Source: Peptococcaceae bacterium CEB3 (lineage in GTDB: Bacteria > Bacillota > Desulfitobacteriia > Desulfitobacteriales > Desulfitobacteriaceae). Taken from it: a stretch of DNA of 64,000 bases. Position 1 is the stretch's first letter. Each line of letters opens with the position of its first letter. Positions 1-64,000 of the stretch are shown here, one piece after another. The notes beneath the pieces were generated by a model. The model was not told the DNA's origin. It searched no databases and was given only the letters and a program-made list of their open reading frames with translations. The stretch is from positions 186,127 through 250,126 of the forward strand of contig LDXJ01000060.1 of the NCBI GenBank assembly GCA_001029295.1. The letters are read 5' to 3'. The position numbers and the translations under genes are program-made.

Positions 1-213
1 GGAATTGCCATCGTCGGGATCGACGGGGAGAAAGAGGCGGTTAATGACGTCCAACAAGGGCTTTTTTATGCTGACATTGCTCAACAACCGACGCAAGAAG
101 GGATATTAGGCGTGCAGAATGCGGTTAAGCTGGCTAAGGGAGAAACTGTGCCGGCCACGATTAACTCCCCCCTGCAATTGGTCGAAAAAGGAACTTCTTT
201 CAGCGGCTTCTAA
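1..213 (+). CDS. Sugar ABC transporter substrate-binding protein, C-terminal end (partial)
   Basis: The window opens inside a reading frame that stays open from base 1 to a TAA at 211-213 and gives about 70 residues. It begins GIAIVGIDGEKEA, then reads QQPTQEGILGVQNAVKLAKGE and ends near TSFSGF. The IVGIDG strand followed by an Ala/Gln-rich helix and a short C-terminal strand fits periplasmic binding proteins of the RbsB type (family knowledge). A ribokinase gene 95 bp downstream supports a pentose, probably ribose, as ligand (inference). The N-terminus, including any lipoprotein signal, lies outside the window. Confidence 0.72.
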   Translation, partial: GIAIVGIDGEKEAVNDVQQGLFYADIAQQPTQEGILGVQNAVKLAKGETVPATINSPLQLVEKGTSFSGF

Positions 214-308
214 GAGTGTCCAGAGCATTTTGTGGCAGAACTCAGGTCAAGCCGACCGCATGAATGAACAATCCGTCCGGGTAGAGGGTTAAGGGGGATG
301 GGAGGATA

Positions 309-1244
309 ATGCGTTCCATCGCTGTCATCGGTAGTCTCAACATGGATATAGTCAATTGGGTCGAGAAGGCACCTTTGCCGGGAGAGACCATTCGGGCCCT
401 GGCTACCGCTTATGTTCCGGGCGGAAAAGGGGCCAATCAGGCTGTGGCTGCCGCCAGGGCGGGAGCCATGGTCGAAATGATCGGGGGTGTAGGTCAGGAC
501 GATTACGGAGAGGCGTTGTTGGAAAACCTACGCGCCTCGGGTGTCAGGACGGAGGGGGTGCTTCTTGAACCCGGAGTGTCAACTGGGATAGCCTTTATTA
601 CCGTAGACGCTCTGGGTGAAAATAGCATTATTCTTGCCGCAGGAGCCAACGGAAAATTAACCCCTGAGAAGATTGGAACGGAGGATCGGTTTGCCTTCCG
701 ACCTGATATGGTTGTTTTGCAAAATGAGATACCGTATCCCACTGTGGCCTATGCTTTGACCTATTTTGCGGCGATGGAAAAGTATATCATCTATAACCCG
801 GCTCCTGCTCTTAAGTTGCCTGAAGATGACTACCGCAAAATCAATTTACTCATTCTGAACGAAACAGAAGCGGCGGTTCTGACCGGGGGCGCTGTTGGCA
901 GCGCGGAGGAAGTTCGTAACGCGGCGGAAATCTTGGTAGAGTGCGGGTGCCGGGAAGTCATCATTACCCTGGGAGGCAGGGGCTTATTTTACCGAAACCG
1001 CGAAAGAAATATGATGTTTTTTTTGAATGCGTTCAAGGTGCCGGTGATAGACACCACGGCGGCAGGCGACACTTTCGTCGGAGCCTATGCCGCGGCCCTG
1101 GCGGAGGGCTTGCCGGTGCGGGAAGTGCTGCGTTTTGCTTCCGCAGCTGCGGCCCTGACTGTTACCCGGAAGGGTGCGCAAACATCAATTCCCGAACGGG
1201 CAGATATCGACTTGTTTTTAAGGGATAGGCAGTGTCGCAAGTAG
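309..1244 (+). CDS. rbsK: Ribokinase (PfkB family)
   Basis: Predicted to phosphorylate D-ribose to ribose-5-phosphate with ATP in the cytoplasm. The 311-residue length is normal for the family. The first PfkB signature GGKGANQ is at residues 38-44. The second, DTTAAGDTF, begins at Asp248 and carries the catalytic base Asp254. The ATG follows a GGGAGG Shine-Dalgarno site at good spacing. It lies just after the end of a sugar-binding protein gene, so it is probably the last gene of a ribose uptake operon. A double hairpin follows. Another PfkB sugar kinase cannot be ruled out, but motifs and context favour ribokinase. Confidence 0.93.
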   Translation: MRSIAVIGSLNMDIVNWVEKAPLPGETIRALATAYVPGGKGANQAVAAARAGAMVEMIGGVGQDDYGEALLENLRASGVRTEGVLLEPGVSTGIAFITVDALGENSIILAAGANGKLTPEKIGTEDRFAFRPDMVVLQNEIPYPTVAYALTYFAAMEKYIIYNPAPALKLPEDDYRKINLLILNETEAAVLTGGAVGSAEEVRNAAEILVECGCREVIITLGGRGLFYRNRERNMMFFLNAFKVPVIDTTAAGDTFVGAYAAALAEGLPVREVLRFASAAAALTVTRKGAQTSIPERADIDLFLRDRQCRK

Positions 1245-1326
1245 CCACCCCGACATCAAAAGGGTTTAACCGCTGCGGCCTATATCGCATGAAGCAGTCT
1301 TACGCAACCCACAAAGACGATATATA

Positions 1327-1364
1327 AAAACTCCCCGAAAACCTCGTGGTTCCGGGGAGTTTTG
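1327..1364. terminator. Bidirectional terminator hairpin
   Basis: The arms AAAACTCCCCG and CGGGGAGTTTT pair perfectly around a loop that contains a further small AACC/GGTT stem. T-runs flank both sides, so the structure could stop rbsK transcripts and also those of the converging minus-strand gene ending at 1512. Confidence 0.8.
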
Positions 1365-1430
1365 CTCGCGTATCCTACACGGAAAGAGGGACATCGGAGG
1401 ATACTCGGATTGAATATGGTAAACCGACAT

Positions 1431-1472
1431 AAGAGAGGCACTATCATTGAGATAATGCCTCTCTTGTTGTTT
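1431..1472 (+). terminator. Second rho-independent terminator after rbsK
   Basis: AAGAGAGGCA pairs with TGCCTCTCTT, and a TATC/GATA stem extends the hairpin inside the loop. GTTGTTTTTTT follows on the + strand. Only the + strand has the U-tract. Confidence 0.8.
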
Positions 1473-1511
1473 TTTTCGTATCGGTTTAGAGATGGGTTCA
1501 CATTGTTTGTC

Positions 1512-2162
1512 TTATTGTACATAACTTGGCGCGTCACCGGGAACGGTATCCTCCGGGATCACCGCGGGAGTCATGTCGTCGAAATACTCGTCGAAATCGC
1601 GTGTCTCTGTCCGCACATTCTGTGTTTGCCTCTTTTCCGGCAGGAGAGAACGATCGGCGAGGTGCATAATGGCATAACTCGCGCTCAGACCATAGAGCAT
1701 ATTGTCCCAAAGAGAGGCGTAGAAGGTCTTTGTCAGCTTGGGCTTAGCCCGGTAAAGTCCCAGCCGGGTGGCTCCGTCAACCAGGATGGACCAGGTGAGT
1801 GAGCCATAGAAAGCCCCTTTCACATAGGCCAAGTCACGGCCCGTTCGTTTAAACAGATAGACCAGAGGAACACCGAGAGCCGTCCCCGTAAACATGTGGG
1901 CGATTTGGCCGAGAAGAAAATCCTTGCGCCGGTTGGTACGCCAGGTTCGAAAGAGCATGGAACCGGCCAAGTGGCCGAGCAGGTTTTCCGTCTTTCCGCG
2001 GCGCCAGAGGATCAGGTTGGACAAATCCATCGTCAGAGTTCCGATCAGTCCGGCCAAAAGTCCCAACCCGATGCTGTCCTTAATCTTTCCCATTGATTTC
2101 ATCCGGCCCCGCCGGCCGCCCGCCGTGCCGGTCAGGCGGTAAAGAATCTCAAGCCATTTCAA
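1512..2162 (-). CDS. Conserved membrane protein of unknown function
   Basis: A 216-residue protein and the only minus-strand gene in the first 35 kb with good support. Four hydrophobic segments are visible: near residues 31-53 (GLLAGLIGTLTM), 85-105 (AHMFTGTALGVPLVYLF), 118-135 (FYGSLTWSILVDGA) and 150-168. An acidic tail ends DDMTPAVIPEDTV. The start is TTG at 2162-2160, preceded on the minus strand by AAGGGGGGG six bases away. A methionine at residue 21 is an alternative start. It is transcribed away from mraZ. I do not recognise the family with certainty. The pattern resembles small integral membrane proteins found in Clostridia, and no function is assigned. Confidence 0.7.
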   Translation of the reverse strand: MKWLEILYRLTGTAGGRRGRMKSMGKIKDSIGLGLLAGLIGTLTMDLSNLILWRRGKTENLLGHLAGSMLFRTWRTNRRKDFLLGQIAHMFTGTALGVPLVYLFKRTGRDLAYVKGAFYGSLTWSILVDGATRLGLYRAKPKLTKTFYASLWDNMLYGLSASYAIMHLADRSLLPEKRQTQNVRTETRDFDEYFDDMTPAVIPEDTVPGDAPSYVQ

Positions 2163-2412
2163 GCAGTACCCCCCCTTGCTCTGTCTCAGACATTGTTGAG
2201 GTTAGTATGTGTACTTTCTCAAGTTTGATTAAGGCATTTATTACCAGGTTGCAGGAGCGGGAGGCTGGCAAGGGTCGGAAGGCCGAGGGCAACAGGCCAG
2301 CCAGCCGAGGGCAGCGGCCCAGCCGAGCGAAGTACGTGAACAGAATTCTCACGAGTAAAACTGGCGGCTGGGAAGAAAAAAATTTTCCGGAGTGGCAGGA
2401 AAATACCTGGAA

Positions 2413-2448
2413 GTGGAGAATAAGTGGGGTAAAGTGGGACAAAGTGGC
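2413..2448 (+). promoter_or_regulatory. MraZ operator: tandem GTGGG boxes
   Basis: GTGGG-like boxes begin at 2413, 2424, 2434 and 2444. The last three are spaced exactly 10 bp (TAAGTGGGG, AAAGTGGGA, AAAGTGGCG). MraZ is known to bind TGGGN repeats separated by five bases in front of its own operon, so this is the expected autoregulatory site, about 75 bp upstream of mraZ. Confidence 0.8.
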
Positions 2449-2520
2449 GGACCTCCCCACGGGTGCGAGAGAAGCTGCGCCGACCACGTGAGAGAGACTG
2501 CGGCGACGGGGTGAAAGACG

Positions 2521-2952
2521 ATGTTCATGGGGGAATACCTCCATACGGTGGACGGCAAGGGTCGCTTGATCATGCCGGCGAAATTCCGCGAGGCTTTGGG
2601 GGAGCAGTTTATTGCCACCAAGGGCTTGGATCATTGTCTGTTTGTTTACCCCCAAGATGAATGGAAAATCCTCGAAGAAAAACTGCGGGCACTGCCCTTT
2701 ACTCAACCCGACGTGCGGGCTTTCGTCCGTTTCTTCTTTTCCGGAGCCAGCGAATGTGAAGTGGATAAACAGGGAAGGATCTTGTTGCCGGCGAATTTGC
2801 GCCAATACGCCCAGATTACCAAGGATGTGGTTCTTGTGGGGGTTTCGACCCGCGTTGAGATCTGGAGTCAAGAGTTGTGGGCGGAATACAGCAGCCGGGC
2901 GGAAGAAGCCTACGCTCAAGCGGCCGAGTCCTTAGTCGAGCTCGGTATATAG
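2521..2952 (+). CDS. mraZ: Transcriptional regulator MraZ
   Basis: 143 residues, the standard length. Two AbrB-type swapped-hairpin halves are visible: [17 protein letters not shown] near residues 8-24 and [16 protein letters not shown] near residues 80-95. MraZ forms a ring-shaped oligomer that binds direct repeats upstream of the dcw cluster and modulates transcription of the division and wall genes. The matching boxes lie just upstream. The ATG at 2521 is preceded by a weak GGGGTG. First gene of the dcw cluster, followed by rsmH after 190 bp. Confidence 0.95.
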
Positions 2953-3142
2953 GGTGTTAAGGCCTGAGCTCAGCGGGTGCGGGAACTCGAAGGGCTCCTG
3001 GGTTCAAGGGGTTCGGAGGAGGGGTCCGACTAGCGCCTCGGTTCAAGGGGTTTAGAGCGGAGACCAGACCACAGAGAAGAAGGAGAATGGATATTGGCGC
3101 AGGCTGGCGGGCGAAGTTCGAATTGGCGAAGGACGGATTATT

Positions 3143-4120
3143 TTGGCATACACGCATACTACGGTCCTACTTCATGAAGCTGTGGATTATTGGTTCACGG
3201 ACCCGGACTGGGTTTATGTTGACGCAACCTTGGGCGGAGCGGGTCACAGCGCGCTGCTGCTCAGCCGTTTGAGCGCAAGGGGAAAACTCTTTGGCCTCGA
3301 CCAGGATCCGGTGGCGATACGTCACGCCGGGGAGCGCTTTGCGGAAGAACCGCGGGTGAACTTACTGAGGACTAATTTTGTCGCCTTGGAGGACAAGCTG
3401 CGGCAAGCGGGGGCACTGCCGGTCCATGGGATTCTCTTCGACTTGGGGGTGTCTTCACCGCAGCTGGACGAAGGAGAGCGGGGTTTCAGCTACATGCGGG
3501 ATGCCCCGCTGGATATGCGCATGGATCCCGGGCGGGAATTGACGGCGCGAGATATCGTCAATAGTTGGTCAGAAGATGAGATTTATAGCGTTATCAGGCG
3601 TTTTGGGGAGGAAAAATGGGCTAAACGGATTGCCGGGTTCATCGTGGGGGCACGGGCAAAGCACCCGCTGTCGACGACGGGGGAACTCGTCGAAGTGATC
3701 AAGGCCGCGATCCCGGCCTCCGCCCGCCGGGAAGGGCCGCATCCGGCTAAACGAACGTTTCAGGCCTTGCGCATTGCGGTCAATGATGAGCTGGGAGTCT
3801 TGGAGCGGGCTTTGGATCAAGCCCTGCGCTGTCTGGCACCCGGCGGACATCTGGTTGTGATCACCTTTCACTCGCTGGAGGACCGGCTGGTGAAAGAAAA
3901 AATGCAGTCTTGGCTGGGGAAATGCACCTGCCCGCCGGGCTTGCCGGTCTGTGTCTGCGGGGCCGTGGCCTCGGCCCGCCTCCTTAACCGCAAACCGGTG
4001 CTGCCGTCGGCGACGGAAATAGCGAACAATCCCCGCTCCCGCAGTGCCAAGCTGAGGGCGGCGGAAAAGGTGAGCGAGTGTGGCGGGCGGCCGGGAATAG
4101 GAAGCACGAATAGTTCTTAG
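3143..4120 (+). CDS. rsmH: 16S rRNA m4C1402 methyltransferase RsmH
   Basis: Transfers a methyl group from SAM to N4 of C1402 in 16S rRNA. The 325-residue protein opens with TTVLLHEAVDY and the SAM-binding stretch VDATLGGAGHSALLL near residues 27-41, then GILFDLGVSSPQLD and ERGFSY, all typical of the MraW/RsmH family. Near the C-terminus are RNPRSRSAKLR-type residues (ANNPRSRSAKLRAAEK). The start is TTG at 3143 with AAGGA nine bases upstream; no in-frame ATG fits better. It lies between mraZ and ftsL as in nearly all dcw clusters. Confidence 0.95.
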   Translation: MAYTHTTVLLHEAVDYWFTDPDWVYVDATLGGAGHSALLLSRLSARGKLFGLDQDPVAIRHAGERFAEEPRVNLLRTNFVALEDKLRQAGALPVHGILFDLGVSSPQLDEGERGFSYMRDAPLDMRMDPGRELTARDIVNSWSEDEIYSVIRRFGEEKWAKRIAGFIVGARAKHPLSTTGELVEVIKAAIPASARREGPHPAKRTFQALRIAVNDELGVLERALDQALRCLAPGGHLVVITFHSLEDRLVKEKMQSWLGKCTCPPGLPVCVCGAVASARLLNRKPVLPSATEIANNPRSRSAKLRAAEKVSECGGRPGIGSTNSS

Positions 4121-4183
4121 ATGCTAACGATGGTCACTTGGACAGCTGAATGACGGTCTAAAGAGAAAGGTGGGGGAATACCC

Positions 4184-4792
4184 ATGGTAGTAGCGCAGGA
4201 AAAGTTAGAACGGCGGCAGGCATCCCTGCCGAGTGAGCCGGAAAGACGGCCCGGCACGCGAAGTGCCCGGACCGGATATTCCGGAAGTGCCGAGGCCGGA
4301 TACCCGGGACGTTCCCCTGCCGGATACCCGGGAAGTTCCCACCCCGGGACGCGGAGAAGGTCCCGCGCCAGAAATCCCAAGAGACTGCGGCTGCAACGGA
4401 GAAGCGTTCTGGCCCTGGCTTTGGCGGTGGGGATCTTCGGTGCCATCTGTGCCGACACGATTCAGCTCACGGTGGTGAAAGGAGCGGAGATCCGCAGCCT
4501 GGAAAAGGACATTTCCACGGCCAAAGCCCAGAATGATCTGCTGCAGGTTCAGGTGGATAAACTGCGTTCGGTTGGACGGATTGAATCCGCGGCTCTGGCC
4601 ATGGGTATGGTTCAGCCTTCGGGGACGGTCTATGTGGCCGGGAATCTGCCTGCTGTCAAGAAATCATCGCAAGCCACTGCACCCAAGGTCGCCGGCCCCC
4701 GGGCAGGGAGTGCGCAGGAGGCACCCAAACAGTCGGCACTGCATCAACTGGCGCAGATCTTTACGGGCTTGTTTGCCTCCGCACAGCGCTAA
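4184..4792 (+). CDS. ftsL: FtsL-like septum formation protein
   Basis: A 202-residue bitopic protein. A disordered, basic, Gly/Pro-rich N-terminal part of about 85 residues carries three near repeats of the type GYPGSS. One transmembrane helix follows near residues 87-107 (VLALALAVGIFGAICAD). After it comes a short coiled-coil (IRSLEKDISTAKAQNDLLQ) and a KLRSVGRIESAALAMGM stretch, as in FtsL/DivIC. FtsL scaffolds FtsQ, DivIC and the PBP at the septum. Identity rests on topology and its position between rsmH and the PBP gene, because FtsL sequences diverge strongly. The cytoplasmic extension is longer than usual and its repeats suggest repeat expansion. GGTGGGGG precedes the ATG. Confidence 0.85.
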   Translation: MVVAQEKLERRQASLPSEPERRPGTRSARTGYSGSAEAGYPGRSPAGYPGSSHPGTRRRSRARNPKRLRLQRRSVLALALAVGIFGAICADTIQLTVVKGAEIRSLEKDISTAKAQNDLLQVQVDKLRSVGRIESAALAMGMVQPSGTVYVAGNLPAVKKSSQATAPKVAGPRAGSAQEAPKQSALHQLAQIFTGLFASAQR

Positions 4793-4845
4793 AGGGAAAC
4801 AGGCGATTTGGGTACGCAGGATAGGGCGGAACAGGGAGGAAGCGC

Positions 4846-6903
4846 ATGAGTCCTTTAGTCCGTATGCGTAAACGAATCGCTTTTCTTTTTTTGTGCGTCA
4901 GCGTGTTCTTGGTCGTCCTAATCGTGCGCTTGGCTTATGTTCAATTGGGCCAAGGGGCGGAGTTAACCAAAAAAGCCGAAGAGAGCCATTTCCGCGGCGT
5001 CCCGGTGGCGCCCAAGAGGGGAAACATCGAGGACTGCAACGGCAGCATCCTGGCGATGAGTGTCAGCAGCGAAACGGTTTACGCTATTCCGGCGGAGATC
5101 CGGCAGTCCGGACGCACAGCAGAGATCGCGCAAAAGCTTGCCCAAATGTTACATAAGCCCTTGGATGATATTACCAAGCTGATCACGAAACGCGCGGCCT
5201 TGGTCTATGTACAGAAAAGGGTCGATTCTCAGGCCGCCGCGGCTGTCCGGGCGGCAAACTTTCCGGGCGTGGGGGTTACGGAAGACAGCCGCCGTTATTA
5301 CCCGAACGGGTCCTTGGCGGCCCATATTATCGGATTTACCGGGATTGACAATCAAGGGTTGGAAGGAATAGAGTTAACCAGGGATAAAGAGCTCAAGGGG
5401 ACGCCGGGGAGCGTCCAGGTAGAATTCGGAGCGAACGGGGTCGAACTGCCGCAGGCCGACCGCTTGTATTTCCCTCCCAAACAGGGAGATACGGTCCGCC
5501 TGACGATCGATAAAAATATTCAGGCCTTTGCAGACCGCGAACTGCAAAAGCTCATGTCCGGCCAGGGGGCCAACATGAACGGCCAGGCGCCGAAAAACGC
5601 GTCCATTCTGGTCATGGACCCCGACACCGGAGCCCTCTTGGCCCTGGCCATGACCCCAACTTTTGATCCAAATCATTACCAGGATTATGATCCGTCGGCT
5701 CGGCGCAACATTGCGGTGCAAAACGGCTATGAACCCGGCTCCACTTTCAAGATCATTACCCTGGCGGCGGCTCTGCAAGAGAAGAAGATTACGCCGGAAG
5801 GGCACTTTTTTGACCCGGGATACTATGCGGTGCTCGGGAAACATGTGCGCTGCTGGAAAGCGGGCGGCCACGGAGACGAGACTTGGGTTCAGGTGGCGGA
5901 AAACTCCTGCAATCCGGGTTTTGTCGAGATGGGACAACGTCTGGGAATGAACGAGTTCTACAAATATTTGCATGACTTCGGTTTCGGTCAGAAGACAGGG
6001 ATTGAAATGTCGGGTGAGGCTCCGGGAATTTTGGCGAACAAGAAAAAGGCCACCGCGCTCGATTTGGCGACCATGTCGATCGGTCAGACCAATAATGTCA
6101 CCGCGATTCAACTCTTGACCGCGGTTTCGGCTGTGGCTAACGGAGGCCTTTTGCTCAAACCCCAACTCGTGAAGGAAATTGACAGTCCGAGCGGACAGGT
6201 TCTCGTGCCTTTTCAGAAGCAGGTGGTACACCGGGTGATCAGCGAGAGCACCTCGAAGCTGGAACGGGAAATCCTGGAGGCGGTGGTTACCAACGGCACC
6301 GGGAGGCGGGCTTTTCTACCGGGTTACAGGGTGGCCGGCAAGACCGGAACCGCCCAAAAAGTCGTCAACGGAGCGTATGTACAAGGGGAATATGTCGCTT
6401 CGTTTGTCGGTTTTGCCCCGGCCGATCACCCGCGCTTGGCAGTCTTGGCCGTGGTCGACGGCGTGCCCTTTTTCGGCGGGGCGGTGGCGGCTCCCATTGT
6501 TCAGTCGGTGCTGCTGGATTCTCTCAAATACCTGGGCATCAAACCCTCACCGGGCGCTCCCATGACCCCCAGCAAACCGATGCCGGGTCTGGAATTTCCG
6601 CCGGTGAAGAAAGCGGCGAGCGTGCCTTCGGTCCTGGGTCTGCCCTTGGCCGAGGCGCAGAAAACACTGACTCAGGCGGGCTTTCAAGTGGATGTCAAAG
6701 GACAGGGGCCAACCGTGGTCGATCAAATTCCCCACGGCGACGCGAGTGTGGAAGCGGGTTCGACGGTGCTGATCGATTTGGGACAGGAGGCGGGGGTTCC
6801 CAGCCTGGGGCGCTGGTGGGCGGATGAGGACGAAGATGTGGCCGCCATCCGGTCCCTGGGGGCTAGGGTTCCGCTGACGGCGGCGCAGGTACCGGGCAGT
6901 TAA
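4846..6903 (+). CDS. Class B penicillin-binding protein with C-terminal PASTA domain (SpoVD/PBP2b type)
   Basis: DD-transpeptidase for septal or spore cortex peptidoglycan. 685 residues: an N-terminal membrane anchor (residues 10-30), a dimerisation domain, and a transpeptidase domain with the catalytic S299-T-F-K302, the SCN motif at 354-356 and KTG at 499-501. One PASTA domain follows (about residues 585-650, starting VPSVLGLPLAEAQKTL) and then a tail. In Firmicutes the dcw copy with one PASTA domain is either division PBP2b or sporulation-specific SpoVD. No second copy is present here, so the two roles cannot be separated. GGGAGGAAGCGC precedes the ATG. Confidence 0.92.
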   Translation: MSPLVRMRKRIAFLFLCVSVFLVVLIVRLAYVQLGQGAELTKKAEESHFRGVPVAPKRGNIEDCNGSILAMSVSSETVYAIPAEIRQSGRTAEIAQKLAQMLHKPLDDITKLITKRAALVYVQKRVDSQAAAAVRAANFPGVGVTEDSRRYYPNGSLAAHIIGFTGIDNQGLEGIELTRDKELKGTPGSVQVEFGANGVELPQADRLYFPPKQGDTVRLTIDKNIQAFADRELQKLMSGQGANMNGQAPKNASILVMDPDTGALLALAMTPTFDPNHYQDYDPSARRNIAVQNGYEPGSTFKIITLAAALQEKKITPEGHFFDPGYYAVLGKHVRCWKAGGHGDETWVQVAENSCNPGFVEMGQRLGMNEFYKYLHDFGFGQKTGIEMSGEAPGILANKKKATALDLATMSIGQTNNVTAIQLLTAVSAVANGGLLLKPQLVKEIDSPSGQVLVPFQKQVVHRVISESTSKLEREILEAVVTNGTGRRAFLPGYRVAGKTGTAQKVVNGAYVQGEYVASFVGFAPADHPRLAVLAVVDGVPFFGGAVAAPIVQSVLLDSLKYLGIKPSPGAPMTPSKPMPGLEFPPVKKAASVPSVLGLPLAEAQKTLTQAGFQVDVKGQGPTVVDQIPHGDASVEAGSTVLIDLGQEAGVPSLGRWWADEDEDVAAIRSLGARVPLTAAQVPGS

Positions 6904-6971
6904 AGAAGCGGGGATTTTTCATCCGCAAGATGTCGGCGGGCTGCTTCTGAATCCGGCGGGAACTGTCTATA

Positions 6972-7030
6972 CTAAATGAAGAAAAGGACCTGGTCGTATG
7001 CTAAATGAAGAAAAGGGCGTGATCGGGATG
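6972..7030 (+). repeat. Duplicated ribosome-binding site and start codon of murE
   Basis: The 16-bp sequence CTAAATGAAGAAAAGG occurs at 6972-6987 and again at 7001-7016. Each copy is followed 10-11 bases later by an in-frame ATG (6998 and 7028). This looks like a recent tandem duplication of about 29-30 bp covering a whole translation initiation region. Confidence 0.85.
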
Positions 7031-8554
7031 GCCGGTGCGAAGACTTTGGCTCAGGTTGCAGCCGGGCCAGATGAGACGGCCCCGGCGGGGGCCATAGACA
7101 CTTTGGGGGTTATAGATACTGTGGGGGATATGAATACCGGGGTGGAGGGGATCACTATCGACTCCCGGAGCGTGAAGCCGGGGGATCTCTTTGTCTGTGT
7201 CCCGGGTTTCACGGTGGATGGGCATGATTTTGCGGCCCGGGCCGTGGCCGCGGGAGCGCGGGCCCTTGTCGTTGAGCGTTTTCTCCCCCTGCCCGTTCCC
7301 CAGGTGAGGGTTCGAAACGCTCGCCGGGCTTTGGGCTTTGTGGCGGCGGCCGTTTACGATCACCCGAGCATGGGCCTGGAAGTGGTGGGGGTGACCGGGA
7401 CCAACGGCAAAACCACCGTCACTCATCTGGTGGAGCGGATAGCCGCTCAGCGCGGTCACAAGGTGGGCTTAATCGGGACTTTGGGAGCAAGAATCGCCGG
7501 GCGCGAGATTCCCGGGCAGCGCACGACCCCCGAAGCGACAGAAATCCAAAAACTCCTGGCGGCTATGCGGGCCGAAGGGGTGAGCCTGGCGGTCATGGAG
7601 GTGTCTTCCCATGCCCTGGATTTGGGCCGGGTCAACGGCTGCGAATTTGACGCGGGGATTTTTACCAACTTAACACAAGATCATTTGGATTATCATAAGA
7701 CGATGGAGGAGTATCTGGAGGCGAAAGCCAAGCTCTTCCGAGGTTTGCAAGGAAAAAAGGAGCCCAAAATCGCGATTATTAATGGGGATGATCCGGCGGC
7801 AGACATGTTAAGAAAAGCCTCGGCGGCCGAGACCGTCACTTACGGTCTGGGGGAAGCCCGGGATTACCGGGCGGCTGAGATTCGGCCGGGTGTGGACGGG
7901 GTTCGTTTCCGGGCCGAATTTCGCGGACGCCGGCAGGAAGTGTTTTATGCCACGCCCGGATTGTTCAGTGTTTATAATGCCTTGGCGGCCTTTGCCTGGG
8001 CGGTGGAGCGGGGTTATGCCGCGGAGGAAGCGGCCCGGGCTTTGGCCGGGATTTCCGGAGTGCCCGGGCGATTTGAAAGCGTCCGCCAGGCCCAGCCTTT
8101 CCAAGTCATAGTTGACTACGCCCATACACCGGACGGTTTAGCCAACGTATTGAAAACCGCGCGGGAATTCACTCAAGGCCGTGTAATCACGGTATTTGGC
8201 TGCGGCGGGGACAGGGACAAGGGCAAACGGCCCCTTATGGGCGGTCTGGCCACCCAATACAGCGATGTCACCTTGGTTACCTCGGATAATCCGCGCACGG
8301 AAGATCCGGAGCAGATCATTAAGGAAATCCTAAACGGAGTCCGGGGCAGCTGTGAAAGTGTCGTTGACCGCCGGGAGGCGATCCGCCGGGCCTGCGCTCT
8401 GGCTCGCCCCGGGGATACGGTCCTGATTGCCGGCAAAGGGCATGAAACCTACCAAATCATCGGCTCGGAGACGCATCCGTTTGACGACCGGGAGGTGGCC
8501 AGGGAGGTACTGGAAGGACTGGGGTACGGGAGGGTTGGTCATGTGGCGGGGTAA
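6998..8554 (+). CDS. murE: UDP-MurNAc-L-Ala-D-Glu:meso-diaminopimelate ligase MurE
   Basis: Adds meso-DAP to the peptidoglycan stem peptide with ATP. 518 residues. The P-loop GTNGKT is at 134-139, and DNPR at 430-433 marks DAP rather than lysine specificity. VMEVSSHAL and the C-terminal KGHETYQ are also present. Residues 24-48 form a Gly/Asp-rich low-complexity stretch of unusual composition (DTLGVIDTVGDMNTGVEG). Two in-frame starts (6998 and 7028) have equivalent ribosome-binding sites through a local duplication; I keep the first. The 3' end overlaps murF by 14 bp. Confidence 0.95.
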   Translation: MLNEEKGVIGMAGAKTLAQVAAGPDETAPAGAIDTLGVIDTVGDMNTGVEGITIDSRSVKPGDLFVCVPGFTVDGHDFAARAVAAGARALVVERFLPLPVPQVRVRNARRALGFVAAAVYDHPSMGLEVVGVTGTNGKTTVTHLVERIAAQRGHKVGLIGTLGARIAGREIPGQRTTPEATEIQKLLAAMRAEGVSLAVMEVSSHALDLGRVNGCEFDAGIFTNLTQDHLDYHKTMEEYLEAKAKLFRGLQGKKEPKIAIINGDDPAADMLRKASAAETVTYGLGEARDYRAAEIRPGVDGVRFRAEFRGRRQEVFYATPGLFSVYNALAAFAWAVERGYAAEEAARALAGISGVPGRFESVRQAQPFQVIVDYAHTPDGLANVLKTAREFTQGRVITVFGCGGDRDKGKRPLMGGLATQYSDVTLVTSDNPRTEDPEQIIKEILNGVRGSCESVVDRREAIRRACALARPGDTVLIAGKGHETYQIIGSETHPFDDREVAREVLEGLGYGRVGHVAG

Positions 8555-9977
8555 AGATGTCGCTCTGCTGGCAGAGGGGATCTTATGGGGAGATCCCGAA
8601 GTTCCGGTGCAAGGCTGTCTGTTGGACAGCCGTCAGGCCAAAGGCGGGGAAATATTTTTCGCTTTGCCCGGGGAAAGAGCAGACGGGCACGATTTTGTAG
8701 TTTCGGCTTGGCGGGCCGGGGCCGCGCTGGCGGTGGGAGATAAAGCCCGCTGGAGTTCGAGCGTGAAAACCCACCCCGTTGCCCCGGTCGAGATTCCGCC
8801 CGGGAAAGCTTTGGTTCTGGTGGATTCCGTACCCCGTGCTCTCAGGACTTTGGCCAAGGCCTGGAGGGAGCGGATCGGGGCCAAAGTCGTCGCAGTCACG
8901 GGGAGTAACGGCAAAACCACCACCAAAGACATGGTGGCTGCCGTTCTTAGCAGGCGTTACCGGGTCTGCAAGAACCTGGAAAACCATAATAATGAACTGG
9001 GACTCCCTTTCACGGTTCTCAACGCCCCGCCGGATACGGAAATCCTCGTCCTGGAAATGGGGATGCGAGGGTTGGGCCAGATCAGGGCTTTGACGGAAAT
9101 TGCCCGCCCGGAGACCGGGGTGATCACGAATATCGGAACGGTGCACCTGGAACTCCTCGGTTCGCGGGAGAAGATTGCCCAGGCCAAGTGGGAACTGGTC
9201 GAGGCTCTGCCCAAGGATGGCTGGGCGGTGCTCAACGCCGAAGACCGGCTGAGTGCGGAGAAAGCCAAAGACGATCCTCATCAGGCCAGGTTTTACGGTT
9301 TGCGCGGGGACTGGATGAACGCGGAGGTGACCGGGGAAGACCTGGCCGCGGAAGGGGTTATGGGCACGGGATTTAGCGCCGTCCGGGGCGGGGAGCGGGC
9401 ACGGGTCAGTCTGCCCCTGCCGGGTGAGCATCACGTTTTGGATGCCTTGGCGGCCCTTACGGTGGGGACGATTTACGGGATTTCCCTGGCGGAGGGAGGT
9501 CGAGGACTGGAGAAAATGGAACTCTCCAGGATGAGGCTGGAAGTCCGGCCCGGAATCGAGGGGAGCACGCTCATCAGCGACGTCTACAACGCGAATCCGG
9601 TGTCGATGCAGGCTTCTCTGAGCATCTTGAAAGAACGGGCCGGCGCCAGCCCTACGGTGGCTATCTTGGGGGAAATGTATGAGCTGGGGGAGGATAGCAA
9701 GTCCGGGCATAACCGGGTCGGTCGGGTGGCGGCCGGGCTGGGGCTCAGCAGCCTGATCACGGTTGGCGCTTTGGCGGAGGATATTGCCGTCGGCGCCCGG
9801 GAAGCGGGCCTCGCTCCGGACAAGGTCAACATCTGTGCTACCCGGGAAGAGGCGGTGGAGAAAGCGGTGCGTGTCCTCAAGACACTGCCGGCCGGGGCTT
9901 GGGTTTTAGTCAAAGGCTCCCGGGGCATGAGGATGGAAACGGTGAGCGGGGCCCTTCAAGCCGGGGATTTTGCCTGA
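8541..9977 (+). CDS. murF: UDP-MurNAc-tripeptide:D-Ala-D-Ala ligase MurF
   Basis: Completes the UDP-MurNAc-pentapeptide. From the ATG at 8541 the protein has 478 residues. The P-loop is GSNGKTT at 121-127, followed by the MurF-typical NNELGLP stretch and EMGMRGLGQI. The frame is open further upstream to 8427, but the ATG at 8541 has a GGGAGGG site five bases away and gives the normal MurF N-terminus, so the longer version is rejected. Translationally coupled to murE. Confidence 0.95.
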   Translation: MWRGKDVALLAEGILWGDPEVPVQGCLLDSRQAKGGEIFFALPGERADGHDFVVSAWRAGAALAVGDKARWSSSVKTHPVAPVEIPPGKALVLVDSVPRALRTLAKAWRERIGAKVVAVTGSNGKTTTKDMVAAVLSRRYRVCKNLENHNNELGLPFTVLNAPPDTEILVLEMGMRGLGQIRALTEIARPETGVITNIGTVHLELLGSREKIAQAKWELVEALPKDGWAVLNAEDRLSAEKAKDDPHQARFYGLRGDWMNAEVTGEDLAAEGVMGTGFSAVRGGERARVSLPLPGEHHVLDALAALTVGTIYGISLAEGGRGLEKMELSRMRLEVRPGIEGSTLISDVYNANPVSMQASLSILKERAGASPTVAILGEMYELGEDSKSGHNRVGRVAAGLGLSSLITVGALAEDIAVGAREAGLAPDKVNICATREEAVEKAVRVLKTLPAGAWVLVKGSRGMRMETVSGALQAGDFA

Positions 9978-10071
9978 GACCGGACGGAGGCTGTCCGGCG
10001 AGATCCGGCCGATCGGCTGATGGGTTGAAAGGCCGGGCGGAAAGGCCGGCAGAAAAGGAAGGTTTTGGAAC

Positions 10072-11082
10072 ATGCTGGAACGTTTGGCCATGGCGGCCGG
10101 ATTGACTTTGGTGATCACCTTGTTGCTGGGGCCTTTTTTCATTCCGATTCTCCGCATCCTCAAGTTCGGCCAGCAGATTCGGTCGGAAGGCCCGCGGGGT
10201 CACCAAAAGAAAGCGGGAACCCCGACGATGGGCGGAATCATTTTTCTGGTCAGTATTGTGGTGGGGGCGCTGGCTTTGGCGGAGAAACCCACCTCCTTAG
10301 AAATGATGACCGTGGTGGGGTCCATGTTGGGTTTCGGCGTGTTGGGCTTTATGGATGACTTTGTCAAAGTGGTCATGCGGCGTTCCTTGGGGTTGCGGGC
10401 GTATCAGAAACTGGTCGGCCAAATTGTGCTCGCTCTCCTTCTGAGTGTGGTTTCCGTCAAAGTTCTCGGTCGCGGGACAGACGTGATTATACCGTTCACT
10501 TCGATACACTGGGAGCTGGGCAGGTTTTATTATCCTTTGGCGGTCTTCATTATCGTATGGATTGTCAACGCCGTGAACCTGACGGATGGGTTGGACGGTT
10601 TGGCGGCGGGCACGACCCTCTTGGCCGCTTTGGCCTATGTCGTGATCGCCCTGCTGGCGGCTGTCCAGGGCATCGGAGTGGCCGTCCTGGCGCATGACTC
10701 CGATTTGGCGGTTTTCGCGGCCGCCGTAGTCGGGGGAACCTTGGGTTTTTTGCGTTTCAATTCGTATCCGGCCCGGGTCTTCATGGGGGATACCGGTTCT
10801 TTGGCCCTGGGCGGAGCATTGGCGGCTCTCGCCGTCCTGACCAAAAGCGAACTGGTGCTCATTATCGTGGGCGGGATTTTTGTCTTGGAAGCGCTTTCCG
10901 TCATTTTGCAGGTGATCTCTTTCCAGACGACCGGCAAACGCATCTTTCGCATGAGCCCCTTGCACCATCACTTTGAACTGGGGGGGTGGAGCGAATGGAA
11001 AGTCGACACAGTTTTTTGGACGGTGGCCTTGTTTTGCGCGATTTTGGGCATTATCGCCTACTTCCCGGGGTTCGGGTCCTGA
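10072..11082 (+). CDS. mraY: Phospho-N-acetylmuramoyl-pentapeptide transferase MraY
   Basis: Transfers phospho-MurNAc-pentapeptide to undecaprenyl phosphate, forming lipid I in the membrane. 336 residues with about ten hydrophobic segments. Conserved cytoplasmic motifs are present: [11 protein letters not shown] near residue 45, [35 protein letters not shown] and the C-terminal [15 protein letters not shown]. All hallmark Asp and His residues are there. The start is ATG at 10072 with GGAAGG upstream. Confidence 0.97.
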
Positions 11083-11130
11083 AGAGGACGGGCGATGGAT
11101 AGAGGATTCCGCGGCAAAACGGCCGGCGGG

Positions 11131-11203
11131 AAAAGACAACTGGGAATGAGGGAAAGACAACTGGGAATGAGGGAAAATGGAGAACAACCAGAGAACAACC
11201 AGA
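11131..11203 (+). repeat. Two short tandem repeats between mraY and murD
   Basis: A 21-bp unit (AAAGACAACTGGGAATGAGGG) starts at 11132 and again at 11153. An 11-bp unit (AGAACAACCAG) then starts at 11181 and 11192. Both sit in the 154-bp gap before murD. No function is evident. Confidence 0.85.
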
Positions 11204-11236
11204 GATTGGCAGCGGGGGAATCCGGGAGGACATGTT

Positions 11237-12658
11237 ATGAACGGGATCGATAGCACAGACTTTGGTATAGACTTCGGCGCGAACTTCAAAGATAAACGGG
11301 TCTTGGTGGTGGGGTCAGGGCTGAGCGGCCAAGGAGCGGCGGCTCTCTTAGCCTCCCGGGGGGCGAAAGTATTCATTACGGACCGTAAGCCGGCCCGGGA
11401 GTTGCCGGAAGTTGCCGCTTTGGGTTTACCCGAGGAGCGCATGTTCCTGGACAAAACGCCGGACCTGGCTCAGGTGCGGCCGGAACTCATTGTGCTTTCG
11501 CCCGGGGTCTCCCCCCGGCAGGGGTTTATTCAAGAGGCCTTGGCCCGGCGGATTCCGGTTTGGTCCGAAGTGGAATTGGCCTTGAGAAATTGCCCGGCCG
11601 TGAGCGTGGGGGTCACGGGGACCAACGGCAAAACGACCACGACCACCCTGATTGGGGAACTGGCGAAGCTGACAGGCCGCAAGACCGTGGTGGCGGGAAA
11701 CATCGGAGTGGCACTGAGCCATGAGGTGGTGGGCTTAACCGAAGAGGACATTGTGGTGGCGGAGCTGTCCAGTTTTCAGCTGGAATTTGTCGACCGGGCG
11801 CGTTTACATATTGCCGTCATGCTCAACTTGACTCCCGACCACTTGGATCGGCACGGCAGTGTGGAAAAATACCTGGAGGCAAAGGCGAACATCTTTGCGC
11901 ACCAGAAAGAACGGGATTTGGCGATTCTCAATTGGGATGACCCCATCGTGCGCGGTCTGGCCCCACAGCTTAAGGCCAGAGTGTTGTTTTTCAGTCCGAC
12001 CCGCTTTTTGGAGGACGGGATCAGCCTGAAGGGAGATATGATCGTCTTTGCCGCCGGAGGGGTGGTTGAGCCGATTCTGCAGCGAGGCGAACTCCAACTG
12101 CGGGGGAGCCACAATTTGGAGAACGTGATGGCCGCGGCGGCGGCGGCCAGGGAGTTGGGTTTGCCCCGGGAGCGCATTGCCGCAGGGCTGCGCGGCTTTA
12201 AAGGGGTTGAGCACAGGCAGGAGGTCGTGGGAACGTTCGAGGGAATTCTTTTCGTCAACGATTCCAAAGGAACGAACACGGACGCGGCCGCCAAAGCGCT
12301 CCTGGCTTTCTCGGAACCGCTGGTCCTGCTGGCCGGCGGTAAGAATAAAGGTTTGGATTTCCACGACTTTATGACGTTGGTACGGGAGAGAGTGAAAAGT
12401 CTGGTCCTCTTGGGGCAAGCCGCGGACGAGATGGAGCAAGCGGCACGGGAGGCCGGAGTGAGCCGCATCCTCAGGGCCGGGTCTTTTCCGGAAGGGGTGG
12501 AGACGGCCATCGCCGAAGCACAGGCCGGGGACGTTGTACTCCTCTCCCCGGCCTGCACGAGTTGGGATATGTTTAAGAGTTATGAGGAGAGAGGGGAATT
12601 GTTTAAGGAGTTGGTGCGTAGGCATTACACAACTCAGAAGTCGGAAGTCAGAAGTTAG
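11237..12658 (+). CDS. murD: UDP-N-acetylmuramoyl-L-alanine:D-glutamate ligase MurD
   Basis: Adds D-glutamate to UDP-MurNAc-L-Ala. From the ATG at 11237, preceded by GGGAGGACATGTT, the protein has 473 residues. The N-terminal domain has a Rossmann-like glycine loop (VLVVGSGLSGQGAAALL). The P-loop GTNGKT is at 128-133, then AELSSFQLE, LTPDHLDRH and the C-terminal LSPACTSWDMF block. The frame is open 20 codons further upstream through a tandem repeat, but that start has no good ribosome-binding site. Confidence 0.95.
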   Translation: MNGIDSTDFGIDFGANFKDKRVLVVGSGLSGQGAAALLASRGAKVFITDRKPARELPEVAALGLPEERMFLDKTPDLAQVRPELIVLSPGVSPRQGFIQEALARRIPVWSEVELALRNCPAVSVGVTGTNGKTTTTTLIGELAKLTGRKTVVAGNIGVALSHEVVGLTEEDIVVAELSSFQLEFVDRARLHIAVMLNLTPDHLDRHGSVEKYLEAKANIFAHQKERDLAILNWDDPIVRGLAPQLKARVLFFSPTRFLEDGISLKGDMIVFAAGGVVEPILQRGELQLRGSHNLENVMAAAAAARELGLPRERIAAGLRGFKGVEHRQEVVGTFEGILFVNDSKGTNTDAAAKALLAFSEPLVLLAGGKNKGLDFHDFMTLVRERVKSLVLLGQAADEMEQAAREAGVSRILRAGSFPEGVETAIAEAQAGDVVLLSPACTSWDMFKSYEERGELFKELVRRHYTTQKSEVRS

Positions 12659-12738
12659 AAGTCAGAGGCCATAAGAGAAGTCAGAGGTCAGAAGTCGGAA
12701 GTCAGAGGATAGAGGCGTTACAGAGGATAGAGACGTTA
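12632..12738 (+). repeat. Heptamer tandem repeat (GAAGTCA/GAGGTCG) and an 18-bp duplication
   Basis: Starting in the last codons of murD and running into the gap, the sequence is a run of imperfect 7-bp units of the form GARGTCR or GAAGTTA. It ends with two copies of an 18-bp unit, CAGAGGATAGAGRCGTTA, at 12703 and 12721. The same heptamer family recurs at 18.5, 21.1 and 25.35 kb. Confidence 0.85.
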
Positions 12739-12832
12739 CAGGGGAGGAAAGCGCAAACGGTTAGAGCAGAGTTATGAGGTAAGGGTTGTGCGACGCTGAG
12801 GGAAGGGTTTTAGCGAAGGAGGGGGATCTTGA

Positions 12833-13927
12833 ATGCTCAAAGGCCGCCGTCCGGATATGATGTTGTTGGGAGCGATCCTGGTACTGCTGGCGATTGGGAT
12901 CGTGATGGTGTACAGTTCGAGCGCTGTCAAGGGTTACGTTCAGTTCGACGATCCCTACCATTTCCTCAAAGCCGAGATCATCTGGGTGGGCTTGGGTCTG
13001 GGTGCCATGCTCCTGGGCCTGAGGCTGGATTTGCAGTTTGTGCGCCGCTGGGCGAAACCGGCCCTCTACTTGGCTATTGTGCTCTTGATTCTCGTCAAAG
13101 TGCCGGGCATCGGGCGCAAAGTCAACGGGGCGGACCGCTGGATCGGACTCGGACCTTTGTCAATTCAACCTTCCGAGGTGATTAAGCTGGCCATGGTTTT
13201 GGTCATGGCCCATCTTTTGGCTCTGAGGCCCCAGCAGATTCAGTCCTTTCGCAAAGGGCTTCTGCCCATCCTGGCCCTCTTGGGCTTGGTGGCCGGACTA
13301 ATCATGTTGCAGCCGGATTTGGGTACGACCTTGGCCATTGCCGGGACGACTTTCTTCATGTTGATTGCGGCCGGGGCGCGAACCGGACAGCTCGTGGCCT
13401 TGGCCGGCGGGGGCTTGGGGCTGGTGGTGGCGGCCATTGCGGCGGCCCCTTACCGCATGAGGCGTATTCTCGCTTTTTTGGATCCGTGGGCCGATCCTTC
13501 GGGTAAGGGGTATCAGACCATTCAGGCCCTGCTGGCTCTGGGGCCGGGCGGCTTGTTTGGTTTGGGGCTCGGGCAAAGCCGGCAGAAGTTTCTCTATCTG
13601 CCGGAGAACCATACGGATTTTATCTTTGCCATGGTCGGGGAGGAGTTGGGTTTTGTCGGCGCCACCCTTGTGATCCTGCTCTTCTTCTTGGTGGCCTGGC
13701 GGGGCTTCCGCACGGCCATGGCGGCTCCCGATCCTTTCGCGGGGCTGTTGGCGGTGGGAATCACGGGGCTCGTTTCCATCCAGGCGATGATCAACATGGG
13801 TGTTGTCAGCGGGGTCCTGCCGGTGACGGGAATTACTCTGCCTTTTTTGAGTTACGGGGGTACCTCCCTGGTCTTTACCATGTTGGCCGTCGGGGTTTTA
13901 CTTAATATTTCAGCTCAGGTAAGGTAA
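12833..13927 (+). CDS. ftsW: Lipid II polymerase FtsW (SEDS family)
   Basis: SEDS-family glycosyltransferase that polymerises septal peptidoglycan with its partner PBP. 364 residues with ten predicted membrane helices. Family residues are visible in GADRWIGLGPLSIQPSE near residues 100-116, the large loop RRILAFLDPWADPSGKGYQ, ENHTDFIFAMVGEELG and the terminal LPFLSYGGTSL. The ATG at 12833 follows AGGAGGGGG. It lies between murD and murG as in other Firmicutes. Confidence 0.95.
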   Translation: MLKGRRPDMMLLGAILVLLAIGIVMVYSSSAVKGYVQFDDPYHFLKAEIIWVGLGLGAMLLGLRLDLQFVRRWAKPALYLAIVLLILVKVPGIGRKVNGADRWIGLGPLSIQPSEVIKLAMVLVMAHLLALRPQQIQSFRKGLLPILALLGLVAGLIMLQPDLGTTLAIAGTTFFMLIAAGARTGQLVALAGGGLGLVVAAIAAAPYRMRRILAFLDPWADPSGKGYQTIQALLALGPGGLFGLGLGQSRQKFLYLPENHTDFIFAMVGEELGFVGATLVILLFFLVAWRGFRTAMAAPDPFAGLLAVGITGLVSIQAMINMGVVSGVLPVTGITLPFLSYGGTSLVFTMLAVGVLLNISAQVR

Positions 13928-13969
13928 AGGTCCGGCCCGGCGGGCAGCCGGCGAAAGGAGCGAACTCGC

Positions 13970-15079
13970 TTGCGTGTGATTGTAACCGGCGGTGGAACCG
14001 GGGGGCATATTTATCCTGCCCTGGCCATTGCCCGGGGATTGAGGGATAAAGTCCAGGATTGTGAGATTCTTTATGTAGGCACCCGTCAGGGTATGGAAGC
14101 AAAGCTGGTGCCGGAGGCAGGCTGGAGGTTTTCCGGAGTGAGCGGGCAGGGACTGCCGCGCAAGTTGAGTCTGGAAAGCTTGAAAACTGTGGCGCGCAGT
14201 TTTCAGGCTCTCTGGCAGACCAAGGAGATCCTGCGCCATTTCGGGCCGGATCTGGTCGTGGGAACCGGTGGGTATGTGTCGGGGCCGGTCGTGCTGACGG
14301 CGGCTATGTTCGGCATTCCCACCCTGTTGCATGAGCAGAATGCCCTGCCGGGCATTACGAACAGGACCTTGGCTCGGGTGGTGAAAAGGGTGATGGTAAC
14401 GTTTCCCGAGAGCCTGCCGCGTTTTCGGGCCGGCGGAAAGGCAGTCTTAACCGGATTGCCGGTCCGCCCCGATATTGGCAAGGTCAGCCGCGCCGCCGGC
14501 GCCAAACACTTCTCCCTGCGTCCGGAGCGACTGACACTACTGGTTACGGGAGGAAGCCGGGGGGCCCGGACGCTGAACCGGGCGATGCTGACAGTGTTGG
14601 AGAAGCTGGCTCCGCGGCCGGAGGTCCAGGTGATCTGGGCGACGGGGAGCAATACTTATCAAGAGACCCTGGACGGCTTGCGCCGGCGGGGTATTAAGTG
14701 GGAGCGTCCGAACTGGCGGGTTTTGGAATACCTAAAAGATATGCCTGAGGCCTACGCCGCGGCGGATCTCTGTCTCAGCCGGGCCGGCGCGGCTTCCCTG
14801 GCCGAGCTCATGGTGGCCGGGAAACCAAGTGTCCTTATTCCCTATCCGTTCGCGGCGGAAAACCACCAGGAGTACAATGCCCGCGCCCTGGTAGAAGCGG
14901 GGGCCGCCCGCTTGATTTTGGACAAGGAATCAACCGGACCGAGGCTATGGCAAGAGGTCGAGGGTTTGCTGGCTGACCGGGCTCTCCTTGAGCGTATGGG
15001 CGCGGCGGCGCGCGGGCTGGCCCAGCCGGAGGCTCTGAGCAAGATCGTGGATCTCTGCCTGGAAACGGCCTGGAAGTGA
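13970..15079 (+). CDS. murG: Lipid II synthase MurG
   Basis: Transfers GlcNAc from UDP-GlcNAc to lipid I at the inner membrane face. 369 residues. GGGTGGHIYPALAIARGL at the N-terminus, GTGGYVSGPVVLTA, LLHEQNALPGITNR and the GT-B C-terminal SRAGAASLAELM and PYPFAAENHQ blocks are all present. The start is TTG at 13970 with GAAAGGAG nine bases upstream. Confidence 0.96.
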   Translation: MRVIVTGGGTGGHIYPALAIARGLRDKVQDCEILYVGTRQGMEAKLVPEAGWRFSGVSGQGLPRKLSLESLKTVARSFQALWQTKEILRHFGPDLVVGTGGYVSGPVVLTAAMFGIPTLLHEQNALPGITNRTLARVVKRVMVTFPESLPRFRAGGKAVLTGLPVRPDIGKVSRAAGAKHFSLRPERLTLLVTGGSRGARTLNRAMLTVLEKLAPRPEVQVIWATGSNTYQETLDGLRRRGIKWERPNWRVLEYLKDMPEAYAAADLCLSRAGAASLAELMVAGKPSVLIPYPFAAENHQEYNARALVEAGAARLILDKESTGPRLWQEVEGLLADRALLERMGAAARGLAQPEALSKIVDLCLETAWK

Positions 15080-15175
15080 GGCAGGCTTCCCCGTCTCCCT
15101 TGGTTTTCCCTTGGTCTCCCCTTGCTTTCCTTTTGGTCTCCCCTCGGTCTCCTTCCGGTCTCCCCTTTCACACCT
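15080..15175 (+). repeat. Pyrimidine-rich tandem repeat after murG
   Basis: About seven imperfect copies of a 10-13 bp unit near TTGGTCTCCCC fill most of the gap between murG and the MurC-like gene. On the other strand it reads as GGGGAGACC runs. The unit differs from those in all other gaps. Confidence 0.8.
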
Positions 15176-15228
15176 TTTGACCCGGCCGCATAACATAAGG
15201 CAGTCAAAAAGGTCTGGGAAAGGAGCCG

Positions 15229-16221
15229 GTGCGCGTGTGGCCGAAGCGGAAAGTTAAATTACTGGCACTACAGGACGCGGTGGGTTTGAGAGAGTTTCAG
15301 GCACTTTTGAAGGCCGTGGGTTTGCCCTATGTGGTGGAGGAACCGGGAACCCGAATACATAAGGGAAAAAGCGTTTTTTGGGATACGGATCCGGACGAAA
15401 ACGTATCGAACGAAAAAGTATCGGACGGAGAAGTACCGTACGGGGAAGTGCTCGACGGAGAAGTGTCTGACCGGGAAGCGCTCGACGGAGAAGGACCGTA
15501 TGCTGAAGTGCCGGATGGGGTGTGTACGGATTTGATCGTATGGCCGGGAATGAGCGCGGACATAGCTGAGCGGGCACGCATCGCGGGAATGCGGCTGATG
15601 TCTCCGGAGGAGCTTTTGGCGGAGATTTGGCGGGATGAGCTTCTTCTGCCGGTGTTCTCACCTTCGGTCGGGATCGGCGGAAAACCTCTGCTCTGGGTTA
15701 TTTTACGGGAAGCCGGCTTTGCCCCCTCCCTGCTCTGGCAGGACGGGAACGGAGTCTGGCAGGGAGAGAAGAGTCCGGGCCTCGGTTGGATTGTGCCCGG
15801 GGTCTGGCTGCGGGAGATGGCGGGGGACCGGCGCTTGGGCAGAGAAAGACCCGCGGAACCCGTGTCATGGGCGGTGCGCGCGGATAGGGTGGATTTCTAC
15901 GCGGTTTCAAGAGTGTCTGAGAGAGAGAGGTATCTCGGCGCTGTACCGCGTTGGCCGGAACCGACGGAAGAAACGGAGGCGTGCGGGAGTGTCGCTCAGG
16001 CTTTGGGACTCGGGGTTGCTTGGGCGGATGTTCGGCAGGCTTTGCAATCGCTGTGGCCGGGTGAGCAACTGCTCGCGTTGAAAGAGCTGAAACCTTCGGC
16101 CGCTTGGAGAACTGAAACTGAGGGGAGTCAACCGGATGGAGTTAGACGGGTTGAAAGGCAGAGTGGAGTACAATTACCCACTGAAGAATTTGACGACTTG
16201 GAAGATCGGCGGGCCGGCTGA
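15229..16221 (+). CDS. Diverged MurC-like protein with a damaged P-loop (probable pseudoenzyme)
   Basis: 330 residues in the slot between murG and murB, where murC usually lies. The first 30 residues could match the MurC Rossmann start without its GxGxxG. Near residues 105-135, LIVWPGMSADIAERARIAG and MSPEELLAEIW follow the pattern of MurC's SSAIP...NPE...A...G region. At 145-156, PSVGIGGKPLLW aligns with the Mur ligase GTHGKTTT loop, but Thr after Lys is Pro153. The later SVAQALGLGVAWADVRQAL resembles the helix before MurC's FxGxxRR. The C-terminal ligase domain is missing (MurC has about 450 residues). Residues 59-98 are a pentapeptide repeat. The last 86 bp overlap murB. Homology is my inference; an unrelated protein is possible. 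Confidence 0.5.
   Translation: MRVWPKRKVKLLALQDAVGLREFQALLKAVGLPYVVEEPGTRIHKGKSVFWDTDPDENVSNEKVSDGEVPYGEVLDGEVSDREALDGEGPYAEVPDGVCTDLIVWPGMSADIAERARIAGMRLMSPEELLAEIWRDELLLPVFSPSVGIGGKPLLWVILREAGFAPSLLWQDGNGVWQGEKSPGLGWIVPGVWLREMAGDRRLGRERPAEPVSWAVRADRVDFYAVSRVSERERYLGAVPRWPEPTEETEACGSVAQALGLGVAWADVRQALQSLWPGEQLLALKELKPSAAWRTETEGSQPDGVRRVERQSGVQLPTEEFDDLEDRRAG
15403..15522 (+). repeat. In-frame 15-bp tandem repeat, eight units
   Basis: Eight consecutive 15-bp units encode pentapeptides: VSNEK, VSDGE, VPYGE, VLDGE, VSDRE, ALDGE, GPYAE, VPDGV. The repeat lies inside the MurC-like gene and keeps its frame. It would form an acidic disordered loop. Confidence 0.9.
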
Positions 16222-17125
16222 ATGTGTCTGCTGGCCGCGGAGTTCGGAGGAACTGATTTCGCTTGTCCGGCAGGCCCTCAGTCAAGGGCGGGATTTCCGG
16301 ATCATCGGCAGGGGTTCAAATCTGCTGGCGCCTGATTCGGGTTTAGCGGGAATCACGGTCGTAACCACTGAGCTAAAGCAGATCGAGTGGGGGGAGTATT
16401 CCGTCTGGGTCGAAGCGGGGTATTCTTTGGTCAAGCTGGCCCGGGAAGCCGGGGAACGCGGCTGGTCGGGTCTGGAGTTTGCCGGGGGAATTCCCGGGAC
16501 GGTCGGAGGAGCCGTGGTCATGAATGCCGGGGCGTATGGTGAAGACATGGCGGGCAGAATCAAGAACGTCAAGGTTTGGTGTGACGGCGAAGTCCGGATT
16601 CTCAATAAGCAAAGGCTGAAGTTCGGGTACCGCACGAGTTCCTTCCGGAACGGAAGCGCGTGCCGAGCCGAGACGGCGCCCTCTGTCGATTCCCGGAGCG
16701 CGTCGGAGCTGGCGGCCGGGCCGCCGGGAAAGGAAGGAAGGGACAGAGTCCCGCCTCCGGTCTTGGCTGCCGAACTTTCCTTTGGGCCGGGTGAGCGGGA
16801 GGAAATTCTGGCCCGCATGAGCGAAGGCCTGCGCAAGCGGGCGGCCGCCCAGCCTCTGGCGGAAGCCAATGCGGGGAGTGTCTTCCGCAATCCGCCCGGG
16901 GATTATGCCGCCCGGCTGATTGAGCAGACCGGCTGGAAAGGAAAAAGATGCGGCGGAGCCAAGGTGTCCGAAAAACATAGTAATTTTATCGTCAATACCG
17001 GGGAAGCGACGGCGGCCGACGTTCTGGGCCTAATCGAGGCTATTCGCGGGGATGTATGGCAAAAGTTCGGCATCCGGCTGGAGACGGAGGTTCGTTATCT
17101 GGGAGCGGAAGGCAGCAAAAGATAA
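16136..17125 (+). CDS. murB: UDP-N-acetylenolpyruvoylglucosamine reductase MurB
   Basis: Reduces UDP-GlcNAc-enolpyruvate to UDP-MurNAc with NADPH and FAD. 329 residues. FAD-binding blocks GRGSNLLAPDSG and GGIPGTVGGAVVMNAGAYG are clear. The catalytic Ser lies in NAGSVFRNP and the acid in the terminal RLETEVRYLG. The protein is the short type IIa form. A stretch of about 35 residues rich in Ala, Ser, Pro and Arg (near 178-212) interrupts the fold after RTSSFRNG and is not normal for the family. The ATG overlaps the preceding gene by 86 bp and has GAGGGGAG upstream. Confidence 0.95.
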   Translation: MELDGLKGRVEYNYPLKNLTTWKIGGPAECVCWPRSSEELISLVRQALSQGRDFRIIGRGSNLLAPDSGLAGITVVTTELKQIEWGEYSVWVEAGYSLVKLAREAGERGWSGLEFAGGIPGTVGGAVVMNAGAYGEDMAGRIKNVKVWCDGEVRILNKQRLKFGYRTSSFRNGSACRAETAPSVDSRSASELAAGPPGKEGRDRVPPPVLAAELSFGPGEREEILARMSEGLRKRAAAQPLAEANAGSVFRNPPGDYAARLIEQTGWKGKRCGGAKVSEKHSNFIVNTGEATAADVLGLIEAIRGDVWQKFGIRLETEVRYLGAEGSKR

Positions 17126-17248
17126 TGTTTCAGAGGTGAACGCTGCCGTAGGCTGACATATTTTCTTTAGGGTTTAGTGTCTTGACGTTTCAGGTGTTAA
17201 CGGTCCGGAGGTTCGTTATTCCGGAGCAAAAGAGGAGGAGGAGCGGTT

Positions 17249-18508
17249 ATGACCATGGACCGCTATGTGATAACCGGGGGACAGCCGCTGGAGGGGACCA
17301 TCAGGGTCAGCGGGGCCAAGAACGCCTCTTTGCCGCTGTTGGCGGCGGCGCTGCTGGCGGAAGGCACATCCGTATTATTGGACATTCCGCGGTTGGCGGA
17401 TGTCAGCAATATGTTGGACGTCCTTGAGCATTTGGGTTGCCGGGTGAAGTGGCAGGATGAGGCTTTGCTCATCAATGCCTCGTCTCTCAGGGACTGGAGT
17501 GTGGACGAGGAATTAATGCGCCGGATGCGAGCGTCCAATCTAATCTTGGGGCCGGTGCTGGCGCGGCACGGCCGGGTGAAGATCGCCATGCCGGGAGGCT
17601 GCGCCATCGGCTCGCGCCCGATGGACCAGCATTTAAAGGGACTGGCGGAACTGGGCGTTAAAGTCAAGGAGAAACACGGCTACATCGAGGCGTGGACCGA
17701 GGAGCTGAAGGGGGAGCATGTCTACCTGGATGTTCCCAGTGTCGGCGCCACGGAAAATCTTATGATGGCGGCCGCCCTGACGCGCGGGACGACTTTAATA
17801 CACAATGCGGCCCGGGAACCGGAGATTGTCGATTTGCAGAACTTCCTCAACAAGATGGGAGCCAAGGTACGGGGAGCGGGTCTGGACGTCTTGCGCATTG
17901 AGGGAGTGGAAACGCTCCATCCGGCGGAACACGCGGTGATTCCGGATCGGATTGAAGCCGGAACGCACATCATGGCCGGGGTGATCACCCAAGGGGATAT
18001 TCTGGTGCAAAATGTAATTCCCGAGCATCTGGAGCCGGTGGTGGCCAAGTTGCGTCAAGCCGGAGCTCGTTTGGAGGTTTATGACGACGCCGTGCGGGTG
18101 CGCCCCTGCGGCCGGCTTAAGGCGATTGATCTCAAGACCATGCCTTATCCGGGATTTCCGACCGATATGCAGCCTCAGTTCATGGCTCTCTTGGCTTCGG
18201 CTGAGGGGACGAGCGTGATCACGGAGACGATCTTCGAGAACCGGTTCCAGCACGTGGACGAGCTCAGGCGGATGGGCGCCCGGATCCGGGTGGAGGGACG
18301 TACGGCGGTGGTGCACGGAGTCGAGACTCTGGAGGGAGCCTTTGTCGAGGCCACCGACCTGCGGGCCGGAGCGGCCCTTTTCCTGGCGGCCTTGGGAGCC
18401 GGAGAGGCCACGGTGTTGGAAAAAGTCGGGCATATCGACCGCGGCTATGAAAACCTGGAGGAAAAATACCGCGGCTTGGGCGCGAGGTTAAGAAGAGTCA
18501 GGGCGTAG
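17249..18508 (+). CDS. murA: UDP-N-acetylglucosamine 1-carboxyvinyltransferase MurA
   Basis: First committed step of peptidoglycan synthesis, transferring enolpyruvate from PEP to UDP-GlcNAc. 419 residues, the normal length. The PEP-reactive cysteine, target of fosfomycin, is Cys118 in [11 protein letters not shown]. Other blocks: [12 protein letters not shown] at the N-terminus, [34 protein letters not shown] and [13 protein letters not shown]. The ATG at 17249 follows GAGGAGGAGG. Its place between murB and ftsQ in the dcw cluster occurs in many Clostridia. Confidence 0.96.
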
Positions 18509-18511
18509 CGA

Positions 18512-18595
18512 TATCAGAGGTCGGAAGTCAGAGGTCGGAAGTCAGAGGTCGGAGGTCAGAAGCCGAGGTCAGAAGCCGGAAGCAGGAACACAGGC
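18512..18595 (+). repeat. Heptamer tandem repeat (GAGGTCG/GAAGTCA) after murA
   Basis: About ten imperfect 7-bp units alternate GAGGTCG and GAAGTCA, ending in GAAGCCG variants. Same family as the repeats at 12.6, 21.1 and 25.35 kb. Confidence 0.85.
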
Positions 18596-18613
18596 GAGGG
18601 GCGTACAGCCCGG

Positions 18614-18645
18614 AGTTGCTTTAGGACTTAAGTCCTAAAGCAACT
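18614..18645. terminator. Perfect 32-bp palindrome between murA and ftsQ
   Basis: AGTTGCTTTAGGACTT is followed directly by its exact reverse complement, with no loop. TGTTTTC follows on the + strand. It could act as a weak terminator or attenuator, or as a protein-binding palindrome. Confidence 0.55.
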
Positions 18646-18712
18646 TGTTTTCAAGAAAAAGAATGACTCAGAGGACGGAATTCGGTATACTTGGGACAAG
18701 GGGGAAAAAGAG

Positions 18713-19438
18713 TTGCCAGCCAAGCGAACGAATACGTTCTTTCTCTATGTTTCCGTCCTGGTGGTTATGTTGGCGGTGGGGCTGGTGGTTGCTGTCCGCT
18801 CCGGCGTTTTTACCATCAGGCATATCAGCGTTACCGGTTTGCAGCAGATTCCGGAAAGCGATATTCAGCGCCTGGCCGAAGGCGCGCTGGGTCAGAATCT
18901 TTTTCTCTTTGACCGGGAAGGCTTGACACAGAAGATTATGTTGCATCCCTTGGTGCGCTCGGTTGAGTTTCGGCGCAAATTTCCCGACACGCTGGAGGTC
19001 CAAGTGACGGAACGGAAGCCGGCGGCCCTGTTGGTCGTTCCCAACGGGGTGCTGGAAGTCGATTCCCAGGGGGTTTTCCTGCGCCGTTTGGAAGGATGGC
19101 CCAAAGTGGATTATCCGGTCCTGACCGGGGTGACAGTTCCGGATACCGCGGGGCCGGGGCAGAGGCTGACCGATCCGGGTCTGGCGGCGGAACTTAAAGT
19201 TCTTGACCAAGCCCCGACCGCCATGCTGCCAATGCTGAGCGAGGTTCAGGTCAACGTGGCCCGGCAGGTTACCCTCTTTCTGACCAGCGGGGTGGAAGTA
19301 CGTTTAGGCCAGGCCGACGAGTGGAAAGATAAGCTTGCGGTCCTCTTTAACTTACTGCAAGATAAGGATTATCAGTCCATCCAACAAGGGGTGGCCTATA
19401 TCGATTTTACCGCGGCAACTCCGGTTATCGGCCGCTGA
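18713..19438 (+). CDS. ftsQ: Cell division protein FtsQ/DivIB
   Basis: Bitopic division protein of the FtsQ-FtsL-DivIC complex. 241 residues: a short basic N-terminus, one membrane helix (residues 8-29), a POTRA domain starting VFTIRHISVTGLQQIPESDI, then the beta domain with LEVQVTERKPAALLVVPNG. The start is TTG at 18713 behind AAGGGGGAAAAAGAG. Residue 200 onward (LFNLLQDKDYQSI...VAYIDFT) matches the FtsQ C-terminus. Sixteen bases separate it from sbp. Confidence 0.92.
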   Translation: MPAKRTNTFFLYVSVLVVMLAVGLVVAVRSGVFTIRHISVTGLQQIPESDIQRLAEGALGQNLFLFDREGLTQKIMLHPLVRSVEFRRKFPDTLEVQVTERKPAALLVVPNGVLEVDSQGVFLRRLEGWPKVDYPVLTGVTVPDTAGPGQRLTDPGLAAELKVLDQAPTAMLPMLSEVQVNVARQVTLFLTSGVEVRLGQADEWKDKLAVLFNLLQDKDYQSIQQGVAYIDFTAATPVIGR

Positions 19439-19454
19439 GGAAGGGGGAAGAAAT

Positions 19455-19784
19455 GTGTGGCTGCCGCTTCTGGGCTTGATTTTGGGTTTGGCTATCGGGT
19501 ATGTGAGCCCTTTTTCCGTGCCCATCAACTATGCCAAGTATTTGTCAGTGGGCATTCTGGCCGCTCTCGATTCGGTTTTGGGCGGCATCCGGGCCGCGCA
19601 AGAGGATCATTTTGACAGCACGGTTTTTCTGACGGGCTTTTTCAGCAATATGATTCTGGCGGGGTTTCTGGCTTATGTCGGCGACCGCATTGGGGTGGAT
19701 CTTTATTTGGCGGCTGTGGTGGCGTTCGGGGTGAGACTCTTTCAGAACCTGGCTATCATCCGCCGTCATCTCTTAAAGAAATAA
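19455..19784 (+). CDS. sbp: Small basic protein Sbp (DUF1290 family)
   Basis: A 109-residue membrane protein with three to four hydrophobic segments and the block NYAKYLSVGILAALDSVLGGIRA, characteristic of the small basic protein coded near ftsQ/ftsA/ftsZ in Firmicutes. The start is GTG at 19455 after AAGGGGGAAGAAAT; the longer open frame overlapping ftsQ has no support. Function is not well established. In B. subtilis it lies between the divIB region and ftsA; here ftsZ follows directly. Confidence 0.85.
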   Translation: MWLPLLGLILGLAIGYVSPFSVPINYAKYLSVGILAALDSVLGGIRAAQEDHFDSTVFLTGFFSNMILAGFLAYVGDRIGVDLYLAAVVAFGVRLFQNLAIIRRHLLKK

Positions 19785-20056
19785 AGAGCCGGGGATCGAA
19801 AAATGCAGCCAAAAAGGGGAATTCGTCTAAAGAAAATTTACTTTTTGGCTCTGTTGAAAAAGGGATATTGGACAAGTGTATAGAATTCGTTAGTATGTAC
19901 GTATGGTCAGATACCCAGCCCACACATCTGAACGGGAATAAGCGGACGGTGATCGGGTCTCCGCGTCAAGTCGGTGCACCCGGGTCCGAGGAGATCGGTT
20001 TCGCGGAAAAAAGAAGTCGTCCATGGGCGAAAGATGCGAGGAGGGTCAAAAGATAG
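19785..20056 (+). other. sbp-ftsZ gap: hairpin and leader, no ftsA
   Basis: The 272-bp gap holds no ftsA or other convincing gene. A hairpin with arms AGCCAAAAAG (19807-19816) and CTTTTTGGCT (19841-19850) has a 24-base loop and no strong T-run, so its role is unclear. GAGGAGGGTC before 20057 supplies the ftsZ ribosome-binding site. Confidence 0.5.
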
Positions 20057-21106
20057 ATGCTGGAATTTGAGACTGAAATGAACCAATTTGCTGAGATCAA
20101 AGTGATCGGTGTCGGCGGAGGGGGCAACAACGCGGTGAACCGTATGATTACCTCGGGCTTGAAAGGGGTCGAGTTCATATCGGTCAACACGGATTCACAG
20201 GCTTTAAATCTTTCCCGCGCGGGTCGGAAAGTGCAAATAGGGATGAAGCTGACCAAAGGCTTGGGAGCGGGAGCCAACCCGGAGGTGGGGGCAAAAGCCG
20301 CCGAGGAGAACCGGGAAGACTTGACCGAAGTTCTGAAAGGGGCGGACATGGTTTTCGTGACCGCCGGCATGGGCGGGGGAACCGGAACCGGAGGGGCGCC
20401 CATAGTGGCCGAGGTGGCCAAAGAGTTGGGGGCTTTAACGGTGGGAGTGGTGACCCGGCCATTCACGTTCGAAGGGCGTAAACGGGCCATGCAGGCGGAA
20501 AAGGGGATTGCGGAACTTAAGAGCAAGGTAGATACTCTGATCACGATTCCTAATGATCGGTTGCTTCAGGTGGTGGACAAGCACACGACGATTCACGAGG
20601 CGTTTCGGATTGCGGACGATGTCCTGCGTCAAGGAGTGCAGGGAATATCCGATTTGATTGCGGTGCCGGGCTTGATTAACCTGGATTTTGCTGATGTCAA
20701 GACGATCATGATGAGCACCGGCTCCGCCTTAATGGGGATCGGACAGGCTTCGGGAGAAAACAGGGCGTCCGACGCAGCCCGGAAGGCTATCTCCAGTCCG
20801 CTCTTGGAGACTTCGATCGAAGGCGCGCAAGGGGTTCTTTTGAATATAACCGGGGGCGTGAACATGACCCTCTTTGAGGTGAACGAGGCGTCGGAAATCA
20901 TCGCCGAAGCGGCTGACCCGGAAGCCAATATTATTTTCGGGGCTGTGATTGACGACACTCTGAAAGAAGAAGTGCGCGTCACGGTGATCGCCACGGGATT
21001 TGACCAACGCCGGAGTCAGAGTGTCAAACCGCCCGAACTGGTCATTAAACCGGTCCAGAATGATATGGAAGTGGACATTCCCGAATTCCTGCGCCGCAGG
21101 CGCTGA
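20057..21106 (+). CDS. ftsZ: Cell division GTPase FtsZ
   Basis: Tubulin-like GTPase that forms the Z-ring. 349 residues. [17 protein letters not shown] near residue 14, VNTDSQAL, and the tubulin signature GGGTGTGG at 106-113 are intact, as are [11 protein letters not shown] and the T7-loop region. The intrinsically disordered linker is very short, and the C-terminal peptide [10 protein letters not shown] that binds membrane tethers is present. Because ftsA is absent nearby while sepF lies 8.5 kb downstream, SepF may be the main tether (inference). Confidence 0.97.
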
Positions 21107-21174
21107 AATCAGAAGTCGGAAATCAGAAGTCTGAAGTCGGAGGTTAGAAGTCAGAAGTCAGAAGCCAGAGGTTC
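21107..21174 (+). repeat. Heptamer tandem repeat after ftsZ
   Basis: About nine imperfect 7-bp units (GAAGTCG, GAAATCA, GAAGTCT, GAGGTTA, GAAGTCA and similar) begin at the ftsZ stop codon. Same family as at 12.6, 18.5 and 25.35 kb. Confidence 0.87.
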
Positions 21175-21200
21175 GAATGGGTCTAATCTGGTTGTTGATA

Positions 21201-21228
21201 CGAAAGCCCGCCTGAAGGCGGGCTTTCG
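21201..21228. terminator. Strong hairpin after ftsZ
   Basis: CGAAAGCCCGCC, loop TGAA, GGCGGGCTTTCG is a perfect 12-bp stem. No U-tract follows, so it may be an inefficient terminator or an mRNA-stabilising end. It marks the boundary between the dcw operon and spoIIGA. Confidence 0.65.
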
Positions 21229-21312
21229 CGATCCCGCAAAAGGGCCTTAAACAAAAGATACTACAGGACTCGCATGGATTTCCCTTTAATTACCATGTTA
21301 ATCTACCCTAAA

Positions 21313-21345
21313 GCGACAGGTTTTACAGGCCCCGTCCGGTATAAT
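21313..21345 (+). promoter_or_regulatory. Possible spoIIGA promoter with long spacer
   Basis: A perfect TATAAT lies at 21340-21345, 37 bp before the spoIIGA ATG. The only -35-like element is GCGACA at 21313-21318, 21 bp away. The spoIIG promoter of B. subtilis is known for an over-long spacer and Spo0A activation, which makes this arrangement suggestive. No clear Spo0A box was identified. Confidence 0.4.
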
Positions 21346-21381
21346 TTTTTGGAGAGCCCGGAAGAAAGGTGTCAGAGAATT

Positions 21382-22302
21382 ATGCCGGAAGTGACTTATC
21401 TTGATCTGAATGTTTTGATCAATGGGGTTATGGATGCTTTTCTCCTGGGGTTGACCGCGAAAATTCTTCACTATCCCGTGCGCAAACGGGGCCTTTTCTA
21501 CGGGGCTCTGATCGGAGAAGTGCCGGTTGTTCTGGTGGTGTTGGGGCCATCCCCGTGGCTGACCTTGAGTAAAATCCTCGTCCCTTTTTTCATGGTGGGA
21601 GTCAGTTTGGGCTCTCGCGGCTGGAGGCCGTTTCTCAAAGCGCTCTTAGGTTTCTGGCTCCTTTCCGCGGGTTTGGGCGGATTTATTTACGCGGCCTGGG
21701 ACTGGCTGGGTTTTGGCGGGATGGGGACGAGCAGGACTTTTGCACTCGCTCCCGCGGATATTTTGGTATTGCCACTGCTGGCCGTTTTCTGGTCGCTCGG
21801 CCAGCGCGTCTGGCTGAACTGGTCGCAAAGGGCCAGGCAGATGGAGTTGTCACTGTACGATCTGGAGATTGATTTCGGGGAGGAAGGCAAGGTCTTGCGG
21901 GTCAAGGCCCTGCTGGACACCGGGAACCAACTGCGGGACCCCCTGACGGGGGCGCCTGTCATCCTCCTGGAGGAAGGGGTGGCTGTTGACGCGCTGCCCG
22001 AGAAGACGCGGGGATTCTTGCGGCTGCCCTGGCGGGAGTCCGGGGACCCCTGGTCCCTTCTCTGGAAAGGGGAGCCGGGATGGTTTAAATCTTTGGTCTT
22101 TATTCCTTTCAAAGGGATTGAAGGGGAAAGCTGGCTGTTAGGAGTCAGGCCCAAGACAGTGGCCTGGAACGACGGGGAGGGGAGAAGGAGCGTTCAAGCC
22201 ACCGTTGCCTTGGTGCGGCACGCACTGAGCCCGGAAGGAACTTATCAGGCCTTGTTGCATTTCGAACATATGAAGGGAGGAGCTGGAGTGCATGAATTCT
22301 GA
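21382..22302 (+). CDS. spoIIGA: Sigma-E processing peptidase SpoIIGA
   Basis: Membrane aspartic protease that cleaves pro-sigma-E in the mother cell in response to a forespore signal. From the ATG at 21382 the protein has 306 residues: five N-terminal membrane helices (residues 8-160), then a cytoplasmic protease domain with the catalytic D179-T-G-N in [15 protein letters not shown]. The open frame continues upstream to 21274, but that part covers the promoter region and is not conserved in type. It overlaps sigE by 11 bp, as expected for an enzyme and its substrate made together. Confidence 0.93.
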
Positions 22303-23032
22303 GGTGTTTTTTGGCGCAATGAGGGCCTGGCGGCAAAAATGGCAGGACCGGTTGAAAGTGCTCTGGCACAGGCTGCATGTCCATGAGATCTATTATGTCG
22401 GGAGCAGTGAGGCTCTCCCGCCTCCTCTCAGTTCGGATGAGGAAGGGGAGCTTTTGACCCGGCTGGAGATGGGCGACCTGTCCGTGCGGGATGTTCTGAT
22501 TGAGCGGAACCTGCGCCTGGTCGTCTATATCGGCCGCAAATTTGAGAATACCGGGGTCGGCATTGAGGATTTAGTCTCCATTGGTACGATCGGCCTGATC
22601 AAAGCGGTGAATACGTTTGATCCCCAGAAGAAGATAAAGCTCGCAACCTATGCGTCCCGTTGCATTGAGAATGAGATTCTGATGTACTTACGCCGGAATA
22701 ATAAGACAAGGTCGGAAGTGTCGTTTGACGAGCCCTTGAATATTGACTGGGACGGCAACGAGCTGCTGCTCTCGGATGTACTGGGGACAGAGACGGATAT
22801 CATTTCCCGGCCGTTGGAAGAAGAGGTCGATCGCCAGCTTTTGCACTTGGCCATGGCCAGTCTTTCGGCCCGGGAGAAGCTGATTATGGAGCTGCGCTTC
22901 GGGTTGAACAACGGCTCGGAAAAAACTCAGAAGGAGGTGGCCGACCGCTTAGGGATCTCCCAGTCTTACATTTCCCGCTTGGAAAAACGGATCATTCGGC
23001 GGTTGCGCAAAGAATTTTGCCGGTTGGAATAA
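22292..23032 (+). CDS. sigE: RNA polymerase sporulation sigma factor sigma-E precursor
   Basis: Early mother-cell sigma factor. 246 residues. The amphipathic pro-sequence is followed by [16 protein letters not shown] at residues 32-47. By analogy with B. subtilis, SpoIIGA should cut between Tyr34 and Tyr35. Region 2 ([34 protein letters not shown]) and region 4 ([18 protein letters not shown]) are complete. GGGAGGAGCTGGAGTGC lies in front of the ATG. Confidence 0.96.
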
Positions 23033-23055
23033 CAAATTGAGCCTTGGGGCATACT
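23027..23055 (+). promoter_or_regulatory. Candidate sigma-F/sigma-G type promoter before sigG
   Basis: GAATA at 23027-23031 and CATACT at 23050-23055 are separated by 18 bp. They match the B. subtilis sigma-G consensus (GHATR, 18 bp, CATNHTA) except at the last base. It overlaps the end of sigE and would give sigG its own forespore promoter besides read-through. Confidence 0.5.
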
Positions 23056-23085
23056 CTCCAACAGAAAATCCTGGGAGGTGCTCGA

Positions 23086-23859
23086 ATGGCTTTAAACAAA
23101 GTTGAAATCTGCGGAGTGAACACCTCGAAATTACCGGTTTTGTCCAGTGCCAAGATGAAGGAGCTGTTCGTCGTCTACCAGGCGGGAGACCGTAGTGCCC
23201 GCGATAAATTAATCTACGGCAACCTGCGTTTGGTGCTCAGCGTGATTCAGAGATTTACCAATCGGGGAGAGTTTGTCGATGATCTTTTTCAAGTCGGCTG
23301 TATCGGTTTGATGAAGGCCATCGACAATTTTGACCTAGGGCAAAATGTCAAGTTTTCCACCTATGCTGTCCCTATGATTATCGGGGAAATCCGCAGATAT
23401 TTGCGGGACAACAACCCGATCCGGGTTAGCCGCTCCCTGCGCGACATCGCTTACAAGGCTTTGCAGGTCCGCGATCAGCTGGTGAGCGAGTGTTCGCGCG
23501 AACCTTCCGTGGGAGAAATAGCGACCAGGCTGTCCCTGCCCAGGGAGGAAGTGATCTTCGCCCTGGACGCGATCCAAGAACCGATCTCTCTGTTCGAACC
23601 CATCTACCATGACGGAGGAGACCCGATCTTCGTCATGGATCAGATTGGAGATGACAAACATTCCGATGCCAACTGGCTGGAAGGACTGGCGGTGAGGGAG
23701 GCTTTGCGCCGGCTGGGAGAAAGGGAGAAACTCATCCTGTCCCTGCGCTTTTTTCACGGCAAAACTCAGATGGAAGTGGCAGATGAAATCGGGATTTCTC
23801 AGGCCCAGGTTTCCCGCCTGGAAAAGGCCGCCTTACACCACATGCGCAAGTATGTATAA
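23086..23859 (+). CDS. sigG: RNA polymerase sporulation sigma factor sigma-G
   Basis: Late forespore sigma factor. From the ATG at 23086 (GGGAGG upstream) the protein has 257 residues and opens with LNKVEICGVNTSKLPVLS, the conserved sigma-G start; sigma-G has no long pro-sequence. Region 2 reads NLRLVLSVIQRF and VGCIGLMKAIDNFDL, and region 4 ends EVADEIGISQAQVSRLEK. It lies 53 bp after sigE, as in many Bacillota. Confidence 0.96.
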   Translation: MALNKVEICGVNTSKLPVLSSAKMKELFVVYQAGDRSARDKLIYGNLRLVLSVIQRFTNRGEFVDDLFQVGCIGLMKAIDNFDLGQNVKFSTYAVPMIIGEIRRYLRDNNPIRVSRSLRDIAYKALQVRDQLVSECSREPSVGEIATRLSLPREEVIFALDAIQEPISLFEPIYHDGGDPIFVMDQIGDDKHSDANWLEGLAVREALRRLGEREKLILSLRFFHGKTQMEVADEIGISQAQVSRLEKAALHHMRKYV

Positions 23860-23907
23860 TAATCTCGCCCTGCCCTTCATAAGAATAAGGGGAGGGGAGG
23901 GTTTATC

Positions 23908-24183
23908 ATGCGCATCTCGGAACTGCGGCTTTTGGATATTGTCAATGTCAAGGACGGACGGAGGCTGGGTCCGATCAAGGACCTCGACCTGGACATGGAG
24001 AGGGGAGCCATTCGCGCCATTCTCGTGGCTGGGGCCGCCCGAAGCTGGGGCATTTTCGGCGGCGGCCGCGGTGACGATATCCTGATCCCCTGGGACAGAG
24101 TAAAAAAGATCGGGGTAGACGTGATCTTAGTAGATGCGCAAGACCTGCCTGACCTGGATCCCGAAAGCCTGGACCATCGTTAG
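23908..24183 (+). CDS. ylmC: YlmC/YmxH family PRC-barrel sporulation protein
   Basis: 91 residues forming a single PRC-barrel domain: MRISELRLLDIVNVKDGRRLG at the start, then DLDLDMERGAIRAILVAG and ILIPWDRVKKIGVDVILVD. The family is found downstream of sigG or near pgeF in spore formers and is linked to sporulation in databases, with no settled molecular role. AGGGGAGGG precedes the ATG, and a hairpin follows the stop codon. Confidence 0.88.
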   Translation: MRISELRLLDIVNVKDGRRLGPIKDLDLDMERGAIRAILVAGAARSWGIFGGGRGDDILIPWDRVKKIGVDVILVDAQDLPDLDPESLDHR

Positions 24184-24241
24184 GCAAAAGAAAATCCTGC
24201 CGGCGCCGAGGCGTGCGGGCAAGCGACCGTCTGCTCCCCAG

Positions 24242-24265
24242 ACGCCCACTTGAAGAAGTGGGCGT
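24242..24265 (+). terminator. Hairpin after ylmC
   Basis: ACGCCCACTT, loop GAAG, AAGTGGGCGT forms a perfect 10-bp stem followed by TGCTTGAT. The U-tract is poor, but the stem is strong and the position after the stop codon fits a terminator. Confidence 0.65.
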
Positions 24266-24334
24266 TGCTTGATCTCTGAGAAGCGGTTGGCGAAGGAGTG
24301 GCCCGGACAATCCGTCACGGACAAGGGCGGGAGT

Positions 24335-24362
24335 TTGTCCGGACCGGAAATTATGGTATAGT
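24335..24362 (+). promoter_or_regulatory. Candidate sigma-A promoter before pgeF
   Basis: TTGTCC at 24335-24340 and TATAGT at 24357-24362 with a 16-bp spacer, in the 360-bp gap between ylmC and pgeF. Downstream, to about 24440, is an A/G-rich stretch with repeated TTAAGGTA-like words. Nothing else is evident in this gap. Confidence 0.55.
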
Positions 24363-24543
24363 AGTTATGTTGTTAAGGTACGGTTAAGGTACCGGTGGGG
24401 TATAACGGGAGCGCTAAGGTATAAGGATAAAGGTAAAGTGAAGTATCAGGCCGACAGAGTAAGGCATCAGGGCATGGGGTTTTGAAGAGCTAGTGGCGAC
24501 GATATAAGGGACAGGGAAAAGGGAGAGAATCGGGGAGTGCGTC

Positions 24544-25440
24544 ATGGAATGGGAATGGGTCAAGGAGGGACAAGCGTATCTTCGACTTAACTGGGGAGAG
24601 CAAGTGGAGGCGGGGTTTTCCTCCCGCGAGGGGGGAGTGAGTACGGGGGCCTTTGCGTCTCTGAATTTGGGACTCCATGTCGGAGACGAAGCCGCGGCCG
24701 TGCTGGTGAACCGTGAGCGCTGGCTCGGCGTTTGGGGCGCGGGCCGGCGCGATGCCGTCGTCGGCGAGCAGGTGCACGGGACGGAGGTGGTTTGGGTGAC
24801 GGATGCGGAGGCCGGGCGGGGAAGCGGGGAACTGGGCTCCGCTCTGCCGGGAGTGGACGGGCTCCTGACCCAAAGCTCGCTGGGTCTGATGGCTTTTTTC
24901 GCCGATTGTACGCCTCTTTATTTCTATGATCCCACGATCCGGGCTGTGGCCCTGGCTCACGCCGGCTGGCGAGGAACGGCGGGCAAGATAGCTCTGCGTG
25001 TTTTGGCGGCTTTGGCTGAACGGGGAGGCAAAGCAGGCGATGTACGGGTGGCTGTCGGGCCCAGTATCGGGCCTTGTTGTTACGAGGTGGATGAACGGGT
25101 GGCGGCCCATTTCCGGCGGGAATTCTCCGAAACCCCGTTCCTTCAGGCAACCCGGCCCGGACACTATCGCTTGGATTTATGGCGGGCCAACCTGGAGACT
25201 CTGGTCGGAGCCGGGGTTTGGCGCAGCAGGATTGCGACGGCCGGGCTGTGCACCTCTTGCCAGCCGGAGCACTTCTACTCTCATCGCCGGGACGGAGTGC
25301 CCACAGGGAGGATGGCGGCTTGGATTCGCCTCAAAACCAGAGAATCAGAGGACAGAGGCCAAATCAGAGGTCGGAGGCAGGAAGTCAGAGGTCAGAAGGG
25401 ACGCAACAGAGCGGGTGGGTCTAGGCAGTATGAGCCTTAA
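24544..25440 (+). CDS. pgeF: Purine nucleoside phosphorylase-like protein (PgeF/LACC1 family)
   Basis: DUF152 family: bacterial members act on purine nucleosides and on misincorporated L-Ser in UDP-MurNAc peptides. 298 residues. Metal-binding and active-site blocks QVHGTEV, FFADCTPLYFYD, LAHAGWRGTAGKI and GPSIGPCCYEV are intact, and LCTSCQPEHFYSHRRDG near 240-256 completes the domain. The normal end is MAAWIRLK. Beyond it are about 34 extra Arg/Gly/Glu-rich residues translated from an intergenic heptamer repeat. The ATG follows CGGGGAG. Confidence 0.9.
   Translation: MEWEWVKEGQAYLRLNWGEQVEAGFSSREGGVSTGAFASLNLGLHVGDEAAAVLVNRERWLGVWGAGRRDAVVGEQVHGTEVVWVTDAEAGRGSGELGSALPGVDGLLTQSSLGLMAFFADCTPLYFYDPTIRAVALAHAGWRGTAGKIALRVLAALAERGGKAGDVRVAVGPSIGPCCYEVDERVAAHFRREFSETPFLQATRPGHYRLDLWRANLETLVGAGVWRSRIATAGLCTSCQPEHFYSHRRDGVPTGRMAAWIRLKTRESEDRGQIRGRRQEVRGQKGRNRAGGSRQYEP
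25342..25405 (+). repeat. Heptamer tandem repeat inside the 3' end of pgeF
   Basis: Imperfect 7-bp units (GAGGTCG, GAGGCAG, GAAGTCA, GAGGTCA) of the same family as those after murD, murA and ftsZ. Here the run lies before the stop codon and is translated as the C-terminal tail. Confidence 0.8.
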
Positions 25441-25632
25441 TGATTCAGCCCAACGCCCGCAAAAACGAGAAAAGGTTTGGACATGTTTGGAAGGTACGGT
25501 ATGAGCCTGAAAGATGCTTCGATAAGGTCCTGTTTGGCAGGAGGAAGGGCTTCGGTGTCTGGGCAGGATGCGCCGGAATGATCCCTGCTTCGGGAAGAGG
25601 GGGTCTTTGGCGGGGACGATGACGAGGGGAAG

Positions 25633-26328
25633 GTGTGGAGTTTGCCCACAATTTTGGTAGTGGATGACGAAAAACCCATTCAGGAGCTCCTGCGCTTTAA
25701 TTTGGAGAAGGAAGGGTACAAAGTCCGGCTGGCGGCGGACGGTGCCGAGGCCTTGGACTGGGTGGAAAAGGAGCTGCCGGATCTCATGATCCTCGATCTG
25801 ATGCTGCCCGGCATGACGGGTTTGGAAGTTTGCCGGAGGCTGCGCATGATGCCGAAGTACCGGGAGCTGCCCATCATCATGCTGACGGCCAAAGGTGAAG
25901 AGATTGACAAGGTCCTCGGTTTGGAACTGGGAGCGGATGACTATATGACCAAGCCGTTCAGCCCGAGAGAACTTGTGGCCCGGATTAAGGCGCGGTTGAG
26001 GCGGGTTACGGTTACGCCTGATGACAGTGTCGAGATCAAGCGAGGTGACCTGAGAATGGATCTCGGCCGTTTCCAAGTCTTTGTTCAAGGGCAGGAGACC
26101 GAGCTCACACCCAAGGAGTTCGAACTCTTGCGCGTTCTCGTGCTCAATCCGGGCAGGGTCTATTCCAGGGACGAGCTGTTGGAACAAATTTGGGGTTATG
26201 ATTATGCCGGGGATACGCGTACCGTGGATGTTCATATCAGGCATTTGCGCCAGAAGATTGAGCAGGACCCGTCGAATCCGAGCCGGATTGAGACCCTGCG
26301 CGGGGTGGGCTATCGTTTTAAAGGGTAG
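25633..26328 (+). CDS. OmpR/PhoB-family response regulator
   Basis: 231 residues: a receiver domain with phospho-acceptor Asp55 in LMILDLMLPG, acidic pair Asp11-Asp12 and KPF lysine, then a winged-helix domain ending DVHIRHLRQKIEQ...GVGYRFKG. It resembles PhoP/PhoB and WalR. GTG at 25633 after GAGGGGAAGGT is kept as start; a TTG three codons later is also possible. The kinase gene follows after 71 bp. Target genes are not shown by the sequence, and no pst or pho genes are in the window. Confidence 0.9.
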   Translation: MWSLPTILVVDDEKPIQELLRFNLEKEGYKVRLAADGAEALDWVEKELPDLMILDLMLPGMTGLEVCRRLRMMPKYRELPIIMLTAKGEEIDKVLGLELGADDYMTKPFSPRELVARIKARLRRVTVTPDDSVEIKRGDLRMDLGRFQVFVQGQETELTPKEFELLRVLVLNPGRVYSRDELLEQIWGYDYAGDTRTVDVHIRHLRQKIEQDPSNPSRIETLRGVGYRFKG

Positions 26329-26399
26329 CGGGTGCGACATTCCCGCGCTGCCAAAGAGTCTGTTCTGGGGTCGGCGTTTCGATCCGGAGGGATGCTGTG

Positions 26400-27758
26400 A
26401 TGAGCTTAAAGTGGAAACTGACAGGTCTCTTCCTGGTGATGACTGGGTTCGGTCTGCTGCTTTTTCGGAATGGCGAGAGTGTCCTGAAAGGGTACGGGTT
26501 TACGGTCAATCCCTGGATGACTCTTCTGGCCCTTGTTCTCCCGGCGGGATTGGTCTTTTTTTACTCTTACCGGCTGACCGGGGATATGCGGACCCTGCAG
26601 GCGCACGCCCAACGCCTTTCCCGCGGCAGTTTTGAGCAAGTGCCGGTCCTGCGCTCCGGTGCCGAATTAGGGCAGCTGGGGGAGGAGTTAAACAGGCTGT
26701 CCCGGCATATTGAGAATCTCATTCAAACGGCGGCCCAGGAAACGCACCGGCTTGAAGCTTTGCTGGGGGGGATGCAGGAAGGGGTCGTGGCCCTGGATCA
26801 TGTCGGGCGGGTGGTCCTGCTCAATAGTGCGGCGGAAGAGATATTTTTCCGGCCTTTTGCCGAAGTGAAGCACAAGTACCTGGTGGAGCTCGTTCGGGAC
26901 CAAGAATTGGACAAGCTGGTAGCCGAGGTCCTCCAAGGGGGAGCGGCCGCTTTGATAGAACTGAACATCGGAGAATACATTGTGCGGACTCAGGTCAGCC
27001 CGATTTTGTCGGAAGACGGCCGCGCGGGGGGTGCGGTGATTGTCTGTCACGACATAACGGAACTGAGGCGCCTGGAAAAACTGCGTACGGAATTTGTGGC
27101 TAATGTTTCCCACGAATTGCGCACACCCCTGACCTCGATCAAGGGGTTTGCCGAGACGCTTTTGGACGGCGCGGCGGAGGAGCCGGCCCTGCGGGAACGT
27201 TTTCTTAAGATTATCCAAGCCGAGTCCTTGCGCCTGCAGCGCCTGGTGGAGGACCTCCTGACCTTGTCCCATATTGAGAACAGGGGCGTGCGCAGGGCGG
27301 ACGGCATCAGCAATGTGCAAAGGGCTTACGAGAAGATCCAGCCGGTGATTGAACGTTACGCCGAAGCCAAGGGTATTAGCCTCAGGGTGGAGCTCCCCCC
27401 GGATCTTCCCGCTCTTTACATTGGCGAGGACTTGCTCAGCCAGCTGATGCTGAATCTGTTGGAGAACGCGGTAAAATATACTTCCGGGGGGAGCGTCTGG
27501 CTCAAGGCTTCGGTGGGTGTAGGAGAGGTGCGTTTGGAATTCGGCGACACCGGCTGCGGCATTCCGGAAGCGAGTCTGCCCCGGATTTTTGAACGCTTTT
27601 TCCGGGTCGATAAAGCCCGCTCCCGAGAACAGGGAGGAACGGGTTTGGGACTCAGTATTGTCAAGCACATTGTGGACGGGTCGGGAGGTAAGGTGACCGT
27701 CCAATCCGAGCTGGGCAAGGGGACGGTGTTTACCTGCAGTCTGCCGATGGCGCTTTGA
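26400..27758 (+). CDS. Membrane sensor histidine kinase (PhoR/WalK-like)
   Basis: 452 residues from the ATG at 26400 (a GTG one codon upstream is equivalent). Two membrane helices (residues 5-22 and 38-57) frame a very short outside loop, so the sensor is probably intramembrane or internal. A HAMP-like segment, a PAS domain (LLGGMQEGVVALDHVGRV) and HisKA with His238 in VSHELRTPLTS follow. The catalytic domain has NLLENAVKYT, DTGCGIPE and GGTGLGLSIVK. It works with the upstream response regulator. This pair inside the ylm gene cluster is not universal in Firmicutes. Confidence 0.92.
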   Translation: MSLKWKLTGLFLVMTGFGLLLFRNGESVLKGYGFTVNPWMTLLALVLPAGLVFFYSYRLTGDMRTLQAHAQRLSRGSFEQVPVLRSGAELGQLGEELNRLSRHIENLIQTAAQETHRLEALLGGMQEGVVALDHVGRVVLLNSAAEEIFFRPFAEVKHKYLVELVRDQELDKLVAEVLQGGAAALIELNIGEYIVRTQVSPILSEDGRAGGAVIVCHDITELRRLEKLRTEFVANVSHELRTPLTSIKGFAETLLDGAAEEPALRERFLKIIQAESLRLQRLVEDLLTLSHIENRGVRRADGISNVQRAYEKIQPVIERYAEAKGISLRVELPPDLPALYIGEDLLSQLMLNLLENAVKYTSGGSVWLKASVGVGEVRLEFGDTGCGIPEASLPRIFERFFRVDKARSREQGGTGLGLSIVKHIVDGSGGKVTVQSELGKGTVFTCSLPMAL

Positions 27759-27778
27759 GGCGGGGAGAGGAGGCAAGC

Positions 27779-28726
27779 ATGAGCAAAAGCGGCGCGGCGG
27801 CGCGCGGAAAGCGGCGCCTAGGCTCCCGGGTGTTGGGCTTTACGGTTTTCTTCATGGCTCTGGCCCTATCGGGGTTCGGTCTGGCTCGGGAGGCTTGGGG
27901 GCCCGCTCCGCCTCAGTATGTCCGGACCTATACGGGGACGGTCCGGCATGAGAAACAGGTCACTGTGGTGTTTGCGAATCTCGAATATCCCCTGCGGGCC
28001 CCGGCGGACGGCCGGGTTGAGTTCAAAGGGCAGGACGGCGAACGCTTTCGGCGCTGGGAGGTTGTGGCGACCATTACCGGTCAGGGGGCAGCACCCGGTG
28101 TTTCCGGCGGAGGGACGGCCATCCAGGTCCAGGCGCCGCACGGTGGGCTTCTCTACCGGACGGTGGACGGCCTGGAGCCGCTCTATACCCCGGATGGTTT
28201 TCTCAATATGGACCTGGCGAAACTCCTGGCCTTGCGGGGTAAACCGACGCAAGTGCAGGAGGTCAAGTCCGGTGAGGTGTTCGGGAAAATCGTGGACAAC
28301 CTCAGCCCGTCTTATGCTTTTGTCAAACTGCCCTCCTTGGACGGATTGACTCTGGGGAAACGTTTCCGGCTTATTGTCCGAGGGCAGCGGCAAGATGGAA
28401 CAATAGTGCGCAAATCCGCCAGTCCGCTGGGGGTGGTGATCCGGTTTGACAATTTCGTCAATGGGAGTGTGAGAGCCAGGCAGCAAACGGCGGAGTGGGA
28501 GTTCCGCCCTGCCACGGCCGGAACGGTGGTGCCTGAGCGGGCTCTCTGGCAAGAGGGGGGCAAAGAAGGAATCTTCGTCATTAAGGGCGGCGTCTTGCAC
28601 TTTCAACCGATGCCGGTCACGGACGAAAACGGGACCTTGGCCTGTATCAAAGGTTTAGCGGCAGGCACCCCGGTCGTGGTCAATCCCAGATCCGGACTGG
28701 ACGGGGCAGCGGTTCTAAAAAATTAA
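27779..28726 (+). CDS. HlyD-like membrane-anchored adaptor protein
   Basis: 315 residues from the ATG at 27779 (GGAGAGGAGG upstream). A basic N-terminus and one membrane helix (residues 19-40) precede a beta-rich extracytoplasmic part. YTGTVRHEKQVTVVFANLEYPLRAPADGRVEF and the second half ending PVVVNPRSGLDGAAVL resemble the lipoyl-like and barrel domains of HlyD/RND adaptor proteins. No transporter gene is next to it. Homologues lie between pgeF and ylmE in some Clostridia as far as I recall. A role in cell envelope or septum is only a guess. Confidence 0.65.
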   Translation: MSKSGAAARGKRRLGSRVLGFTVFFMALALSGFGLAREAWGPAPPQYVRTYTGTVRHEKQVTVVFANLEYPLRAPADGRVEFKGQDGERFRRWEVVATITGQGAAPGVSGGGTAIQVQAPHGGLLYRTVDGLEPLYTPDGFLNMDLAKLLALRGKPTQVQEVKSGEVFGKIVDNLSPSYAFVKLPSLDGLTLGKRFRLIVRGQRQDGTIVRKSASPLGVVIRFDNFVNGSVRARQQTAEWEFRPATAGTVVPERALWQEGGKEGIFVIKGGVLHFQPMPVTDENGTLACIKGLAAGTPVVVNPRSGLDGAAVLKN

Positions 28727-28797
28727 TGAGATATCCCAAGTTATGGCAGGAAACCGGACCGGGATGTAGAAGTAGTTATAATTCAGGAGTGATAGCA

Positions 28798-29484
28798 GTG
28801 GGTGTGGCGGAGAATTTAGCCCAGGTGCAAAGAAGGGTGGCTTTGGCGGCCGCCCAGGCCGGTCGGGATCCGGCCGGAGTCACATTGCTGGCGGTATCCA
28901 AGACGATGCCCCGGGAGAGCATTGAGGAGGCATACCGAGCGGGGCAGAGATTATTTGCCGAGAATAGGGTGCAGGAATGGTTAGACAAGGAGCCGCAGCT
29001 TCCCCCGGATTGTGAATGGCACCTGATCGGAAGGGTGCAGACCAACAAAGTCAAGTATCTCACAGAACGGATCACGCTGATCCATTCCCTTGACCGCATG
29101 GGGCTTCTTCAGGCCCTGGAACATCACGGCGGCAAGGCCGGCTATATGGCAAGGGTTCTGGTGCAGGTGAATGTGGCGCGCGATCCGGCCAAAGCGGGCC
29201 TCTTGCCGGAAGAAACCGCGGACTTTCTCGACCTGATCCCGGACCACCCCCATGTTCAGGTTTTGGGTTTCATGACGATCGGGGCCCTGGGAGCCAGCCT
29301 GGCCGAGACAAGGGTTTTTTTCCGCGAACTGCGCCTCTTGGCGGAAAAAATGCAAACGCGGGTGCGGCCCGGGGTTGTTCTGAAGGAATTGTCTATGGGG
29401 ATGAGTCAGGATTTTGAGATCGCCGTGGAAGAAGGCGCGACCATGGTGAGGATTGGACGAGAAATCTTTGGGCAGAGGCGCTAG
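28798..29484 (+). CDS. ylmE: PLP homeostasis protein YlmE (YggS family)
   Basis: Binds pyridoxal phosphate and buffers its level; no catalytic reaction is known. 228 residues in a single TIM-barrel-type domain. The PLP lysine is in LLAVSKTMP, with ENRVQEWLDKEP, WHLIGRVQTNKVKYL, FMTIGAL and the phosphate-binding LSMGMSQDFEIAVEEGATMVRIG. The start is GTG at 28798, eight bases after CAGGAG; the longer open frame overlapping the preceding stop is unlikely. Next to sepF as in most Gram-positives. Confidence 0.93.
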   Translation: MGVAENLAQVQRRVALAAAQAGRDPAGVTLLAVSKTMPRESIEEAYRAGQRLFAENRVQEWLDKEPQLPPDCEWHLIGRVQTNKVKYLTERITLIHSLDRMGLLQALEHHGGKAGYMARVLVQVNVARDPAKAGLLPEETADFLDLIPDHPHVQVLGFMTIGALGASLAETRVFFRELRLLAEKMQTRVRPGVVLKELSMGMSQDFEIAVEEGATMVRIGREIFGQRR

Positions 29485-29559
29485 AGACGGGGCGCCGCGG
29501 GAAAGGCTTGGGGATGGGCAGCGAGGTATAAGAAGTTATTCTGAAAGGAGACGTTGTCA

Positions 29560-30003
29560 ATGCCAAAACTCTTTGACAAGGTGATCGGGATCATGGGCTT
29601 TGGGGAGGGAGAATACGAGGAAGAAGACTTTGCTCCGGAAGAAGAGGAAAGGGAGGAAATTCGCGATGAGGTGAGGGGACGCCGTCCCGCTCAGGTAGTC
29701 AGTATCCACACTCAAAAACAAATGAAAGTAGTCGTCTTGGAACCCTCCTGTTTTGAAGACGCCCAGGGCATTGCCGATCAGCTGAAAAACAGGCGCCCGG
29801 TGATCGTCAATTTGGAGAATACGGAGCACAACCTGTCCAAACGCATCGTGGATTTCATCAGCGGAACCACCTATGCTTTAAACGGGAACATGCAAAAAGT
29901 GGGTAACGGAATCTTTCTTTTCGTGCCAAATAATGTGGATATTTCGGGTGAGGCGCGTGAAGAACTGAAAGACAAGGGAATCTTTTGGGCCGGCTCCAGA
30001 TAA
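29560..30003 (+). CDS. sepF: Cell division protein SepF
   Basis: Membrane tether and bundler of FtsZ. 147 residues: an N-terminal amphipathic helix (PKLFDKVIGIMGFG), an acidic linker, and a SepF core from about residue 55 (KVVVLEPSCFEDAQGIADQL, RPVIVNLE, ISGTTYALNG). The ATG is seven bases after AAAGGAG. With no ftsA in the division cluster, this is the only recognisable FtsZ membrane anchor in the window. Confidence 0.95.
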   Translation: MPKLFDKVIGIMGFGEGEYEEEDFAPEEEEREEIRDEVRGRRPAQVVSIHTQKQMKVVVLEPSCFEDAQGIADQLKNRRPVIVNLENTEHNLSKRIVDFISGTTYALNGNMQKVGNGIFLFVPNNVDISGEAREELKDKGIFWAGSR

Positions 30004-30101
30004 GTCAACTACCTCGTGCCTAAAGGCGCCTGAAGCCAGAGGCTTCCGCGCGAAGCATTCGGTGAAGTTTTTCCGGGTGGGGAGGGATTGCTATTTTCAT
30101 C

Positions 30102-30362
30102 TTGGCCGAGATCGTGGATAACGTGGTGACCATCCTTACATGGGCGATCGTCATTCGGGCTTTGCTCTCTTTTGCTCCGAATCTTCAGGACAATGCCCTC
30201 GTCCGCCTGCTTAACGATGTTACGGAGCCTATTCTCAGGCCCTTTCGCCGCTTTCAAATCGGCGGGGGCGGGTTTGCCGTCGATTTTTCCCCTATATTGG
30301 CAATTATCGTTTTAAACATTGTTCGCACTATTCTCTTGCGAGTTCTCGGCGGGGGGTTTTGA
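30102..30362 (+). CDS. ylmG: YggT family membrane protein YlmG
   Basis: 86 residues with two hydrophobic stretches and NDVTEPILRPFRRFQ, the YggT signature. It acts in membrane organisation near the division site; the exact function is unknown. The start is uncertain. The in-frame TTG at 30102 is 15 bases after GGGGAGGG, while the codon at ideal distance is ATT at 30093, which would add Met-Phe-Ile. Position between sepF and divIVA is standard. Confidence 0.88.
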   Translation: MAEIVDNVVTILTWAIVIRALLSFAPNLQDNALVRLLNDVTEPILRPFRRFQIGGGGFAVDFSPILAIIVLNIVRTILLRVLGGGF

Positions 30363-30410
30363 CGGCCGGCGCGGACGCCGTTCCAGGACAGGGGCGAGGG
30401 GGAGAGAAAG

Positions 30411-30893
30411 ATGCAAATGACGCCCATGGACATTCGGGGCAAGACGTTTGTCAAGCGGGTCCGGGGTTACCAGCCTTCGGAAGTGGACAGGTTTTTGCAA
30501 GAAGCGGCAGAAGGGTTTGAAACCGTTTACCGCGAGAACTTTGAGCTCAAGGAAACGGTGGAGCGCTTGGAGACCGAGCTGGCGCACTACAAGACGTTGG
30601 AGAGCATGCTCCAGCAGAGTCTGGTTTTGGCCCAGCAAACGGCGGCCGAAGTGAAGGAGGCAGCCGGCAGGGAAGCAGAATTGATCATCCGGGAGGCGGA
30701 GGCGGCAAGCAAACGGAGATTGTCTCAAATGGAAGAAAAATGGACAGAAATACAAGCAGAGATTCAGGGACTTCTGCGCCGGCGCGAACTGGTCCGGACC
30801 CAGTTGAAATCTTTCCTTGAGGCTCAATTGGCGTTAGCGTTTTCATTTGAGGGGGATAAAGTATCTTCTGAGGAGGATAAAGTATCTTCCTGA
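30411..30893 (+). CDS. divIVA: DivIVA-like polar and septal protein
   Basis: 160 residues. The N-terminal lipid-binding domain reads TPMDIRGKTFVKRVRGYQPSEVDRFL, followed by a long coiled-coil (residues 30-145). DivIVA senses membrane curvature and recruits partners to poles and septa. The last residues GDKVSSEEDKVSS come from a 21-bp tandem duplication (30855 and 30876) at the 3' end. GGGGGAGAG precedes the ATG. Confidence 0.92.
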   Translation: MQMTPMDIRGKTFVKRVRGYQPSEVDRFLQEAAEGFETVYRENFELKETVERLETELAHYKTLESMLQQSLVLAQQTAAEVKEAAGREAELIIREAEAASKRRLSQMEEKWTEIQAEIQGLLRRRELVRTQLKSFLEAQLALAFSFEGDKVSSEEDKVSS

Positions 30894-30998
30894 GGGCCGG
30901 GAAGCCGGTGGCCCGGTTGCTCGCAGACGGAGCGGGGCCGCACGGACGGCGGCGGGGCCTGCCGCAGCAGAGGAACAGAAGGGGACAGAACGTGTGTA

Positions 30999-31028
30999 TT
31001 GCGGAAGGAGCCGCCTTAGTGGTATAAT
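30999..31028 (+). promoter_or_regulatory. Sigma-A promoter of the 31064-ileS unit
   Basis: TTGCGG at 30999-31004, an 18-bp spacer, and TATAAT at 31023-31028 preceded by TGG as an extended -10. It separates divIVA from the next transcription unit. Confidence 0.7.
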
Positions 31029-31063
31029 TGTCCTACATGTTTGAAGGAGAACGATAGCAACTG

Positions 31064-31534
31064 ATGAGAAACATAATTTATAGCGAGGTTTCCCCCGGCT
31101 TTCTGATTCAAGGATTGGGGCTTCATCCGGATGGCGAGTCCGGGTACGCGGGCAAAATCGGTCGGAACGAGATTATGCTGTTGGCGGCGGATCATAGGGT
31201 TCCCGATATGGAAACCGAGGGCCAGGTTTTTGAAGTAGGTCTGGCAACCGGAGGAAACCAGTTCCGGGCCGGGGATATTCTCATGTTGGGGAGCGATGAA
31301 CTGCTGGATCGCATGTTTCAGGCCATGGATGAGATGGAACAACGCGGCGTGGTGGTGAGCCTGTCTCCCTCGGATGATCCGACTCAGATTTACCTGGACA
31401 AAGAAGCGGTGTCCGCGGATGTGCGCTCATGGCGGGAGCGAAAAGTTCCCTTTATCTGCCTTTGGGTGGTGGAACCGCTGGGTGCTGAGGCTCAGGCGAA
31501 ACTGGTTACGTTAGTGCGCCGGATGATGAATTAG
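31064..31534 (+). CDS. Protein of unknown function upstream of ileS
   Basis: 156 residues, soluble, acidic, with no signal peptide or membrane helix. It begins [20 protein letters not shown] and is rich in short beta-like segments; residues 81-100 ([18 protein letters not shown]) form a likely helix. I do not recognise a family. Third codon positions are GC-rich like neighbouring real genes, and AAGGAG lies 14 bases before the ATG, a long distance. Its TAG stop is inside the conserved T-box core of the ileS leader, so the reading frame and the RNA element overlap. Confidence 0.6.
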
Positions 31535-31580
31535 GGTGGTGCCACGAGCAATCTCGTCCCTTTGCGGGGCGGGTTTTTCG
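31533..31580 (+). promoter_or_regulatory. T-box antiterminator/terminator segment before ileS
   Basis: AGGGTGGTGCCACGAG matches the T-box core (AGGGTGGNACCGCG) with two changes. The UGGU needed to pair with a tRNA ACCA end is intact. CTCGTCCC then pairs with GGGGCGGG, followed by TTTTT, forming the terminator. T-box leaders sense uncharged tRNA, here expected to be tRNA-Ile. No Stem I or Ile specifier could be found in the upstream 450 bases, which are coding. Confidence 0.7.
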
Positions 31581-31599
31581 TGATCATAGGAGGGCAAGT

Positions 31600-34392
31600 A
31601 TGGAGTACCGAGAGACGTTAAATTTACCGGAGACGGATTTTCCTATGCGGGGCAACCTCCCCCAACGGGAACCGGAGATCTTGAAAAAGTGGGAGGAGGA
31701 CAACCTTTACCAGCGGGTTTTGGCGGCTCGCGCGGGAAAGCCCAAATTCATTTTGCATGACGGGCCCCCCTATGCCAACGGAGATATTCATCTGGGCCAT
31801 GCCCTCAACAAAGTGCTCAAGGACATTGTCGTTAAATATAAGACTATGACCGGGTATGACGCCCCTTATGTCCCCGGTTGGGATACCCATGGCTTGCCCA
31901 TCGAACAGCAGGTGATCAAGAAACTGGGCCTTAACCGGCACGCGGTTTCCACGGTGGAGTTCCGGGCCAAGTGCCGGGACTACGCTCGGAAATACGTGGA
32001 GATTCAGAAAGGGCAATTTAGGCGCCTGGGAGTGAGGGGAGACTGGGATCATCCTTACCTGACTTTGCAAAAACACTATGAGGCGGCTCAAATCGGAGTT
32101 TTTGGCACCATGGCCAAGAAGGGGTACATTTATAAGGGTTTGAAGCCCGTTTACTGGTGCCCCTCCTGTGAAACCGCTCTGGCAGAGGCGGAGATTGAAT
32201 ACGCGGACAGAACTTCGACGGCGGTCTACGTCAAGTTTCCTGTGAAAGACGGGAAGGGCCTCGTGGCCGAGCCCAACACTTATGTGGTTATCTGGACGAC
32301 GACTCCTTGGACTTTGCCGGCCAATGAGGGGATCAGTGTACACCCCGATTATGTCTATGTCCTGGCCGGGGCGGACGGCGAGCGGTGGGTGGTGGCGGAA
32401 GGCCTGCTGGACACACTGCGCCGGTTGTGGCAAAAGGAGCTTCCGGTCCTGAAGACATTCGGGGGAAAAGAGCTGGAGGGAATCCTCTGCACCAACCCGC
32501 TGATGGGAAATGATTCCCTGGTCATGTGTGGGACGCATGTGACCCTGGAACAAGGGACCGGCTGTGTGCATACGGCTCCCGGCCATGGGGAGGACGATTT
32601 TCTCATCGGCAAGGAGTACGGCTTACCGGTGCTCTGCCCTGTGGACCACCAAGGCAAATTTACGGCTGAGGGCGGGAAATATGCCGGTTTGAAAACGGAG
32701 AAAGCCAATCCAGTCATCCTGAAGGATCTGACGGACAAAGGGGTACTGGTGCTCGACGAAAAAATCCGGCACAGTTATCCCCACTGTTGGCGCTGCAAGA
32801 ATCCGATCATTTTCCGGGCAACCGAACAGTGGTTTGCCTCCGTTGACGGTTTCCGCCGGGAGGCTTTGCGGGAAATCGACGAGGTGAAATGGATTCCGGC
32901 CTGGGGTCGGGACCGCATTTACAATATGATCGCCGAGCGGGGAGACTGGTGCATTTCACGTCAGCGGACCTGGGGTGTACCGATCCCGATTTTCTATTGT
33001 AAGGCCTGCGGCCGTGAACTGGTTACCGATGAAACGATCGCCAAAGTGCAGGGGATTTTTGCCGGGGAAGGCTCGGATGCCTGGTTTGCCCGCCCCGCGG
33101 AGGAACTGCTGCCCGAGGGGGTGGCTTGTGAGTGCGGCGGCAAGGAGTTCACCAAGGAGACCGACATCATGGACGTCTGGTTCGATTCCGGCACCAGCCA
33201 TGTGGGAGTGCTCAAAGAGCGGCCGGAGTTGGCCTGGCCGGCGGATATGTACCTGGAGGGCTCGGATCAGCACCGGGGCTGGTTTAATTCCTCTCTCTCC
33301 ACTTCCGTAGCCGTATTTGGCCAAGCGCCTTACCGGGCGGTTCTGACCCATGGTTTTTTGGTGGATGAGCAGGGACGCAAAATGTCCAAGTCCCTGGGCA
33401 ATGGGGTCGATCCCCTGAAAGTCGTGAAAGAAATGGGCGCCGATATTCTCAGACTGTGGGTTTCCTCGGCTGACTATAAGAGCGACGTGGCGGTTTCCCA
33501 GGGCATCATGAAACAGATGAGTGAGGCCTACCGCAAAATCCGCAATACCCTGCGCTTTTTGCTCAGCAATTTGAACGACTTCGATCCGGCCCGAGATAGG
33601 GTGCCTTACGCGGATCTGGCGGAGATAGACCGTTGGGCTCTGCTCAAACTGGCTCAGGTGGTGGAGCGGGCGCTGCGGGGGTATGAGAATTATGAGTTCC
33701 ACCTCGTCTATCACACGGTTCACAATTTCTGCACGGTGGAGATGAGTGCCGTTTACTTGGATATTGTGAAGGACCGGCTCTATGTCGAAGGAAAAAGATC
33801 GCCTGAGCGCCGGGCGGCCCAGACGGTTCTCTATGAGGTCCTGGACGCCTTGGTTCGCCTGCTGGCGCCCATCCTGACTTTTACGTCGGAAGAGATTTGG
33901 GCTTACGTGCCGGGAAAAGAGCGGACAGAAACTGTCCAAACGGCGGAAATGCCGGTGGTGGCCAAAGAGTGGCTGCGTGAAGAGCTGGCCCAGAAGTGGG
34001 ACCGGATCTTGGATTTGCGGGGAGATGTGGCCAAGGTCCTGGAAAGCGCCCGCCGGGAAAAGCTGATCAACCACCCTTTGACAGCCCAGGTCGATCTCTA
34101 CCCGACTGAGGAGCAATACGGTTTTCTGCGAGAAATCCCCAATCTGGCCGAGATATTTATTGTCTCGGGCGTAACCCTGCACCCGCCGGAAGACCCTTGC
34201 CCGGCGGAAGCCCAGAGTGCCGAGGCTCATGAGGGATTGCGCATTCTGGTGCGGGCGGCGGCGGGAGAAAAATGTGAACGCTGTTGGATGTACCATCCGG
34301 CGGTGGGAGAGGATTCGGACCACCCTGACCTCTGCCCGCGTTGTGTCAGAGTAGTCAACAAGCTCATGGCGGAGAGGGCCGGTGGGGAGTAA
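31600..34392 (+). CDS. ileS: Isoleucyl-tRNA synthetase
   Basis: Class I aminoacyl-tRNA synthetase. 930 residues. The HIGH motif is HLGH at 64-67 and KMSKS is at 594-598. Editing domain blocks ([39 protein letters not shown]) are present, and the C-terminal zinc finger CERCW...CPRCV is complete. This is the bacterial ileS1-type architecture with the C-terminal zinc-binding domain. TAGGAGGGCAAGT precedes the ATG. It follows the T-box terminator by 20 bp. Confidence 0.97.
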
Positions 34393-34417
34393 GGGCAGGG
34401 AAGGCGGGTTGGAAGAG

Positions 34418-35275
34418 ATGCAATTGACGCAAAGCATAGCCAACCGGATTGCGGAACTGATCGCGCAAGAAAGCGGGTATCCCGTTATTGTCTGTAATAC
34501 GGCGGGTGAGATCATTGCCGATTCGGACCATAAGCGGGTTGGGGTTGCTCATTCCGGGGCCAGATCGATCATGACGACCGAGGCGGAGTACGCTCTGGTG
34601 ACGGCGGAGGATGAGGCGGGCTCGAGCGGGAAATTGCGCGAAGGGTTTAATGTGGCGATCCGGGCGGAGGGCAAGAAGATCGGTACGTTCGGGGTCGCGG
34701 CTCCGGTTGAGATTGCCCGCCCCATCACGAAGATCGCGGCAGGGCTGGTCGTTTCGACCTTGCGCGAAGAAGAACTGAAAGAGGTTATCCGCGGGCAGGT
34801 CAACAAGCTGAACGATTCCTTGGGGCAGGCGGCCAGCGCGGTTCAACAGATTGCCGCTTCTTCACAGGAGGTGGCGGCGATCAGCCAGACCGTAACGGAG
34901 GTCGCCGCTACGGGGGCCCAGCAGGTGAAGGCGACGGCGGGGATTCTAGATTTTATTAGGCGAGTGGCCAAACAGACCAACCTGCTCGGCTTAAACGCCG
35001 CCATTGAGGCGGCGCGGGCAGGGGAACAAGGGAAGGGATTTTCCGTGGTTGCCGGGGAAGTGCGAAAACTGGCCGAGGAAAGCGGACGCTCGGCCAATGA
35101 GATCAACGGCATTCTGACCCAATTCCAGGATGTGATGGACCGGGTTATGGAAGGGGTTCTGCAGAACGCGACCATAACCCAGGAACAGGCGCGTTCCACC
35201 CAAGACATCGCCCATATGGTTGACAATGTCCGCCAGGTGGGACTGGAATTGGGGGCTTTGGCCGAAAGCCTCTAG
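34418..35275 (+). CDS. Soluble methyl-accepting chemotaxis-like protein with sugar-diacid-recognition-type sensor
   Basis: 285 residues without membrane helices. Residues 1-130 look like the CdaR-type sensor domain ([54 protein letters not shown]). Residues 135-285 form a methyl-accepting signalling domain with the hairpin tip [20 protein letters not shown]. It probably signals to a CheA not coded here. The frame opens earlier at GTG 34382 overlapping ileS; I prefer the ATG at 34418. The stop codon lies in the first of three 14-bp repeats. Confidence 0.82.
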
Positions 35276-35303
35276 CCGAAAGCCTCTAGCCGAAAGCCTC
35301 TAG
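35262..35303 (+). repeat. 14-bp tandem repeat, three perfect copies
   Basis: CCGAAAGCCTCTAG occurs at 35262, 35276 and 35290. The first copy contains the TAG stop of the chemoreceptor-like gene, so the gene's last bases have been triplicated downstream. Confidence 0.95.
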
Positions 35304-35326
35304 CGAGGAGGGTTCTTTCCGCAACG

Positions 35327-35563
35327 TCAGGAGGGGTTGACCACCGTTCCTTCGGGGTCGGCGTCCTTTGCGCCTGTTCTGTCCGCAGGCTGAGCATCGG
35401 CTTGCAGGGAACCGAAAGAGACGTCGCTGGCTACGATAATTGGGGCCCCGACGAAAACATCTCCTTCCGGATAGCCGGCCGCCACCATTTCCAGATAGCG
35501 CTGCTTGGCTTCATCTTCATTGAGTAAGTCCAGTTCGGATTTGAGTCCGACGACATATTTCAC
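35327..35563 (-). CDS. Small protein of unknown function
   Basis: 78 residues from GTG at 35563-35561, six bases after GAGGTG on the minus strand (an ATG two codons earlier overlaps that site). It reads VKYVVGLKSELDLLNEDEAKQRYLEMVAAGYPEGDVFVGAPIIVASDV in two clear halves: a charged helix, then a beta-rich part, then a polar tail. No family recognised. It lies between the chemoreceptor-like gene and the divergent glycine riboswitch. A CATAAT on the minus strand upstream may be its -10. Confidence 0.5.
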   Translation of the reverse strand: MKYVVGLKSELDLLNEDEAKQRYLEMVAAGYPEGDVFVGAPIIVASDVSFGSLQADAQPADRTGAKDADPEGTVVNPS

Positions 35564-35628
35564 GATCATCACCTCAGTTCGAATTATGGGCAATTTTTCG
35601 AACTTCTATGCATGGAAAAGAGTAGACT

Positions 35629-35656
35629 TTGGGGCCGGGGCGTTATACAATATGAT
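35629..35656 (+). promoter_or_regulatory. Possible promoter of the gcv riboswitch transcript
   Basis: TTGGGG at 35629-35634, a 16-bp spacer and TATGAT at 35651-35656, about 30 bp before the first glycine aptamer. A nearby TATACA is a competing -10. Confidence 0.42.
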
Positions 35657-35689
35657 ACAGATAAAACTGAATACATTCCGGATGATTCC

Positions 35690-35870
35690 GGCGGGAGAGT
35701 CTCGGGTAACCGGGCGCCGAAGGAGAAAACCACCGCGTGTCGCTTGTGCGGGAGGGGAAACTCTCAGGCAAAAGAACCGCTGAAAGACGGGGCTCTGGAG
35801 AGTTTCTCTTCAAGACGAAGGGAACACCAAAGGGGAAGCCGCAAGGCAAATCTCTCAGGTTCAAGGACAG
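35690..35870 (+). promoter_or_regulatory. Tandem glycine riboswitch (two aptamers)
   Basis: Aptamer 1 runs about 35690-35780 and aptamer 2 about 35785-35868. Both carry the conserved glycine-aptamer ends: GGGAGAGTCTC...ACTCTCAGGCAAAAG and CTGGAGAGTTTCTC...ATCTCTCAGGTTCAAGG, with CCGAAGGAGAAA and CGAAGGGAACACC inside. A terminator follows at once. In this class glycine binding usually turns the glycine cleavage genes on, and gcvT follows 125 bp downstream. Confidence 0.92.
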
Positions 35871-35903
35871 AGGAAGTGCGATTGCACTCCTCTGTTTTTT
35901 TAT
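35868..35903 (+). terminator. Riboswitch-controlled terminator
   Basis: CAGAGGAAGTGC, loop GATT, GCACTCCTCTG with a one-base bulge, followed by TTTTTTTATTT. It sits directly after aptamer 2 and is the probable expression platform. Confidence 0.9.
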
Positions 35904-36028
35904 TTGGGCGTGGCGGTCATTAAGAGTGAACGCCCCGGAGAGCCGGCGGGAAGCCTCTGACTTCTGTCAGGGAAGGGTCAAAAGTGCCCGAACTGCACAT
36001 ACTGAATCTTTAAGGGAGGTGTTTTAAA

Positions 36029-37147
36029 ATGGCCGAACTGAAACGCACGCCGCTCTATGCGGAACATGTGGCCGCGAAAGCCAAAGTCATTGATTTCGGC
36101 GGCTGGGAAATGCCGGTGCAGTACGCGGGGGTGATCGAAGAACATAAGGCGGTCAGGACCAAGGCGGGACTGTTCGATGTGTCCCACATGGGCGAAGTGG
36201 ACGTTCAGGGACCGGATGCGCTGGCTTTTGTCAACCACCTGATCACAAATGATGCCTCAAGGATAGCGGACGGCCAAATTCTTTATTCCCCCATGTGCTA
36301 TCCCAACGGGGGAATTGTCGACGATCTTCTGGTGTACCGCTACAGTCCCGGGCATTTTTACTTGGTGGTCAACGCGTCCAACACGGACAAGGACTATGCC
36401 TGGATGGAAGAGCAAAAACAGGGTTTTGACGTGGCTTTGGCCAATGTTTCCTCCCAGACGGCGCAGCTGGCGCTCCAAGGTCCGTCGGCGGAGAGGATCT
36501 TGCAAAAGCTGAGCGACGTTGACCTCCGTAAAATCAAGTATTACTGGTTTACTCAGGGCAAAATTGACGGAGTTCCCTGTCTCATTTCCCGTACGGGTTA
36601 CACCGGGGAAGACGGGTTTGAGTTCTATTTTTCGCCGCAGTATGCCGCCGGCCTGTGGAACCGGGTTCTGGAGAGCGGCCGGGGGGAAGGGATTCAGCCC
36701 ATCGGCCTGGGAGCGCGCGATACCTTGCGTTTCGAAGCCCGTCTGCCCCTGTACGGCAATGAACTGGGACCGGATATTTCCCCTCTGGAAGCGGGACTGG
36801 GGATTTTCGTCAAACTCGACAAGCCTTCACGACCGGAACGGGAGGGTTTTGTCGGGCAGACAGCGTTGCTGCGTCAAAAAAAGGAAGGCCTGAGCCGCCG
36901 GTTGGTCGGGCTGGAGATGATTGGCCGGGGAATTGCCCGCTCGCACTACCCCGTCAGCAAAAACGGGGCGGAAGTCGGGTTTGTCACTTCCGGTTCTTTC
37001 TCTCCCACATTGGATAAAAACATCGCTTTGGCTCTGGTGCGTGCGGACCTGGCGTCGGTCGGGGAAGACCTCGAAGTAATCATCCGCAATAAACCGGTCG
37101 AAGCCCGGGTCATTCCGACTCCTTTTTACAACAGGCAAAGGGTCTGA
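36029..37147 (+). CDS. gcvT: Glycine cleavage system T protein (aminomethyltransferase)
   Basis: Transfers the methylene group from aminomethyl-lipoyl-GcvH to tetrahydrofolate and releases ammonia. 372 residues. LYAEHVAAKAKVIDFGGWEMPVQY and the folate-site region GLFDVSHMGEVDV near residues 48-60 are typical, as are SRTGYTGEDGFEFY and the GLGARDTLRFEA block with its conserved Arg/Asp. GGGAGG lies before the ATG. First gene under the glycine riboswitch. Confidence 0.96.
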   Translation: MAELKRTPLYAEHVAAKAKVIDFGGWEMPVQYAGVIEEHKAVRTKAGLFDVSHMGEVDVQGPDALAFVNHLITNDASRIADGQILYSPMCYPNGGIVDDLLVYRYSPGHFYLVVNASNTDKDYAWMEEQKQGFDVALANVSSQTAQLALQGPSAERILQKLSDVDLRKIKYYWFTQGKIDGVPCLISRTGYTGEDGFEFYFSPQYAAGLWNRVLESGRGEGIQPIGLGARDTLRFEARLPLYGNELGPDISPLEAGLGIFVKLDKPSRPEREGFVGQTALLRQKKEGLSRRLVGLEMIGRGIARSHYPVSKNGAEVGFVTSGSFSPTLDKNIALALVRADLASVGEDLEVIIRNKPVEARVIPTPFYNRQRV

Positions 37148-37177
37148 AGCCGGAAGCCGGGGTGAAGGCGGCAAGTT

Positions 37178-37290
37178 CAGACCTAAAGGTCTTACCAAGA
37201 GGAAAGGGGTCAAGGAAAGGGGTCAGACCTAAAGGTCTTACCAAGAGGAAAGGGGTCAAGGAAAGGGGTCAGACCTAAAGGTCTTACCCC
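37178..37290 (+). repeat. 46-bp tandem repeat with internal palindrome between gcvT and gcvH
   Basis: Two full 46-bp copies start at 37178 and 37224 and a partial third at 37270. Each contains AGACCTAAAGGTCT. In the third copy the flanks GGGGT and ACCCC also pair, giving a hairpin of about 11 bp with one mismatch at 37265-37290, just ahead of the gcvH ribosome-binding site. Confidence 0.93.
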
Positions 37291-37310
37291 AATTTGAAGG
37301 AGGAATTTTT

Positions 37311-37700
37311 ATGACGAATCCGGCAGAATTAAAGTACAGTAAAGACCATGATTGGGCCAAAGTCGAAGGGAATGTCGTGACTTTGGGGATCACAGACCAT
37401 GCCCAGGAAAGTCTGGGGGACGTCGTTTTTGTGGAATTGCCCGGCGTGGGGGACAAAATTGTGGCGGGAGAGTCTTACGGGACGGTAGAATCCGTCAAGG
37501 CAGTTTCCGATATCGTCGCGGCCGTGAGCGGGACGGTTGTGGAGGTCAACGAGGGAGTAGTGGATGCTCCGGACACGCTGAATAACGATCCCTATGGAGA
37601 GGGATGGTTGGTCCGGGTGGAGGCCGACGACTTAAAGCCTTTGGACAATCTTTTGAACGTGCAACAGTATGAAGCGCTCCTAGCCGAGGAAGAGCACTGA
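37311..37700 (+). CDS. gcvH: Glycine cleavage system H protein
   Basis: Lipoyl carrier of the glycine cleavage complex and, in Gram-positives, the first protein to be octanoylated and lipoylated. 129 residues. The lipoyl-lysine is Lys63 in GTVESVKAVSD. YSKDHDWAKVEGN, GDVVFVELPGVGD and the C-terminal NDDPYGEGWLVRV-type block (NNDPYGEGWLVRV) are normal. GAAGGAGG precedes the ATG. Confidence 0.97.
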   Translation: MTNPAELKYSKDHDWAKVEGNVVTLGITDHAQESLGDVVFVELPGVGDKIVAGESYGTVESVKAVSDIVAAVSGTVVEVNEGVVDAPDTLNNDPYGEGWLVRVEADDLKPLDNLLNVQQYEALLAEEEH

Positions 37701-37848
37701 GGCAGAGGGCCCTCGACTGGGAAGCATCGAGGAAGCCGCCAATTTTAAGCGCGAGAAGGAATTGACGCTCGGGAACCCAGAATCTGCCAAATTTATGCAG
37801 GCAGAGTTTACTGAGTAAGTACGATTGTTACCGGGAAGGGGCATTAGG

Positions 37849-39189
37849 ATGAATTATGTGCCAAATACGGCCGGGCAGCAGGAAAAACTTTTAGCCCGGA
37901 TCGGCATCTCTTCCGTGGAGGAACTGTTTCAGGATATTCCCGAATCGGTCCGCTTGCAAGGGGCGCTGAAGGTTCGGGGAGGAATGTCCGAGCAGGAACT
38001 GGTGAAACTGGTGAAAGGCCTGGCCCGGGAAAACGGCGACCTGGAAGAATATACCTCGTACCTGGGGGCGGGAGCCTATGAACACTACATCCCGAGCTTC
38101 GTCGACCAGCTTCTGTTGCGCTCGGAGTTTTACACGGCTTATACTCCTTATCAGCCGGAGATTAGTCAGGGGACGCTGCAGGCGATTTACGAGTATCAGA
38201 CGCTCGTCTGCGAACTGACGGGGATGGACGCCGCGAATGCCTCCATGTATGACGGGGCCTCGGCCCTGGCCGAAGCGGCCTTGATGAGCTGTGACGCGAC
38301 CCGGCGCCGCACGGTGTTGGTAAGCCAAACCGTGCATCCGGAATACCGGGAGGTTTTGAAGACCTATCTGCCGGCGCGCGGGGTTGAGATCCGGGAGATC
38401 CCGTACAAGGAAGGTCGCCTGGATACGGAGGTTTTGGCCCAAGCCCTGAACAAGGAAGTGGCCGGAGTCGTCACGCAAGTGCCGAACTTCTTCGGCGGTA
38501 TCGAATCAGGGGAGGAAGTGGCCGCCCTGGCCCACGCTCAGGGGGCACTTCTGGTGGCGTCGGTTAACCCGGTGTCTCTGGGCTTGCTGAAGTCGCCCGG
38601 TGAATACGGAGCCGATATCGTGACCGGGGAAGGGCAGCCTTTCGGCAATCCCTTGAATTTTGGCGGGCCTTACCTAGGATTTTTGGCCTGCCGCGAAAAG
38701 TACGTGCGCAGGATGCCGGGACGGATCGTGGGCGCGACGACGGACAAGAACGGGCTCAAGGGCTATGTGCTCACTCTCCAGGCCCGGGAACAGCATATCC
38801 GCCGGGAAAAGGCCACCTCAAATATCTGTTCCAACGAGGCTTTGTGCGCCCTGGCTTTCACTCTGCACCTGAGCGCTTTGGGAAAATCAGGGCTGCGCCG
38901 CTTGGCAAACTTGAATCTGCAAAAAGCACACTACGCCGCAGCCGGAATCGCGGCCGTGCCGGGGATGGACTTGGCCTTCCCGGGGGCATTTTTCCACGAG
39001 TTCGTGATCAAAGTGGAAAAGGAACCGGCCAAAGTCAACGCGGAACTCCTGCAAAACAAGATCATCGGCGGACTTGACCTGTCCCGTTTCTATCCCGAGC
39101 TAGACCATCATCTCCTCTTTTGTGTGACGGAAACCAAGAGCAAGAGCGATATTGACAGGCTCGTGGCCAGATTGGGGGATATCCGATGA
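37849..39189 (+). CDS. gcvPA: Glycine dehydrogenase (decarboxylating) subunit 1
   Basis: N-terminal half of the split P-protein, which forms a heterodimer with GcvPB and decarboxylates glycine with PLP. 446 residues from the ATG at 37849 (GGGAAGGGG upstream). [39 protein letters not shown] and [19 protein letters not shown] are family blocks. The stop overlaps the gcvPB start (ATGA), consistent with 1:1 synthesis. Split P-proteins are usual in Gram-positives. Confidence 0.96.
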
Positions 39190-40649
39190 GAGTTTTAGAA
39201 CCGTTGATTTTTGAACAAAGTGCCGAGGGCCGGACCGGTGTGGACCTGCCGGAATTGGATGTTCCAGGGGAGGATGCAGCGTCTTTAGTTCCGGAGGAGA
39301 TGCTGCGCCAAACGGAGGCGGAGTTGCCGGAAGTGAGCGAGGTCGACGCGGTGCGCCATTTCACGCGCTTGTCCACTTTCAATCACGGGGTGGATACCGG
39401 ATTCTATCCGCTCGGCTCCTGTACGATGAAATACAATCCGAAAGTGAATGAGACTCTGGCCCGCCTGCCCGGCTTTATCAATCTGCACCCCTACCAGCCG
39501 GAGGAACTCACTCAGGGTGCCCTGCGCCTCATGAGCGAACTCCAGGATGATCTTGCTGAAATAACCGGGATGGACGCCTTTACTCTGCAGCCGGCCGCGG
39601 GGGCTCATGGTGAAATGACCGGGATCTTAATCATTAAAGCTTATCACCAAAATCGCCGGGACGCCAAGCGGACCAAGGTGATCGTTCCCGATTCGGCCCA
39701 CGGTACAAACCCGGCCACGGCCGCCATGGCGGGTTTCCAAATTATTCAGGTGCCTTCCGATGAACGGGGCGGGGTTAATCTGGAGGAACTGCGCAAGGTG
39801 GCCAATGAGGAAGTGGCCGCTCTCATGCTCACCAATCCCAATACCCTGGGACTTTTTGATGAAAACATTGCGGAAATCGCGCGCATCATCCATGAGGTGG
39901 GCGGGCTCGTCTACTATGACGGGGCGAATGCCAACGCCATTATGGGCTGGGCCCGCCCCGGAGATATGGGTTTTGACGCGGTCCATATCAACCTGCACAA
40001 GACGTTTTCCACTCCCCACGGCGGTGGGGGCCCGGGAGCCGGGCCGGTGGGGGTCAAAGAGTTTCTGGCGCCGTTTTTGCCCAAACCGCTGGTCAAGAGG
40101 AAAGAAAACGGGAAGTACACCCTGGATTATGATCGTCCCTTATCGATTGGGAGGGTACGGGCTTTTTACGCCAGTTTTTCGGTGCTGGTCAAGGCTTATG
40201 CCTACATTCGCGGCTTAGGGGGAGAAGGACTGAAAAAGGCTTCGGAAAACGCGGTGCTTAACGCCAACTTCCTCATGAGCGTGCTCAAGGAGCCCTGTCA
40301 TTTGCCATATGATCGGGTTTGCCAACATGAATTTGTCATTACTCCGAAAAACCTTAAGTCCTATGGCGTCCATACCCTGGACTTGGCCAAACGGCTGCTC
40401 GATTACGGCTATCATCCTCCGACCATCTATTTTCCGCTGATCGTGGAAGAAGCGATGATGATTGAACCGACCGAGACCGAGAGTTTGGAGACCCTGGAGC
40501 GTTTTGCCGAGACCATGATTAAAATTGCGGAGGAAGTCCGCACAGATGTCGATCTGGTCAAGAATGCGCCCCATACGACCTTGGTTTCCCGCCTCGACGA
40601 GGTAGCGGCCGCGCGTAAGCCGGATATCCGCTGGAAAAAAAGCGAGTAG
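39186..40649 (+). CDS. gcvPB: Glycine dehydrogenase (decarboxylating) subunit 2
   Basis: C-terminal half of the P-protein, carrying the cofactor. 487 residues. The PLP lysine is Lys272 in [32 protein letters not shown] near residue 77, [13 protein letters not shown], and [16 protein letters not shown] are intact. Starts inside the gcvPA stop codon. A strong terminator follows 88 bp after the stop. Confidence 0.97.
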
Positions 40650-40737
40650 GCGCCGGGAGAGAACCGAGCCGAAATGCGGCAATGGGCGGAAGGCCTGTGG
40701 GGAAGGCATAGCCGGTTCCGAAGTCGTTCCGTTGGTG

Positions 40738-40771
40738 GGACCGCCTCCTCGGAGGCGGTCCTTCGTTTTCC
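40738..40771 (+). terminator. Terminator of the gcv operon
   Basis: GGACCGCCTCC, loop TC, GGAGGCGGTCC, then TTCGTTTTC. The stem is 11 bp and almost all GC. Transcription of the lipS genes may therefore need read-through or another promoter. Confidence 0.85.
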
Positions 40772-40817
40772 CGCCCGGAACGCGGAGACGGGAATCTTCC
40801 TTAGGCCGGCAGGACGC

Positions 40818-41154
40818 CTGGGCCCGTAACAAATGTGCCCTCGAAAAGTAAGAACAAGGTCCATATCCTTGACCATTGTCTACTGGGCCTGTAACAAATG
40901 TTCTCCCGGAAAACGGAGAGAAGAATCTTCCCGGGCGGAGCGAGTGAGGGGAGGGTGACCGCAGCGGGGATGCCCGAGGCCTTGCCTGCGAACACTGGGG
41001 ATGAAGATGAACGGAACTCACGAAGATGAACCCCGGGGAAGAAAGTGAACCGGCAGGTGAAGATGAACCGGGGGACGAAGATTAACCGGGGGGATGAAGA
41101 TCAATCGGGGGACGGAGATTAACCAGGTGATGAGGATTAACCGGAGGGATGAAG
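40818..41154 (+). repeat. Intergenic repeats before lipS2: a 19-bp direct repeat and about nine 16-22 bp units
   Basis: CTGGGCCYGTAACAAATGT occurs at 40818-40836 and 40883-40901. From about 41000 to 41154, units of the form GAAGATGAACCGGGG repeat about nine times with drift. The last unit contains GGAGGG and the ATG region of the next gene, so the ribosome-binding site is part of the repeat. No other gene or clear promoter is visible in the 505-bp gap. Confidence 0.8.
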
Positions 41155-42042
41155 ATGGACTGGGGCGGCACGCTTAACAGAGAGACAGAGGAGTGGATAG
41201 AGAAAGGCTGGGCGGTTCGCCTGGCGAACTTTCCCACCGAACTCTATTGCGATTTTCCGGTCGCCACGGCCGGCATCAGTGTGACCGGAACGGCTTGTGC
41301 GCTGAACTGTGCCCATTGTGGCGGGCATTACCTGCGGGGAATGCGCCCGGTGGACGAAGTCAAGAACACGGGGGGAAAGTTCGACTTTCGAAGCGCGCTC
41401 ATCAGTGGGGGCTGCACGACTGACGGAAGGGTGCCTTTTTTGCCCCAGCAGGACTTTTTGAGGAAACTCAAAGAGCAGGTGCGTTTAAATTTTCATGTCG
41501 GGCTCATCGACGGGGACGAAATGCCTGTTTTAAAAGAACTCGCTGATGTCGTCTCTTTTGATTTTGTGGCGGATGAGGAGACGATCAGGGAGGTGTACGG
41601 GCTTAAACGTTCACCCGAAGATTACTTCGAGGCTTACCGGAGGCTGCGGGGTTCGGTCCGGGTGGTACCCCACCTGACTTTAGGGTTAAAAGGCGGGGAA
41701 TGGCAAGGTGAAGAAAGAGCGCTCGCCAAGTTGGAGGAACTGGGACTGGACGGGCTGGTTTTCTTGGTCTTCATCCCCACCCCGGGGACGCGCTACGCTA
41801 AACGGCAGCCGCCCACGGTTGAGGAAGTAATCGCTTTCCTGGCCAGAGCCAGGGTAAGGTTTCCGCATATTCCCCTGGCTCTGGGCTGCATGCGCCCCAA
41901 AGGAAAATACCGCCGGGTTTTGGACGAAGCGGCGGTGGCCCTGGGTCTCAACCGGATCGTCATGCCGACGCCCGGGGCGAGAAAACTGGCCGGCGAACTG
42001 GGCTTGACGCCGGTGCGGACAGAGGAGTGTTGTGCCTTATGA
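41155..42042 (+). CDS. lipS2: Radical SAM protein, probable lipoyl synthase subunit (LipS2-like)
   Basis: 295 residues. The [4Fe-4S] cluster motif is CALNCAHC (C-x3-C-x2-C) near residue 45, followed by GGHYL. LISGGCTTDGRVPFLP and a TIM-barrel pattern (HVGLIDGDE, VVPHLTLGLKGGE, FLVFIPTPGTRY) follow; the protein ends RTEECCAL with extra cysteines. It is coupled by ATGA overlap to a second radical SAM gene and followed by lipM, all directly after gcvPB. LipS1/LipS2 pairs are a recently described lipoyl synthase that replaces LipA. Which of the two is LipS1 and which LipS2 is my assignment and could be swapped. ATG at 41155 is six bases from GGAGGG. Confidence 0.7.
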   Translation: MDWGGTLNRETEEWIEKGWAVRLANFPTELYCDFPVATAGISVTGTACALNCAHCGGHYLRGMRPVDEVKNTGGKFDFRSALISGGCTTDGRVPFLPQQDFLRKLKEQVRLNFHVGLIDGDEMPVLKELADVVSFDFVADEETIREVYGLKRSPEDYFEAYRRLRGSVRVVPHLTLGLKGGEWQGEERALAKLEELGLDGLVFLVFIPTPGTRYAKRQPPTVEEVIAFLARARVRFPHIPLALGCMRPKGKYRRVLDEAAVALGLNRIVMPTPGARKLAGELGLTPVRTEECCAL

Positions 42043-43187
42043 TTCGCTGCTCTTTAGGGACGGCGCAGGTCTTAGGCCTGAAAAAGGTCAAAGTGGACGC
42101 GCTGCCCACCACCGCCTATTTGATGATCGGCGAGCACTGCCGGTTTAACTGCGCTTTCTGTGCTCAGGCGCGAGACAGTTCGGCCCGGGCTGACCTTCTG
42201 TCCCGCGTGAGCTGGCCGGCTTACGAGGACGCGGAGGTCTTGGGGGCGTTGGACAGCCGCGCGGAAAGGGCGGACCAAGATGGGACGCGAGAAGGCGCCA
42301 AAGTCCCCGGGGTGTTCGGGGTTCCGCTGTCTCTCCAAGGCAGCGGGGAAAACACGGGGGCTTCCGCGGTTTCCGGGGCGGCCGGGGCCCCGCTGTCTCT
42401 CCAAGGCAGCGGGGAAAACACGAGGGCTTCCGCGGTTTCCGGGGTCGCGGGAAGTCCCCTGTCTTCGGTTTTGCGCCGGGTTTGCTTCCAGGTGGTTCAA
42501 GACAGGGAGGCGTTGGCGGAAGCCAAAAAATGGCTGGGGGAAGTCCGGAAACACTCCGCTCTTCCCATTTGTGTTTCCGCCGGCCCGAGCAGCTCGGAAG
42601 AAGTGGGGGAACTCCTGCGGCTGGGGGCGGACCATGTGAGCATCGCCCTGGATGCCGCGACGGCGGAGGTTTTCGCCCGTGTGAAAGACGGCTCCTGGTC
42701 CGCACGGTATGAGCTTCTGCGCGCCGCGGCCCAGCGTTACCCCGGACGGATCGCCACCCACCTGATCGTGGGACTGGGGGAAAGCGAAGAAGATATGGTC
42801 CGGCGCTTGGCTGAGATGTATCAACTGGGCGTGACCGTGGCTTTGTTTGCTTTCACTCCTGTGCGCGGCACCCGTTTGGAAAGTGCCGGACCGCCGGACA
42901 TCGGGCAGTACCGCCGCGTGCAGGCGGCTAACTACCTGCTGCGCGAGCATTTGGCCGATATCGCCGGCTTTCGCTTTGTCGGCGGGAGGATTGAGGATTT
43001 CGGCATGACCAGGGCCGAATTGAAGGATTACCTGGCAGGCGGGGAGGCTTTCCGGACTTCGGGCTGTGAGGGCTGTAACCGGCCCTATTATAACGAAGTT
43101 CCGGGACGGGAACTCTACAATTATCCCTGTCCCTTGACGGAAGCGGAGAAGGAAGGGGCCTGGGAGCGCCTTTGGCAACATCCGTAA
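42039..43187 (+). CDS. lipS1: Radical SAM protein, probable lipoyl synthase subunit (LipS1-like)
   Basis: 382 residues from the ATG at 42039. The cluster motif is CRFNCAFC near residue 30, then AQARDSS. The C-terminal part ends SGCEGCNRPYYNEVPGREL and YNYPCPLT, whose extra cysteines could bind an auxiliary cluster as sulfur source (inference). The core resembles biotin-synthase-like enzymes (SIALDAATAEVFARVK, THLIVGLGESEEDMVRRL). Residues 75-145 are a low-complexity insertion containing two copies of a 22-residue repeat (94-115, 116-137) that breaks the normal spacing after the first barrel strand. Partner of the preceding gene, probably acting on octanoyl-GcvH made by LipM. Confidence 0.7.
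   Translation: MIRCSLGTAQVLGLKKVKVDALPTTAYLMIGEHCRFNCAFCAQARDSSARADLLSRVSWPAYEDAEVLGALDSRAERADQDGTREGAKVPGVFGVPLSLQGSGENTGASAVSGAAGAPLSLQGSGENTRASAVSGVAGSPLSSVLRRVCFQVVQDREALAEAKKWLGEVRKHSALPICVSAGPSSSEEVGELLRLGADHVSIALDAATAEVFARVKDGSWSARYELLRAAAQRYPGRIATHLIVGLGESEEDMVRRLAEMYQLGVTVALFAFTPVRGTRLESAGPPDIGQYRRVQAANYLLREHLADIAGFRFVGGRIEDFGMTRAELKDYLAGGEAFRTSGCEGCNRPYYNEVPGRELYNYPCPLTEAEKEGAWERLWQHP
42318..42461 (+). repeat. In-frame 66-bp tandem repeat inside lipS1
   Basis: Units at 42318-42383 and 42384-42449 are nearly identical, with a partial third copy starting at 42450. Each unit codes for 22 residues (GxPLSLQGSGENT...). Each contains an inverted repeat, CCGCTG...CAGCGG, that can form a hairpin. 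Confidence 0.92.
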
Positions 43188-43225
43188 AGGGAACCCCGGG
43201 ATTGTACGAGAAGGGAGGACCGGAT

Positions 43226-44032
43226 ATGGAATGGCGTTATCTGCCGTTTGAAGTGCGGACGGGAGCCGAAAACATGGCCATCGATGAGGCTATATTGCTA
43301 ACTCTGGCTCGCGACAGGGAATTGATACCAACCTTGCGTTTTTACGGCTGGGAGCCGGCCGCTTTGTCTTTGGGTTATGCCCAAAGTTTTGCCAAAGAGG
43401 TGGATGAGGAAGCTTGCCGGGAAGCGGGGGTCGATATCGTCAGGAGGCCGACCGGAGGCCGGGCGGTCCTCCATCAGTACGAGCTGACGTACAGTGTAAT
43501 CGCTCCGGAGGCGGATGAGCACGTTCAAGGAACGGTGATGGAATCCTATTTAAAGATCAGCCGGGCTTTGCTGGCGGGCTTCCGGGCCTTGGGTGTAGCG
43601 GCGGAAATGGCTCACGGGGATTTGGCAGCCGCCGGTTCGGCGGCCTGTTTTGACGCCCCCTCCTGGTACGAACTGGTGGTGGAAGGCAGGAAACTGGTGG
43701 GCAGTGCCCAGGTGAGGAAAGACGGGGTTCTGCTTCAACATGGTTCGATCATCCTGCATTTTGACGCGGATCTCCTTTTTCGAGTGCTGCGCTTTCCCAG
43801 CGAGGCCGTCAGAGGGAGAGTCTTGGCCGCGTTTCACCGCAAGGCCTGTGCCCTGGACGAAGTTTGGCCGCGGCCTTTGTCCCGCGCCGAACTGGAACAA
43901 GCCCTATATGACGGGTTTGCCGAAGTTATGGGTGTGCGATTCGTGACCCCGGGTCTGAGTGCGGCCGAACAGACCCTGGCCCAAAGCTTGAGGACAAAAT
44001 ACCTGGGTGGCGAATGGACCCGGAGGCGCTGA
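43226..44032 (+). CDS. lipM: Octanoyl-[GcvH]:protein N-octanoyltransferase-type enzyme LipM
   Basis: Moves octanoate from octanoyl-ACP to the GcvH lysine, the precursor step for lipoyl synthesis. 268 residues from the ATG at 43226 (GGGAGG upstream). The catalytic cysteine is Cys141 in AACFDAPSWYELVVEGRKL, with Lys156 in GRKLVGSAQ. RRPTGGRAVLHQYELTYSV is the substrate-site block. This is the Cys-type LipM/LipL group, not the ATP-using LplA. Placement after two LipS-like genes and the gcv operon supports de novo lipoylation. Confidence 0.9.
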   Translation: MEWRYLPFEVRTGAENMAIDEAILLTLARDRELIPTLRFYGWEPAALSLGYAQSFAKEVDEEACREAGVDIVRRPTGGRAVLHQYELTYSVIAPEADEHVQGTVMESYLKISRALLAGFRALGVAAEMAHGDLAAAGSAACFDAPSWYELVVEGRKLVGSAQVRKDGVLLQHGSIILHFDADLLFRVLRFPSEAVRGRVLAAFHRKACALDEVWPRPLSRAELEQALYDGFAEVMGVRFVTPGLSAAEQTLAQSLRTKYLGGEWTRRR

Positions 44033-44194
44033 GTCGGCTTTGCGGCGCGGCCTAAAAAAGAATTTTAGCCAAAACGTGTTTTCGGACTTAAAAATTCGAC
44101 GGAAACGCGATATTATAAATGGTAGTGGCGGGCTCAAAATTCGAGCCCCGGCGATGTCACTCACTCCGCGAAACGAGAATTTTGTGCTCGGGAG

Positions 44195-44935
44195 GTGAAC
44201 ATAATAAAAGTCGAAGTTTTACCGAGTGCAGGTTCGGCCATCTTGCCTTATTTGGAGGATAAACTGGTCGTAGTGATTGACGTTCTGCGCGCCACGAGTA
44301 CGATGGTCACCGCTTTAGCCAACGGCTGCCAGGCCATAGTTCCGGTCTTGACGGCCGAGGAGGCTGTGGAGAAGCGCTGGGCCCTGCCGGGGTCGCTGCT
44401 CGGCGGTGAACGCCGGTCTTTACGGATGGAGGGGTTTGACCTGGGAAATTCCCCGTTCGACTACGTGCCGGAAAAGGTCGGCGGCAAGAGAGTGATCATG
44501 ACGACAACCAACGGTACGAGGGCCATTCGGGCGGCAGTGGGAGCCAAGCATGTCTGGATGGCTTCTTTTCTCAATCTCCAGAGCGTGGCCCAGGCTATCG
44601 GGCACAAGATGGAAGAAGAACCGGACCTAGAGGGCATTGTGATTTTTTGTGCGGGTACTGAAGGCCGGTTTGATCTCCCGGATACTTTCTGCGCCGGTCT
44701 TTTGATTCAGGAATTGGGGCCTCAGGCAGAGCTCAACGACTTGGGGCAGGCGGCCAGGACCCTCTATGGCGCGGCGGAAGGGCATCTCCTGGACGCGATC
44801 CGCGGCTCCGAACACGGCCGCAGATTGGTAAGTCTTGGCTTTGAACAGGATGTCATTTACTGCGTGACCAGCAACATCCTGCCGATTGTTCCGGCGTTTG
44901 TGGAAGGGGAGGTTGTTTGGCTGACTGATCTCTGA
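44195..44935 (+). CDS. comB: ComB family protein (2-phosphosulfolactate phosphatase-like)
   Basis: 246 residues. VVVIDVLRATSTMVTALANGC, GGERRSLRMEGFDLGNSP and MTTTNGTRAI are the ComB family signatures. In methanogens ComB dephosphorylates 2-phosphosulfolactate on the way to coenzyme M. Many Clostridia carry it without the rest of that pathway, so the substrate here is unknown. The start is odd: the GTG at 44195 lies inside the Shine-Dalgarno sequence GGGAGGTGA. The codons at usual distance are ATA at 44201 and 44204, so a non-canonical start is possible. Confidence 0.87.
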   Translation: MNIIKVEVLPSAGSAILPYLEDKLVVVIDVLRATSTMVTALANGCQAIVPVLTAEEAVEKRWALPGSLLGGERRSLRMEGFDLGNSPFDYVPEKVGGKRVIMTTTNGTRAIRAAVGAKHVWMASFLNLQSVAQAIGHKMEEEPDLEGIVIFCAGTEGRFDLPDTFCAGLLIQELGPQAELNDLGQAARTLYGAAEGHLLDAIRGSEHGRRLVSLGFEQDVIYCVTSNILPIVPAFVEGEVVWLTDL

Positions 44936-44979
44936 GGGTCGATTTTCTTAATAGGATGTTTTTTCCGAAGAAAGGAACG

Positions 44980-45531
44980 GTGAGGTGGGTGCAAATCTTT
45001 GAACGGCCCGGACGTGAAAATACGGAAACCGCTATTTCCTTGGCAGTTCAGCGGGCGAAAGAATTGGGCATTTCGACTCTGGTCGTGGCCACAAATACCG
45101 GCGAGACCGGCGAACGCTGTTTGGGGCGCGGGCTTGAGGTGGTCTGCGTGACTCATCACGTGGGTTTTGCGGGACCGGGCGTGGATGAAATGGAACCGGA
45201 CAAAAGGGCTTGGCTAATCGAAAAGGGAGCGAAGCTTTTGACGACGACCCACCTCTTTGCCGGAATTGACCGGGCCCTGCGTATTCAGGCCGGGGGACTT
45301 TATCCGGGGGAAATTGTGGGACATACCCTGCGCATGTTCGGCCAAGGGGTCAAAGTGGGTATCGAGTGTTCCGTCATGGCGCTGGATGCCGGGCTGATTA
45401 AACACGGGCAGCGGGTAGTGGCGCTCGGCGGGACCGGCCGGGGAGCGGACAGCGCCATTATCGTGACTCCGGAGCATTCCAATCAGTTCTTCGGCACGAA
45501 GATTCACGAGATTATTTGCAAACCCGGGTGA
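44980..45531 (+). CDS. Pyruvate kinase C-terminal-domain-like protein
   Basis: 183 residues if started at GTG 44980 (AAAGGA upstream); other starts at 44956 (ATG) and 44989 (GTG) cannot be excluded. RPGRENTETAISLAVQRAKELGISTLVVATNTGETG looks like the alpha/beta allosteric domain at the end of pyruvate kinases, and ALGGTGRGADSAIIVTPEHSN completes it. Stand-alone proteins of this type are widespread and uncharacterised. It lies 44 bp after comB and is probably co-transcribed. Confidence 0.8.
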   Translation: MRWVQIFERPGRENTETAISLAVQRAKELGISTLVVATNTGETGERCLGRGLEVVCVTHHVGFAGPGVDEMEPDKRAWLIEKGAKLLTTTHLFAGIDRALRIQAGGLYPGEIVGHTLRMFGQGVKVGIECSVMALDAGLIKHGQRVVALGGTGRGADSAIIVTPEHSNQFFGTKIHEIICKPG

Positions 45532-45573
45532 GGATCGAACTCGGTCCGAGCGGGTCATCCTCAGACCTTGCTC

Positions 45574-45698
45574 GACCGGAATCATCGCGCTTTGCTCTGA
45601 CCGGAATCATCGCACTTTGCTTCGACCTGAATCATTGCTCTTTACTTTGACCGGAATCATCGCACGTTGTTTCGACCGGAATCACCATACTTTGCTCC
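45574..45698 (+). repeat. 25-bp tandem repeat, five copies
   Basis: Units near GACCGGAATCATCGCACTTT start at 45574, 45599, 45624, 45649 and 45674, exactly 25 bp apart, with a few substitutions each. It fills most of the 227-bp gap before pduL. There are no unique spacers, so it is not a CRISPR array. Confidence 0.95.
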
Positions 45699-45758
45699 CC
45701 CACTCAAATCTTTTCCCCGTTTCGGTGAGATACTAACCGAGCAGGGAGGTTGAGCGCT

Positions 45759-46364
45759 ATGGCAAAATTAATGGTTCCCGTCGGGATTTCGAGCCGGCAC
45801 GTTCATTTGACGACAGAGCATATTGAACAGCTTTTCGGCCCAGGGCACCGTTTGACCAAGCTCAAAGACCTTAGTCAGCCAGGCCAATTTGCTTGTGAGG
45901 AGACTGTGACTCTCATCGGTCCCAAGGGTTCCCTCAGCGGGGTCCGCATTTTGGGGCCGGCGCGGCAAGAATCCCAGGTAGAACTGGCAGCCACCGATAC
46001 TTTCAAATTGGGCGTGAAACCGCCTGTACGTGACTCAGGCAATCTCGGCGGTACACCCGGGATCGAACTCGTCGGCACGAGCGGCAGAGTTCGCTTGGTT
46101 CAAGGGGTGATCATTGCTGCCCGGCACATTCACATGAGCCCCATGGAGGCGGCTGCCTACGGGCTGAAGGACGGCGATCGGGTGGAGGTTCCCGTGCCCG
46201 GAGACCGGGGCGGGATTCTGGACAATGTCCGGATCAGGGTCGGGCCGCACTACGCGTTGGATTTTCATCTGGATACGGATGAGGGCAACGCGTTTGGCCT
46301 CAAAAACGGCGAGATGCTGGAAGTCACGCTGGCTCGGAGAGAATGGAGAAGAGCCGCCGTTTAA
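45759..46364 (+). CDS. pduL: Phosphate acyltransferase PduL type
   Basis: Interconverts acyl-CoA and acyl phosphate; stand-alone copies often act as phosphotransacetylases. 201 residues. Two PduL halves carry the metal-binding motifs SSRHVHL near residue 11 and AARHIHM near residue 120, plus HLDTDEGNAFGL near the C-terminus. No N-terminal encapsulation extension and no microcompartment shell genes nearby, so it is probably a cytosolic enzyme of acetate metabolism (inference). GGGAGG precedes the ATG, and a terminator follows. Confidence 0.92.
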   Translation: MAKLMVPVGISSRHVHLTTEHIEQLFGPGHRLTKLKDLSQPGQFACEETVTLIGPKGSLSGVRILGPARQESQVELAATDTFKLGVKPPVRDSGNLGGTPGIELVGTSGRVRLVQGVIIAARHIHMSPMEAAAYGLKDGDRVEVPVPGDRGGILDNVRIRVGPHYALDFHLDTDEGNAFGLKNGEMLEVTLARREWRRAAV

Positions 46365-46385
46365 AGAGCCGCCGCTTAAAGGGTG

Positions 46386-46412
46386 GGCCCGGGAAATCCC
46401 GGGCTTTTTTTT
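46386..46412 (+). terminator. Terminator after pduL
   Basis: GCCCGGGA and TCCCGGGC pair around AA, followed by TTTTTTTT. A textbook rho-independent terminator. Confidence 0.92.
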
Positions 46413-46560
46413 GCCCCAGCGGGTTTATACGTCGCGAACCGTGAACTCGCTTCGCAGCAGCTGAACTTCAGCCAACGGTTCCAAAAGGAAGTTTTGCGGG
46501 TAAAGAGAGCGCGGCCGGGGCAAAATGATCCGGAAAGAAATGTGCGGGGAGGAAAAAGAT

Positions 46561-47217
46561 ATGGGCGATGACGACTTAATCCGGAAACTGCGCGAGGATA
46601 AGCGGAAATGGCAAGAGATAGCGGACGAACTCTTGAGCGGAGACATGAGGGACTCTCTCTCGGAATTATCCGTATTGGACAATCACCCGGCTGATATCGG
46701 TACGGAACTCTATCAGCGGGAACGGGATGTCGCTCTTCGCGATAACATTGGGCATAAGATTGAGGCTATCGACGCGGCCCTGCAACGTTATGAAAAAGGG
46801 GAATACGGGATTTGTGAGCACTGCGGCGGGCCTATCCCCGCCGAACGCCTGCAAGCTTTGCCCTACACGACGGTTTGCGCCGAATGCAGCCGCGCGGAGG
46901 AACGGGAAGAACAACATTCTTTTCAACGCGATCCGGTGGAGAACGAGATCATCAACCGGCCGTTCGCCCGGACTTTTAATGATGGGACAGACCGCGTCGA
47001 GTTCGACGGTGAGGATTCCTGGCAGGCGGTGGCGCGCTATGGGACGTCGGATTCTCCGCAGGATTTGGGGACGAACAGGGACGTCAAGGATTTCAGCTCG
47101 GCTTCCGAAGACGCGGACGAATGGGCCGGAGCGGTCCAGGAGGTGGAGACGATTCCGACTGAACGTGAACCGGGGCGGGACAACACGATCCATTACAGCC
47201 GGGAACACCGGGGGTAG
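46561..47217 (+). CDS. DksA/TraR-type C4 zinc finger protein (YteA-like)
   Basis: 218 residues from the ATG at 46561 (GGGAGG upstream). An N-terminal helical hairpin (DLIRKLREDKRKWQEIADELL) is followed by ADIGTELYQRERDVALRDN, RYEKGEYGICEHCGGPIP and VCAECSRAEE, giving four zinc cysteines (C-x2-C...C-x2-C). A 90-residue C-terminal part with NRPF and acidic, disordered regions matches YteA-type proteins of spore formers. The tip residues needed for ppGpp-type RNA polymerase control cannot be judged. Function unknown. Confidence 0.87.
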   Translation: MGDDDLIRKLREDKRKWQEIADELLSGDMRDSLSELSVLDNHPADIGTELYQRERDVALRDNIGHKIEAIDAALQRYEKGEYGICEHCGGPIPAERLQALPYTTVCAECSRAEEREEQHSFQRDPVENEIINRPFARTFNDGTDRVEFDGEDSWQAVARYGTSDSPQDLGTNRDVKDFSSASEDADEWAGAVQEVETIPTEREPGRDNTIHYSREHRG

Positions 47218-47415
47218 ATTGGGGTCCGCGTCTTGGGGCACATTTCCGAGAGGGTTTCGCGTTAAACCTGACCGGCGGATCTACGCCTGAGCTGTTACTT
47301 TGAGGCCCGGGCCTGAGGAGCCGGGTTAGGCGGGGCTTTGTCAAAGTCGGATTGATCCACTGATATCGGCTCGTGGAGTGACTTTGACGTTTTCCTGGGG
47401 GGTAGGGGTTTCGGG

Positions 47416-47444
47416 TTGTCACAGAAGTCCCGCTGTGTTAAGAT
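47416..47444 (+). promoter_or_regulatory. Sigma-A promoter of lspA-rluD
   Basis: TTGTCA at 47416-47421, a 17-bp spacer and TAAGAT at 47439-47444, 26 bp before the lspA start. The rest of the 253-bp gap shows no gene. Confidence 0.72.
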
Positions 47445-47470
47445 GAAGTCAAAAACAGGGAGGACTTCCA

Positions 47471-47920
47471 GTGTTGGTATGGTTAACCATGATCATGGTG
47501 TGGCTCATTGACCGGGCCTTAAAAATAGTGATAGCGAGCCGCTTTGTTCCCGGTCAGTCCGTCGTATTGATACCGAAAGTCCTGCATCTGACCTATGTTT
47601 TGAATCCAGGCGCGGCTTTTGGCTTAATGGCAGGCCGGACCTGGATTTTTATTGCGACGGCTTTGATCGTGGTTCTGGTCATCATCTTTGTACAGAGAAA
47701 GGTTCCCAAAGGAGAGACCATGATCCGGCTGGCGATGGGAATGATCGGCGGAGGGGCTTTGGGCAACCTCTACGATCGGATACATTCGGGTTTGGTCATT
47801 GATTATCTGGATTTTAGGATTTGGCCGTTTGTCTTCAATTTTGCCGACAGCATGATCGTCATTGGGGTCGGGCTGCTCTTATTGGCCGTTTATCGTAAGG
47901 AGCGCAGAGGGGGAGAATGA
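47471..47920 (+). CDS. lspA: Lipoprotein signal peptidase
   Basis: Membrane aspartic peptidase removing signal peptides from prolipoproteins. 149 residues with four helices. NPGAAFGLM near residue 45 and the two catalytic aspartates, Asp102 in GNLYDRI and Asp126 in FNFADS, are intact. The start is GTG at 47471 behind GGGAGGACTTCCA. It overlaps rluD by four bases (ATGA), a common gene pair in Firmicutes. Confidence 0.95.
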   Translation: MLVWLTMIMVWLIDRALKIVIASRFVPGQSVVLIPKVLHLTYVLNPGAAFGLMAGRTWIFIATALIVVLVIIFVQRKVPKGETMIRLAMGMIGGGALGNLYDRIHSGLVIDYLDFRIWPFVFNFADSMIVIGVGLLLLAVYRKERRGGE

Positions 47921-48981
47921 CGATGCCTGAGAGAGGAAAATTACGGCTCGCCGCGGCCCGAAGGGTGAAGATGCCTGATGGTCGGGAGAAGAGCGGTGGT
48001 TTGGACGGTGGTCGGCAGGACTCCGGACGATGGGCAAACGGTCGGGCTAAGGACGGCAGTCAGGATGGTGGTCGTTGGGAGGGGGAAGTGGAGCTCCCTC
48101 CCGCGGGGGAACGCCTTGACGTTGGCTTAACGCATGTATTGGCTAAATCGAGGTCCTATGTCCAAACTCTCATTGAGCAAGGCTTCGTTCAGGTCAACGG
48201 GACCAGTCGCAAAGCCAACTACAGAATTAGAGAGGGAGATCAACTGCGCGTCTTTATTCCGGAAGCGAAAGAATTGGCGGTGGAGGCGGAAAATATTCCG
48301 CTGGCTATCGTTTACGAAGACGAGGAGCTCTTGGTCGTCAATAAGCCCCAGGGCATGGTGGTTCACCCTGCACCCGGGGCTTGGTCCGGAACTCTGGTCA
48401 ATGCTCTCCTCTACCACTGCCGCCACCTTTCCGGGATCAACGGAGTATTGCGCCCGGGCATCGTGCACCGCATTGATAAAGATACCTCGGGCCTGCTGGT
48501 GGTCGCCAAAACGGACCGGGCCCACCAAGGGCTGGCCGCTCAGATCAAAGAGCACAGTATGGCCCGGCGTTATCAGGCGATTGTCCACGGCTTGCTTACT
48601 GAGGCGGAGGGGACGATTGATGCCCCCATCGGCCGGGACCCGAAAGAGCGCAAGAGGATGGCGGTGCGGTTTGTCAACTCCAAACCGGCCCTGACTCACT
48701 ACGCGGTCCTTAGGCGCTGGCGCGAATACACGGAAGTGGAGGCTCGTTTGGAAACCGGCAGAACGCACCAGATCCGGGTACACATGGCCTACATCGGGCA
48801 CCCTGTTTTGGGGGATTTACTCTACGGCCCCAAACACAACCCCATGCATCTTATGGGGCAGATGCTGCACGCCCGGCTCCTGGGCTTCCGTCATCCGGTC
48901 AGCGGGGACTGGCTGGAATTTGAGGCTCCCCTGCCGGAACGTTTTTTGGAAGTGAGAGCGAGGCTGAGCGGGGAGGGATAG
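47917..48981 (+). CDS. rluD: RluA-family pseudouridine synthase (RluD-like)
   Basis: Isomerises uridine to pseudouridine in 23S rRNA. 354 residues. An unusual N-terminal extension of about 55 residues is Gly/Asp/Arg-rich with repeated DGGR-type units. The S4 RNA-binding domain follows (ERLDVGLTHVLAKSRSYVQTLI), then the catalytic domain with Asp187 in GIVHRIDKDTSGLL and RTHQIRVHMAYIGHPVLGD. The extension is encoded by imperfect repeats and is probably disordered. An alternative start near GEVELPPAGERLD cannot be excluded but has no clear ribosome-binding site. Confidence 0.93.
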   Translation: MTMPERGKLRLAAARRVKMPDGREKSGGLDGGRQDSGRWANGRAKDGSQDGGRWEGEVELPPAGERLDVGLTHVLAKSRSYVQTLIEQGFVQVNGTSRKANYRIREGDQLRVFIPEAKELAVEAENIPLAIVYEDEELLVVNKPQGMVVHPAPGAWSGTLVNALLYHCRHLSGINGVLRPGIVHRIDKDTSGLLVVAKTDRAHQGLAAQIKEHSMARRYQAIVHGLLTEAEGTIDAPIGRDPKERKRMAVRFVNSKPALTHYAVLRRWREYTEVEARLETGRTHQIRVHMAYIGHPVLGDLLYGPKHNPMHLMGQMLHARLLGFRHPVSGDWLEFEAPLPERFLEVRARLSGEG

Positions 48982-49053
48982 GCTCACCGCCGCCCGAGAC
49001 GGCGGCGTGCCGCCATATTGAAAGCAAGGAGTCTTTCCTGAGGATGTGGTCAG

Positions 49054-49173
49054 GTGTATAACGCGGCATTTAATGGAACCTTGATAAAGTATAATGGTAT
49101 TACAGCTGACTTGCTATTGGATAACGGTATTAAAGTTTATACAGAAGAAAACTTTAAAGAAATATCGTTTTAA
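49054..49173 (+). pseudogene. Short AT-rich ORF, possible gene remnant
   Basis: A GTG-started frame of 39 codons reads NAAFNGTLIKYNGITADLL and ends EENFKEISF. It has no ribosome-binding site and lies at the start of the AT-rich zone, so it is more likely the 3' end of a lost gene than a complete one. No family assigned. The rest of the 48982-49390 gap is AT-rich and carries only the promoter listed next. Confidence 0.3.
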
Positions 49174-49296
49174 AAATCCCAAGGTCACAGAATATGGGAA
49201 CAAACAAAAGGGAGTAAGTATAAAATGTCTAGAGTAGGAATTCTAACTTGTGCTGAATTATGAACAGTCAACAAAACATTTAAAATTTCCTGAGCG

Positions 49297-49338
49297 AGTC
49301 AATAATATGTTGACTTCCTGCTGAACTTCGCATACAAT
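49297..49338 (+). promoter_or_regulatory. Promoter with overlapping operator for the XRE/ImmA module
   Basis: TTGACT at 49310-49315, a 17-bp spacer and TACAAT at 49333-49338. The -35 box is the right half of the perfect inverted repeat AGTCAATAATATGTTGACT (49297-49315), a likely binding site of the XRE repressor coded just downstream. Confidence 0.75.
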
Positions 49339-49390
49339 ACAATTAGATATAGATATGGAATCACATTATTCTCGAAGGGAGGGAAAATCC

Positions 49391-49738
49391 ATGTATGCTA
49401 TGAATTTTGCGCAAGTTGGAAAAAACATTTCCAACGTTATGACGCAACGCGGGATGACGCAGCAGAACCTTGCTGATAAGCTTGGTATTTCAAAACAAGT
49501 TATGAGCAAAATTATTAAGGGAAATAAAGCCATCAATGTGACGGAACTTTCACAGATTGCGTCTATTCTTGGTAGCACCACGGATTCGCTGCTTACCGTC
49601 GAAAGCAACACTATCACCCGTGAACCTGGTCTTGCCTTTATGGGGATGATCAAAGACGAGGAGACCCAGACAAAAGTTGAACTTCTCAGAAACGCAATTG
49701 ATCAGATCCGTTTATTGGAGGAACTGGCTAATGATTGA
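49391..49738 (+). CDS. XRE-family helix-turn-helix regulator
   Basis: 115 residues from the ATG at 49391 (GGGAGGG upstream). The helix-turn-helix lies near residues 14-65: MTQRGMTQQNLADKLGISKQVMSKIIKGNKAINVTEL. It is followed by an eight-base overlap with an ImmA/IrrE peptidase gene. In ICEBs1 and related elements the peptidase cleaves such a repressor, so this is probably the same switch (inference). Codon use is AT-richer than in the backbone genes. Confidence 0.88.
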   Translation: MYAMNFAQVGKNISNVMTQRGMTQQNLADKLGISKQVMSKIIKGNKAINVTELSQIASILGSTTDSLLTVESNTITREPGLAFMGMIKDEETQTKVELLRNAIDQIRLLEELAND

Positions 49739-50582
49739 GACAAAGCGAATCGCCCGACTTTCCAGTGGCGAGATAGCCGATGTCCAACGGCAAGCGCGCG
49801 CCAAGTTGGGTGAATGCAGAAAAACACAGGACGTTATCGGGACTCAGATTTTTTCAATATTGAGCCTGTATGCCCGTGTGTTCTATTACCCGTTGGGTAA
49901 GATAGGACCGTGGGGCATAACGTATATGTGGGGTTTAGATAGCGATGATCGCGCTGAGAAGCCGTTTGTCACAATCAACACTTCTATTTCAGTTGATGAG
50001 CAGGTGTTCGCCGCAGCACACGAATTGTATCACATCTGGTTTGATGAAAAGGCAGAAGCTATACCAGCATCAATCCTTGGCGATACCGACGAGCACGGCG
50101 CACAACTGGACTTCTCAGAGCTGAAGGCAAACCGCTTTGCAGCAGATTTCTTGGTTGCTGAGGAAATGCTTCTGCAGGAAATGCGTATCTATTCAATTAC
50201 GCCACATCAAATTAGTGCTAAAGACATTCTTCGACTTGCAACATTGTTTACCGTACCCTATAAGACGATGGTGAAGCGGTTACACGAGACTGAAATGTTA
50301 ACCATGGAAGAGCGCGAACAGTATCTTGCAAAACCCGAAAGAAGTATTGAGCAATTGCGCAAGAGATATTCTTTTTCTCTTCCTGAAACCGCTAACAGAA
50401 TAGCCTTAGATAATCTCGTGGATCTTGCTGTAGCTGTATATGAGAAGAGAAAAATCACCTACGAGAAGTTGCAATATTTACTTTCCATTAGCAATCTTGA
50501 GCCAAGCGACGTCGGCATCACAGAGCCACAGGTTTTTATTCCTCCAAGCGATGATGAACTCGATGACATCATGGAGGAATGA
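49731..50582 (+). CDS. ImmA/IrrE family metallopeptidase
   Basis: 283 residues. The zinc motif HELYH is at 97-101 (FAAAHELYHIWF), with the third ligand probably in ELKANRFAADFLV near residue 140. The remaining 130 residues include helices resembling a DNA-binding or substrate-binding domain. It probably cleaves or inactivates the XRE regulator coded before it. The end overlaps the next small gene by ATGA. Confidence 0.88.
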   Translation: MIETKRIARLSSGEIADVQRQARAKLGECRKTQDVIGTQIFSILSLYARVFYYPLGKIGPWGITYMWGLDSDDRAEKPFVTINTSISVDEQVFAAAHELYHIWFDEKAEAIPASILGDTDEHGAQLDFSELKANRFAADFLVAEEMLLQEMRIYSITPHQISAKDILRLATLFTVPYKTMVKRLHETEMLTMEEREQYLAKPERSIEQLRKRYSFSLPETANRIALDNLVDLAVAVYEKRKITYEKLQYLLSISNLEPSDVGITEPQVFIPPSDDELDDIMEE

Positions 50583-50821
50583 ACATGTTGGAACAAATGA
50601 TTATTGATGCCGATTTACAACCGATTATTGATTCACTGCTCAATACGGGTATAAATTACATACGCTGTCTACGAATCGTTGACATGATTAACATGGCGAA
50701 GTGTGGACAGATTAACATACCTCGTAAAAGGGCAAAGGCAATCTGGACAATTTCAGGAAAGAGCAGAGACGATTTTGACCGCACTGTGTGGCTTTCACGG
50801 TGGCTCCAGGGGTGCGTCTGA
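50579..50821 (+). CDS. Small protein, third gene of the XRE/ImmA module, possibly truncated
   Basis: 80 residues beginning MNMLEQMIIDADLQPIIDSLL and ending SRDDFDRTVWLSRWLQGCV. Coupled to the peptidase gene by ATGA. Its last ten codons overlap, on the other strand, a remnant that resembles a transposase N-terminus, so the gene may have lost its original 3' end when that DNA arrived. No family recognised. Being third in an XRE/ImmA set it could be an effector or toxin, but nothing in the sequence proves this. Confidence 0.5.
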   Translation: MNMLEQMIIDADLQPIIDSLLNTGINYIRCLRIVDMINMAKCGQINIPRKRAKAIWTISGKSRDDFDRTVWLSRWLQGCV

Positions 50822-50867
50822 TCATAGCTAGGTCTTCGTCGGAGAGCGTGTAATAGCTGTGCAAGTA
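50814..50867 (-). pseudogene. Possible Tn3-family transposase N-terminal remnant
   Basis: The minus strand reads YLHSYYTLSDEDLAMIRR. This is close to the start of Tn3-type TnpA proteins, where a YxTL-x-DEDL-x-xI-RRR pattern precedes the conserved NRLGFA. Only about 18 residues remain and the match breaks after IRR. It is a short match and could be chance, but it lies exactly at a junction between two broken genes. Confidence 0.3.
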
Positions 50868-50868
50868 G

Positions 50869-50973
50869 CCGCAACGTATCATGTTGCAAGGCGTAAATGA
50901 CAGGTATTGTCCACTTGCTAGCAAGTAGCGTCTGAAGCTGATGTGTGCCCGTTGTTTTCTGCCCACCCGGCAT
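50869..50973 (-). pseudogene. HxlR-like regulator, N-terminal remnant
   Basis: Starting at ATG 50973, 35 residues read QTLLASKWTIPVIYALQHDTLR, the typical first helices of HxlR-family winged-helix regulators (LLGGKW...ILxAL). After this the frame loses all similarity. The gene starts one base after the stop codon of the 352-residue gene, so it was the next gene of a minus-strand operon and has been cut off. Confidence 0.45.
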
Positions 50974-50974
50974 A

Positions 50975-52033
50975 CTAATCCTCTGTTTGTTTTCCGTAGT
51001 ATTCAGCGACGGCCTTGAAGGCCTCTTTCGGTTCCCATGTCATATCGGGATAAGTTGTTCCATGTCTGCCACCCTCAAAGTATTTCACTAGACTTGAACT
51101 CGCTCTGTCCAAGTCGTATTTTGGCGTATCACTATATGGGTAGTGCGAGAATATGAAGGTGTCTATAAACGCACCGCTAAAGCCAGCTCTGTCGAGCAGC
51201 TTGAGATTGTCTGTTAAACGCTCGGCTTGCAATGCTTCATCACGTTCCTGGACGACTTTGAGCTTCGATCTGACAAAGCGTCCAACGACGGGTAGTTGGT
51301 GTAGAAGTATTGAAAAGAAGGGAATATCCCCCATCGTTGACGCCATGCCAACAATCGGTGCATTGGTCGTGTTAAAACCAAACCCCGTATTAATCACTGG
51401 CTTGCCATGGGTAAACAAGGGCTTCACCATGTCAATGTAACGGTCTTTTATCTTTTCGGCCCAATAGTGGTCAACGCCAATCAGGTCAAAGTTGCTCCAG
51501 TCAACCTCCTCGAACGATAGCGAACGATACATGACTGGCCCATCAAACACGCTCCGGACTGCTTCATTTACTTTAGCCAAAAAGTCGTTCAGTGGACGAT
51601 TGTGTTGGCCTGACTTTACAAAGCCTTGCTTAAAAACAGTATTTATCCGCTCCATGAATGTCTTGCCTGGTACGATACCTTGCATAAACAACGTAAACTC
51701 TGAACCGACACTGAGTACTACCTTACCTGGGTAGCGTTCGTGGAGTGGCTGAGCTGCCTTGGCTGCTTCGGTAATATAGGCAAGTGTAGGTTCAGGCGGT
51801 TTATTAGTCCAATCGGATGGATTTAACCAGGCTTCTAAGCCCAAGCTTAGGGCAGCTTCAGCCGTCACCACCACACGATTAATGTCTTTGCCACTAATAC
51901 CGACGGCGTTGCAGTGTAAGTCGTTCTTAATAATCTCTAGTTCTCGTTCTGTGGTTTGCGGATGATAGTCTGGTCGCCAGTTGACACCCATAACGGTACC
52001 AACGTCGTAGTTTACGCCTCTGTGTTCTATCAT
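50975..52033 (-). CDS. 352-residue protein of unknown function with a TIM-barrel/glycosidase-like pattern
   Basis: Starts MIEHRGVNYDVGTVMGVNWRP at ATG 52033, with AAAGGAG eight bases upstream on the minus strand. Alternating strands and helices (ELEIIKNDLHCNAVGISG, LSLGLEAWLNPSDW, KVVLSVGSEFTLFMQGI, FDLIGVDHYWAE, GFSGAFIDTFIFSHYPY) suggest a barrel. Glu in GSEF and Asp/Glu in GVDHYWAE could be the acid residues of a glycoside hydrolase-like enzyme. I recall similar proteins in actinobacteria annotated loosely as abortive infection proteins, which I cannot verify. No signal peptide. It is intact although genes on both sides are broken. Confidence 0.6.
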   Translation of the reverse strand: MIEHRGVNYDVGTVMGVNWRPDYHPQTTERELEIIKNDLHCNAVGISGKDINRVVVTAEAALSLGLEAWLNPSDWTNKPPEPTLAYITEAAKAAQPLHERYPGKVVLSVGSEFTLFMQGIVPGKTFMERINTVFKQGFVKSGQHNRPLNDFLAKVNEAVRSVFDGPVMYRSLSFEEVDWSNFDLIGVDHYWAEKIKDRYIDMVKPLFTHGKPVINTGFGFNTTNAPIVGMASTMGDIPFFSILLHQLPVVGRFVRSKLKVVQERDEALQAERLTDNLKLLDRAGFSGAFIDTFIFSHYPYSDTPKYDLDRASSSLVKYFEGGRHGTTYPDMTWEPKEAFKAVAEYYGKQTED

Positions 52034-52035
52034 GA

Positions 52036-52140
52036 TTACTCCTTTGTCTCTTGGGCCTTGTCAGTGTTCTTAACAGCGGCTTCAAATTTCACGAGGAGTG
52101 TATGAAGTTCATCGAGATCGTGTGGGGTAAACTGACCCTT
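52036..52140 (-). pseudogene. C-terminal fragment of a lost gene
   Basis: Directly after the tetR stop codon and in the same frame, 34 residues read FTPHDLDELHTLLVKFEAAV and end AQETKE before TAA at 52038-52036. The pattern looks like the end of a small regulator or accessory protein that once preceded the 352-residue gene. Its 5' part is gone, so the junction with the GC-rich tetR DNA lies at about 52140. Confidence 0.45.
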
Positions 52141-52773
52141 TCATCCCACTTTCTTTTTTGTTCGAGGGAATCGGGAGGGTTTGAGCATGCCCTGGATGAT
52201 CCTGGCATCGGGAAAATGCGCCTGGAAGCGCTCCGGATCGATGAGCGCCAGCCTGGTTAACCCATCCAGAGCCGCCATAACCGCCGTCACCAGTTGGTCG
52301 GGATCGGCGGCGCGGACCGAGCCTTCGGCCTGGCCCTCAACGATCAGACGCCGCAGCAGGTCGTGAAAGCGCTGGGCGTACCTAAGCGCTTGTTCACGCA
52401 GGTCCGGAGGTGTCGCTGCATCGCTCAGTACCTGATAATGCACCTGCGCGAATTCTGGGTGGTCACGGCGGGTCTCGACCAGCTGCGCAATAAGCTTGTC
52501 CAGACGCTCCCCTGGCGTCCAAGGAAGCGCGAAACGCTGGGAGAAGGCGTCCTCGGAATGGAGGGTCTGCTCCACCAGTGCTTGCAGGATGGCCTCCTTG
52601 CTGTCAAAGTAGCGATAGGTCAGCCCATAACTGATCTGAGCGGCCTCAGCGACATCCGCCATTGTCATCGCCCGGCCTTTCTGTGCGAAGACCTTCCAAG
52701 CGGCTTCCAGGATGTTGGCGCGCTGAGTATCACGAATCTGCTGATTGGCTTCTTCCGTGCGTGGCATATCCAT
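52141..52773 (-). CDS. TetR/AcrR family transcriptional regulator
   Basis: 210 residues. Helix-turn-helix near 19-65: RANILEAAWKVFAQKGRAMTMADVAEAAQISYGLTYRYFDSKEAIL. The C-terminal ligand domain follows. GC content is clearly higher than in the flanking AT-rich genes, pointing to a different origin. A near-consensus promoter and an inverted repeat lie upstream on the minus strand. No target gene remains next to it on either side. Confidence 0.88.
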   Translation of the reverse strand: MDMPRTEEANQQIRDTQRANILEAAWKVFAQKGRAMTMADVAEAAQISYGLTYRYFDSKEAILQALVEQTLHSEDAFSQRFALPWTPGERLDKLIAQLVETRRDHPEFAQVHYQVLSDAATPPDLREQALRYAQRFHDLLRRLIVEGQAEGSVRAADPDQLVTAVMAALDGLTRLALIDPERFQAHFPDARIIQGMLKPSRFPRTKKKVG

Positions 52774-52789
52774 TCCTTTCTTTATGATT

Positions 52790-52847
52790 GACGAAATCGG
52801 TCATTGCTAAGCATAGTAAGTATAGTGTGCGAAGACGGTCGTGTCAA
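52790..52847 (-). promoter_or_regulatory. Promoter and possible operator of the minus-strand tetR
   Basis: On the minus strand TTGACA (52847-52842), a 17-bp spacer and TATACT (52824-52819). Closer to the gene TGAC-N7-GTCA lies at 52790-52804 and could be the TetR operator. Confidence 0.7.
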
Positions 52848-52850
52848 GGG

Positions 52851-53045
52851 GTGTGGATAGAGAAAGACAGTACAGGCTACTATGTGGCAACTTGCCCTAT
52901 CTTGGACGGATGTTATACCCAGGGGAAAACTGTCGACGAGGCCCTGGAAAATATCAAGGAAGCGATAGCGCTGTGTCTGGAGGATCTGAAAGAAGACGAA
53001 ATTCCAGACACAAACAGCATTTTTATTGGTCAGGTGGTGGTCTGA
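52851..53045 (+). pseudogene. HicB-like antitoxin, 5'-truncated
   Basis: From GTG 52851, 64 residues read WIEKDSTGYYVATCPILDG, CYTQGKTVDEALENIKEAI and end DTNSIFIGQVVV. This is the HicB/UPF0150 fold, but the usual first strand and a ribosome-binding site are missing, and no hicA lies upstream. The upstream sequence is the promoter of the divergent tetR, so a junction must lie near 52850. The frame is open to 52788 but that part is not HicB-like. Confidence 0.6.
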
Positions 53046-53224
53046 CGAATGACAACCTTTTAACTCAAGAGGAGTTTGACAGCCTTTTGTAAAACTCTAG
53101 ATTGTAGAGAAAAGGCCCGGGGGGAACGTATTTTATCCTATAGTGGTAAAGTACGCTTTTTTGTATTGATCAAAGATAATTAAAGTTTCTTTCCGCTTGC
53201 TCTAAATTTCTAACTAGGCCGGTA

Positions 53225-53324
53225 TTGACAGTAGGACCGGGTGGTCGTATAATCAAGCCATCAAATGACCACCTGGTCTCATGTAAAGGGGAATTTTTTT
53301 TACCGACAAAGCGACCACCTAGTC
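53225..53324 (+). promoter_or_regulatory. Consensus promoter with three TetR operators
   Basis: TTGACA (53225-53230), 17 bp, TATAAT (53248-53253): a perfect sigma-A promoter. Three near-identical palindromic sites follow the pattern GACCRSSTRGTC: 53235-53246 inside the spacer, 53267-53278 and 53313-53324. They are the likely binding sites of the TetR protein encoded at 53341. The rest of the 53046-53340 gap is AT-rich and empty. Confidence 0.85.
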
Positions 53325-53340
53325 ACAATAATGAGAGGTT

Positions 53341-53943
53341 ATGGCTGTGCCTAAAAACACTTTTTACAACTTAAGCGATGAAAAGAAAGGTCGAATCTTC
53401 GACGCCGCCTTGGAGGAGTTTTCAGTCCGGACATTCGATCAAGCATCCCTTAACCAGATCATCAAGAATGCGGGCATTCCCAAGGGCAGCTTCTATCAAT
53501 ATTTTGAAAACAAAGAAGACATCTATCTCTATATGGCAGAAATAATTTTAAAAGAAAAGTCGGATATACTCAACTGCGTAAGAGGAATAGATCCGGACGC
53601 GGACGTTTTTGAAATAATTATGCATACGACCAGAGAATTCATTAAACAGGGAAAAGAAAAGCCGGGGTATGCCGAGGCGGGGATGCGGATGAAATTGGAC
53701 AACAGTGAAATTGCAAAGAGAGTCCGCAAATCATCCGCCGAAAAGTTTGTAACAATGCTTGAGCGTGATAAAGAGCGCGGTCTCATCAAACCGGAAGTCG
53801 ATTCCCAAGTTGTTATCAATATGATTTCCACATTCAGCTTAAATGAATATTACGAGAACGGATCGGACAAGGAAAGGTATCTGAAGAATTTGGGTCAGGC
53901 GATTAAGATTATCAAGGACGGAATTGCCCAGCCAAAGGATTAA
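53341..53943 (+). CDS. TetR family regulator controlling the adjacent phosphotransferase gene
   Basis: 200 residues. Helix-turn-helix near 15-60: GRIFDAALEEFSVRTFDQASLNQIIKNAGIPKGSFYQYFENKEDI, a standard TetR N-terminus. The C-terminal domain is short. Behind a perfect promoter occupied by three operator copies, it should repress itself and probably the downstream rifampicin-phosphotransferase-like gene 128 bp away (inference). ATG at 53341 preceded by GAGAGG. Confidence 0.9.
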   Translation: MAVPKNTFYNLSDEKKGRIFDAALEEFSVRTFDQASLNQIIKNAGIPKGSFYQYFENKEDIYLYMAEIILKEKSDILNCVRGIDPDADVFEIIMHTTREFIKQGKEKPGYAEAGMRMKLDNSEIAKRVRKSSAEKFVTMLERDKERGLIKPEVDSQVVINMISTFSLNEYYENGSDKERYLKNLGQAIKIIKDGIAQPKD

Positions 53944-53974
53944 CAGCCATAAAATACCTGGCGGATTACGACAT

Positions 53975-54062
53975 TCGTAGCAAGTAGAAAGTAGAACGTA
54001 ACAAGTAATAAGTAATAAGTAACAAGTAACAAGCAGCAAGCAGTATGTAGCAAGTAGAAAGG
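53975..54062 (+). repeat. Heptamer tandem repeat (GTAACAA type)
   Basis: Eleven or so 7-bp units such as GTAACAA, GTAATAA, GCAGCAA and GTAGAAA lie between tetR and the phosphotransferase gene. The unit length equals the GARGTCR family elsewhere in the window but the sequence differs. Confidence 0.85.
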
Positions 54063-54071
54063 GGTATCTGT

Positions 54072-56702
54072 ATGAATACCTATGTACTTGGCTTTCAGGA
54101 TATCGATAAAACTAAGCTTCCCATCGTAGGGGGAAAAGCCGCCAATCTCGGGGAGCTGTCCGGAATAGAGGGGATTAGAGTACCGGAAGGCTTCTGCGTT
54201 ACGACGGAAGCATATGAGAAGACGATGGAGCAGACGCAGGAGCTCCCCGAGCTCTTGGAGCAACTCTCACGTATAAAAGTGGCGGAGGATAAGGAAAGTA
54301 TCGCTGAAATCAGCGCTAAGATCCGCCGTGCCATCGAAGAAATAGCTATCCCGGCGGAGATTGCCGAAGCGGTCACGCGTCATTTGCTGGGCCTGGGAGA
54401 TAAAGCTGCCTGTGCCGTACGGTCCAGCGCCACGGCGGAGGACCTGGCGACGGCCTCCTTCGCCGGGCAGCAGGATACGTATTTGAACATCATCGGTAAG
54501 GAAGCCATATTGCGGCATATCAGCAAGTGCTGGGCATCACTGTTTACCGATCGGGCCGTGACCTATCGCATCCAAAACGGCTTTGATCACCGCAAGGTCT
54601 ATCTGGCCGTCGTCATCCAGAAGATGGTCTTTCCTCAAGCCGCGGGGATCATGTTCACAGCCGACCCTATCACTTGTAACAGGAAGGTTACATCCATCGA
54701 CGCGAGCTTCGGGCTTGGCGAAGCACTGGTCTCAGGCCTGGTAAACGCGGACAACTATAAGGTACGTGAAGGCAGAATCGTTGATAAGAAGATTTCGACT
54801 AAGAAGCTGGCGATCTATGCCGTAAAGGAAGGGGGAACAGAGGAAAAGAGGATTGAGGCAGAACGCCAGAACATCCAGACGCTGACGGACGAACAGATCC
54901 TGGAGCTTGAAAAGACAGGCAGACGGATAGAAGCCTGTTTCGGCAGCCCCCGGGACATTGAATGGTGCCTGTATGAAAACACGATCTTCATCGTCCAGAG
55001 CCGTCCCATCACCACCCTTTACCCCGTTCCGGATGTGCGGGATGGGAAAAACCACGTGTACATGTCTTTCGGCCATCAACAGATGATGACCGACGCCATG
55101 AAACCATTGGGATTATCGTTTTTTCAGTTAGGATTTGAAGAGACTCCCCTCATGAAAATTGGCGGAAGGCTGTTCTTAGATCTATCGCACGATTTGGCTT
55201 CTCCCGTGGGACGAAAAATAATGCTCGCTTCCTTGGGTAAAGTGGATCCTCTCGTCCTCAACGCGGTCAAGAGCTTGCTGAAACGACAATCCTTTGTAGA
55301 CTCATTGGCACGTAACGGCAAAGGATTCTCCAGCATGAGCAAAGGGTATTTGTCATCTTCGCTGCCCATTCAGTTTATAAGGACATACCGAAGCAATGAC
55401 GGAAGCCTTGTTCAAAACCTGATGTCTCAGAATGAGGCGTCTGTTGGGGGGCTGCAGCAAAGGATGGCAAATGTGTCCGGCGACGAACTGTTTGCCTCTA
55501 TAATCGAGGCTCATAAGCAATTACAAGAAGCCATGAAACAAAGCATGGCAACGGTTTATGTCGGCGTATACGCGGTGAGCTGGCTCAATAAGAAAATGGA
55601 AAAGTGGTTGGGGGAAAAGAGTGCAGCGGATGCGCTTTCCAAATCAGCAGCCAACAACGTTACCTCGGAGATGGGGCTGGCGCTGTTGGACGTGGCGGAC
55701 GTCGTCAGGCAATATCCGGCGGTGCTGGAGTATTTCGAGCACGCCAATGACGACACTTTCTCTGCGGACCTAGCCAGGCTGGAGGGCGGCAGTGCTGTCA
55801 GCCAATCCATGCGGGCGTATCTAAAAAAATACGGAATGCGTTGTTCCGGTGAGATAGATATCACCAGACCCCGTTTCAATGAACAGCCAACAGCCCTCGT
55901 CGCCATGATTCTCAGTAACATCCAAAACTTTGAACCGGGTGCTCATAAGGCTATTTTTGAGCAAGGGCTGCTGGAAGCAAAACAGAAAGAGCAGGATCTC
56001 CTAAACCGTGTGGAACAACTGCCCGGCGGAAAACGAAAGGCCGAAAAGACCAGGAAAATGATCAGCCGTTTGCGCAATTTTGTCGGCTATCGGGAGTACC
56101 CGAAATATATCATGGTTTGGCATTACTGGGTCATCAAGCAGGCCTTGTTGAAGGAGGCCGTAGGGCTCGTACAAAAGGAGGTTATCCGGGAGAAGGAGGA
56201 TATTTTCTACCTGTCTTTTGAAGAACTGCGGGAGGTCGTGCGAACAAATCGGTTGGATGACAGCATCATCACCAAGCGAAAGGAGGAATACGAGGTTTAT
56301 AAGAAGCTGACTCCGCCGCGGGTGATGACATCCGAGGGCGAGATTGTATCCGGCGAATACGACGCCGATAACATCCCGAAGGGTGCTCTGGCCGGTATAC
56401 CGGCTTCAGCCGGCACCATTGAAGGCAGGGCACGGGTTATTCTAAGAATGGAGGACGCCGTTATCGAGGAAGGCGACATTTTAGTCACGCCGTTTACCGA
56501 CCCAAGTTGGACACCGGTGTTTGTATCTATAAAGGGTTTGGTTACGGAAGTAGGCGGAATGATGACCCACGGCTCCGTGGTCGCCAGAGAATACGGCCTG
56601 CCCGCGGTCGTGGGCGTGGAAAACGCGGCCAAGCAGATTAAAGACGGACAGCGGATCAGGGTAAACGGTACGGAAGGGTATGTAGAAATACTGGGTATGT
56701 AG
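54072..56702 (+). CDS. Rifampicin phosphotransferase-like / PEP synthase family enzyme
   Basis: 876 residues, matching Rph (about 865). An N-terminal ATP-grasp domain (VGGKAANLGELS, CAVRSSATAEDLATASFAGQQDT, AGIMFTADP) is followed by a large helical middle domain (about 330-760) and a C-terminal swivelling His domain with phospho-histidine His833 in GGMMTHGSVVAREYGLPAVVG. Rph transfers the beta-phosphate of ATP to rifampicin through this His. PEP synthases have a different C-terminal PEP/pyruvate domain, absent here. The true substrate may be another antibiotic. The adjacent TetR gene suggests inducible expression. Confidence 0.85.
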   Translation: MNTYVLGFQDIDKTKLPIVGGKAANLGELSGIEGIRVPEGFCVTTEAYEKTMEQTQELPELLEQLSRIKVAEDKESIAEISAKIRRAIEEIAIPAEIAEAVTRHLLGLGDKAACAVRSSATAEDLATASFAGQQDTYLNIIGKEAILRHISKCWASLFTDRAVTYRIQNGFDHRKVYLAVVIQKMVFPQAAGIMFTADPITCNRKVTSIDASFGLGEALVSGLVNADNYKVREGRIVDKKISTKKLAIYAVKEGGTEEKRIEAERQNIQTLTDEQILELEKTGRRIEACFGSPRDIEWCLYENTIFIVQSRPITTLYPVPDVRDGKNHVYMSFGHQQMMTDAMKPLGLSFFQLGFEETPLMKIGGRLFLDLSHDLASPVGRKIMLASLGKVDPLVLNAVKSLLKRQSFVDSLARNGKGFSSMSKGYLSSSLPIQFIRTYRSNDGSLVQNLMSQNEASVGGLQQRMANVSGDELFASIIEAHKQLQEAMKQSMATVYVGVYAVSWLNKKMEKWLGEKSAADALSKSAANNVTSEMGLALLDVADVVRQYPAVLEYFEHANDDTFSADLARLEGGSAVSQSMRAYLKKYGMRCSGEIDITRPRFNEQPTALVAMILSNIQNFEPGAHKAIFEQGLLEAKQKEQDLLNRVEQLPGGKRKAEKTRKMISRLRNFVGYREYPKYIMVWHYWVIKQALLKEAVGLVQKEVIREKEDIFYLSFEELREVVRTNRLDDSIITKRKEEYEVYKKLTPPRVMTSEGEIVSGEYDADNIPKGALAGIPASAGTIEGRARVILRMEDAVIEEGDILVTPFTDPSWTPVFVSIKGLVTEVGGMMTHGSVVAREYGLPAVVGVENAAKQIKDGQRIRVNGTEGYVEILGM

Positions 56703-56943
56703 AAATATTGTAAGGTTCTGAGATGATATTTTAGAGTCTGAGAATCTCGGAAGAAAGACTGGGATAAATGATGGAACCAATGAACGCTGGCGTCGTAGCT
56801 TTGAAGAAAATCATTTCCGCCTTGACTTCGGCATCTTCGCAGGTTAAACTTAAAGCTGATATCGGCATTCAAATTTAAGTGTTTCCCAAGCGTTGCAAGG
56901 TCACATAACGCGAGTGCGCAGAACCGGCGCTGGGAAAGAGGGG
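56703..56943 (+). other. Gap after the phosphotransferase gene with one short ORF
   Basis: An ATG at 56771 opens a 35-codon frame (MEPMNAGVVALKKIISALTS) ending at 56878. It has only a poor ribosome-binding site and is not recognised. Nothing else is evident before the pyr leader. Confidence 0.3.
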
Positions 56944-57027
56944 CCTTTAACGGGAGTCCGGAGAGACGCCGAAGGCAGACGGGTGCAAAAGGGAGTAGAC
57001 TGTCTGCCGCGGGCCGACGGTTTTTTT
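56944..57027 (+). promoter_or_regulatory. PyrR-dependent attenuator before pyrR
   Basis: Three competing structures are visible. The PyrR-binding loop has CCTT (56944) and AAGG (56972) flanking AGTCCGGAGAGAC. The antiterminator pairs GGCAGAC (56974-56980) with GTCTGCC (57002-57008). The terminator pairs CTGTC/GACGG and GCC/GGC at 57000-57020, followed by TTTTTTT. With UMP or UTP, PyrR stabilises the first and so favours termination. A further GC-rich hairpin with TTTTTT follows near 57070-57096. Confidence 0.9.
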
Positions 57028-57135
57028 GTCTTCAAGAAACTCTGGCGGATTTAAGCGATTGCTCGCTCAGGCGGCCGCGGTCCCGCCGGGTTTTTTGGGA
57101 GTAGATGTCTTGCGAGCCCAGTGAGCAACCCGTAG

Positions 57136-57747
<612 letters not shown>

Positions 57748-57838
57748 AACCGACAGCACCCTGTGATCCAAAACGTCCCTTGATAAACAACAACACTTTT
57801 AATAAACAACACCTTTTGATATTAATATCTTTAAAACA

Positions 57839-57925
57839 CCCTTTAAATGCCTTCCAGTGAGTCGGCCAAGGGTTGAGGAGAGTAAAGACGTCTTTTCCTC
57901 TTGCCTTGGGGCAAGAGGATTTTTT
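57839..57925 (+). promoter_or_regulatory. Second PyrR-dependent attenuator, before pyrB
   Basis: CCCTT (57839-57843) pairs with AAGGG (57868-57872) around TTCCAGTGAGTC, the PyrR loop consensus. The terminator is CCTCTTGCC, loop TTGG, GGCAAGAGG (57897-57918), then ATTTTTT. A GAGGA/TCCTC pair can form the antiterminator. The remaining 267 bp to pyrB show no further clear element. Confidence 0.9.
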
Positions 57926-58192
57926 CATGCCATTCGTGCTATCTGGAAAGTATAGCTTTAGCGCCGGCGCCGGGTTGTCGGCATTGAGCGGTGTTCGGCT
58001 TAGGCCGAAGATTTCACCCGTTCGACAGTTCCCGCGGGCGCCCGCCCGCATGAAACAGACTAAGGATTTTATTTTTGACTGGGGAGGAACCAAAATGGAA
58101 GCCATGAGTGTCTGGAATGGCTTCCGAGAGTTCAGAAGCGGCTGCCGAGTGATGTTGATTGGCAGCAAGGAATTTGGCAAGGAGGAAACGGT

Positions 58193-59125
58193 ATGCGGAT
58201 GTTTAAAGATCTATTAGGTTTGGAGGGCCTGAGTCCGGACGAGATCAGGCACATTCTGCAAACCGCCAAACCGATGAAAGATGTGTTGCTGCGTCCGGTA
58301 AAGAAGCTGCCGACGCTGAGAGGAAAGGCGGTCTACACTCTTTTCTATGAGGCGAGCACCCGGACCAAGACATCGTTTGAGATGGCGGCCAAGGTGCTGG
58401 GGGCTGACGCGGTGAACATCGGAGTCTCCCAGAGCAGTGTCAACAAAGGGGAGAGCTTGCTGGATACGGCAAAAACCTTGCAGGCGATGCAGACGGATTT
58501 GATCATCATTCGGCATTCCTCTTCCGGGGCCGCGGGATTCCTGGCCAGGCACCTGGAGGCAGGAGTGATCAACGCCGGGGACGGACAGCACGAACATCCG
58601 ACCCAAGCCCTGCTGGACATTTTTACGATGCGGGAGAAGCTGGGGGATTTGAACGGCAAGAAAGTGATTATTGTGGGGGATGTTCTTCATTCCCGCGTGG
58701 CCAGGAGCAATGTCTGGGGATTGACCAAGCTCGGCGCCGAGGTCGTCTTAGTCGGACCGCCGACGTTGCTGCCACCGGAAATGTCGGCTCTGGGCGTGAA
58801 ACTGAGCTACGATCTGGACCGGGAGCTGCCCGGAGCGGATGTGGTCATGGCTTTGCGCCTGCAGTTGGAACGCCAGCAGGCGGGATTGTTTCCCAGCTTG
58901 CGGGAATACAGCCGCAGCTATGGTCTGGACAGGGCTCGCCTTAGAGCCACAGGCAAGGACACGCTCATCCTGCATCCGGGTCCGATGAACCGGGGCGTAG
59001 AGATTGCCAGTGATCTGGCCGACGGCCCTCAGGGGATGGTCGAAGAGCAGGTGACCAATGGGGTGGCGGTGCGCATGGCCGTTATTTATCTGTTGATGGG
59101 AGGAACGACCAATGTGGTGGCTTAA
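58193..59125 (+). CDS. pyrB: Aspartate carbamoyltransferase catalytic subunit
   Basis: Condenses carbamoyl phosphate and aspartate in pyrimidine synthesis. 310 residues. The carbamoyl-phosphate loop is STRTKTSFE near residue 54, with [32 protein letters not shown] and [11 protein letters not shown] all present. No pyrI follows, so the enzyme is of the unregulated Bacillus type. AAGGAGG lies nine bases before the ATG, and the gene overlaps pyrC by 14 bp. Confidence 0.97.
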
Positions 59126-60446
59126 GAACGTTTATGCGGTTGATCCGGCCGGGTTCTCCGGAAGGCGTGATATTTTAATTCGGGGCGGAAAAATAGAGGC
59201 GAACGCCGAGGGCTTAAGTCCGGAAGAAGTGGCGGAACGAGCAGGGCGAGAGCCGGTCGAAACTTTGAACGGAGAAGGGAAATACCTTTTCCCCGGCCTC
59301 ATTGACGCCCATACCCACCTGAGAGAGCCGGGACAGGAGGCAAAAGAAGACATTGCCAGCGGGGCGGCTGCTGCCGTGAAAGGTGGTTTCACCTCTGTCG
59401 TCACCATGGCCAACACCGAGCCTCCGGTGGACAGCCGGGGCTTGGTGGAGTTTGTCCGGGCCCAAGGAGTCCGGGCCGGCCTGGCTCGGGTTTATCCCTT
59501 GGGGACGGTCACCAAAGGTATGCGGGGGCAAGAATTGGTCGAAATGCTCGATCTGAAGGAGGGCGGAGCGGTTGGCTTTTCCGATGACGGGCACAATATC
59601 CAGAACTCCGAGGTTATGCGCTTGGCCTTGGAATATGCCAAACTCACCGGTCTGCCGATTGTCAGCCACAGCGAGGATGAGAATCTGGCCCGCGGGGGGG
59701 CGATGCACCGGGGGAAAGCGGCGGCCAGGCTCGGTTTGAAAGGGATCCCTTCTTCTGCCGAGACTATCATGGTAGCCAGGGATTTGATGCTTGCCGCGGA
59801 AACGGGGGGCAAGCTCCATCTGGCTCATATCTCCTGCCGGGAAAGTGTGCAACTCATCAGGGAGGCCAAAGAGCGCGGCCTTGATGTGAGTGCCGAAGTC
59901 AATCCCCATCATTTGCTCTTCACCGACCGGGACGTGGACTTATTTAACACTTCTCTAAAAGTGAATCCCCCTCTGCGTTCGGAGGAGGATCAAGAAGCGC
60001 TTTTGGTGGGACTGCTGGACGGAACCCTGGACATGTTGGCCACCGACCATGCTCCCCATGTTTGGGAAGAGAAGGCCAGGCCCTTTTCGGAGGCACCTTT
60101 TGGCATCATCGGCTTGGAAACGGCATTGGCCGCTGTCTGGCAGCAGCTGGTGGTGCCGGGCAAACTGAGCCCGGAGCGGTTGGCGGAGGCTTGGAGTCTC
60201 GCCCCAGCCAGGCGGTTTGGTCTTCCCGGCGGCACTCTTCGTCCCGGAAGCCCGGCCGACTTGGTCCTCTTTGACCCGGAGTGGCGGGAAAGAATTACTC
60301 CCGACAACCTGGCCTCCAAGGCCCAAAACACACCTTTCCTGGGGCAGGAACTCCGGGGTTTCCCCACCATGGTCTGGGTGGGCGGAGAGACTGTGCTCAG
60401 AGGGCGGCGGCTTTACCCGGCCGGGGAAGGAGTCCGGCGCGAGTAA
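59112..60446 (+). CDS. pyrC: Dihydroorotase (class I)
   Basis: Closes carbamoyl-aspartate to dihydroorotate. 444 residues. Zinc and substrate motifs: [12 protein letters not shown] near residue 60, [25 protein letters not shown], and [11 protein letters not shown]. This is the class I (long) form common in Gram-positives. The start overlaps pyrB. An extra acidic stretch near residues 30-48 ([17 protein letters not shown]) lies ahead of the zinc site. Confidence 0.96.
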
Positions 60447-60519
60447 GAAGGGCGCGCGGGCCCAAACCCTCGATGTTTTGGAGGGGCCAAGTCCAACGTC
60501 CGGTACGGATGAGACGGAT

Positions 60520-60660
60520 GCAAGGCTAAGAGGATATAAGGCTAAGAGGATACGAGGGCTAAGAGGATAAAAAGGGTGAGAGGATAACAAGGGCTAAGAG
60601 GATAACAAGGGTAAGAGGATAACACGGGCTAAATACAGGGCTGAAGGGCTAAGAGAATGC
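60520..60660 (+). repeat. Tandem repeat (GGCTAAGAGGATA type) between pyrC and carA
   Basis: About seven imperfect 15-18 bp units of the form GGGCTAAGAGGATAACA run through most of the 298-bp gap between pyrC and carA. Unit and period differ from other loci. Confidence 0.87.
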
Positions 60661-60744
60661 CAGGGGGTAAAAAGGGTACGGGAGGCAAGGAGACGGCAGG
60701 GTAAGAAAGATGCCGGGGAAGAAGGACGCGGGAGGATTTAAGGA

Positions 60745-61845
60745 ATGGCATACCTGATTTTGCGGGATGGCCTGGTTTTTGAGGGAGAGACTTTTGGAGC
60801 CTGGCCTGATCAAGGGGTGCGGGCGGGAGAAGTCGTGTTTAATACTTCTATGAGCGGTTATCAGGAGATGATCACGGATTTATCCTATGCCGGACAGATA
60901 TTGGTTTTGACCCAGCCGCAAATTGGCAACTATGGCTGGCATGATGAAGAAAGCGAGGCGGAAAGGATCCTTTTGCGGGGCCTGGTGGTGCGCGAACTCT
61001 GCGGGGGCGAAGGGAGCCTGCACGCGGATCGTTCCCTGGCTGATTTTTGTTGCCAGCGCGGGATCTGGGGGCTGAAAGGAGTGGACACCCGGGCCCTGAC
61101 CCGGCACATCCGCCGGTATGGCACTCTGCCCGGAGTTCTGGCAAAAAGGGCGGAAGAAGGGCTTGAGTATTGGCGGAAGGCAGGCTCTTCAGGCAGGCAC
61201 TGGGTTTACCGGGCCTGTATCCGGGAGGAGTATGAGATTCCCGGGCCGGGAGAACTCCTGGCCGTGCTCGACTTTGGCGCCAAGCGCAATATCCTCAGGG
61301 AACTCAGCCGCAGAGGGTTTCGGATTAAAGTGTTTCCAGCTTGGACGGAAGCCGGGGAGATCCTGGATTGTCACCCGGCGGGGCTGGTTCTGACCAACGG
61401 CCCCGGGGACCCCGGAGAGTTGCCAGAAATTGCTAGGAACCTCCGGGTACTGCTGCCGCGCTTGCCCATTTTGGGTATCTGTCTCGGGCACCAGCTTCTA
61501 GCTTTGGTGGCGGGAGGAAAAACTTACAAGCTGCCTTTCGGGCATCGGGGGGCTAATCACCCGGTTCAGGACCTCCGCACTTTGAAGACTACCATGACTT
61601 CCCAGAATCACGGTTACGCGGTGGAAGAAGGCTCGTTGCGGGGTACCGGTTTTCGGGCGGTGCTCAAGAACCTGAACGACGGCACGGTGGAGGGGATGGA
61701 ACATGAGGACTATCCGATTATCAGCGTGCAGTACCATCCGGAAGGAGCCCCCGGCCCGGAAGAGAACCGGGATGTTTTTGAACGGTTTGTCGAGCTTTTA
61801 AACGGACGGAGATGTTCCCCGGAGGCGAGCTCGTCCACGATATAG
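60745..61845 (+). CDS. carA: Carbamoyl-phosphate synthase small subunit
   Basis: Glutaminase that feeds ammonia to CarB. 366 residues. The N-terminal domain reads MSGYQEMITDLSYAGQILV, and the class I amidotransferase domain has nucleophile Cys246 in GICLGHQLLAL and His-Glu in VQYHPEGAPGPEEN. Part of the pyr operon, so the carbamoyl phosphate is probably for pyrimidines; an arginine-specific copy may exist elsewhere. ATG at 60745 follows CGGGAGG. Confidence 0.96.
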   Translation: MAYLILRDGLVFEGETFGAWPDQGVRAGEVVFNTSMSGYQEMITDLSYAGQILVLTQPQIGNYGWHDEESEAERILLRGLVVRELCGGEGSLHADRSLADFCCQRGIWGLKGVDTRALTRHIRRYGTLPGVLAKRAEEGLEYWRKAGSSGRHWVYRACIREEYEIPGPGELLAVLDFGAKRNILRELSRRGFRIKVFPAWTEAGEILDCHPAGLVLTNGPGDPGELPEIARNLRVLLPRLPILGICLGHQLLALVAGGKTYKLPFGHRGANHPVQDLRTLKTTMTSQNHGYAVEEGSLRGTGFRAVLKNLNDGTVEGMEHEDYPIISVQYHPEGAPGPEENRDVFERFVELLNGRRCSPEASSSTI

Positions 61846-61959
61846 GCGGGACAGTGGATGTCGGAATCTGTTACGGGGCAGGCGGCGCGACGGGCCGTCC
61901 CGTCGACCGAGCGGAGCCGCACTTTGTTAGCGAGATTTCCCGGAGGAGGTTAAGACGGG

Positions 61960-64000
61960 ATGCCAAAGAAAAGTTGGAAAAAAGTACTGGTGATCGGTTC
62001 CGGTCCCATCGTCATCGGGCAGGCGGCGGAGTTCGACTACGCGGGGACTCAAGCTTGCCGGGCTTTGCGGGAGGAAGGGGTCGAAGTCGTCCTGGTCAAT
62101 TCCAACCCGGCGACCATTATGACCGACCGCGAGGTGGCGGATAGGGTCTACATGGAACCGCTGACGGTTGAGTTTTTGGAGCGGATTCTGGAGCGGGAAC
62201 GCCCGGACGGGCTGATTCCTACGATGGGGGGACAGACAGGTCTCAATCTGGCCTTTCAGCTGGCTGAGGCCGGCGTGCTGGAACGCTGTGGGGTAACACT
62301 GCTCGGGACTTCTCTGGAAAGTATCCGCCGAGCTGAGGACCGGAAGAGTTTCCGTACCCTTATGCAGTCGATCAGGGAGCCGGTGCCCGCCAGTGCCATT
62401 GTTTCCAGCGCCGAAGAGGCCTTGGCTTTCGGCAGAGAGACCGGCTATCCTTTGATCGTGAGGCCGGCCTTTACGCTGGGCGGGACCGGCGGAGGGATAG
62501 CGGAGACGGAAGAGGAGCTGGAGCGTTATGCGCTGAGCGGGCTCCAGGCCAGTTTGATTGGGCAAATCTTGGTTGAGCGCAGCGTGGCCGGCTGGAAAGA
62601 GATTGAGTATGAGGTTCTTCGGGACGGAGGCGGCAATTGTATTACCGTCTGTCATATGGAGAACCTAGATCCTGTCGGAGTGCACACGGGGGACAGTATC
62701 GTCGTGGCCCCCTGCCAGACGTTGACGGACAGGGAAGTCCAGATGCTGCGCAGTTCTTCCCGCCGCATCGTCGAGGCCTTGGGGATTGAAGGCGGGTGCA
62801 ATGTGCAGTTCGCTTTGCATCCCGAGCGGCCGGAATACGTGGTCATCGAGGTGAACCCGCGGCTCAGCCGTTCCAGCGCCTTGGCTTCCAAGGCCACGGG
62901 TTATCCCATAGCCAAAGTGGCGGCGAAGATCGCTTTGGGTTATTCCCTGCCGGAACTGACCAATGCCGTGACCGGAAAGACCTCGGCTTGTTTTGAACCG
63001 GCTTTGGACTATGTCGTCATCAAGATTCCGCGCTGGCCGTTTGACAAGTTCTCAGACGCGGACCGGGAATTGGGCACGCAGATGAAAGCGACAGGGGAAG
63101 TGATGGGGCTGGGACGCAACCTTGAAACCGCCCTCCAAAAAGCGGTACGTTCCTTGGAGACAGGAGTTTACGGGCTTTTACCGGAAGGGCTGGAGGAAGT
63201 GCCGGAGGCGGAATTAGCGGAGCGCTGTCGCAGGCCCGACGACCGGCAGCTTTTCACCTTCGCCGAGGGTTTAAGGCGGGGCTGGACGGTCGAGAAAATC
63301 GCCGCTCTCAGCCGCTGGAATCCGTATTTTCTGGCGGCACTGCGGCGCATCGTCGAGCTTGCCGGGGCACTGGCGAATTCTCCTTGGGACGCGGGGCTTT
63401 TGCGCCGGGCGAAGGGGTTGGGCTTTGCCGACCGGGAGATCGCCCGGCTCTGGCGGGGGACGGAAGAAGAGGTTTATCGCTTGAGGCGGAAGGAAGGAAT
63501 TCTGCCGGATTTCAAAATGGTGGACACCTGCGCCGGAGAGTTCGAGGCGGTGACACCCTATTTTTATTCGAGCTACGATGGAGAGGATGAAGGGGATATC
63601 TCGGGCAAACGCAAGATCGTGGTTTTGGGTTCCGGCCCGATTCGCATCGGGCAGGGGATCGAGTTTGATTACTGTTCCGTCCATGCGGTTCTGGCTTTGC
63701 GCAAGTTGGGGATCGAGAGCATCATCATTAACAACAATCCCGAGACGGTCTCCACGGATTTTGACACGGCCGACAGGCTTTACTTCGAACCCCTGACTCT
63801 GGAAGACGTCTCAGCGGTGCTGGATAAGGAAAAACCGGAGGGAGTTATTGTCCAGTTCGGGGGACAGACGGCGATCGGCTTAGCCGGGGCGCTGGAGAAG
63901 CGGGGTTATCCCATCCTGGGGACGGCGGTGGCGGACATTGACCGGGCCGAGGAGCGGGGGCATTTTGACCGGGTCTTGCAGGCTCTGGGGGCCAAGCGTC
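61960..64000 (+). CDS. carB: Carbamoyl-phosphate synthase large subunit (partial)
   Basis: About 680 residues are inside the window of a usual 1060-1070. The ATG at 61960 follows CGGAGGAGG. First half: [34 protein letters not shown]-grasp blocks including [12 protein letters not shown] and [19 protein letters not shown]. Second half begins [20 protein letters not shown] near residue 550 and runs off the end after QALGAK. The middle oligomerisation part (about 400-540) is divergent but complete. Confidence 0.96.

Follow-up and report, generated by a model that had tools for sequence, protein, structure and literature searches.

The window analysed here is a stretch of 64,000 nucleotides from Peptococcaceae bacterium CEB3, and its features described below lie on the forward strand. 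Between murG (positions 13970 to 15079, identified by Pfam) and murB (16136 to 17125, identified by Pfam and from the sequence, with the ribosome-binding site GAGGGGAG) is an open reading frame, hereafter X, predicted to encode a MurC-derived pseudoenzyme. X runs from a GTG at 15229 to a stop codon at 16219-16221 (15229 to 16221, 330 amino acids). A sequence-only reading of this DNA had pointed out a 330-codon frame with a good ribosome-binding site and coupling to murB, and this organization is indeed present: AAGGAG occupies positions 15220-15225, and murB starts inside X, so that the two frames overlap by 86 nt. A second GTG at 15235, which yields a protein of 328 residues beginning with V-W-P-K-R, is the likelier start because it is better spaced from AAGGAG and coincides with the start point of most orthologues, usually V/M-W-P. 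X is separated by 149 bases from the end of murG at 15079, and promoter and terminator scans of the murG-murB interval returned nothing above chance. The gap between murG and X contains an imperfect 22-base pyrimidine-rich tandem repeat (GTCTCCCCTTGGTTTCCTTTTG, positions 15093-15167). The equivalent gap of Acididesulfobacillus acetoxydans (locus L039, about 4861-4945), a close relative of the window's organism with approximately 80% protein identity, is shorter and has a similar style. The X-bearing family, to which Desulfosporosinus also belongs, consists of spore formers that for the most part reduce sulfate.

Sequence searches of Pfam, NCBIfam and PDB with X gave no relevant match; hits to SigZ, PRK04338 and MCM_C (E 0.003-0.09) were taken as noise. 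Likewise, NCBIfam MurC matched none of 23 X members, and the TIGR01082 cut-off was not reached. AlphaFold2 models of moderate confidence were built with no templates and with X-family orthologues as the only input, for X of the window (mean pLDDT 70.6, pTM 0.65) and for the orthologue of the Desulfosporosinus species D. metallidurans (mean pLDDT 72.9, pTM 0.69). MurC is the best match of the models, as the sequence-only reading had led one to expect. Using Foldseek against the PDB, all 23 matches of the window model with E <0.001 are MurC, and those of the D. metallidurans model are MurC followed by MurD (best E 3e-7), the rmsd being large. With VIA-align, Yersinia MurC aligned to the window model over 212 residues (Z 11.8, 4.1 Å) and to the D. 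metallidurans model over 209 residues (Z 12.6, 3.9 Å); the alignments span about model residues 2-277 and 3-246, respectively, which correspond to the N-terminal and central domains, and other MurC structures give similar Z values. Identity between X and MurC in the structural alignments is 8-17%.

Profile comparisons independently point in the same direction. An HMM built from X alone and searched in six frames against 398 genomes of the phylum gave three weak matches outside the family, two of which are intact MurC proteins from two other families, encoded next to murG and aligned at the expected places; the third (L125) was dismissed as noise, its frame containing four stops. hhalign scored X at 38.3 against MurC of the type encoded between murG and murB (slot type; 200 column shuffles: mean 15.8, maximum 33.6) and at 35.9 against MurC of the type encoded elsewhere (distal type; maximum of 200 shuffles 24.1), with residues 14-171 of X aligned to residues 12-140 of MurC. 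These two scores were obtained with larger and more diverse MurC alignments than the small ones that scored 16-30. The earlier claim of Mur-ligase-like blocks in MurC order is thus supported by the profile score together with the structure matches, and X is very probably derived from MurC, whose fold it shows in its N-terminal and central domains.

X residues 1-40 (15229-15348) form a strand-helix-strand remnant of the N-terminal, UDP-sugar-binding domain of MurC, with predicted strands at residues 8-12 and 34-37, a helix at residues 20-30 and the conserved pattern WP.R..L.A.....G..G..ALL; hhalign covers it from residue 14 onwards. Residues 41-97 (15349-15519) are a disordered acidic linker of variable length that replaces the middle of this domain (pLDDT <50 over residues 43-96) and derives in part from a 15/30-nt tandem repeat detected by TRF at positions 15424-15511, which codes for an acidic repeat. 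Between the two species of the genus, X measures 330 versus 320 amino acids, and the linker is enlarged by the tandem repeat in the window's species. Residues 98-137 (15520-15639) correspond to the end of the N-terminal domain, in which TDLIVWP...AGMRLMSPEELLAEIW is aligned by hhalign to VVVSTAV...RNLTIWHRADLLAWLM of MurC. They are followed by a shortened central, ATPase-type domain with conserved tryptophan (residues 138-280, 15640-16068), whose end, ALGLGVAWADVRQAL, matches the end of the Mur central domain and for which AlphaFold2 places secondary-structure elements over residues 138-286. The remaining residues 281-330 (16069-16221) form a low-confidence tail that is shorter or missing in some relatives; codons 281-302 fall within the murB initiation region and codons 303-330 overlap the murB frame.

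The features required for catalysis are lost. The sequence-only reading took GIGGKP for a degenerate P-loop, a motif that is not conserved in orthologues; the profile alignment instead places the MurC P-loop GTHGKT at SPSVGI, four residues earlier (residues 144-149, 15658-15675). The column of the Walker lysine contains L, F, G, R, I or S in the 30 orthologues compared, never K, and the EADESD and NIExDH motifs are gone. The third, C-terminal ligase domain is missing, as had been noted, with no DDYAHHP/FQPH: the frame ends after the central domain and gives way to murB. The N-terminal glycine loop, described as absent, is reduced rather than wholly lost, since the glycines corresponding to GMSG of MurC are kept in 29 of 30 (G19) and 28 of 30 (G22) orthologues, X of the window keeping G19 only. 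Judging from these losses, X is apparently a catalytically dead pseudoenzyme. Because X retains precisely those parts of MurC that bind the substrate (N-terminal) and the nucleotide (central) and has lost the ligase domain, and because strand 1, the next helix and G19/G22 are conserved, X could be viewed as a ligand sensor whose Mur-like cleft binds a UDP-sugar or another small molecule without ATP and thereby tunes a pathway enzyme. We consider this unlikely, given that the usual ligand contacts are probably lost with a disordered linker in the middle of the N-terminal domain and no P-loop in any orthologue.

Homologues of X in the same slot, predicted by the sequence-only reading, are found across the family: X occurs in 35 of its 37 genomes, and the order murG-X-murB is observed in all 30 loci checked. 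Two other families of the order, represented by 24 genomes, yielded no X homologue, and in them murG directly adjoins murB wherever both are fully readable. X is not indispensable, as it was lost from one family member (G013) in which murG and murB are adjacent. The other genome lacking X (G009) was not counted as a loss because murB is absent from its assembly as well. Across the family's genera the frame is open in nearly every genome; in one, a TGA stands at the extreme end of the matched region. An alignment of 23 orthologues contains 14 invariant columns, at least five of which are tryptophan, and W170, G262 and W265 are among the conserved residues.

Across relatives (11 close pairs), dN/dS of X is 0.21-0.37, well below 1 and two- to several-fold higher than for murG, murA and ftsW; values for neighbouring genes are 0-0.15 for murG, murA, ftsW, murD and ftsQ, and 0.05-0.39 for murB. 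By region, dN/dS reaches 0.53 in the linker, as against 0.22 in the N-terminal block (residues 1-40) and 0.18-0.28 in the core, including the central domain; dS falls to 0.15 over codons 281-302 compared with 0.33-0.67 in the preceding blocks. Based on this regional pattern, residues 1-40 and 98-280 represent the selected protein, whereas the tail mostly reflects the constraint on murB. Of the 330 retained codons, the last ~50 are mainly constrained by the murB start region. Just before murB, the final stretch of X (positions 16000-16130) is nearly identical in DNA sequence to the A. acetoxydans locus, silent sites included, hinting at a conserved translation-initiation region of murB.

According to these substitution patterns, X is kept by selection on the protein. 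An explanation in which X matters in cis only, its translation running into murB and controlling initiation there while the protein itself is dispensable, would account for the 86-nt overlap, for the low dS just before the murB start and for the lack of a terminator-like site between murG and murB. It fits poorly with a constraint that concentrates on the structured blocks, at a distance from murB, and relaxes in the linker, as a folded protein would show, or with a murB that directly follows murG in G013 and in the order's other families, and we regard it as quite improbable; it and the ligand sensor are the main competing readings.

An intact murC elsewhere in the genome had been postulated, and a complete copy is located on another contig (G000:C62:328802-330133), scoring 480 bits to TIGR01082 and containing the P-loop and third-domain motifs. 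It lies tail to tail with genes that by eye resemble argH, nicotinate phosphoribosyltransferase and nadE, and its product has ESCEYRRHF where slot MurCs have EADESD. A murC match was obtained in all 61 genomes searched, above the cut-off in 59. In a maximum-likelihood tree of 80 MurCs, whose long branches leave the exact position of the root unsure, the working MurCs from all three of the order's families group in a single clade (100/100, branch length 1.15). The slot MurCs of the phylum, which fall outside it, include the MurCs of the class's next family. All nine genomes of that next family have an intact canonical murC in the order murG-murC-murB, and murC occupies this slot in many other families of the phylum. 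Since the distal murC belongs to a different deep clade and the slot murC is intact in the next family, the native slot murC appears to have been displaced and its remnant kept in one family. The most economical scenario is that the order acquired or retained a second MurC, that two families deleted the murC of the slot and that in one family it eroded into X and was kept. The earlier proposal of an inactivated MurC paralogue kept by selection is thus sustained with regard to inactivation and retention, while its scaffold or regulator role is a matter of inference; "paralogue" is better replaced by displaced native copy, the working murC being from another deep clade.

The assignment of X to the slot rather than the distal type is based on its place and on its slightly higher profile score (38.3 versus 35.9), and not on a tree, X being too diverged to be placed. 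Lineages elsewhere that have a non-slot murC as their best match, be it the ESCEY or another type, carry murA, murB or other genes after murG and no relic, so that a retained murC remnant looks peculiar to the X-bearing family. Family f58 has two neighbouring murC genes in both G143 (L167, L180) and G181 (L171, L181), all of the ESCEY type. An identity of 8-17% could mean similarity of fold alone, in which case X would be a protein that is not derived from MurC and was inserted in the slot; this is very improbable, as structure searches rank MurC above MurD, MurE and MurF, both genuine X-HMM matches outside the family are slot MurCs, residues 14-171 align to MurC 12-140, and the slot is the place of murC in many other families of the phylum. 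Slow decay of an ordinary pseudogene, to which the loss of catalytic motifs and of one domain, the absence of X from G013 and a dN/dS higher than that of the neighbours could be ascribed, is hardly credible for a frame that stays open in nearly all genomes across the family's genera, with 14 invariant columns in 23 sequences and a dN/dS of 0.21-0.37.

MurG reportedly binds Mur ligases and has been suggested to serve as a scaffold; in other bacteria, MurC also occurs fused to MurB or to MurG (PMC6420597, PMC4803751). We propose that the reaction would have been taken over by a second murC, located elsewhere in the genome and from a distinct phylogenetic branch, and that the native slot murC would then have eroded to X while staying between murG and murB. 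X would now be a non-catalytic docking or regulatory piece of a cytoplasmic Mur/MurG assembly and may, for example, hold or modulate MurB, MurG or the distal MurC. As an overall explanation, an eroded native slot murC retained as a non-catalytic piece of the Mur/MurG assembly is probable, and conservation throughout the family suggests that X was turned into a helper protein. Docking or regulation in this assembly is the likeliest mode of action, although we would not put it above an even chance; we infer it from the lack in X of the parts for Mur-type ATP binding and ligation, and from the fact that MurG and MurB assemble with or are fused to Mur ligases elsewhere. More tentatively, the native murC was displaced by a MurC of the second clade and its dead remnant may now have an important non-catalytic part in organising or sensing the early peptidoglycan pathway.

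We found no report in the literature of a bacterial Mur ligase giving rise to a pseudoenzyme, no description of X in publications that deal with Mur pseudoenzymes or with the murC of these bacteria, and no bacterium in which an organiser or sensor layer made from a dead MurC is described. The history of the slot can be read in living relatives, with an intact slot murC in the next family of the class, an empty slot in two families of the order and a dead remnant in the X-bearing family. If the remnant does organise or sense the Mur pathway, it would provide a direct handle on the cytoplasmic Mur/MurG complex, which has long been discussed and is poorly defined: in a natural protein with the shape but not the chemistry of MurC, docking is separated from catalysis.

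X can be compared with several known systems. With MurC, it shares the fold of the N-terminal and central domains, the order of secondary-structure elements and the slot between murG and murB; it differs by the absence of the Walker-A lysine, EADESD, NIExDH and the third (ligase) domain, by having ~95 residues fewer in the aligned range and by the disordered linker carried in its N-terminal domain. Relative to Mpl, the next-best structural match (Z 10.8-12.0), and to MurD (Z 7.4-9.0), X shows the same losses; Z does not separate Mpl from MurC, and X was assigned to MurC by its gene place and by the HMM matches. The MurB-MurC fusion of Verrucomicrobium (PMC4803751) links MurB physically to a MurC-type chain, but this MurC is active, whereas X is a separate protein without catalytic motifs. 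The PAP11/MurE-like subunit of the plastid-encoded RNA polymerase (PMC9456514) belongs to the MurE family and has an RNA polymerase as its partner in the plant plastid; it is nevertheless, as proposed for X, a Mur-ligase homologue inside a protein complex.
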